From positions 1 through 37,367 of the forward strand of contig PXTN01000123.1 in assembly GCA_003022565.1 (NCBI GenBank): a DNA stretch of 37,367 nt. The letters run 5' to 3'. The notes below the pieces were generated by a model. It did not search any database, was not told the origin of the DNA, and saw only the letters and a program-made list of their open reading frames with translations. Shown in pieces: positions 1 through 37,367 of the stretch (position 1 is its first letter; every line of letters begins with the position of its first letter). A program made the translations under genes and the position numbers. Origin of the DNA: Bacteroidetes bacterium QS_3_64_15. Its GTDB lineage: Bacteria; Bacteroidota; Rhodothermia; Rhodothermales; Salinibacteraceae.

Positions 1-1023
1 CAGGTGCGCTACCTGGAGCAGGTGGTGCAGCACCTCGGGGTGGCGCTCATCACGTACGAAAGCGACGGCACGGTCGGGCGCATGAACACGGCGGCCCGGC
101 GGCTTCTTCGCATCGGCCCCATCCGGCACGTGGAGGCCCTGGAGCGCGTGAGCGACGACCTGGCCGAGGCGCTCCGTTCGCTCGACTCCGGCGAGCAGGC
201 CATGGTGCGGGTCGAGGAGGAAGACCGCACGCTCCAACTCGCCGTCCGCGTGAGCCGCTTTCAGCTCCAGGGGGAGCCCCACGCGCTGGCCTCGATCCAG
301 GACCTGCGCACCGAGCTGGAGGAGAAGGAGATGGAGGCGTGGCAGCAGCTCACGAGCGTGCTCACCCATGAGATCATGAACTCCGTCGCCCCCATCTCGT
401 CGCTGGCCTCCACCGCCTCCCGCTGCCTCCGAGCTACCGGCGACGACGGCTCGATCACCGCGGATCAGGCCACCGACGCGCGGGAGGCCGTCGACACGAT
501 CGAGCACCGCAGCGAGAGCCTGATCAACTTCGTCGACGCCTACAAGAGCTTCACCGACATCCCCTCGCCCGAGTTTGAGGTCCTCGACGCCGAGAATCTC
601 CTGAGCAACGTGCGGAGCCTCCTCCGCGCCCAGATCGAAGAGCAGGCCCTCGACGTGTCGGTCTCCGTCGATCCGCCCGACCTTACCCTCACCGCGGACT
701 CCGAACTGCTCGATCAACTCCTCATCAACCTCGCCCTCAACGCCCTGCAAGCGATCGAGGAGGACCCCAACCCCGAGCAGGGCCGCATCGAATTTCGGGC
801 CTATGTCGACCGGCGGAGCCGACCGGTGATTCAGGTGGAGGACAACGGGCCCGGCATCCCCGACGACGTGCAGGAGAAGATCTTCGTCCCGTTCTTCACG
901 ACCAAAGAAGACGGCTCCGGCATCGGCCTCAGCCTCTCGCGCCAGATCATGCGCCTGCACGGCGGGAGCCTGTCGGTCCGCTCCGAGGAAGGAGACAGGG
1001 CGGTATTTACCCTCCGATTCTGA
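1..1023 (+). CDS. Sensor histidine kinase, C-terminal part (NtrY-like PAS + HATPase_c), truncated by window start
   Basis: ORF open at the left edge; PAS-like N-terminus, H-box-like LTHEIMNSVAPISSL, ATP-binding motifs VEDNGPGIPDDVQEKIFVPFFTTKEDGSGIGLSLSRQIMRLHGG. Confidence 0.9.
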   Translation, partial: QVRYLEQVVQHLGVALITYESDGTVGRMNTAARRLLRIGPIRHVEALERVSDDLAEALRSLDSGEQAMVRVEEEDRTLQLAVRVSRFQLQGEPHALASIQDLRTELEEKEMEAWQQLTSVLTHEIMNSVAPISSLASTASRCLRATGDDGSITADQATDAREAVDTIEHRSESLINFVDAYKSFTDIPSPEFEVLDAENLLSNVRSLLRAQIEEQALDVSVSVDPPDLTLTADSELLDQLLINLALNALQAIEEDPNPEQGRIEFRAYVDRRSRPVIQVEDNGPGIPDDVQEKIFVPFFTTKEDGSGIGLSLSRQIMRLHGGSLSVRSEEGDRAVFTLRF

Positions 1024-1025
1024 CC

Positions 1026-1146
1026 GTGAGTGATGCGTGAACCATGATGCGTGAAGAAACCAGTATCGAATATCGACCGGTTCCCGTCGACCCTCACGTT
1101 TCACGCTTCACGTATCAGTTCTCAACGTATCAGCCCTCACGCACTT
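1026..1146. repeat. Intergenic inverted-repeat islet A (TGCGTGAA / TTCACGCA words)
   Basis: Left gtgagtgatgcgtgaaccatgatgcgtgaag (1026-1056); right ccctcacgtttcacgcttcacgtatcagttctcaacgtatcagccctcacgca (to 1143); between converging genes. Confidence 0.75.
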
Positions 1147-2580
1147 CCCATCGCGGCCGTCCGATTCCTTCGGCTAATGAGCTTCCACTTCTCGGTGCGG
1201 TAGCGGTAGTAGATGACCGTGGCGGGCACGGCCGTCTCCACGAACAGGGTGCCGTAGAGGCCCCAGATGCCAAGCGAGGTGACGGCCCCGAGGTAGGCCA
1301 GGGGCAGGGCGAAGCCGAAGAGCCCCGCGAGCTGGCCGTAGAAGGGCCAGGTCGTGTCGCCGCTAGCCCGGAGCGGCCCCATCGCCCCGTTCATGACTCC
1401 CCACAGGAGCACGCTCACGCAGGCGGCCCGGATGAGCGCCGTCGTCGTGTCCCGCACGGCCTCCTCGGCCACGAAGAGAGCGCTAATCGGATCGGCCACG
1501 ACGAAGACGACGGCGCCCACCAAGGCGTAGGTGGCCACGGTGAAGCGGAGGGTGTCTCGGGCATAATCATCGGCCTCCGGCTCCTGGCCCGCGCCCAGCG
1601 ACTGCCCCACGAGGCTGCTGGAGGCGAGCCCGAAGCCCCACCCGGGCGTGTTCATGAGGGCGCGGACGCGGAGCGCCACCACGAAGGCCGCCACCACGTT
1701 GGGGCCGAAGAGGCCCACGATGGCGAGCAGGGGAAACTGTCCGCCGTTCTGCGCCACTTTGCGCAGCGCTAATGGCGTCGAGATGTGGGCCAGGTATCGG
1801 ATGTCGGCCGGGTCCCAGTAGGGGGCCGACCAGTCCACGCGGACGGGAAGCGCCCCCACGTACGGCAGTCGGCCCTTCGCGAGGCCCCACCCGAGGATCC
1901 CGACCCCGCCGATGCTCCCGATCACTGTTCCCAGCGCTGCGCCCACCACGCCCATGTCGAGAACGAAAATGAGCACGGCATTCACGCCCACGTTCACCAC
2001 CGCGCCCCCGGCCCGCACGATCATGGGGGTCCACGCATCGTCGGCCCCGATGAGGGTGCGGCTGCCGATCAGGTTGAGGGCCGCGAACGGCATCGCCAGG
2101 CTCGCCACGCGCAGGTACCGCGTCCCGTACGCGATGGCCTCCTCGCCAGTCCCAATCAGCCGGATTAGCGGCTCGGGAAGCGTCCAGAAGACGACCACCA
2201 AGGGCAGCGTGACCAGGAGAGCAGCCACCACGCTCACCCGCACGGCGCGGCCAATCTCGCCGTAGCGACCGGCCCCGTACCGCTGCGACACGAGACTAAT
2301 CGTCCCGCCCGCGATGCCCCCGCCGAGCATGAAGGTCATCGTCCAGTACGGCACCCCATAGCCGACCCCCGCGATGGCGGCCGGGCCCAGGGCGACGCCC
2401 ACCATCGCCACATCCGCGGTGGCCTTCGACATGCGCGCCAAGCCCGTCACGATGCGGGGCCAGGCCAGATCGGAGATGCGCCGGGCCCGCAGTCGCCCGA
2501 TGAGGTTTAGGCGGACGAGAAGGCGTCCGATGCCTTCGATGGTCGCACGGACGGGATTCAGCAAGGAGATGAGAATGGTC
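1137..2580 (-). CDS. MATE family efflux transporter
   Basis: Minus ORF (tracked to 2954); MATE-like protein begins near LNLIGRLRARRISDLAWPRIVTGLARMSKATADVAMVGVALGPAAIAGVGYG. True start uncertain, roughly 2500-2600; the upstream extension does not look protein-like. Confidence 0.85.
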
Positions 2581-3175
2581 AATGATGAGCAGAGCTGAAC
2601 GTGTCCTTCGAGACGCAGCGTTTCGACTTCCGTTCTGCTTTGGACACCACGTTCTAGAGACGCCGCAGAGAAGGGGGTTGTTCGAGGAGAGCAGGGGAGT
2701 ACCAGGCGCCTGCGTCCAAGAATAACCCAATTCTGGCATTCCCCCGGTGTATGCCCGTCCCCGTCCAAATCCGGCGGGCACGGGAGGCCGTGAGGAGCCG
2801 ACCAGTAGGACCCGACGAACATAACGCAATCCCTGAGAGAATAGGGGGACGCCGCTTTCAACAGGCCCGATACACGTGTTACGTTCCTCGTATTCCTCCG
2901 AGCAAACGGCTGACGACGGAAAACCCCATTCTCCGTGCGCGTTGCAGGGACCACTCAGTTTGAGGATCAAAACAACTGATTGAATCTTCCGAATTCCAGT
3001 CTGAGCGAAGGGGCGCAGCGGGTATCGCCTAATGTCGCCTGCGAACAACCGTCTGGTGATCTGCTTTTCCAAAGCGCTCCGCTTGTCCCTCGCTTCGCGC
3101 GAAGCACTCATCCGCGGACTCCGACGGGACTCTCGCTGACACGGATCACTGGCCCACTCCCAATTCCGCAGGCCC

Positions 3176-4000
3176 ATGATTATGTACACGGTCCTCGGCG
3201 TCCTCGCCTTCGTGGCGGCAGTGCTTGTCCTTCGCACCTTCAAGGTCGTGAAGGAGTACGAGCGCGGCGTTAAATTTATGCTGGGGAAGTTCGTGGCCGT
3301 GCTTGAGCCGGGTCTGCGGACGGTGATTCCCTTCATCCAGTCCTGGGAGCGGGTCGACATGCGCGTGAAGGCGGTGGACCTGCCGCGTCAGGAGAGCATC
3401 ACCCGCGACAATGTCACCGTCGAGGTCGACGCGGTCATCTATTACCGCGTCCGAGATGCAAAGAAGGCCATCTTGGAGGTGGAGGAGTACTCGTACGCGG
3501 TGGAGCAGCTGGCCCAGACCACGATGCGCAACATCGTGGGGGAGGTGGACCTCGACGCCCTGCTGGCCGAGCGAGAGCGCATCTCCCGCCAGATCCGCGA
3601 GATCATCGACGAGGCGACCGACCCATGGGGCATCGAGGTGCAGTCGGTTGAGCTGAAAGACATTATCCTGGCAGAAAACATGAAGCGAGTCATCGCGCGG
3701 CAGGCCGAGGCGGAGCGGGAGCGCCGGGCCGTCACAATTCAGGCGGAGGGGGAGCTGGAGGCGGCCCAGAACATGGCGGACGCGGCCAATACGCTCAACG
3801 ATGAGGAAGGAGCCCTGCATCTCCGCACGCTGCAAACGCTCAACAGCCTCAGCAGCGACGACTCCAACACCGTCATCTTTGCCGTCCCGGCTGAAGCCCT
3901 TCGGGCGCTGGAGGGGATTGGGGCAGACGACGATGCAGCGTCCCCCGACGACGGGTCCAGCGTGTCGGCCCCGGCATCGTCGGTCGGCGCCCCCGAATAG
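3176..4000 (+). CDS. Slipin / SPFH (band 7) membrane protein
   Basis: N-terminal TM, then VVKEYERGVKFMLGKFVAVLEPGLRTVIPFIQSWERVDMRVKAVDLPRQESITRDNVTVEVDAVIYYRV. Confidence 0.92.
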   Translation: MIMYTVLGVLAFVAAVLVLRTFKVVKEYERGVKFMLGKFVAVLEPGLRTVIPFIQSWERVDMRVKAVDLPRQESITRDNVTVEVDAVIYYRVRDAKKAILEVEEYSYAVEQLAQTTMRNIVGEVDLDALLAERERISRQIREIIDEATDPWGIEVQSVELKDIILAENMKRVIARQAEAERERRAVTIQAEGELEAAQNMADAANTLNDEEGALHLRTLQTLNSLSSDDSNTVIFAVPAEALRALEGIGADDDAASPDDGSSVSAPASSVGAPE

Positions 4001-4030
4001 CCTCTTCTGCTTCGTCTTCCGGCCCTTCTC

Positions 4031-4579
4031 ATGCAGGTTCCCGCGCTCTTCCTGACGTCTCTTCTCGTCCTCACCCCGGCATGGACCGGCCCCGACGCCT
4101 GCGAACGGTGCCGATCCCCCGCGGACGCGTCGCTCTCATTGCTCCCGTTGTACAGATCCGCGTCTCCCGACTCCCTGCCCGAGCCGTCCCCTGATCTCTC
4201 CCCGACAGAGGTTGTCCGCCTGCAGGTGGAAGCGCTCGGCGACAACGACGCACCGCACGAAAACGCGGGCATCGAAGCAGCGTTCAACTTTGCGTCGCCG
4301 GCCAACAAGCGCGCAACCGGGCCGCTCCGCCGCTTCCGGCGACTGTTCGACACGTCGACCTACGGCCCGATGATCGACCACGAAGGCGCCACCTACAGCA
4401 CGCCCCAGATCGAGGAGGCCAGTGCACAGATGGGCGTGATCCTGACGACGGACTCGGGAGATCGCGTGGGCTATCTCTTCCGCCTCTCCAAGCAGTCCGG
4501 ATCCCCGTACGAGGACTGCTGGATGACCGATGCCGTCCGGCGAGTGCCCGTGGAGGAGGTCACTGGTCAGAAAATTTGA
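4031..4579 (+). CDS. DUF4864-like secreted/periplasmic hypothetical protein
   Basis: Signal-peptide-like N-terminus; [46 protein letters not shown] resembles DUF4864. Confidence 0.65.
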
Positions 4580-4634
4580 GGGTCCTTCGTAAATGAACCG
4601 CGCGGCGATGGGGCGGGTCCTGCAGCGAGCCCTG

Positions 4635-5057
4635 CTACCGGACTCGGACCTGCCGCGGGGAGGAAACGATGATTTGCGGTGTTCCCTCGTGCCGCTCCAC
4701 CGACCCGGTCACGCAGACGGACTGTTCGTCGCCGAGCGCCGCGGGTGGCCGTTGCCACTTGGTCCGGTCTGAGGCCCAAATGAGGGCCGTAAATGACTGG
4801 TCCGGGTGCGTGTCGCCGAGGTTGATGAAGGTCGGCTGCCCGTCGATGCCCGAGGCCTGCACCACTTCCGCGACCCGCCCGCAGACCTCTGCCCGCTTGC
4901 CAACCTGTTCCCCAGCCTCCTCCGCAGAGACCGGTCCCACCGCCGCACCGCCCCCGGAGCGGGGCCCGACAAGGTGGCGCGACAGAAGGAGTCCCACGAA
5001 CAGCAGGACAGAGACCGCTAGGATGGTCGTTTTCCACCGGGCGAGAGCCTGGAGCAT
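4635..5057 (-). CDS. Membrane-anchored OB-fold (tRNA_anti-like) hypothetical protein
   Basis: 140 aa; N-terminal TM, then AEVCGRVAEVVQASGIDGQPTFINLGDTHPDQSFTALIW..VCVTGSVERHEGTPQIIVSSPRQVRV, an OB-fold pattern; downstream of and co-oriented with the S9 peptidase. Confidence 0.65.
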   Translation of the reverse strand: MLQALARWKTTILAVSVLLFVGLLLSRHLVGPRSGGGAAVGPVSAEEAGEQVGKRAEVCGRVAEVVQASGIDGQPTFINLGDTHPDQSFTALIWASDRTKWQRPPAALGDEQSVCVTGSVERHEGTPQIIVSSPRQVRVR

Positions 5058-5127
5058 TCGGGAGGGCGTAGGGCGCTTCGAGAGATCCCGTTCCGGTCCA
5101 CGCGTCGCTCAGCGACTGCCCGCCTCC

Positions 5128-7155
5128 TCACCGGTATCGGTCGAACCAGGCGAGCACGTGGTCCGCTTTCGCAATCAGTTGGCTGGGCCGCTGGGCGATG
5201 GAGTGGGAGGCGCCCGGCACCTCCACGTAGGCCGTCTCCACCCCCCGGATCTGGAGGCCGTTGTAGAGCTGCTTCGCCTGCCAGGGGGGCGTGCGCAAGT
5301 CCTCCGCGCCGACGATCAGAAGGGTCGGGGTGTCGATGCTGTCGAGTAGGGAGACCGGCGAGACGTTCCAGTACTCCAGCGGGTTCTCCCACGGCTGGCC
5401 CGGATACCGGTAGTTGGCGTATCCGTAATAGTTGTCCGCCGCCATCGTCTTGCTGATCCAGTTCGTGACAGGCTTTTGCACCGCCGCGGCCCGGAACCGG
5501 TCGGTCTTCCCCACAGCCCACGCGGCAGACGTGCCGCCTGCACTCCCCCCAGTGATGTAAAGGCTGTCCGGCGACACAATGCCGTCGTCGATGAGCCGGT
5601 CGATGCCGTCCACGATGTCCTGATATTCTCCCCCTGAGAAGTCGTTGTAGAGCAGGTTGCCAAACTCCTCGCCGTAGCTGGTGCTGCCGCGGGCGTTGGG
5701 GTAAAACACGACGTAGCCGGCCGCCGCGTACAACTGAATTTCCGCGGAGAAGCGGTCCCCGTAGTTGCTGATGGGCCCGCCGTGGATCTCCACGAGGAGT
5801 GGGTATCGACGATCGGGGTCGTAGTCGGGCGGCGTAACGACCCATCCATGCAGGTCGCGACCGTTCTTCGAGGAGGTATACCGGATTTCGTCCACCTCGC
5901 CGAGGGTGCGCCGGTCGAGCAGGTCGTCGTTCAGGTCTGTCACCTGCCGGGCCTCCGTCCCGCGCCGCGCAACGACCAGCTCGCCCGGGTGGTGGGGCGT
6001 GGTGTGATTCATGGCGAGACGCCCGGTGGTGGACACCGAGAAGTCGCCCCCGCCGTACGGCCGTCCGATCGATGTGCCGCCCAGCTGGGTGGCGATCGTC
6101 GTCGTGCTGCCCTGCAGGTCCGTGTGGCCGAGTTTAGTCGTGCCCTCGTCCTCGTACTGAACGTACAGACCCGTACCGTCCTCGTCCCACGCAACGTCAT
6201 CGATAGACCGGTCGAGCCCCATGTCGACCCGGCGCGCATCCGACCCATCTGTGTCCATCACGTAGAGCTTTGTGACCTGGTAGGTTTGGACCTCGTCGTC
6301 GTGGCCCAGGTAGGCAATCGTCTCGCCGTCGGGGGACACGCGGGGGGCATGGTCGGGCCCGAAGCGGTCCGTGAGCGGCGTGATCTCGCGGTCGTCCACT
6401 GAGAGGCGATACAGCTCCGTGTCGCGGCGTTCCCGCTCCCAGTTCTCGTTCCGGTTGGCGGAAACGATGAGCGCCTCGCCGTCGGGCGTCCAGGCCGGGC
6501 GGCTGGAATGATGGTACTCGCCGGAGGTGATCTGCCGGGCCGCGCCCCCGTCGGCGGGCACGACGAACAGGTGGTCGTAGCCGTGGTCGAGCACCCCGAC
6601 GCCGTCCTGCTCGTGGTTCAAGCGCGTCTCTACGCGCGGCGCCTCTGCCCAATCGGCCCCCTCCGGCGCGTCGGGCGGCGAAACGAGGGTCGGTTCCGGC
6701 GCGGACACCCGGGCCGAGAACGCGATGTGCTCGCCGTCGGGGGACCACGAAAGACCGCTTGGTGCATTCGCGAGCTGCGTGATTCGGGTCGTCCGGTGTT
6801 CGTCGGGCCAGTGGATGTAGATCTCGGTGCCGTGCGTGTCGTCGGAACTCGTAAAGGCAACTTTGGAGCCGTCCGGCGACCAGCGAGGGTTCGATTCGTC
6901 CGCGCTCCGGGTGGTGAGCTTGACGTGCCGGTCGCCGTCGGGATCGGTCAGCCACAGGGCGGCGGTGCGCCGGTCCTCCATCACGTCCATGCCTCGCCGC
7001 ACATACACCACGCGCTCCCCATTGGGGGAGACCTGCGGATCCTCCACCCATTCGAGGGCAAAGACATCCATTCGCGAGAAGGGGGCCTCTTGTCCGAAGG
7101 CTCCCGACGATCCGACGAGCACGAACAGAAGGAAGAATCCGATTTTGCGAGCCAT
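5128..7155 (-). CDS. S9 family prolyl oligopeptidase, secreted
   Basis: Signal peptide MARKIGFFLLFVLVGSSGAFG; WD40-like TolB/DPP repeats; catalytic serine motif ITGGSAGGTSAAW; GAEDLRTPPWQAKQLYNGL and GASHSI. Internal ATG at 7155 preferred over tracked 7230. Confidence 0.93.
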   Translation of the reverse strand: MARKIGFFLLFVLVGSSGAFGQEAPFSRMDVFALEWVEDPQVSPNGERVVYVRRGMDVMEDRRTAALWLTDPDGDRHVKLTTRSADESNPRWSPDGSKVAFTSSDDTHGTEIYIHWPDEHRTTRITQLANAPSGLSWSPDGEHIAFSARVSAPEPTLVSPPDAPEGADWAEAPRVETRLNHEQDGVGVLDHGYDHLFVVPADGGAARQITSGEYHHSSRPAWTPDGEALIVSANRNENWERERRDTELYRLSVDDREITPLTDRFGPDHAPRVSPDGETIAYLGHDDEVQTYQVTKLYVMDTDGSDARRVDMGLDRSIDDVAWDEDGTGLYVQYEDEGTTKLGHTDLQGSTTTIATQLGGTSIGRPYGGGDFSVSTTGRLAMNHTTPHHPGELVVARRGTEARQVTDLNDDLLDRRTLGEVDEIRYTSSKNGRDLHGWVVTPPDYDPDRRYPLLVEIHGGPISNYGDRFSAEIQLYAAAGYVVFYPNARGSTSYGEEFGNLLYNDFSGGEYQDIVDGIDRLIDDGIVSPDSLYITGGSAGGTSAAWAVGKTDRFRAAAVQKPVTNWISKTMAADNYYGYANYRYPGQPWENPLEYWNVSPVSLLDSIDTPTLLIVGAEDLRTPPWQAKQLYNGLQIRGVETAYVEVPGASHSIAQRPSQLIAKADHVLAWFDRYR

Positions 7156-7809
7156 GAGACACGAAGGGGGGAAAGAGTAAAAAATGTTTGCTGCACGTCG
7201 CAATGTACGAGTGGGAAGATCCCGCATCAATAGGATTCCACATCAATTCCGCGATCCGCCCCAGATTTGTGCCGAGGGCCGGGTGCCTCGCCTTTGCGCC
7301 GAACGTCCCCGGGGCGCTCAGTGGTCGTTCGACACCGGGGTGCAGTGCGCCTCGATCGTACCCACCCGGAGCGGCAACGGCATCATGCGGCGCCTGGAGC
7401 GCGACGGGCGCGAGGAGAACACTCCGCCGGCCAAACGGAGCCGAATGCCTACCGGTGACGTCGGTGAGTTCAGCGGCGTCCGTCTTGCCACGGACACTCA
7501 TCCTAGCAATGCCGTTCTGCCAAACGCCCCTGAGCGGGCCCTCGGGAGAGGCGAGGGCGCGGTGTAGGAGCGGAGGAATGCCCACACGTGTGGACGGACC
7601 AGGCGACATAGAACAGCCAAGACTCCGGCGGATTGTCCGTGAGCGCCTCGTCGAAAACTCTGGGTAGGTAGCCTGCTACAGTGTCAACGGTGATTTTGCG
7701 GATCGAAGCGCGATCTCAAAACCCCGGGTCGGTCGCGTCGAGCAACGTCGAGACCCTCCCAGAATCAGGCGACGTCGTCGGGACGATTTACTTCGTTAGC
7801 ACCGCAGGG

Positions 7810-7881
7810 GCATGACCGTCGGCCCTCGCTGCGCTCGTGTCCCGACTTCGCTGGGAGCAACGCGAGGGCCAACGGTCATGC
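7810..7881. repeat. Long imperfect inverted repeat (20-nt arms, 19/20 complementary, 32-nt loop)
   Basis: Left arm gcatgaccgtcggccctcgc (7810-7829); right arm gcgagggccaacggtcatgc (7862-7881). Confidence 0.85.
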
Positions 7882-7969
7882 TGCCCGCAGCACGAGCACG
7901 TTCCAGGGCGCGCCCGAAACGTGTCCTGACCACTGTACCTTAGGGTTGAGCGGGTTGGAAAACAGAAAA

Positions 7970-8028
7970 GGAAGCCTCACTTTCCCGATGAACCAGCATC
8001 ATTTTCTGAATCAGGAAAGGAGGCTTCC
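7970..8028 (+). promoter_or_regulatory. Hairpin sequestering the Shine-Dalgarno of the IS110-family transposase
   Basis: GGAAGCCTC-AC-TTTCC (7970-7985) pairs with GGAAA-G-GAGGCTTCC (8014-8028); SD aaaggagg (8016-8023) lies in the right arm, 6 nt before ATG 8030. Confidence 0.7.
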
Positions 8029-8029
8029 C

Positions 8030-9241
8030 ATGCTCAACATAACCACCGTACGCGATGAAGTTCACACCGAGAACCTCCTTGTCGTCGGCGTCGACGTGAG
8101 CAAGGACAAGTTGGACCTCTATGCCGATCATACCGATCCAGCGGACAACCAGCGCCAGGAGCTCGATGGAGAGATTCCAAACCGTAGCGACGAGATCGAA
8201 GAGATGCTCCGCAGGCTCGCCGGCTATGCAGAAGAGAAGGGCCTTGAGGGGCTGCTTGTCATCTGCGAACCCACGGGCGGTTACGAGGATCAGCTCTTCG
8301 AGACGGCTCGTCGGCTCGGTCACGAGACCGCCTATGCCAACGGCGAGCATGTCTCGAAGGCCAGCGTCATCGAGTCCGGGGATCCGGGCAAGACTGACTC
8401 GATGGACGCTCGGGTGATTGCGATGATCGGAGAAATGGACAAGACCCAGCAGGAGCGCGTCTTGGAGGGAGAGCACGCGCTTCTCCGCGAATTGGGTCGG
8501 ATGTACGAGGCGGAGGACCAGGCCGTCGTCCGGGTTCGGTGCCGCCTGCATGATCTTTTGCGCAAGCTGTTTTGCGATCTGGAGAAGGGAAAGAGGTTTG
8601 TCTTCTCCAACACCGGCGGAGCAGTGGCGGAGATATACGGGTGGAACCCGCAGAAAATCGTCGACGACGGACGAGAGCGCTTCCGGAAAAAGATGAAAGA
8701 GAAGGTCAAAGGCGTGCATGAGGCGACCCTCCAGGCGCTCTTCGAGCAGGCCAGGCGGTCGGTTCGACAGCACCGCCCGCCGGCCGAGCGCGAGATGCTC
8801 GAAGAGCGCGTGCGGCAGCTGTGGGCCGATTACGCGCGACACGAGAGGCGCAAGGAGGAGATTGCCGCCCGGATGGGAGAGCTCTTTAAGCAGCTGAACC
8901 GGAAGGGCGAGGCGCCCGATCGGATCGATGGGATCGACGAGGCACTGATGGGAAGGCTCATCGCCGAATCCGGCCCGCTCTCCGACTTCGACCACTGGCG
9001 GGAAGTGCTGCACTACTGCGGATTGAACCTCTACGAGCGGGAAAGCGGGACCTATAAAGGAGAGACCAAAATCTCGAAGAAAGGCCGATCCCGGTTCCGG
9101 AAGGTGCTGGGACAGGCCGCGTTTGCTCTGGTGCAGGGCGAGGGTCCCTTCGCAGCCTACTTTGAGCGAAAACGAGCCGAGGGAATGAACTACTGGAAAA
9201 GCATGGTGGCAACGATGCGGAAGCTGTGCAAGGTGCTCTAA
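8030..9241 (+). CDS. IS110/IS1111-family transposase (DEDD + Transposase_20), C-terminally truncated
   Basis: VVGVDVSKDKLDLY, LLVICEPTGGYED, KTDSMDARVIA (DEDD) and C-terminal YERESGTYKGETKISKKGRSRFRKVLGQAA; stop TAA 9239-9241 is created by a 19-bp tandem duplication. Confidence 0.93.
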   Translation: MLNITTVRDEVHTENLLVVGVDVSKDKLDLYADHTDPADNQRQELDGEIPNRSDEIEEMLRRLAGYAEEKGLEGLLVICEPTGGYEDQLFETARRLGHETAYANGEHVSKASVIESGDPGKTDSMDARVIAMIGEMDKTQQERVLEGEHALLRELGRMYEAEDQAVVRVRCRLHDLLRKLFCDLEKGKRFVFSNTGGAVAEIYGWNPQKIVDDGRERFRKKMKEKVKGVHEATLQALFEQARRSVRQHRPPAEREMLEERVRQLWADYARHERRKEEIAARMGELFKQLNRKGEAPDRIDGIDEALMGRLIAESGPLSDFDHWREVLHYCGLNLYERESGTYKGETKISKKGRSRFRKVLGQAAFALVQGEGPFAAYFERKRAEGMNYWKSMVATMRKLCKVL

Positions 9242-9259
9242 GCTGTGCAAGGTGCTCTA
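9222..9259 (+). repeat. Perfect 19-bp tandem duplication in the transposase 3' end
   Basis: agctgtgcaaggtgctcta at 9222-9240 and again at 9241-9259. Confidence 0.97.
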
Positions 9260-9435
9260 CGGTCTTACCCGGTCGGGAACAGCCTACGACCCGGCCCGGG
9301 TGTCGACCTGCGAGAGCCAGTACGCTGCGGCTCGCTCGTAGCCGTCACTCGTAGCTGACACGCTAACCGTCTGATTGCCACCCAAACTGAACGAGAAACT
9401 GAATAGTACAGAACCGAACCGATTAGTCGACTTAC

Positions 9436-9629
9436 CAGCGGAAGAGGATCGCGACTACTGCTGGACCTCCTGACGCACCCGATGCACATGCGTTGGGAGA
9501 GTCCCTCCCCGACCTTTGTCCCTTCCGCTGCCTTACCGGGAGGAGCAAACATGGCCGATATGGTGAGATGGCCGGGTAGGAGCCTTCTGCTGCCTACAGC
9601 CGAACTTGGTACGATTGCCAGTTTGCTCC
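9436..9629 (+). ncRNA. Candidate bridge/seek RNA region: two consecutive stem-closed domains 3' of the transposase
   Basis: Domain 1: cagcggaag (9436-9444) / cttccgctg (9522-9530). Domain 2: ggagcaaac (9542-9550) / gtttgctcc (9621-9629), enclosing hairpin gtaggagccttctgctgcctac (9576-9597). Strand and extent inferred. Confidence 0.4.
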
Positions 9630-10034
9630 CGTTGTGAGAGATCAATCGGCGACCGCTGCTCTCAGTAACGAAGACCTGAAAAAGTGAGGCTTCTCCGACA
9701 GGTACCGGACCTGTCTCGCAATCCGACTTGACATTTACCCAATGGTGAGGTCGGGGTGACGGGCCAGTCCACGGGTTCTGCGATCGCTTGCTGACTGGAA
9801 CCAAGAATGAGCGTTGACAGAGCCCCACTCGGTCCAGAGACGCTGATCTGCGCTCCCGTCGGACTCACCGAAAAGCAGGAGGTGACATTGCTTCGCAGCG
9901 GGCATCGGGCGAGTGGATACGACGCCTTGTCGGCCCCCACGTCCAATTCCAATCCGGACAGTGCGACTGGCAGTACCGACGCGAGGCCTCCACTCCCATA
10001 CCCCCAGAAATCCCTCTTCAGCGCCCACAGACGC

Positions 10035-10069
10035 AAAAAAGCCCGCCTCAGCGACAAGCTGAACCGGGC
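10035..10069 (-). terminator. Rho-independent terminator downstream of tRNA-Arg
   Basis: Minus strand GCCCGGTTCAGC-TTGTC-GCTGAGGCGGGC followed by TTTTTT. Confidence 0.8.
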
Positions 10070-10078
10070 GTCGAGTCG

Positions 10079-10152
10079 TGCGCTCGGGAGGATTCGAACC
10101 CCCGGCCTTCGGTACCGGAAACCGATGCTCTGTCCGACTGAGCTACGAGCGC
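10079..10152 (-). tRNA. tRNA-Arg (anticodon CCG)
   Basis: Minus strand GCGCTCG TA GCTC AGTCGGACA GAGC A TCGGT TTCCGGT ACCGA AGGCC GGGGG TTCGAAT CCTCC CGAGCGC A; complete cloverleaf, loop TTCCGGT gives anticodon CCG. Confidence 0.95.
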
Positions 10153-10308
10153 AAGGAGAGAGGATACCTGGCGGTCGCGTGTGGGGACCACTATGTTCGG
10201 CGCGGGTCCCAAAATGTTCCTACGAAGAATCCGCGAAGGGGCAAACAGGCGGAGGCCCTGTACTTTCAATCCGGCGCTTCCGACTCCCGCCTCGGCGCTT
10301 TCCCTCTC

Positions 10309-11298
10309 GTGGCCTCAATCCCCTCCGCGTCCCGACAGCCGTCGGGGCCGACCCTTCTCGATCCCTGGAGCCGCCCGGGCCGTCTTCCGCTGAATGGGCC
10401 CCTCGAACGATCGTCGGTCGACCGGACGACCCTCAGCTTCGTGACGGGGCTCCTGGGCCTTGGGGCGGCCTTCATCCTCTTCCAGTTCATCCTGACGCCG
10501 ATCATTCTGGTCCTCCAGATTGCGATGGCGGAGGGAGGACTGTCGATGGAGGCGCTCAACAGTCCGGAGCAACTGCTGGCGAGCTACACGCGGGAGCTCA
10601 TCCTCAGCAACAGCATTGGACAGGTTATAGGGCTAGCAATTCCCGCCCTGCTGGCGGCCCGGCTCCATTCCTCCGAGTGGGTTGGCTATCTGCGCCTCCG
10701 GAGCGTGGACGGACGGCTCCTGCTGCTAGCGTTGGTCGGGGTGGTCGGCCTGCAGCCGGTGACGCAATGGCTCGCAGAGCTCAACCGAGAGCTTCCGCTC
10801 CCTGAATCGGCGCGGCTGGTCGAGCAGTCCCAACTCGAACTCATCCGGCGCGTTCTTGAGAGCGACCTGGGACTCGTGTTCAACGTGGTGATGCTGGCCC
10901 TGGTGCCGGGCGTCTGCGAGGAACTCCTGTTTCGGGGGTACGCGCAGCGTCAATTCGAACGGGCCGCCGGGCCGGCCGGGGGCATCATTCTGGCCGGGGG
11001 GCTGTTTGGCCTTTATCACCTCCGGCCCTCCCAGCTCCTCCCACTGATCATGCTGGGCCTGTACATGGCCTATCTGGCATGGCGAACCGGCAGCCTCCTC
11101 CCGGCCATGGCCGTCCACGTCGCCCACAACGGATTCGCCGTGTTGGCCGCCCGGTACGTCGAGACGAGCCCCCGCTACGACCTGGAGGCGATCGAACAGG
11201 CCTCTATGCCCTGGTACGCCGTCCTACTGGGGTTCGTCATTGTCGGCGGCGTCCTCTATGTTATGCACACGCTCGCCCCTCACGTCCGGGACGAGTGA
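10309..11298 (+). CDS. CPBP family intramembrane metalloprotease (CAAX/Abi)
   Basis: PGVCEELLFRGYAQRQFER, GGLFGLYHLRPSQLLPLIMLGLYMAYLAWRTGSLLPAMAVHVAHNGFAV; upstream part of ORF overlaps the tRNA, so GTG 10309 preferred. Confidence 0.88.
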   Translation: MASIPSASRQPSGPTLLDPWSRPGRLPLNGPLERSSVDRTTLSFVTGLLGLGAAFILFQFILTPIILVLQIAMAEGGLSMEALNSPEQLLASYTRELILSNSIGQVIGLAIPALLAARLHSSEWVGYLRLRSVDGRLLLLALVGVVGLQPVTQWLAELNRELPLPESARLVEQSQLELIRRVLESDLGLVFNVVMLALVPGVCEELLFRGYAQRQFERAAGPAGGIILAGGLFGLYHLRPSQLLPLIMLGLYMAYLAWRTGSLLPAMAVHVAHNGFAVLAARYVETSPRYDLEAIEQASMPWYAVLLGFVIVGGVLYVMHTLAPHVRDE

Positions 11299-11341
11299 CC
11301 AGGGGCGCCGCTCTTCTAATCCATGACTGATCTCTCATCCC

Positions 11342-11713
11342 ATGAGCAAACACGAGGACTGGGTAAGCGTCTTTCGGACCAGCACCGATTACGAGGCCGA
11401 CCTTGTGCGGGATCGGCTCGACGACAGCGGCATTCCGGCCGTCGTGCTTACGCAGCGCGACCACGCGTTCAACCTGACCGTGGGCGACCTCGCGTCGGTG
11501 CACGTGATGGTGCCCCCTGAGCAAGCCGACCAGGCGGTCGCGCTGTTGGAGGAGCAGCTTACCGATGAGGAATTGGAGGAGGCGGCCCTTGGGGCCGATC
11601 CGGACGCCCCGTCCGCGAACACGCCGGAGGAGGATTCGAAGCTCGATTCCGGCCACGAGCACATGGACCTTGGGCCGCCGGACGAGGAGGGGAGTGAGGA
11701 TGAATCCGCGTGA
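11342..11713 (+). CDS. DUF2007 domain (putative signal transducing) protein
   Basis: WVSVFRTSTDYEADLVRDRLDDSGIPAVVLTQRDHAFNLTVGDLASVHVMVPPEQADQAVALLEE. Confidence 0.85.
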   Translation: MSKHEDWVSVFRTSTDYEADLVRDRLDDSGIPAVVLTQRDHAFNLTVGDLASVHVMVPPEQADQAVALLEEQLTDEELEEAALGADPDAPSANTPEEDSKLDSGHEHMDLGPPDEEGSEDESA

Positions 11714-12579
11714 CGCCGGCGGCGTCGGTACGGTGGTTGGAAGAAGCACATCTCGGACCCGTGAGTGACAATCTCCGCCGGGTCGTCACGGCCCTGCTGA
11801 CGGCCCCGGTTGTTCTGGTGTTGGCGTATCTGGGCGGATGGGCGTTTGCGGCGTTTGTAGCGCTCATCGGGGTGCTGGGCCAGCGCGAGCTCTACCAGAT
11901 GGCCCGCCAGGCGGGGGCGCAGCCCCACCGGACCGGCGGATTTGTGCTGGGGGGCCTGGTCGTGGCCACCGTGCTCCGCCCGACGCTCTGGCCTCTCGGG
12001 GCGATGGTGCTGTTGCTCTTTGTGGTAAGCGCCCCCCTACTGCTTCCGCAGGAGGACTTTCTGGTGAGCTTCACGGTGACCATCGCGGGGATCGTGTACC
12101 CGACGGCCCTGCTCGGAAGTCTCGTGTGGCTGCGGGAGGTGCGAAGCGCGGCGGTGACTGACGACGTTGCGTTCCGGCTGGTGCTGTTTGTTCTCTTGGT
12201 CGTGTGGGCCACCGACGTCGCGGCCTACTACGTGGGGCGAACGATCGGGCGCCGTCCCCTTGCGCCCACCATCTCCCCGAACAAGACGTGGGAGGGAACG
12301 CTCGGGGGGCTCGGCGCGGCGCTCGTCATTGGGCTTGCGCTCAAGCTTACGCTGGTCGACCTGCTGGCGTGGCCGCACGTCGCCGCGGTCATCGTCATTG
12401 GAGGGGGCATCAGTCAGTTGGGGGACCTTCTGGAGAGCACGCTCAAGCGCTCCACCAACGTGGACGATTCCAGTCAGTTGCTGCCGGGCCACGGTGGAAT
12501 GCTCGACCGCTTCGACGCCATGGCGGTGGCGGCGCCGCTCATCGTGCTGTACCTCCATCTGGTGGCCGGACTGTTTTAG
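11710..12579 (+). CDS. cdsA: Phosphatidate cytidylyltransferase
   Basis: Signature PTISPNKTWEGTLGG...GDLLESTLKRSTNVDDSSQLLPGHGGMLDRFDAM; alternative GTG start at 11761. Confidence 0.95.
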   Translation: MTPAASVRWLEEAHLGPVSDNLRRVVTALLTAPVVLVLAYLGGWAFAAFVALIGVLGQRELYQMARQAGAQPHRTGGFVLGGLVVATVLRPTLWPLGAMVLLLFVVSAPLLLPQEDFLVSFTVTIAGIVYPTALLGSLVWLREVRSAAVTDDVAFRLVLFVLLVVWATDVAAYYVGRTIGRRPLAPTISPNKTWEGTLGGLGAALVIGLALKLTLVDLLAWPHVAAVIVIGGGISQLGDLLESTLKRSTNVDDSSQLLPGHGGMLDRFDAMAVAAPLIVLYLHLVAGLF

Positions 12580-12606
12580 GGACAGGTGGCTTTAGGGACA
12601 GGTGGC
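12575..12606 (+). repeat. Perfect 16-bp tandem duplication across the cdsA stop codon
   Basis: tttagggacaggtggc at 12575-12590 and 12591-12606. Confidence 0.95.
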
Positions 12607-12616
12607 CGGGACAGCT

Positions 12617-12698
12617 CGTAGTGCGTGGTATGTATACGTTCTCGGAAAGAAAGGATCCGCAATACGAAATACGCACTACGCACCACGCAATACGCGCG
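12617..12698. repeat. Intergenic inverted-repeat islet B (GTAGTGCGT / ACGCACTAC words)
   Basis: Left cgtagtgcgtggtatgtatacg (12617-12638); right cgcaatacgaaatacgcactacgcaccacgcaatacgcgcg (12658-12698). Confidence 0.75.
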
Positions 12699-12841
12699 TT
12701 CAGGGACGCTGGAATTTTGGTTCAATTGACCCGATCCTCTGTCGAAGGTCGAACGGACGCTTTTCGTACCGACAGGAACGACGGCTCCGACGTGAGAGTT
12801 ACTTTTGACGTACGAATCTTCGACAGTGAACCGGCGCAGAT

Positions 12842-13042
12842 ATGGGTCTTTTCAGCGCAGGGCGTGGGCCCCGAACGTTCGAGTACGAGCCTCGGCACTA
12901 CGATCCGGAGGGGGATGAGGACCGAGACATCAAGCGCCGAATGAAGTCTCGACGCGCCCGTCAAGCGCAAAATGGCCCGCTGAGTCTCCTCTTCTTCCTT
13001 GCGCTGTTGTTCCTCACGCTGCTCCTCTACTACTCGCTGTAA
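12842..13042 (+). CDS. Small conserved tail-anchored membrane protein
   Basis: 66 aa MGLFSAGRGPRTFEYEPRHYDPEGDEDRDIKRRMKSRRARQ + C-terminal TM LLFFLALLFLTLLLYYSL; resembles small Bacteroidota proteins with F.Y.PR.YDP, from memory. Confidence 0.75.
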   Translation: MGLFSAGRGPRTFEYEPRHYDPEGDEDRDIKRRMKSRRARQAQNGPLSLLFFLALLFLTLLLYYSL

Positions 13043-13063
13043 GCGCACCACTCCGTTCCTGCC

Positions 13064-15061
13064 GTGGCCGACGAGTCCACCGCGACCGAGGGCCTCATTG
13101 AGGTCATGTCCGATCGCCTCGCCAACCAGATTGCGGCGGGGGAGGTGGTGCAACGGCCCGCGTCGGTGGCGAAGGAGTTGATTGAAAACGCGCTTGACGC
13201 AGGAGCCTCGTCCGTGGAGGTGCTCCTGAAAGACGCCGGCACCACCCTCGTGCAGGTCCTCGACGACGGCTGTGGCATGGGGCCGGCCGATGCCGAGCGC
13301 TGCTTCGAACGGCACGCGACCAGCAAGGTGCGCTCGGTGGACGACCTGCAGGGCATCCGGACGCTCGGCTTCCGGGGGGAGGCGCTCGCGTCCATCGCCG
13401 CCGTGGCGCAGGTGACCCTCAAGACGAAGCGGGTGGAGGACGAGGCCGGCACCCTGGTTCGGGTGGAGGGGGGCGAACAGGTTGAAACGCGCCCCTGCGC
13501 GATCCCCGACGGTACGTCGGTCGCCGTCCGCAACCTCTTTTACAACGTCCCGGCCCGGCGCAACTTTCTGAAGACGCCGGCGACGGAGCTCAAGCACCTC
13601 ACGCAGACCGTCCAGTCGCTGGCCCTGGCCAATCCGGAGGTCGCGGTCCGCCTCGAACACGACGGCCACGAGCACTACGACCTCCCTGCCGCTCCGGACG
13701 ACGACTGGCACGCGGCCACCCGGGCTCGCATCCTCGGTCTCTATGGTGGCGAGCACGAGGACGAGCTGGTGCCGGTTCAGGATTCGTCGAGCGATCTTAC
13801 GGTGCGCGGGTTCGTGGGGGCGCCGTCATTTCACCGCAAGACCCGGGGCGAGCAGTTTCTGTTCGTCAACGGCCGGGCCGTGAGCGATCGGTACCTGAGC
13901 CACGCGGTTAAGAAGGCCTACGGCGAGCTGGTGCCGGACGGGGCGTTTCCATTTTTCGCCCTCTTTCTGACGATGAAGCCGCAGCGCGTGGACGTAAACG
14001 TGCATCCGCAGAAGGAGGAGGTGAAGTTTGACGATCGGAGCGGCATCTACGCGTTTCTCCGGAGCGCCGTGCGCGAAGCCCTCGGGCGCGTCCACGTGTC
14101 CCCACAGCTCGATGGGGACGGAGAGCGCGACACAGACGCTCCGGCAGACGACGAGGGGCCGTCTGCGAACGGGACCTCCCGGTCTTCCGGAGAGGGCGAT
14201 TCCTCGTCGGGCCGGTCCGCGCCGACCTCGTTCCAGCCCCGCCGGTCGTCCGACGATTCGTCGTCGACCACCAGCGGCCGTTCGTCGTCCCGTCCCTCCC
14301 CGTCGCGGTCGCGCGGGCAGGAGCGGAGCGATTCCTCCGTGCCCCCCGGCGACCAGTCCGACGCCCTGTACCGCCCGCCGGACGAGGCGCCCGACGACAC
14401 CTCGCCGGACTCCGCCCTCCGTCCGGATCGGGAGGACTCGGACTCTGCGTCGGACCCGGACACTGAGTCGGACCCAGAGGAACCGTCGGGCCAGGATCGG
14501 CGCCTGGTGTGGGGACTGCACGACACCTACGTCGTGACCCCGACCGACACCGGCATGATGATCGTGGACCAGCGGGCGGCGCACCTGCGCATTCTCTACG
14601 AGCGAGCACAGGCCCATCTCCGGCAACAGCGGGGCGAATCGCAGCGCCTGCTCTTCCCGCACACCATCGACTTGTCGCCTGCCGAGGTGGAGCTGTTGGA
14701 GGAGCTGCGCGACGACCTCGACGCGCTCGGCTTCGAATGGGAGCGCCTCAGCGGGCGCACCGTCTCCGTCCGCGGCGTGCCCACCGACGTGCCGGACGGC
14801 GACGAGGACGCAATCCTGGAAGAGATTCTGGAGCAGTACACCTCCGGCCAAGGACCGGTCGACGACGAGCGGCGGGAGCACCTCGCCAAGACGATGGCCC
14901 AGCGCAGCGCGGTGGAGCGAGGGCAGCCACTGTCGGCGGACGAGCGGCGCGCCCTCCTGGACGACCTCTTCGACTGCGAGATGCCGTACGCCGACCCCAC
15001 CGGCACGCCGACCATCGTGAAGCTGTCGATGGAGGAGCTCGCCGATCGGTTTGGGCGGTAA
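13064..15061 (+). CDS. mutL: DNA mismatch repair protein MutL
   Basis: GHKL motifs IAAGEVVQRPASVAKELIENALDAGA, DDGCGM, TLGFRGEALASIA; NVHPQKEEV; acidic linker; C-terminal dimerisation domain. Confidence 0.97.
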   Translation: MADESTATEGLIEVMSDRLANQIAAGEVVQRPASVAKELIENALDAGASSVEVLLKDAGTTLVQVLDDGCGMGPADAERCFERHATSKVRSVDDLQGIRTLGFRGEALASIAAVAQVTLKTKRVEDEAGTLVRVEGGEQVETRPCAIPDGTSVAVRNLFYNVPARRNFLKTPATELKHLTQTVQSLALANPEVAVRLEHDGHEHYDLPAAPDDDWHAATRARILGLYGGEHEDELVPVQDSSSDLTVRGFVGAPSFHRKTRGEQFLFVNGRAVSDRYLSHAVKKAYGELVPDGAFPFFALFLTMKPQRVDVNVHPQKEEVKFDDRSGIYAFLRSAVREALGRVHVSPQLDGDGERDTDAPADDEGPSANGTSRSSGEGDSSSGRSAPTSFQPRRSSDDSSSTTSGRSSSRPSPSRSRGQERSDSSVPPGDQSDALYRPPDEAPDDTSPDSALRPDREDSDSASDPDTESDPEEPSGQDRRLVWGLHDTYVVTPTDTGMMIVDQRAAHLRILYERAQAHLRQQRGESQRLLFPHTIDLSPAEVELLEELRDDLDALGFEWERLSGRTVSVRGVPTDVPDGDEDAILEEILEQYTSGQGPVDDERREHLAKTMAQRSAVERGQPLSADERRALLDDLFDCEMPYADPTGTPTIVKLSMEELADRFGR

Positions 15062-15306
15062 CCGACTGCGTTCGCTTTGCGGTGTTGTGCAGGGGCAAAG
15101 TCGTCCGTCCCAGCAACGCATCGGGGTACGGCACGCGCCGTGAGAGGAACAGCCGCACATGCCTCGCACGTAGCGGTGGTCGAGCGTACCTTCACCCCGG
15201 ACCTAATCGGAGCCACCGGTCAGTCCCCCATCGGCGGAGTTGAAACCCCCGTCCTCGAATCTGATTTCTCCTTATTCGACGCCTGCGTTACCGCTCGCTC
15301 TAATCG

Positions 15307-16560
15307 ATGACTGCACCGTCCGACCAAGGCCAGGCCGACCGTCCCCCCGACCCGCCGCCCGGGGACGGAGCGCGGGGAACCGGTCGACCCTCAGGATCGC
15401 CACGTGGGGAGGACGTGTCGTTGCTGGACATTTTGCTCATCTTGGCCCGCCACAAGACGCTCATCGTGCGGACGGTGCTCATCTTTGGGTTGCTGGGCGT
15501 CACGTACGCGCTGTTGGCCCCGGAGGAGTTCACCTCAGAAGCGCGAGTGGTGCGGGAGGCTCAGACAGATGGAGACGTCAGCCTTCCCGGAGGGATTTCT
15601 CCAGGGGCGCTCTCGGGCCTGGGCATCAATTTAGGAGGCGCCTCCAGTGGGCTGACGTCGCAGGCATTTCCCGACGTGCTGAATAGCCGAGAGGTGCGAC
15701 TTGCTGTCGTGCGCGACACGTTTCGATTTCCAGACGCCGAACAGCGCATGACGTTTGTGGATTACGTGAACCGTCCCCCGGGAGTGTTGGGGTACGTGCT
15801 GAATTACACAATCAAGTTGCCCTGGACGCTCAAAGACGCGCTCGGACGTGCAATTTCGACCTCGCCCGCGCCAGCGGGGACGACCGAGGCTGGAGAGCCG
15901 CTGATTCCGAGCGAGGAGGAGGACGAGGCGCTGGAGGCCATCGATGATATGGTGTCGGCTTCCGCTGACCAAGAGACAGGGCTCATGACCATCTCCGTGA
16001 CGGCGAGGGGACCGCGTTTGGCGGCGGATCTCACAGAGAGTTTCCTCAATCACTTTACGACGCGGGTTCGCGAGATCCGCACGGAAAAGGTGCGGGAGCG
16101 TCTCCAGTTCGTGGAGGGGCGTTTTCAGGAGGTGGAGGAGGAATTGGAGACGGCAGAGGAGCGTCTTGCGCAATTTCTGGAGCGGAACCAGAACCCGACG
16201 ACCGCCACACTGCAATTTCGCCGGGACCGACTGCAACGGCAGGTCAGCTTCAAGGAGCAGCTATACAGCGAGCTGCAGAGTCAACTCACGCAGACCCGCC
16301 TCGACCTGCAGCGTCAGCAGCCAGTGGTCACTGTCGTGGAGGAACCTGTTCCACCTGTAGAAAAAAGTGCGCCGTACCGGTTTCTCATCGTGCTGATGAG
16401 CCTGATCCTGGGGGGGGTCGTCGGTGTTGGCCTCGGGTTCGGATGGAAGCTCTTTGCTGATCGGTCGGAAGAACCGGAAGGCCGTAAAAAAATTGAAGAG
16501 GTCCAGGAGGCACTCATGCCAGGTGTTCTGAAACGAGGATTTAGAGAGCCGGAGAAATGA
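15307..16560 (+). CDS. Wzz/GNVR chain-length determinant family protein
   Basis: N-terminal TM, coiled-coil FVEGRFQEVEEELETAEERLAQFLERNQNPTT, Pro-rich motif EEPVPPVEKSAPYRFLIVLMSLILGGVVGVGLGFG. Confidence 0.9.
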   Translation: MTAPSDQGQADRPPDPPPGDGARGTGRPSGSPRGEDVSLLDILLILARHKTLIVRTVLIFGLLGVTYALLAPEEFTSEARVVREAQTDGDVSLPGGISPGALSGLGINLGGASSGLTSQAFPDVLNSREVRLAVVRDTFRFPDAEQRMTFVDYVNRPPGVLGYVLNYTIKLPWTLKDALGRAISTSPAPAGTTEAGEPLIPSEEEDEALEAIDDMVSASADQETGLMTISVTARGPRLAADLTESFLNHFTTRVREIRTEKVRERLQFVEGRFQEVEEELETAEERLAQFLERNQNPTTATLQFRRDRLQRQVSFKEQLYSELQSQLTQTRLDLQRQQPVVTVVEEPVPPVEKSAPYRFLIVLMSLILGGVVGVGLGFGWKLFADRSEEPEGRKKIEEVQEALMPGVLKRGFREPEK

Positions 16561-16677
16561 TTGTCACGGCGTGCAGATACCACGCGGACCTGTTCACACC
16601 AGCGGGTAAGGAGGCGACTTTCATCTGCGCTGGAGAGGAAAAGGGAACCCTAGCTTCCAGAAGAAGGATCAGACCCA

Positions 16678-18087
16678 GTGGCCGAAGGCAAACAGACGGA
16701 CTCGTTGAATGAGCTGGTAGACCCCACCGGTGATCCGGGGGAAAAGCTCTGGTCACGCGTGCGCCGACTCTGGGGCCGAGTAAAGGAGGAAGGCCTTGTT
16801 GCTACGCTGATTCGGGAGGCAGGAGGAGCGTTTGTCGTAAGGGTCATAGGAGCTGGGGTTGCCTTTGGGGCTCAGGTTCTCCTCGCACGCTGGATGGGCG
16901 TCCGGAGCTACGGCATCTTCACCTTCGTATGGACGTGGATCACCGTACTCGTTTTGTTCGGTCGGTTGGGCGTCGACAAGGCCCTCATCCGGTACGTGCC
17001 CGGATATCGGGACGACCAGCGGTGGGAAAAACTACGGGGGCTCCTTCAGTTTGGCGGTCGTCTCGTGGGGGCCGTATGCGTGGGGCTCTCGGTGGTGGGG
17101 GCCGCGGTAGTGTGGTGGTTCAGGGGCGGGATGCCCGAGGGACAGCTCGTTACGTTCTGGGTGGCGTTCCTAATGCTCCCGCTGCTGGGACTCATGCAGA
17201 CGGGGAAAGGAGCACTACAGGCGTTCAAAAGCGCGATACGGGCCTACATTCCGGACCTTGTGGTGCGGCACGTAGCCGTCGTCGCGGTGGGCGGACTTCT
17301 CTTCCTGAGCGTTCCAGGCCGGCTCTCGGCGCCGCAGGGGATGGCCGCCATGCTGATGGCCGTGCTATGTTGCCTCGTGCTTACCGGATGGTGGCTCGCT
17401 CAAACTGCCCCCGCCGAAACGTGGCGGGCGGGCACGGTCTGGGACTCGAAAACGTGGATGTCGTCGATGGTGCCCATGATGCTCATTGCCGGCATGCACC
17501 TGCTGCTAAAGCGGACGGACCTGATCATGCTGGGCCTGCTCGTGGGACCGGAGGCGGCGGGAACGTATGGGGCCGCAGCGCGCGTCTCCGAGCTGTCCTA
17601 TTTCGGCCTGCAGTCGGCCAACGCGATCATGGCCCCGCTCATCGCGGAGCTCTATCATTCAGATCGGCATTCCGACCTCCAGCAAATTGTGACCTGGACG
17701 GCACGCGGGAGCTTTGGGCTCTACCTAATCGTCGCGGCGGCCCTGGTGGGCGCAGGGACCTATGTGCTCGCTCTCTTCGGGGACGCATTCGTCGCCGGGT
17801 ACGGGGCACTCGTTCTGCTGCTGGGGGGACAGTTTGCCAACACGGCCGCCGGCTCGGTCGGATTCTTGATGATGATGACGGGGCACGAAAAGGAGTCCGC
17901 CCAAATTCTCGCCGTCGCAGTAACCATAAACATCCTCCTGAACTACGGGCTCATTCCGGTCTATGGGCTCGAAGGGGCCGGAATTGCCACGGCGTCGACC
18001 GCGCTTCTCTGGAATGCATGGATGGGGGGGTACGTGTGGCGAACCGTTGGAATCAACGCAACCGTCTTCGCTACACGCAATGAGTGA
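16678..18087 (+). CDS. Polysaccharide flippase (MOP superfamily, Wzx-like)
   Basis: VIGAGVAFGAQVLLARWMGVRSYGIFTFVWTW..., multiple TM segments, GTG start; next gene overlaps its stop. Confidence 0.9.
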   Translation: MAEGKQTDSLNELVDPTGDPGEKLWSRVRRLWGRVKEEGLVATLIREAGGAFVVRVIGAGVAFGAQVLLARWMGVRSYGIFTFVWTWITVLVLFGRLGVDKALIRYVPGYRDDQRWEKLRGLLQFGGRLVGAVCVGLSVVGAAVVWWFRGGMPEGQLVTFWVAFLMLPLLGLMQTGKGALQAFKSAIRAYIPDLVVRHVAVVAVGGLLFLSVPGRLSAPQGMAAMLMAVLCCLVLTGWWLAQTAPAETWRAGTVWDSKTWMSSMVPMMLIAGMHLLLKRTDLIMLGLLVGPEAAGTYGAAARVSELSYFGLQSANAIMAPLIAELYHSDRHSDLQQIVTWTARGSFGLYLIVAAALVGAGTYVLALFGDAFVAGYGALVLLLGGQFANTAAGSVGFLMMMTGHEKESAQILAVAVTINILLNYGLIPVYGLEGAGIATASTALLWNAWMGGYVWRTVGINATVFATRNE

Positions 18088-18979
18088 CCACCGCCCAAAC
18101 TTTTTCATCATCGGGGCCCCAAAGTGCGGGACGACCTCGCTGGCGAAGTGGCTGTCCGACCACCCGCAGGTATACATGTCCCCCGTTAAGGAACCGCATT
18201 ATTTTAACCGCGACCACCACTATAGGAATATCCCGGAGGAGGATGCGTACGTGCGTCTCTTCGATGGAGTAACCGACGCGCACTGGGCCGTCGGAGAGGC
18301 CTCCGTCTTTTATCTGTTTTCGGATGTCGCCGTCCCGGAAATCGAAGCGGCCGTGTCGGGCGCGCGATACATCGTCATGATTCGCAACCCGGTCGAGATG
18401 GCCCACTCGCTCCACGAGCAGCAACTCGTAGCCGGTAACGAACACATTGAGGACTTCGAGACTGCCTGGGAGAAGTCTGATCGTCGCCTGCAGAGGAAAG
18501 ACGTGACGTTCTGGTGTCGGGAGCCGAAACTGCTCGCGTACACGGAGGTGTGCAAGCTTGGGAAGCAGATTGAGCGCCTCTACGAAACCGTTCCGGAAGA
18601 GCGTGTCCACGTCATCGTTTTCGACGATCTCGAAGAGAATGCCTCCCGGGAGTACCAAAAAACACTCCAGTTCCTCAACCTCGACAAATACAACCGTACG
18701 GATTTTTCAGCGCACAATACCGCTAAGGAGCGCACGTCTCAATGGCTACGACGCGTCGTAAAAGGGGTCAACGCCGTCAAACAATCGTTAGGCCTGTATC
18801 GGTTGGGAACCGGTATCATGGACCAGCTCGACAAACTGAACACAAACTACCGCTCGCGTCCGCCCCTTTCGCCACGTGTCCGCCAGGACGTCGCCCGCTA
18901 TTTTGAGGATGACGTGCGCCGCCTCAGCGGGGTCCTCGACCGGGACCTAACGCACTGGGTCAACACGCAGGGGCCATAG
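18080..18979 (+). CDS. Sulfotransferase 1 (PAPS-dependent)
   Basis: 5'-PSB loop FFIIGAPKCGTTSLAKWLSDHPQVYMSPVKEPHYF and 3'-PB-like MIRNPVEMAHSLHEQQ; ATG 18080 overlaps flippase stop. Confidence 0.9.
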   Translation: MSDHRPNFFIIGAPKCGTTSLAKWLSDHPQVYMSPVKEPHYFNRDHHYRNIPEEDAYVRLFDGVTDAHWAVGEASVFYLFSDVAVPEIEAAVSGARYIVMIRNPVEMAHSLHEQQLVAGNEHIEDFETAWEKSDRRLQRKDVTFWCREPKLLAYTEVCKLGKQIERLYETVPEERVHVIVFDDLEENASREYQKTLQFLNLDKYNRTDFSAHNTAKERTSQWLRRVVKGVNAVKQSLGLYRLGTGIMDQLDKLNTNYRSRPPLSPRVRQDVARYFEDDVRRLSGVLDRDLTHWVNTQGP

Positions 18980-19025
18980 CACCGAAGAGTATTCGTCGCT
19001 GCGCTTCGTTGTCCGGGTAACACGG

Positions 19026-19964
19026 GTGCCGATCAACATGCTAGACCTTGCAATCATTGGGGCGCCGAGGGCCGGAACGAGCACCCTGTTCGCCTGGCTC
19101 AACGCACACCCGGCTGTTCAGGGAAGTACTCCGAAGGAGACCTACTTCTTCATGGACGCCGAGCATCCTCTCACCGTGCGACAGGAGAAGCGAGGGGAGC
19201 CTACTGTACACACCGCAGGTCTCTCGGCGTTCGACACGTTCTTTGACGAATCAGCGGACGGGCTCAGGCTCGAAGCAACGACTCACCACTACTACCAGGA
19301 CACGGCGCAGGAGATGTTTGCCCGGTCTGAACCGAAGCCGCACGTCCTCTTCGTGGTCCGCCAGCCGGCCCATCGGATTCGGTCGTCGTTTCTCTTCACG
19401 AAGCACAATCGAGGACGCATCGATTCGGGCCTTACCTTCAATCAGTACGTCGACGTGCTACTAAACGGAGACCCTTCTATGCTAGACCAGCACTATCATT
19501 CTGACAGCAGCCTGTACATCGCGAAGCAGGAGCTTGAGCTCAGCACGTATGTCGTCTGGCTAGAGCGCTGGGAGGAGCGCCTGGGCACGGAGCACGTCCA
19601 TCCTCTCGTGTTCGAGCGCTTCGTGGAAGAAAGTCGCCGTGTGGTGGTGCAGATCTGCCGAACCCTGGGGATCGACCCGTCCTTCTACGAAAAGCGCTCG
19701 GTCTCCGCGAAAGGTGAGACCACCCTCGTCCGCAGCCCGACCCTGCAGCGGCTGGCCCACGAAGTAGGGACCCGGATCCCGGATGGACGGCTCAAGCAGG
19801 CCGTGAAGTCCCTCTATCGGTGGATTCAGGTCCAGGATGCGTCTGCTTCGGACGCCTCCGGTACGGATCGCGGTGTCGAGCAGTTGAAGGAGTACTTTGA
19901 ACCTCGGAACGAGCGGCTGGCGCAACACTCGAATCTGGATCTTTCCAGCTGGTGCCGCCCGTAG
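19026..19964 (+). CDS. Sulfotransferase 2 (PAPS-dependent)
   Basis: LAIIGAPRAGTSTLFAWLNAHPAVQGSTPKETYFF; VVRQPAHRIRSSFLF; start may be 19038. Confidence 0.88.
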   Translation: MPINMLDLAIIGAPRAGTSTLFAWLNAHPAVQGSTPKETYFFMDAEHPLTVRQEKRGEPTVHTAGLSAFDTFFDESADGLRLEATTHHYYQDTAQEMFARSEPKPHVLFVVRQPAHRIRSSFLFTKHNRGRIDSGLTFNQYVDVLLNGDPSMLDQHYHSDSSLYIAKQELELSTYVVWLERWEERLGTEHVHPLVFERFVEESRRVVVQICRTLGIDPSFYEKRSVSAKGETTLVRSPTLQRLAHEVGTRIPDGRLKQAVKSLYRWIQVQDASASDASGTDRGVEQLKEYFEPRNERLAQHSNLDLSSWCRP

Positions 19965-19976
19965 AGGCGCGACCGA

Positions 19977-21113
19977 TTGCATTCCCGCGACGAACCTACG
20001 ACGCTTGTGAGCGCGCATCCCTCTCACGTTTCACTCTTCTGGACCGGCCTGTGGGGCGGCGGGGCGGAACGCGTGATGCTTACCCTCGCCGAAGAGTTCC
20101 TGGAGCGAGGTGTTGAGACGGACATCGTGCTGACGACGACCGAGGGCGAACTGGCGGACGAAGTCCCGCCGGAAGCTCGGGTCATCGATTTGGAGGCGTC
20201 GCGGATCCTCACGAGCCTTCCCGGACTCGTTCGGTACTTGCGTCGGCGCCAACCTCCGGTGCTGTTGTCGGCGATGAGGAGGACCAACTGTATTGCCCTG
20301 TGGGCACGTGCGCTGAGCGGAGTGTCTACCCGGATCATCGTCTCCGAGCACAACGCGCTGTCGGCATCGACGAGCCAGTCAAGTTGGGAAGATCGGGCCC
20401 TCCTGTCCCTGATGCGATTTACGTATCCTTCCGCTGACCGAACGGTTGCTGTTTCCGAGGGGGTTGCAGAAGATCTGTGTCGGTCGGTCGGGCTGTGCCG
20501 AGAAGCAGTCACTGTTGTCTACAACCCTGTCCTTGGTCCGGGTCTCGCAGAACAGGCGACAGAGCACGCCGATCACCCCTGGTTTTCGACGGAGAGCAAT
20601 TCCGTGGTCCTTGGGGTAGGAGAGCTCTGCGAACAGAAGGATTTCTCCACCCTTCTCCGTGCGTTTGCCAGGGTGAGAGAGCGTCGTCCGGCATACCTCG
20701 CTATTCTCGGTGAGGGAGACAAGCGCTCGGTCCTCGAACGAGAGGCCCGGCGCCTTGGCGTGAGCGATCGGCTCTGGATGCCAGGATTCGTATCGAACCC
20801 ACTGAAATACATGGCACGGGCCTCGGTCTTTGCACTCTCGTCAAGGTGGGAGGGACTTCCCACCGTCCTGATTGAGGCAATGGCAAGTAGAACGCCAGTC
20901 GTCGCGACGGACTGTCCGAGCGGTCCCCACGAGATCCTCGAGGATGGTGAGTACGGAAGGCTCGTACCAGTTGGGGACCCCTCTGCTCTTGCCATAGCAA
21001 TTGAGGAAGCCCTTGAAGGTCACGTACAGCCGGCCCCGCGCTCCGCCCTTGATCGATTCCGGCGAGACGCAGTCGTCGATCAGTACCTCGATATCTTGAG
21101 CACCGTCGTGTGA
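19977..21113 (+). CDS. Glycosyltransferase family 4
   Basis: GGAERVMLTLAEEFLERG; LGVGELCEQKDFSTLLRAFARV; SSRWEGLPTVLIEAMASRTPVVATDCPSGPHEIL. Confidence 0.92.
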   Translation: MHSRDEPTTLVSAHPSHVSLFWTGLWGGGAERVMLTLAEEFLERGVETDIVLTTTEGELADEVPPEARVIDLEASRILTSLPGLVRYLRRRQPPVLLSAMRRTNCIALWARALSGVSTRIIVSEHNALSASTSQSSWEDRALLSLMRFTYPSADRTVAVSEGVAEDLCRSVGLCREAVTVVYNPVLGPGLAEQATEHADHPWFSTESNSVVLGVGELCEQKDFSTLLRAFARVRERRPAYLAILGEGDKRSVLEREARRLGVSDRLWMPGFVSNPLKYMARASVFALSSRWEGLPTVLIEAMASRTPVVATDCPSGPHEILEDGEYGRLVPVGDPSALAIAIEEALEGHVQPAPRSALDRFRRDAVVDQYLDILSTVV

Positions 21114-22549
21114 GGAACGCCTTGGCATCGGTTCAAGAAGAGAACTCAAACCCGTATGTGCAAATCACGGCCTCGCAGTGGGCCCTGGGGGGCGTACTGC
21201 TTCTCGTGTACCTTCTCACGATTGGCACGCTGAACGTGTCGAGTGGGAGTCCGAACGTCCATCTAGTCTACATTTCCTTTCTTGCGAAGACAGCCCTCCT
21301 GTTCGCCCCTTTTCTGATTGCCCGCGTGAAAGGCTGGGGGTGGTTTCATCCCCTCGTGTTCACGTCGCTCTGGCTGTTCGTGCGGCAAGTCCTGCCGAAA
21401 AGTGGCTTGTTTGTAGATGGACTCTCTTATCACGAGGCCCTACCCGGGTACACGGAGGCCTCCCTCAACCTCCTGGTCGCGTACGGGCTTGGCCTGCAGG
21501 CCTTCGCCCTCGGCATCACGTACCTCGGATATGCCACGGCGCCGCGCTTCAAGGTTCCCTCTTTGTCGCTTGCCAAGCCGAGCCGGCCCCTGCTGAAGAC
21601 AATTCTCATCGGAGGAATAGCCGGCCTGGCGTTCTACCGAATCGTATCTGCGGTAGGAGGAATCGGCCAGTTGATCCTCCTTAGGGGAGCAGGGCTAATT
21701 GGGCGTACAAAAGCGTACGGGGGCGGACAGTGGATCTTCCTCGTCGAGCAGTTGACAAATGCCTGCGTGATCTGGTTCGCGACCGACGATCGCGCCGTGA
21801 AGCGACTGTCGTTCTGGGGCCTGTTCGTACTTTCCCTGGCGCTTGTGTTCGGGGCGACCGGCTCGCGGTCCGGCGTCCTGTTCCCAGTCCTTTTCCTTCT
21901 TCTAATCTGGTCGATTCGTCACCACCGGATTCCGTTCAAGACGATTGGGGGGGCGGCAGTGGTAGGCATTTTCCTTATCGGATTCCTCGGAGAATTGAGG
22001 GGAGATCGTTCTCTCCTGACGAAACCTTTTTCCGAGAGCACCACAGACGTCAGCGCCTCCCCCATTGAAGGCTTTTCGGAAGGCATTCGGACCATCGCCG
22101 AGTACTCAGGATCAGCGGAGGGGATGTATCCGATTCTGGCTCGCGTACCGGATGAGGAGAGTCTGCTTCTCGGCAAGTCCTATGCGTCTCTCCTCGCACT
22201 CCCGATCCCGCGGGCGATTTGGCTCAACAAGCCGGAAGCAGCCGGCACGCTTGCAGGACAGGTATTTTTTGATAGTCCCGGTCGTGGCGTCCCACCGGGC
22301 AGCGTGGGTGAGGCATACTGGAACTTCCACCTTTTAGGGATCATCGCTGTCTTTCTCGCCTGGGGGTGGTTCTTGAAGTGGACCGGCCGGGTGTATCTGG
22401 AGAACAGAGAGAGTGAGGCGGTTATCGCATTCTACGCGGTGACAATACTCATTGCGAGGCCCCACACCCCGACCCTGTATGAGTGGATCCTGACGCTCCT
22501 TCCAATGGTCGTTCTGGCATACTTCATCCTCCAGAGAAAGGGTGACTGA
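21110..22549 (+). CDS. O-antigen/oligosaccharide polymerase-like membrane protein (Wzy-type)
   Basis: About 12 predicted TM segments; GATGSRSGVLFPVLFLLLIWS; GTGTGA overlap with upstream GT; position in locus. Confidence 0.75.
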   Translation: MRNALASVQEENSNPYVQITASQWALGGVLLLVYLLTIGTLNVSSGSPNVHLVYISFLAKTALLFAPFLIARVKGWGWFHPLVFTSLWLFVRQVLPKSGLFVDGLSYHEALPGYTEASLNLLVAYGLGLQAFALGITYLGYATAPRFKVPSLSLAKPSRPLLKTILIGGIAGLAFYRIVSAVGGIGQLILLRGAGLIGRTKAYGGGQWIFLVEQLTNACVIWFATDDRAVKRLSFWGLFVLSLALVFGATGSRSGVLFPVLFLLLIWSIRHHRIPFKTIGGAAVVGIFLIGFLGELRGDRSLLTKPFSESTTDVSASPIEGFSEGIRTIAEYSGSAEGMYPILARVPDEESLLLGKSYASLLALPIPRAIWLNKPEAAGTLAGQVFFDSPGRGVPPGSVGEAYWNFHLLGIIAVFLAWGWFLKWTGRVYLENRESEAVIAFYAVTILIARPHTPTLYEWILTLLPMVVLAYFILQRKGD

Positions 22550-23711
22550 CGTGAAGAAGTACGCGTTCTTCTTTCCTGTTGACAAAGACCTGTCCTTAAC
22601 GGGAGGGCCCCGCACCGTCGTGAACCTGCTGACCGGACTCCAGTCGGCCGGTCACGGCGTGGTGCTCCTGTCACAGAGAGAAAGTGCCCTTACGGAAGAG
22701 TTGAGAAGTCGAGGCGTTGCCGCAGAGGTCGTCACGCTCCCGGATATCCTAGACGTTCACGATGAGCAAGCCATGGATTACTCACTCCCCAGAAAGGCGA
22801 AAAGCCTTTTCGAACTGCTCAAGTACAATCAGCGAATCGCAACCCGCTGCCGAAAGCACGAAGTCGATGGCCTCTGGGCTCGCCAGATTAAAGGCATCTT
22901 GCTGGTCGGCATTGCAGCACGGTTCCTCGAAGTCCCATTGATTTGGGACATGGGGTACGAAAAGCCCCCAAGAGGGCTGATGCGAGTGCTGCACTGGATC
23001 GGACTGGGCCTTGCCACCCGCATCGTCACACAATCTAAGCGACAGTTTCCGGAGACCTTCGGTTCTCAGATTGAGAGATTGGTGGGCCACAAGGTCGATC
23101 ACATTTATCCGGGCATCAGCGAGGAGCGGCAGGCAGCCCTCCGGGCCGCCGCTAAGAACGGGGCTGGGAAGCCACGAACGGTGCTTACGATCGGCAACAT
23201 TCACCCCCGAAAGAACCAGGCGATGGCAATTCGGGCCCTTGCTCCGCTGCTTCGTTCCACATCGAACCTGCGGCTGGCGGTCGTCGGTGCTGTTCGGGAT
23301 CAGGCCTACTACCAGGACCTCCGCACCCTGGTGGGCGACGAAAACCTCTCGGAAGTGGTTGACTTTCTTGGGTGGCGGGACGACATTCCAGCGTTGCTCG
23401 GTCGCAGTGGTCTTCTGGTCCTATCCTCCCGTCGCGAGGGAATTCCGCACGTCGTTCGGGAGGCCATGTTCGCGGAGGTTCCCGTCGTGGCTACTCGTGT
23501 GGGGGGCGTGCCCGAGTCGGTCCGGCACGGAGAAACGGGGTACCTTGTTGATCCCCACGATGAGGAAGCGCTCCGTGAGCACACAGCCCGGCTCCTGCAC
23601 GATCCGGATCTGCGCCGCACGACGGGAGAGAATGCGGTCACATTCGCCCGAGATCGGTTCTCGAGGTCGGCGTGGATTGAGGCGTACTCGAACGTGATCG
23701 AGTCGACCTGA
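22542..23711 (+). CDS. Glycosyltransferase family 4
   Basis: GGPRTVVNLLTGLQSAGHGVVLLSQ; TIGNIHPRKNQAMAIRALAPLL; SSRREGIPHVVREAMFAEVPVVATRVGGVPESVRHGETGYLVDPHD. Confidence 0.92.
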   Translation: MTDVKKYAFFFPVDKDLSLTGGPRTVVNLLTGLQSAGHGVVLLSQRESALTEELRSRGVAAEVVTLPDILDVHDEQAMDYSLPRKAKSLFELLKYNQRIATRCRKHEVDGLWARQIKGILLVGIAARFLEVPLIWDMGYEKPPRGLMRVLHWIGLGLATRIVTQSKRQFPETFGSQIERLVGHKVDHIYPGISEERQAALRAAAKNGAGKPRTVLTIGNIHPRKNQAMAIRALAPLLRSTSNLRLAVVGAVRDQAYYQDLRTLVGDENLSEVVDFLGWRDDIPALLGRSGLLVLSSRREGIPHVVREAMFAEVPVVATRVGGVPESVRHGETGYLVDPHDEEALREHTARLLHDPDLRRTTGENAVTFARDRFSRSAWIEAYSNVIEST

Positions 23712-23753
23712 GCTCCGACGACGGACCGTCGCGCCACATCGCTGTCTAGTACG

Positions 23754-24596
23754 ATGACATCATCTACGGAAACCGCTCTTCCGACCGCACTCGTCATCGG
23801 TCCGATGCGATCCGCCACGACGTGGGTCCATCGGTATCTGAAGGATCGGGGCGACGTGTGCATGCCGACGGACGTGAAGGAGACGTTCTTCTTCGACCGT
23901 CGGTTCGAGAAGGGACTCGACTGGTACGCACGGCATTTTCAGAATTGCCAAGATAGGAGAACTCGAATTGTGATGGAGGTGGGTCCCAGTTACTTTCATT
24001 CGGACGAGGTCCCGGAGCGAATCCGCGACGCCCTCGGAGACATCCCACTGGTCGTCATCTACCGAGATCCTGTCGAAAGGAGTTTCTCTCATTTTGCCCA
24101 CCTCCGACGCTACGGATTTACGAGTCTCCCGCTTCGGGAGGCCGCCCAGGAGTTTCCGGAGATTCTCGCGGCGAGCCGGTACGCCGAGCAGCTCAGGCGA
24201 TGGGCCGACCACTTTGGAAGGGACCACTTAAACATTCTTCGCCTGGACACGCTGAGGACGTCACCGGATCAGTTTGCCGCTAATCTTACCGAGGCGTTAG
24301 GACTCCCCTTCGTGCCGGTTCCGGAAGCGTTGAGGACGCCGGTGAATCGGTCGGCGGTGCCCGAGAGCAATGTGCTCGCCGGGGTGGCCTGGCGGGTAGC
24401 CGATGTGCTCCGCGGGTGGCGGCTCCATAAAATTGTGGAGTGGGCGAAGCAGATTGGGGTGAAAGAAGTTGCCATGAGCCGCACTACGGAGACTCGTTCC
24501 GAAATGAGCAAGGCGGAGAGAAGATGGCTTCGTGAGCAACTTGAAAGTGACATCCAGCGCACGTCTCAGGTCCTTTCGGAAGTGGAGGGGAGCTGA
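23754..24596 (+). CDS. Sulfotransferase 3 (PAPS-dependent)
   Basis: ALVIGPMRSATTWVHRYLKDRGDVCMPTDVKETFFFD; VVIYRDPVERSFSHFAHLRRYG. Confidence 0.9.
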   Translation: MTSSTETALPTALVIGPMRSATTWVHRYLKDRGDVCMPTDVKETFFFDRRFEKGLDWYARHFQNCQDRRTRIVMEVGPSYFHSDEVPERIRDALGDIPLVVIYRDPVERSFSHFAHLRRYGFTSLPLREAAQEFPEILAASRYAEQLRRWADHFGRDHLNILRLDTLRTSPDQFAANLTEALGLPFVPVPEALRTPVNRSAVPESNVLAGVAWRVADVLRGWRLHKIVEWAKQIGVKEVAMSRTTETRSEMSKAERRWLREQLESDIQRTSQVLSEVEGS

Positions 24597-24642
24597 GTCT
24601 ACTCTGAGTGCATCCGCGTACGGGCTCTGCAGAGATAGCACC

Positions 24643-25836
24643 ATGGTGACAAGGGAGCGACCAAAGATTTTAATGGTGACGGTCTGGGATTGGGTGCTTG
24701 CGAGGTTTCGGCTTGCGCTCGCTGAATCGCTTCGCGAGGAAGGATATGACGTGACCTTCGTGTGTGCCGACGGGAAATACGTCGATCGATTTCAGGAGCG
24801 GGGATTTCGCTGGGTTGAATGGGAATCAAAGCGGAAGCGGCTCAATCCGCTCGCGGAGGCGCGTGCCCTGTTCGCGCTGAGTGACATCTACGCGCGGGAG
24901 CAGCCCGACCTCATTCACCACGACACGATAAAACCAAACCTGTACGGCCCCCTCGCGATCAAACTGAACCAGATTCGAGGGCAGACCGAGACTCCCCCGC
25001 AGGTTATCGACACGTTTATGGGACTGGGATATGTCTTCTCCGATGGACTCCTTCCCCGGATCATCCGGACTCTCGTCCGGCCGTTCCTCACCTTCGCGGT
25101 GAATCGGCCCCACGTCCACCTCGTCTTTTCGAACGAGTCGGATCGGGAGCGCCTGCGGGACGAGGGGATCCTTCGGCACAACCGCACGGACGTTTTGATG
25201 AGCGAGTTCGTGGACACGGACACGTTTCAGCCTTTTGCGCCGGACCGACTGGCACCAGAGGCGGCTGATGAAGGCAAAAACGACGCGCCGGTCGTGCTCA
25301 TGGCCGTGCGGCTGCTCTGGGCGAAGGGCGTGGGTGAATTCGTCGAGGCGGCACGGATTCTCGAGGAGCGGGGGGTCGAAGCGCAGTTTTGGCTGGCCGG
25401 GGAGCCCGATACGGATAGTGCGGGCTTCGTCCCGGAAGATCAGCTTCGAGAATGGGAGCACGAGGGAGTCATCGAGTGGCTCGGATACCAGACGGACATG
25501 CCGACGCTCATGAATCAGGCCGACGTGGCGGCCCTCCCCACAAAATACAACGAAGGGATGCCCCGCTTTCTCGTAGAGTCGGCAGCCTGCGGATTGCCGA
25601 TCGTGGCGACCGACCACGAAGCGTGTCGCATTGTCGTTCGGGAGGGGGAAACCGGGATGCTCGTTCCACCAGGGGAGGCCGGCGCGCTTGCCGATGCCCT
25701 CGAAAAGCTCCTCACCGACGCTGAGCGCCGGCGGGCCATGGGGCGTCGGGCCCAAGATGTTGCTACGGATGAGTTCGACGAAGAAGTTGGGACGGCGAAC
25801 TGGCACCGCCTGTACGCCCGACTCCTGTCCCGCTGA
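24643..25836 (+). CDS. Glycosyltransferase family 4
   Basis: KILMVTVWDWVLARFRLALAESLREEGYDVTFVC; PVVLMAVRLLWAKGVGEFVEAARIL; KYNEGMPRFLVESAACGLPIVATDHEACRIVVREGETGMLV. Confidence 0.92.
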   Translation: MVTRERPKILMVTVWDWVLARFRLALAESLREEGYDVTFVCADGKYVDRFQERGFRWVEWESKRKRLNPLAEARALFALSDIYAREQPDLIHHDTIKPNLYGPLAIKLNQIRGQTETPPQVIDTFMGLGYVFSDGLLPRIIRTLVRPFLTFAVNRPHVHLVFSNESDRERLRDEGILRHNRTDVLMSEFVDTDTFQPFAPDRLAPEAADEGKNDAPVVLMAVRLLWAKGVGEFVEAARILEERGVEAQFWLAGEPDTDSAGFVPEDQLREWEHEGVIEWLGYQTDMPTLMNQADVAALPTKYNEGMPRFLVESAACGLPIVATDHEACRIVVREGETGMLVPPGEAGALADALEKLLTDAERRRAMGRRAQDVATDEFDEEVGTANWHRLYARLLSR

Positions 25837-25887
25837 GGCGTCCACCGCGCCGTCCGATACTCCTCTCTTCTGGTTGCTGAATGCCTG

Positions 25888-26889
25888 ATGAGCAAAACCC
25901 TTCTCCTTACAGGTGCAAGTGGGTATATCGCAGGGCATCTGATTCCGGCCCTCAAAGACCAGGCGGGAACCCTCATTGGTGTGGATCGGCGGCAGGAGGT
26001 GCCGGAGGGGATCGACTCCTTCGTCCAGGGCGACCTGTGCGACCCGCAGGTTGCCCGAAAGGCCGTGGCAGGGACCGACCAGATCCTGCACTTGGCTACC
26101 GCCCGGGCCGACTGGGGGCTCTCGGAAGAGGAATACTATCGCGACAACCTCGACGCGATCCGCACCCTCATTGAGGCGGGCCGAAAGGAGGGCGTGACGG
26201 ACTGGGTGTTCTACAGCACCGTCTCGGTAATGGGCCCGAGCCGTGAGCCGCTGTCAGAGGACGCGGGATTCAACCCCATCGAGCCGTACGGAGCATCCAA
26301 GGCCGAGGCCGAACAACGCTTCCGTCAGCTGGCCACAGACGATCCCGAGGCGCGCGTGCTGGTCATTCGCCCTTCCGCCGTCTATGGGCCGGGGAACCCG
26401 CCGGACACGAACATCTATCGGCTAATCGACGCGATCTACAACCGGCGGTTCGCGATGGTAGGGCCGGAGTAGGCCCTCAAGTCCACCTCGTACATGGAGA
26501 ACCTGCTGGCGGCAACCTTTTTTCTGGTGGAGCGAATGGACCGCGGGCTTCAGACCTACATCTACGTGGACGCGCCCGTCCTCACCACCAAAAAACTGGT
26601 CACGCGGATTTATAAGTTCCTGGGCAAGACGCCTCCGTCCTGGCACGTCCCGCTCGGCCTTGCGAGACCCGTCGCCAGGGTGTCCGATGTCGCCGCCGAC
26701 CTTATCGATGTCGACTTTCCCATTACCGCCGCCCGCATCGAGAAATTCAACCGGTCGACGAATTTCGACGCGTCCAAGATCCGGGGGGAAGGGTTCGAGC
26801 AGCCCGTTTCGAACGAGGAGGCCCTCCAAAAGACCGTCGCGTGGCATCTCCGCCACGAATATGGTGCGCGCCTCCCGAACGATGCATAG
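25888..26889 (+). pseudogene. NAD-dependent epimerase/dehydratase with in-frame amber (TAG) stop
   Basis: ORFs 25888-26472 and 26494-26889 are in the same frame; GGG CCG GAG TAG GCC CTC AAG TCC ACC TCG TAC ATG GAG AAC at 26461; both halves read as one SDR epimerase (LLLTGASGYIAGHLIPAL ... KSTSYMENLLAATFF). Confidence 0.85.
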
Positions 26890-26941
26890 ATTTTGTGGTC
26901 TCTTCTCCGTCATCGGCTGATCACGACACGTTCCCCGACCC

Positions 26942-27925
26942 ATGCACATCTGTGTTACCGGCGGTGCCGGCTTCATCGGCGGGCACCTCTGCCGCCGCCT
27001 GCTGGACGAGGGCCACCGCATTACGGCCGTCGACAACTTCGATCCCTTCTATCCGCGCGCCATCAAAGAGGAGGGCATCGAAGACTTCCCGGCCCACTCG
27101 TTTACCCTGATTGAGACGGACATCTGCAACACCGATACGCTCCTGCAGGCGTTGCACGGGCGGAGCGTTGACGCCATCGTTCACCTGGCGGCGAAGGCTG
27201 GGGTGCGCCCGTCCATCGAAGCCCCCGAGGCCTACGAGCGCACCAACGTCGGTGGTACGCAGTCGATACTGACGGTGGCGCAGGAGCTGGACATCGATGC
27301 GTTCATTTACGGCTCTTCCTCCTCCGTCTACGGCAACAACGAGAAGATCCCTTTCGCCGAGGACGATCCGGTACGCCATCCCATCTCGCCCTACGCGGCC
27401 ACGAAGCGTTCCGGCGAGCTGCTGGCGCACACGTTCTACCACCTCCACGACATCACCACCCACTGCCTGCGCTTCTTCACCGTCTACGGGCCGCGCCAGC
27501 GCCCCGATCTGGCAATTCACAAGTTTGCCCGCCAGCTCCTGACCGATCAGCCGATTACGATGTACGGGGACGGCACGTCAAGTCGCGACTACACGTACGT
27601 GGAGGACATCGCCGACGGCGTCGCAAAGAGCCTACACCGTGCCACGTCGCGCGACGAGCCGGAGTACGAGATCATCAACCTGGGCGGCTCGGAGACAACC
27701 GAGCTCAGGGATCTCATTTCTGGAATTGCCGGCGCGGTGGGCATCTCCCCAGAGATCGAGCAGCTCCCGGAGCAGCCCGGCGACGTGAAGCGCACCTACG
27801 CCGACATTTCGAAGGCCGGCACGCTCCTCGACTGGGAGCCCGAGACCCCGATTGAAGTAGGCCTGCAGCGGTTTTCGGAGTGGGTGACGACGTACTACGC
27901 CGACCGGCCCGTGCTGGACGTATGA
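26942..27925 (+). CDS. NAD-dependent epimerase, UDP-glucuronate 4-epimerase-like
   Basis: [83 protein letters not shown]. Confidence 0.9.
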
Positions 27926-28005
27926 GGATGGAGGAATGTTATTGTTCTGTGTAGAATCGAGAAGGCTTTGACATCCCTCTCCACGTCCCCTAGCGTACGG
28001 TAGCT

Positions 28006-28149
28006 ATGAATAACCGCACTGTCACATCCGCGCCCTCGTCTGCACCGGCTTCCCGCGTCGGTACAACTGGAGGACTGTCTGCGTTTGCCCTCTTCTATCT
28101 GGGCTACGCGTATGTCTATTTCTATCTCCTGACGGCCGGCGGCGTGTAG
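28006..28149 (+). CDS. Tiny (47 aa) predicted single-TM protein
   Basis: MNNRTVTSAPSSAPASRVGTTGGLSAFALFYLGYAYVYFYLLTAGGV*; below the ORF-track length cutoff; terminator 28 nt downstream. Confidence 0.6.
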   Translation: MNNRTVTSAPSSAPASRVGTTGGLSAFALFYLGYAYVYFYLLTAGGV

Positions 28150-28176
28150 CACACGTGCGTTTCAGTGTTTTCTCCA

Positions 28177-28213
28177 CCCGCCGGCCGACGGCCCTCGGCC
28201 CCGGCGGGTTTTT
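28177..28213 (+). terminator. Rho-independent terminator
   Basis: CCCGCCGG...CCGGCGGG followed by TTTTT. Confidence 0.85.
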
Positions 28214-28292
28214 GTCGTTTATGGGTCGACGGCCGCATGTCCGGCGGGCTCTCCGACCGTTTCACACGTTCCCACAAGCTGGAGAACCGCCC

Positions 28293-28661
28293 ATGGCATC
28301 ATCTACACCCGCGTCCCTGCAAGACGCCCGCGCCCGCATCGACGAGATCAACGAACGGGTCGTCGAGCTCCTCGCCGAACGACAGGCCGTCGTCGATGAG
28401 CTCTGTGACCTGAAGGCCGACGCCAATCAGACCGTTCGTGATCCCGAGCGAGAGGCCGAGTTGCTGGCCCACGTTCGGTCGGTGGCCGAGGAGGTCGGCC
28501 TTCCGCCTGACCTCGCGGAGACCCTCTTCGAAGAGATCTTGGAGCACTCCGTGCAGCGCCAGCGCCGCCAGCGCGCGGAGGCGCATCGGGAGGAGCCCGG
28601 CACGCGTCCCGAGCCCGAGGAGGGTCCGGGCGCTGCCCGCCTGTCCGAATCATGGCAGTAG
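28293..28661 (+). CDS. Chorismate mutase (AroQ type II) domain protein
   Basis: LQDARARIDEINERVVELLAERQAVVDELCDLKADANQTVRDPEREAELLAHVRSVAEEVGLPPDLAETLFEEILEHSVQRQR; internal ATG 28293 after the terminator. Confidence 0.85.
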   Translation: MASSTPASLQDARARIDEINERVVELLAERQAVVDELCDLKADANQTVRDPEREAELLAHVRSVAEEVGLPPDLAETLFEEILEHSVQRQRRQRAEAHREEPGTRPEPEEGPGAARLSESWQ

Positions 28662-28757
28662 CCCACCGGGGCCGGACGCTACCGGTCCGAATCTCCCGGC
28701 TCCGACGGGCATTCGAACTGGGGATGTTCTCGCAGAATTAGTTTCTCTCCGCGCGCC

Positions 28758-29189
28758 ATGAACGCTCCCTCGAATCGCCCGGACTTTGTGCCGGAATACA
28801 ACAAGCCGGACGCGCCCGGCCTCCACATGCAGTTCGACAACACGGTCTCGCTCTACCACGTCGTTGAGGGGGACGACGATTTCAAGACCGCGGCGCAGAA
28901 CATCTTTTCCCTCCTCACGGAGGCGCAGGAGAAATTTCCGGATTGGCCGCGCGTCTTCTACCTCGACATTGAAGGCCATGTGCGGGACGACGGGCGCCTG
29001 ACAGAGGACATGGTGGAGCTCCAGCAGGAGTTTCTCATCGCCGCGATGGGCAAGTTTTTCACCGCCCTGGCCCTGCCCCTGGTCTCCGTCGTCAATCCGG
29101 ACGATCAGGTCAACGACCTCCCTGACGAGCTCGTCTTGCAGCCCCCCGATGCGGAGCTCCCGAACGACACGGCGTGGCCGAAAGAATGA
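28758..29189 (+). CDS. Conserved hypothetical acidic protein
   Basis: 143 aa; FVPEYNKPDAPGLHMQFDNTVSLYHVVEGDDDFKTAAQNIFSLLTEAQEKFPDWPRVFYLDIEGH; protein-like composition, family not recognised. Confidence 0.7.
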   Translation: MNAPSNRPDFVPEYNKPDAPGLHMQFDNTVSLYHVVEGDDDFKTAAQNIFSLLTEAQEKFPDWPRVFYLDIEGHVRDDGRLTEDMVELQQEFLIAAMGKFFTALALPLVSVVNPDDQVNDLPDELVLQPPDAELPNDTAWPKE

Positions 29190-29714
29190 AGCCTCCGCCC
29201 CGAGTGTATGCCGGAGGGGGAGCGTCCCCGCAAAGGATGAACTCGTCCTGCACTCACGGTGTGGAGGTCCTGGATGTATCGAAAGAAATAAAAGAAACGC
29301 CTGGGGGCGTAGAACTTCTCATCGCGGCCTCCGTGAAAAAGCCGGTCTCTGTTTGAAATCTTCCACGTCCTGTTGACGAGGAAGAACGACTCCGGACGGC
29401 GCGAGGATCTAGTTCCCAATGTAGGAGCGGACGAGACACAGGAGACTCAAGCCCTCCCTTGCCCAGCCCGACCGTGCAGAAGAAGCATGGCTTCTACGTG
29501 GGGCCTACGTGTTGGCTCTTCGTCGTTGGCTTAAGGCAAGACCGTACACGGGGGCTTTCCCGGGAGCCGGAATGTTTTCCGTCCCGGCCGCTCCCACCTA
29601 TGGTCACTCCCACCTATCATAGGTTTTGGACAAGGGGCGACAGCGCTCCCCGAGCGCAAATCTGATCCGAGCGATCCCCCCTCGAATGTTTCGGCGTCAT
29701 CGACATACGCAAAC

Positions 29715-30734
29715 ATGAAATACCTGATCACCGGCGGTGCAGGATTTATCGGCAGTCACCTGACCGATCGGCTCATCGAGCAGGGCCATCACGTACACGT
29801 GCTCGACAATCTCTCCACCGGACGGCTCGGTAACGTTCGCCACTGGGTCGACCACAGCCGATGTACGCTCACCATTGGCAGCGTGCTGGACAATCACACC
29901 CTCGGGCAGTGCATTGCCGAGTGTGATCGTGTTGTACACCTAGCGGCGGCTGTCGGGGTGGAACGCATCATGGACCGCCCCGTCGATACGATCTTGACGA
30001 ACGTGCGGGGCACGGAGAACGTGCTGGAGCTGGCCCGCCATCACCACAAGAAGACGCTCGTGGCCTCGACGTCGGAGGTCTACGGAAAGGCGATGAGCAA
30101 GAACGGCGGCGGACCGTCGCTCGGGGAGACGGACGACCTCACGCTGGGGGCAACGACGAAGCGGCGGTGGGCGTACGCCTGCTCGAAGGCGATGGACGAG
30201 TTTTTGGCGCAGGCCTACCACGACGAGCACGATCTCCCTATCCTCTGCGTCCGCTTTTTTAACACCGTGGGGCCCCGGCAGTCCGGCAACTACGGGATGG
30301 TGGTGCCCAGCTTCGTGGAGCGGGCCCTGGCCGGAAAGCCCCTGGAGGTGCACGGGGACGGGACGCAAACCCGCTGTTTCGTGCACGTGGCCGACGCAGT
30401 GCGGGCCGTAACGCAGCTTTTAGACACACCGGCCGCCGAGGGAGAGGTCTTCAACGTGGGCCGTCCGGAGGAGATCTCAATTCAGGCGCTCGCCGAGCGG
30501 ATCCGGGCGCTCGTGGACCCCGATCCCAGTATCACCCACGTCCCGCACGAGAAGGTCTACGGAGAAGGGTTCGAAGACATGCAGCGGCGCGTGCCGGATC
30601 TCTCGAAGCTGGAGGCCACGATTGGGTACGAGCAGCAGCATTCGATGGACGAGATCCTGCACGACGTCATTGACGACGTGAAAACCCGCCAGACGAACGT
30701 TCCCGCTCCAGAACGGGTGAATGGTTCTTTGTGA
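29715..30734 (+). CDS. NAD-dependent nucleotide-sugar epimerase/dehydratase
   Basis: [75 protein letters not shown]. Confidence 0.92.
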   Translation: MKYLITGGAGFIGSHLTDRLIEQGHHVHVLDNLSTGRLGNVRHWVDHSRCTLTIGSVLDNHTLGQCIAECDRVVHLAAAVGVERIMDRPVDTILTNVRGTENVLELARHHHKKTLVASTSEVYGKAMSKNGGGPSLGETDDLTLGATTKRRWAYACSKAMDEFLAQAYHDEHDLPILCVRFFNTVGPRQSGNYGMVVPSFVERALAGKPLEVHGDGTQTRCFVHVADAVRAVTQLLDTPAAEGEVFNVGRPEEISIQALAERIRALVDPDPSITHVPHEKVYGEGFEDMQRRVPDLSKLEATIGYEQQHSMDEILHDVIDDVKTRQTNVPAPERVNGSL

Positions 30735-30871
30735 ACCGCGGGCTGGAGGGGCGCTGCTCTGACCAGTGAGCCCCAGGGCAAAATCCCGGAGGAACCGTCG
30801 GAGCATGGGCGGGCCAGCTTCCGTAAATCACTCTCAGGCATCGTGTTCACTTTGACCTTCCCCTTCACGCC

Positions 30872-31027
30872 ATGATGTTGGCCACCGCCATTCTCCAGGA
30901 ATCCGCTTCCTTCCAGGCCAGCGCCCCGATCGGAACGGGGCTTGAGTGGCTCACCCTCGGCTCGGTTCTGATCCCCGCTGTCCTTCTTGTCTTCCTCGTG
31001 TACTGGGGCGTACAGGAGACTGTCTGA
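30872..31027 (+). CDS. Tiny (51 aa) predicted single-TM protein
   Basis: MMLATAILQESASFQASAPIGTGLEWLTLGSVLIPAVLLVFLVYWGVQETV*; absent from the ORF track (short). Confidence 0.6.
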   Translation: MMLATAILQESASFQASAPIGTGLEWLTLGSVLIPAVLLVFLVYWGVQETV

Positions 31028-31205
31028 TACGGATCGGCCTGATGTGGATGGGCAAAAGATCGAGGCCATCCCCTCCTGCCGTGGCGTTCCCGCGCCCTCA
31101 GCGGAGCCCATTGGACGCATCGAGTTGCAGGAGCGTTGGGGCTGCGCGGGTCCCCAACCGTACGCGGACGAACAGTTGAAACCGGCCCGTATCCGTATCG
31201 ACACA

Positions 31206-31241
31206 GAAAAAGCCCATGCCGCAGTTCGGCACGGGCTTTTT
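31206..31241. terminator. Bidirectional Rho-independent terminator
   Basis: AAAAAGCCCaTGCCGcagttCGGCAcGGGCTTTTT; lies between converging 30872 ORF (+) and TPR gene (-). Confidence 0.88.
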
Positions 31242-31314
31242 GTCTGCAAGGGGACGAAAAGCGGAGTGGTGCTACACTGCCCCGCAGGAAGAACAGTCCT
31301 CCGACGACGCGGCG

Positions 31315-32217
31315 CTAAAGGTCGTCGCAGTCGTTCTCGAGAGCGTGGTTTGCCCGAGCTTCATAGTCGCCGTAGGCAGCATTGTTGAACGTCCTGCAGG
31401 CGGTGGTTTTGTCACCGAGCGCCATCTGCGACTCCGCAATGTAGTAGTGATACTTTGCGGCGTCGCTGCGGCTTCCCTGGTGCATGTTGAGGCCTCTCCG
31501 TGCGGTCTGAATGGCCTGGGCGTGTTGACCGTTGCGATGCAGAGCCAACGCGCGATAGAATAAGGAATTTGCGCTCGGGTCCGCATACTCGCGCATCTGA
31601 TCGAGAGCCTCGAGAGCGGCGTTAATCTGCGCCTGCGATGAAGTCTCGCCTTGCAAGGCCTCAGAGGCCCTGGAGATAAACTCCGCTCGAATGCGTTCGG
31701 TAGCACGACCCGCCACCCGGGTATTGCCCGTCTCATTTCCGATCTCGATCGCCCTCTGGAGAGACTGCAGCCCCTCCTCTGTTCTGTTGGCCCCGAGGAG
31801 AGCAATGCCTCGGTTGTAATGGACTGCAGGATCATTGTCTACGTACTGTAGCACCTTCTCATAGTAGTCCAGCGCCGTCTCGTAATTTTCCTCCTTATTG
31901 GCGGTCGTCCCCGCCTCCTTTAGGCTCTTTACGAGAAACTGCTGGGACATCTGAACTGCTTGGTCCCACTGAATCTCCTCTGCCATAGTCAAGGCCTGCT
32001 CGAAGATGTTGGACGCCTCTTCATAGTTGCCGGACTGAGCCGCACTTTTGCCCTCGTTGAACAGTTTCTGGACTTTCTTCTTCTGGGCTCTCTTCGCGTC
32101 GCTTGACCCATCCTGAGCAACAGCGGGGGACACACCGAACTGAACTGCGAACAGGCCGAGGAAGGCCACGACGATCCAGCAATTCGCGAATGGGTGGTGG
32201 GGCCGGTACGTATTCAT
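31315..32217 (-). CDS. Secreted tetratricopeptide repeat (TPR) protein
   Basis: Signal peptide MNTYRPHHPFANCWIVVAFLGLFAVQFGVSPAVAQ; TPR units e.g. AAQSGNYEEASNIFEQALTMA, NYETALDYYEKVLQYVDNDPAVHYNRGIALL; start at internal ATG 32217. Confidence 0.88.
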   Translation of the reverse strand: MNTYRPHHPFANCWIVVAFLGLFAVQFGVSPAVAQDGSSDAKRAQKKKVQKLFNEGKSAAQSGNYEEASNIFEQALTMAEEIQWDQAVQMSQQFLVKSLKEAGTTANKEENYETALDYYEKVLQYVDNDPAVHYNRGIALLGANRTEEGLQSLQRAIEIGNETGNTRVAGRATERIRAEFISRASEALQGETSSQAQINAALEALDQMREYADPSANSLFYRALALHRNGQHAQAIQTARRGLNMHQGSRSDAAKYHYYIAESQMALGDKTTACRTFNNAAYGDYEARANHALENDCDDL

Positions 32218-33008
32218 GGCTATCGGGTAGTTAGAAGAGAGAGTGTACGGCAGAGCCTCAAAACGTAAAGTCGCCCTATTCTTTTGTTTCCGGTACGTCA
32301 GGGGAGGCGCTCCTCCCAGGGGGACTCCGAAGCAGTCCGCAGCGGGCCGCAAAGTAGCGGCGAGTCCGGTTTTCCCCCGAAGAGCGCCCCTCGTGTGTTC
32401 TGCGTGACGGGCGGTCCACCGGCACTTGCGCCGTTGGCCGCAACCGGCGCGATCCGTTAGAGTGCAACGCCTATGCCGGAATAGAAAAGCACGGGCGAAC
32501 CGCACGTTTCAGGAAGGACGTGGGGGAGGGGCCGAGAGCTGCTTGTTCGGCTTCGGGGGCCGACATTCACCTTGTACCCTCCGGAAGCGCTTGTGAAAGG
32601 CTCAAATTGAAAAATCCAGTAACAGAGACTTGAAGGAGTGACAGTTCGAAAGGCGTGGTGGGTAGTGCGCAGCGTTGTATAGAATCTGAGACACCCGGCA
32701 ACGCACGCTGAGCGGTGCTTATTCTTCATCGGAACGGCCCTTAGCGATTCTCCGAAAGACGCCAGCTCTGCCCGGCAGGCCCGTACCGGGTGCGTTCTAG
32801 GGCAGAAACGGCGGCGCGCAGAAAACCGAGGGGCGTGCCGCTCAAACAGAGGGGCGGGGGCCTCCTCGAGAACCGTCACTGGCATTCCCCCGCCGTACTC
32901 GTTATTGTTACTCGGGCCACACCAAAGCTGCGTGCTGACGCGTGGTGCCTAGTCAAATAGTGGCCTGCGATTCGTTTCCCTCTCATCCGCAACGCATCCC
33001 TCACACCC

Positions 33009-34022
33009 ATGAAACTCATCGTTCCCATGGCGGGGCGGGGCACCCGCGTTCGCCCCCACTCTCACGTCCCCCCCAAGCCGCTCCTTAAGGTCCGAGGCCG
33101 GAGCATCGTCGAGCGCATCGTAGATACCTTCTCACGCGTCCTTCCGGCGCCCCCTGAGGACGGCGTGTTCGTCCTCGGCCCCGATTTCGGACGTGACATC
33201 CGAGACCAACTCACAGAGCTCTGCAACGAGCGAGACATCACGCCGCATTTCCCGGTTCAGGAGGAAGCCCTCGGCACGGCCCACGCCGTCGGGTGCGCGG
33301 AGGAGCATCTGCAGGGCGAGGGCGTCGTCGTCTTTGCCGACACGCTCTTCGATCTGAGGGAGGAGGTCACCCTCGGCGACGCCGACGTGAGGGCCTTCGT
33401 GCGGGAGGTCGACGATCCGCGCCGATTCGGCATTGCCGTCCGCGACGGCGACCAGGTGACGGAGCTTGTCGAAAAGCCCTCTGATCCGGTCTCCAACGAA
33501 GCGCTCATCGGCATCTACTACATCCGCGAGCTGGACAAGATCAGGGAGGGCATCGATTACCTCATCGAGAATGACCTGAAGGGGGCCGGGGGGGAGTATC
33601 AACTGACCGACGCTCTCGACCATCGCCTGCAGCAGGGCGACGTATTCACAACGACCGGGGTGGACGCCTGGATGGACTGTGGCACTATTCCGGCGCTGCT
33701 GAACACGACTGGACGCGTGCTGGAGCGTGAATCCGACGATCTCCGTCAGGGCACCGTCAAAGACAGCGTCGTTCACGATCCGGTCTACATCGGCCCGGAC
33801 GCGACTGTCAAGAATGCGGTGGTGGGCCCGCACGTCTCGATTGAGGAGGGAGCGACCGTCGAGAACGCGGTAGTGCAGGATAGCATCGTCTTTGCCGGGG
33901 GGACCGTGGAGAACGCGGTGCTGGCCGACTCGGTCGTAGGACGGCACGCCGCAGTCGATCAGCAGGTCCGGAGCATCAACGTCGGCGATCACTCGCAGAT
34001 CAATGTGGAGTTGCGCAGCTGA
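33009..34022 (+). CDS. Sugar-1-phosphate nucleotidyltransferase with C-terminal LbH repeats
   Basis: MKLIVPMAGRGTRVRPHSHVPPKPLLKVRGRSIVERIV; hexapeptide-like C-terminus VYIGPDATVKNAVVGPHVSIEEGATVENAVVQDSIV. Confidence 0.92.
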   Translation: MKLIVPMAGRGTRVRPHSHVPPKPLLKVRGRSIVERIVDTFSRVLPAPPEDGVFVLGPDFGRDIRDQLTELCNERDITPHFPVQEEALGTAHAVGCAEEHLQGEGVVVFADTLFDLREEVTLGDADVRAFVREVDDPRRFGIAVRDGDQVTELVEKPSDPVSNEALIGIYYIRELDKIREGIDYLIENDLKGAGGEYQLTDALDHRLQQGDVFTTTGVDAWMDCGTIPALLNTTGRVLERESDDLRQGTVKDSVVHDPVYIGPDATVKNAVVGPHVSIEEGATVENAVVQDSIVFAGGTVENAVLADSVVGRHAAVDQQVRSINVGDHSQINVELRS

Positions 34023-34283
34023 AGCGCGTGTGGGCGTTTGTGCGTGAGGGCGTTGGGGGGGGCGCTGTGCTGCGAGCGATGGACTGCGCTGGGGATTGGG
34101 GAAGGGGGCGGGTGGGCACATGGATCGCTCGTTGTGTGGATTCTGAGTGGACCTCGTGGGCTGAACGTGCTGAGGGCGTTACGAATGCTCTTTGTTGGAG
34201 CAGCCGACCCGGCTCTTCGTTAGGAAAATGCGCCCGTAATCGGGGACATCTTGCTCCCAGAACGAATCCCCGCAGCCTTGGCT

Positions 34284-34348
34284 CGTGATACGTGGGGAGT
34301 GAAACGTGAAGCGTGAGGCGGCGATGTCCGTGGTTCACGATTCACGCG
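34284..34348. repeat. Intergenic inverted-repeat islet C (CGTGAAACGTGAAGCGTGA / TTCACGATTCACGCG words)
   Basis: Left cgtgatacgtggggagtgaaacgtgaagcgtgagg (34284-34318); right cgtggttcacgattcacgcg (34329-34348). Confidence 0.75.
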
Positions 34349-34393
34349 TTTTCCCGAGTCCTCCCTCCACCTTCTCCCCTCCAAAGTTCCCCT

Positions 34394-36853
34394 ATGGAGA
34401 CGTATCCTGACGCACTGGAAGAAAAGCTCGGCTTCGATGTCGTGCGCGACCGCCTGTCGGCCCGCGTGCAGAGTCCGTTGGGCCAGGAGCGTCTCGATTC
34501 GATGCAACCGGGTCGATCAATAGACTGGCTGCGGGCCGAGCTCGACCGGGTGGAGGAGCTTCAAGGCGCCTTCCGGTACGGCGACTCGGTGCCCCTGAGC
34601 CCGATGTACGACTTTCGGGACGCGCTGCGCCGGGCCGGCCCCGAGGATGCGTACGTGGACCCGGAGGACCTGATGGCTATTCGCGAGACCCTTGTTACGC
34701 TCTGGCGCCTGAAAAAACACTTCCGAGCGCGCACGGAGGACTACCCGCGGCTGGCTCATGCCGTGGATCGCATCACGCCCCTCCCGGACCTCGAAGAGCA
34801 CGTCGCCTCGATTCTCGACGAAGACGCGTCCATTCGGGACGATGCGTCTCCGGAGCTGCAGCGCCTGCGCCGCCAGATCCGCACGCGGGAGGAAGAGCTC
34901 CGCAAGACGCTCGACAAGGCGCTGCGTCGGGCCGTGCAGGAGGGCCACGCCACTGGCGAACAGGCCACCATCCGCGGGGGACGCATGGTCATTCCGGTGC
35001 GGGCGAGCGCGAAAGGGAAGGTGGAAGGGTTCGTGCACGATCGGTCCGCCAGCGGGCAGACCGTCTACATCGAGCCCACGGCCTGCCTAGAGCTCAACAA
35101 CGAGGTGCGGGAGCTCAAGAGCGCGGAGCAGGCTGAGATTGAGCGCATCCTCCGCGACGCGACTGCCCACGTGCGCGCAGAGAGCGACCCGATCGAGGTC
35201 AACCTGAAGGTGCTCGCACAGTTCGACCTGCTGCGGGCGAAGGCCCGCTTCGCCAATCGCCTGGACGCCGTGGTGCCCACGCTCAATGAGCAGGGCCGCA
35301 TCGAACTCCACGAGGGGCGAAACCCGGTCTTACAGCTACACTTCGAGGGGCTCGATGAGGGCGGCGAGACCGAAGGGCGGGCCCCAGGCGAGGACGCGAT
35401 TCCGCCGCGGGAGGTGGTGCCGCTCGACCTTGAGCTCGGCAACGACTTTCGCACGCTCGTCATTACCGGCCCCAACGCCGGAGGCAAGACCGTGGCGATG
35501 AAGACCGTGGGCCTGTTCTCTCTCATGCTGGCCTACGGGCTCCCCCTCCCGGTGGCGCCCCACTCCTCGTTTCCCCTGTTCGACGAGATCGTGGCGGACA
35601 TCGGCGACGAGCAGTCGATTCAGGACGACCTGTCCACCTTCAGTTCGCACGTCTCCAACCTCCGGCACATGCTCGACGCGGCGGGCGGCAACTCGCTCGT
35701 TCTGATCGACGAGGCGGGCACCGGCACGGACCCGGACGAGGGGGCCGCCCTGGCGCAGGCGGTGCTGGAGCGGCTGACGGAGTCCGGGGCGCGCACCATC
35801 GCCACCACCCACCACGGGACGCTCAAAACGTACGCTCACGAAACAGAGGACGTGGAGAACGGCTCGATGGAGTTCGACCAGGCCACCCTGCGGCCGACCT
35901 ACCGTTACCAGGAAGGGGTGCCGGGGTCCTCCTACGCCTTCGAAATCGCTAAGCGCATGGGGCTGAACGACGATCTGTTGGAACGGGCCCGCAACTTGGC
36001 GGGCACGCAAAAGACAGCGATGGAGGATCTCATCTCGACCTTCGAGAAGCGCACGCAGCAGCTCGAAGACGAGTTGTACGAGGCCCGTAAGGCCCGTGAG
36101 AAGGCTGAGGCCGAGCAGCAGCGCTACGAAGAGAAGGTGCAGACGCTGGAGAAGGAGCGCGACGAGTTCCGCCAGCAGGCGCTGGAGGAGGCCGAGCGCA
36201 TCGTCGACGAGGCCAATGCGCGCATCGAAAACACCATCCGGAAGATCAAGGAAGCCCAGGCTGAGTCGGAGGCGACGAAGGAGGCCCGCCGGCGCCTAGA
36301 GGACTACAAAGCCGATCTCCACGAGCGGCGGGAAGAGACCGCGTTGGGCGCCGCAGAAGAGGCGCCCCAGGCCGAAGGGGACGGCGGGCCGCGTACAGCC
36401 CCGACCGAGCCGATCGAAGAGGGAGACCAAGTCGTCGTCGACGACGGATCGACGGCCGTGGAGGTGGAAGAAATCGAAGATGGGGAGGCCCGCGTGGTGA
36501 TGGGCTCGATGCATATGCACGTTCCGCTCGACCGCCTGACCCGCGTCGACGGGCCGAGCCGCAAACCGGAGGAGCAGACCGGCGGCGGCACGGACATGGC
36601 GGCGCTGGAGGCACGCCCCTCGATCGACGTGCGGGGCGAGCGAGTGGACGATGCCCGACAGCGCGTGCAGCACTTCCTCGATGACGCCGTGGCGGCCGAA
36701 CTCGACACCGTCGAGATCCTGCACGGCAAGGGCACTGGGGCGCTACGCACTGCCCTCCATGACATGCTCGCCGACCGACCGGACATCGTGGACCACCGGA
36801 CGGCTCCAATCGAGGAGGGCGGCGCCGGGGTGACGAAGGTGGACCTCGGATAG
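34394..36853 (+). CDS. mutS2: Endonuclease MutS2
   Basis: Walker A VITGPNAGGKTVAMKTVGL; VLIDEAGTGTDPDEGAALAQAVLE; C-terminal Smr domain SIDVRGERVDDARQRVQHFLDDAV...ILHGKGTGALR; internal ATG 34394. Confidence 0.95.
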   Translation: METYPDALEEKLGFDVVRDRLSARVQSPLGQERLDSMQPGRSIDWLRAELDRVEELQGAFRYGDSVPLSPMYDFRDALRRAGPEDAYVDPEDLMAIRETLVTLWRLKKHFRARTEDYPRLAHAVDRITPLPDLEEHVASILDEDASIRDDASPELQRLRRQIRTREEELRKTLDKALRRAVQEGHATGEQATIRGGRMVIPVRASAKGKVEGFVHDRSASGQTVYIEPTACLELNNEVRELKSAEQAEIERILRDATAHVRAESDPIEVNLKVLAQFDLLRAKARFANRLDAVVPTLNEQGRIELHEGRNPVLQLHFEGLDEGGETEGRAPGEDAIPPREVVPLDLELGNDFRTLVITGPNAGGKTVAMKTVGLFSLMLAYGLPLPVAPHSSFPLFDEIVADIGDEQSIQDDLSTFSSHVSNLRHMLDAAGGNSLVLIDEAGTGTDPDEGAALAQAVLERLTESGARTIATTHHGTLKTYAHETEDVENGSMEFDQATLRPTYRYQEGVPGSSYAFEIAKRMGLNDDLLERARNLAGTQKTAMEDLISTFEKRTQQLEDELYEARKAREKAEAEQQRYEEKVQTLEKERDEFRQQALEEAERIVDEANARIENTIRKIKEAQAESEATKEARRRLEDYKADLHERREETALGAAEEAPQAEGDGGPRTAPTEPIEEGDQVVVDDGSTAVEVEEIEDGEARVVMGSMHMHVPLDRLTRVDGPSRKPEEQTGGGTDMAALEARPSIDVRGERVDDARQRVQHFLDDAVAAELDTVEILHGKGTGALRTALHDMLADRPDIVDHRTAPIEEGGAGVTKVDLG

Positions 36854-36949
36854 GCGTATGGGCGTGTGGGAGTAGAATTCACTCTCTTTCTTCGACCTGT
36901 ACACAACAAACGCCCATACCCCCACACGCAAGCACGCCCACACGCAACG
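36853..36949. repeat. Intergenic inverted-repeat islet D (GTATGGGCGTGTGGG / CACACGCCCATAC words)
   Basis: Left ggcgtatgggcgtgtgggagt (36853-36873); right acgcccatacccccacacgcaagcacgcccacacgcaacg (36910-36949). Confidence 0.75.
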
Positions 36950-37015
36950 ACCGGTTTGTAGCTTCGTGGTCGGACATTCCGCATCGCCGGTTTTTCCTCA
37001 GTAGCACTCTGCCCG

Positions 37016-37367
37016 ATGGCCCACATTGTCGCCACCCGTCCCCTGATCGAACAGGGGCTGTCCGGGTTGCGTGATTCCCACACCGTCACGGTTTGCGATC
37101 CCCCGGACGGAAGCGCCCGTTCCGTCAACGAACTCATTGCCCTCACCGACGGGGCCCACGTGCTCCTCTCAATCCTCGCCGATCCGGTCACGGAGCGGCT
37201 GTTCGAGGCGCGGCCCGCCCTCCGACTGGTAGCGCAGTACGCCGTGGGCGTCGACAACATCGACCTGGACGCCGCGGAGGCCCACGGGGTGGCCGTCACG
37301 CACACGCCGGGCGTGCTGAGTGATGCGACCGCCGACATGACGTGGGCGCTGCTGCTGGCGGCGGCCC
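37016..37367 (+). CDS. D-isomer specific 2-hydroxyacid dehydrogenase (glyoxylate/glycerate reductase-like), truncated by window end
   Basis: MAHIVATRPLIEQGLSGLRDSHTVTVCDPPDG...LRLVAQYAVGVDNIDLDAAEAHGVAVTHTPGVLSDATADMTWALLLAAA; absent from ORF track because it has no stop in the window. Confidence 0.88.
   Translation, partial: MAHIVATRPLIEQGLSGLRDSHTVTVCDPPDGSARSVNELIALTDGAHVLLSILADPVTERLFEARPALRLVAQYAVGVDNIDLDAAEAHGVAVTHTPGVLSDATADMTWALLLAAA

What the first reader, a model, noticed from the sequence alone, without database searches (positions are those of the whole stretch)
9341..9700. Candidate bridge/seek RNA in the 3' non-coding end of the IS110/IS1111 element
Downstream of the original transposase stop there are ~340 nt with no convincing ORF but two consecutive stem-closed domains: cagcggaag/cttccgctg (9436-9530) and ggagcaaac/gtttgctcc (9542-9629), the second enclosing a hairpin at 9576-9597. 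Two successive large loops is the kind of architecture described for IS110-family guide (bridge/seek) RNAs, and IS1111-group elements carry theirs 3' of the transposase. The guide loops cannot be assigned from one copy.
Basis: partly seen in the sequence, partly recalled or inferred. Interest (0 to 1): 0.7.

Follow-up and report, generated by a model that had tools for sequence, protein, structure and literature searches.

The report
Bridge RNA of an IS110-family transposon
The stretch behind this broken jumping gene encodes a two-loop guide RNA of the recently discovered 'bridge RNA' kind, one loop reading the element's own ends and the other its landing site, a short palindrome repeated in related bacterial genomes.

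Summary
The finding holds. Both stem-closed domains (9436-9530, 9542-9629) are real, fold better than all 200 shuffles, and recur in a 49%-identical relative with 34/34 pairs kept, 9 through compensatory changes. A covariance model of the two finds the same RNA in three more distant relatives. They match the element's junctions at 7935-7936 and 9750-9751 (core GT) in the order of the IS621 bridge RNA. Rejoined flanks give GTGTCCTGACCACT-GT-CGGGGTG, one base from copies of a palindrome (GTCCCGAC[C/T]ACTGTCGGG) repeated in related genomes. Two corrections: the ends lie 34 and 58 bp outside the inverted repeat; and by guide order, repeat position and transposase length this is an IS110-type element with its RNA on the 3' side, not a canonical IS1111. 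This copy's transposase is truncated by a 19-bp duplication. Expression and activity are untested.

The parts
7937..9751 (+). whole IS110-family element, 1815 bp including one copy of the core GT
   Evidence: rejoined flanks regenerate a repeated genomic palindrome with a single GT; guide matches
7922..7936 (+). left target flank plus core GT (7935-7936)
   Evidence: TGTCCTGACCACTGT; left part of the palindrome
7937..7945 (+). left end (RD) ACCTTAGGG; with the core it supplies the -10 of the circle-junction promoter
   Evidence: GTACC is complementary to RDG; left ends are conserved in relatives
7970..7985 (+). 5' arm of the 5'-UTR hairpin; holds the left copy of the inverted repeat (7971-7983)
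   Evidence: fold; 13-bp perfect inverted repeat
8014..8028 (+). 3' arm of the 5'-UTR hairpin, covers the ribosome-binding site just before ATG 8030
8030..9241 (+). IS110-family transposase (DEDD + Transposase_20), truncated by the 19-bp tandem duplication 9221-9258; former stop 9339-9341
   Evidence: Pfam PF01548 3.3e-16, PF02371 1.1e-15
9427..9640 (+). bridge (seek) RNA, whole two-domain unit as covered by the covariance model
9436..9530 (+). domain 1, target-binding loop
   Evidence: fold, and 2 compensatory pairs in its closing stem
9452..9460 (+). left target guide (LTG) CGACTACTG; [quoted passage not shown]
   Evidence: 9/9 to the palindrome form CCGACTACTGT; GACxACTG in this copy's own flank
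9507..9513 (+). right target guide (RTG) CCCCGAC; complementary to GTCGGGG 9750-9756 (match runs on to 9515)
9542..9629 (+). domain 2, donor-binding loop
   Evidence: fold, and 7 compensatory pairs
9560..9567 (+). left donor guide (LDG) ATGGTGAG, identical to the element's right end 9742-9749
9608..9612 (+). right donor guide (RDG) GGTAC, complementary to left end GTACC 7935-7939
   Evidence: homologous AGGTACA in L004
9681..9693 (+). right copy of the 13-bp internal inverted repeat
9728..9733 (+). TTGACA, -35 of the promoter that would form at the circle junction (17-nt spacer to TACCTT)
   Evidence: sequence; same TTGACA-N17-TACCTA in L004
9750..9764 (+). core GT (9750-9751) plus right target flank
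   Evidence: GTCGGGGTGACGGGC; right part of the palindrome

Best explanation
The 3' non-coding region of this IS110-family element encodes a bridge RNA of about 200 nt. Shown by sequence: two stem-closed internal loops; loop 1 carries a left and a right target guide; loop 2 carries a left and a right donor guide; the guides match the element's own junctions; the target is a repeated palindrome. Inferred from IS621 and ISEc11/ISEc21: the transposase binds the RNA, loop 2 holds the joined ends of the circular element, loop 1 holds the palindrome, and strands are exchanged at the core dinucleotide GT. The RNA is probably transcribed from the promoter formed when the right end (TTGACA) meets the left end (TACCTT). 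This copy's transposase has lost its C-terminus, so the copy probably moves, if at all, only with an intact transposase supplied in trans.
For: Fold z = -4.0. L004 relative: same two domains, 34/34 pairs kept, 9 compensatory, slid controls 36-52% paired. Model R1 finds L123 (1e-9), L043 (6.5e-9) and L136 (2.6e-5) 3' of their transposases and on the same strand. Guide-junction matches: 1 of 20000 shuffles as good for W, 10 of 20000 for L004; random junctions 3 and 19 of 20000; swapped partners at chance level. LTG and RTG differ between W and L004 while the flanking stems are conserved. Empty site: joined flanks match repeated palindromes across the junction, 22 of 23 nt in G009. Palindrome core: 4 copies in the own genome, 10 in G009, reversed-pattern control 0 in both. 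Prediction test: the right target read off the L004 RNA (GTCATGTGG) was fixed before its empty site was seen; the site in G003 reads GTCGTGTAG.
Against: RDG is only 5 nt here. LTG meets this copy's own left flank with an interior mismatch and a mismatch at the second core base; LDG mismatches the first core base. L004's present right flank does not fit its RTG (the neighbourhood looks rearranged, beside another transposase remnant), and with the empty-site sequence exact matching gives 37 of 20000 because of a wobble. Core and loop-strand limits were set after seeing the matches. Covariation rests mainly on two sequences. The model did not detect relatives L005, L035, L036 and L038, and guides could not be assigned cleanly in the more distant relatives. 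No transcript data.
Confidence: 0.92

Rival explanations
1. The region is only a structured 3' end of the transposase mRNA (stability or transcription end) and the guide matches are chance.
For: Structured 3' regions are common, and no transcript data exist.
Against: Guide-junction matches in two independent elements at about 5e-5 and 5e-4, gone when partners are swapped; the loop strands vary while the stems are kept; the joined flanks match a repeated site.
Confidence: 0.04
2. It is a canonical IS1111 element with ends 7 bp and 3 bp outside the inverted repeat (about 7964 and 9696) and a seekRNA of top-then-bottom guide order.
For: 3' position of the RNA; perfect 13-bp inverted repeat.
Against: Conserved left and right end motifs lie outside the repeat in relatives. 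Two genomes with two copies each keep identity out to CACC|GT or CACC|AT, well outside the repeat. The flanks rejoined at 7935/9750 give the palindrome. The guide order is bottom-then-top.
Confidence: 0.03

Closest known systems
IS621 bridge RNA (Durrant et al. 2024, PMC11208160)
   Same: two internal loops, target loop then donor loop, order LTG-RTG-LDG-RDG, core dinucleotide shared by both loops, target a repeated palindromic (REP) sequence
   Different: encoded 3' of the transposase instead of in the left end; core GT instead of CT; different sequence and stems; transposase about 430 aa before truncation against a 328-residue IS621 chain in the PDB
IS1111-group seekRNAs, e.g. ISEc11, ISPa11, ISKpn4 (Siddiquee et al. 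2024, PMC11187229)
   Same: encoded in the 3' non-coding region; inverted repeat present; a promoter would form at the circle junction
   Different: guide order reversed (bottom-strand match first here); inverted repeat 34 and 58 bp inside the ends instead of 7 and 3 bp; longer transposase
ISEc21 seekRNA (IS110 type; Siddiquee et al. 2024, PMC11187229)
   Same: bottom-strand match 5' of the top-strand match; junction promoter; no target duplication beyond the core
   Different: ISEc21 has its non-coding region upstream of the transposase

Membership tests
IS110 family (DEDD transposase) | DEDD_Tnp_IS110 and Transposase_20 domains | tested here: met
   PF01548 3.3e-16 and PF02371 1.1e-15; D22, E80, D123, D126 invariant in A2; ISCro4 and IS621 are the best PDB matches
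Bridge RNA | two internal loops closed by stems, conserved in relatives | tested here: met
Bridge RNA | loop guides pair with target left/right and donor left/right around a shared core | tested here: met
   weaker at RDG (5 nt) and at single core bases
Bridge RNA | target guides agree with the uninterrupted target | tested here: met
   W. L004: (5 of 7 bases beyond the core, one more as a wobble pair)
Bridge RNA | RNA is expressed and bound by the transposase | not testable with these tools
   needs RNA sequencing or pull-down
IS1111 group | longer non-coding region downstream of the transposase | tested here: met
   RNA at 9427-9640, after the stop
IS1111 group | subterminal inverted repeat 7 bp and 3 bp from the ends | tested here: not met
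   13-bp repeat at 7971-7983 and 9681-9693, ends at 7937 and 9751
IS1111 group | top-strand guide 5' of bottom-strand guide | tested here: not met
   bottom-strand guide 9452-9460 precedes top-strand guide 9507-9513
IS1111 group | transposase of about 340 aa that groups with IS1111 in a tree | tested here: inconclusive
   about 430 aa before truncation, which is too long; no tree with labelled references was made

The most novel reading that the evidence does not exclude
This clade, found here in Bacteroidota-type, Neomarinimicrobiota and Lentisphaerae records, is a distinct lineage of IS110 elements that combines the IS621 guide order with a 3' bridge RNA and an internal inverted repeat whose left arm also forms a hairpin over the transposase start, perhaps coupling translation to the state of the element.
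Probability: 0.3. Interest if true: 0.55.

Novelty: new member of a known kind. Interest (0 to 1): 0.5.

Why it matters
It adds a bridge RNA with all four guides readable from sequence, from a lineage far from the studied ones, with IS110-type guide order on the IS1111 side of the gene. That bears on how the RNA moved between the ends of these elements. It also shows again that such elements settle in repeated palindromes, as IS621 does in REP sequences. The named guides make direct tests of target choice possible.

Tried and rejected
Rfam: nothing. The genome-contig scan with the single protein and the viral-contig scan found no relatives. Other copies of the element in its own genome: only a decayed left-end remnant (L002). 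Ends placed by the 7/3-bp IS1111 rule: rejected (see rivals). Guide assignment in L005, L035, L043, L123 and L136: single 6-8-nt matches but no consistent set; L035 even suggests the opposite target-guide order, which I leave open. The search for the L004-predicted target in the genus gave one site with one mismatch in an unrelated context in G007; not counted as evidence. The plasmid collection holds only distant relatives (at most 28% identity), so no labelled tree was made.

Full report
Observation. The stretch 9430-9635 folds at -84 kcal/mol, z = -4.0 against 200 shuffles, none as good. In the predicted fold each domain is a closing stem, an internal loop with two single strands, and an apical hairpin. 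No protein family matches the minus-strand ORFs over it and no Rfam family matches.

Element. The gene at 8030-9241 is an IS110-family transposase; its best PDB matches are ISCro4 and IS621. Its frame is broken near the end by a 19-bp tandem duplication (9221-9258), so about 27 residues are lost; the former stop is at 9339-9341. A relative with an intact frame, 49% identical, is L004 in a genome of the same genus.

Conserved RNA. MAFFT, which knows nothing of structure, aligns the region of W (this window) with that of L004. RNAalifold then returns the same two domains with the two internal loops open. Of 34 named pairs all are kept in both, 9 through changes on both sides. Sliding the partners by 1-3 columns drops pairing to 36-52%. 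With two sequences the shuffle control is small, so I rely on the slid control and on independent hits: a covariance model from these two finds L123, L043 and L136, all 3' of their transposases and on the same strand. It did not detect L005, L035, L036 or L038, nor any of the less related IS110 loci in that search.

Ends and target. Relatives share end motifs outside the 13-bp inverted repeat. Two genomes with two copies each keep identity out to the same outer point. In W the two junctions are CACT-GT-ACCTT and GTGAG-GT-CGGGG. Rejoining the flanks over a single GT gives GTGTCCTGACCACTGTCGGGGTG. A search with the joined flanks hit sites across the junction in G009, G021, G014 and the own genome. 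Read out, most are copies of a palindrome, GTCCCGAC[C/T]ACTGTCGGG. The 14-base centre occurs 4 times in the own genome and 10 times in G009, with no hit there for the reversed control pattern. This is like the REP targets of IS621 (PMC11208160).

Guides. The longest matches between the 3' region and the right junction of W are CCCCGACCT (antisense, 9 nt, domain 1, 3' strand) and ATGGTGAG (sense, 8 nt, domain 2, 5' strand). In L004 the longest matches at the left junction are ATTTTTGT (sense, 8 nt, domain 1, 5' strand) and AGGTACA (antisense, 7 nt, domain 2, 3' strand). Together they give LTG-RTG-LDG-RDG, the IS621 order. Summed over four guides, 1 of 20000 shuffles of the W loop strands and 10 of 20000 of those of L004 do as well; swapped pairs are at chance. 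The LTG of W (CGACTACTG) fits the TACT form of the palindrome in 9 of 9 bases, better than the flank of this copy. Caveat: core and strand limits were fixed by hand after inspection.

Prediction test. From the alignment I read the L004 right target guide as predicting GTCATGTGG and searched for it before its empty site was known. Another copy of L004's left flank, in G003, continues ...ATTTTTGT-CGTGTAGTG: 5 of 7 bases beyond the core agree and one more is a wobble pair. The right flank L004 has today does not fit, and lies in a transposase remnant; I read it as rearranged (inference).

Expression (inference). At the circle junction TTGACA (9728-9733) would stand 17 nt from TACCTT; L004 has the same spacing to TACCTA. 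Junction promoters are shown for ISEc11 and ISEc21 (PMC11187229). The RNA would then be processed from the long transcript.

Classification. The RNA is on the 3' side as in IS1111, but the target guides run bottom-strand first, as in ISEc21 and IS621; the inverted repeat is 34 and 58 bp inside the ends; and the transposase is longer than the about 340 aa given for IS1111 (PMC11187229). I file it as an IS110-family element with a bridge RNA, not as IS1111. The same paper notes IS110-type elements with a downstream non-coding region, so the combination is unusual but not unheard of.

Verdict. It is a well-supported new member of a known kind. Not shown: transcription, binding, activity.

Noticed in passing
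window 7970-8028: A strong hairpin just before the transposase ATG covers the ribosome-binding site; its left arm is repeated (inverted) at 9681-9693. Comparable hairpins of different sequence are predicted before the start codon in most relatives, and a third copy recurs at the right end of L004 and L035.
   Followed up: partly
window 9221-9258: 19-bp tandem duplication that shifts the transposase frame and removes about 27 C-terminal residues.
   Followed up: yes
L179-L192 (own genome and G009): Dispersed palindrome GTCCCGAC[C/T]ACTGTCGGG, REP-like, 10 copies in G009 and 4 in the own genome, rare or absent in other members of the genus.
   Followed up: partly
window 7753-7880 and L176: The left flank holds a stretch of roughly 120 bp with inverted repeats (GCATGACCGT...ACGGTCATGC) that is missing from a related sequence on contig C69; pieces of it recur in many related genomes: a small dispersed repeat.
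   Followed up: partly
L002 1470-1650: Decayed remnant of the left end of a related element in the same genome, 71% identical over about 131 bp.
   Followed up: no
L043, L123, L005, L136: More distant relatives have right flanks that resemble integron attC ends (CGCxxGTTATxxG), a target described for some IS1111 elements.
   Followed up: no
window 10078-10152: tRNA-Arg (CCG) on the minus strand, about 330 bp beyond the element.
   Followed up: no
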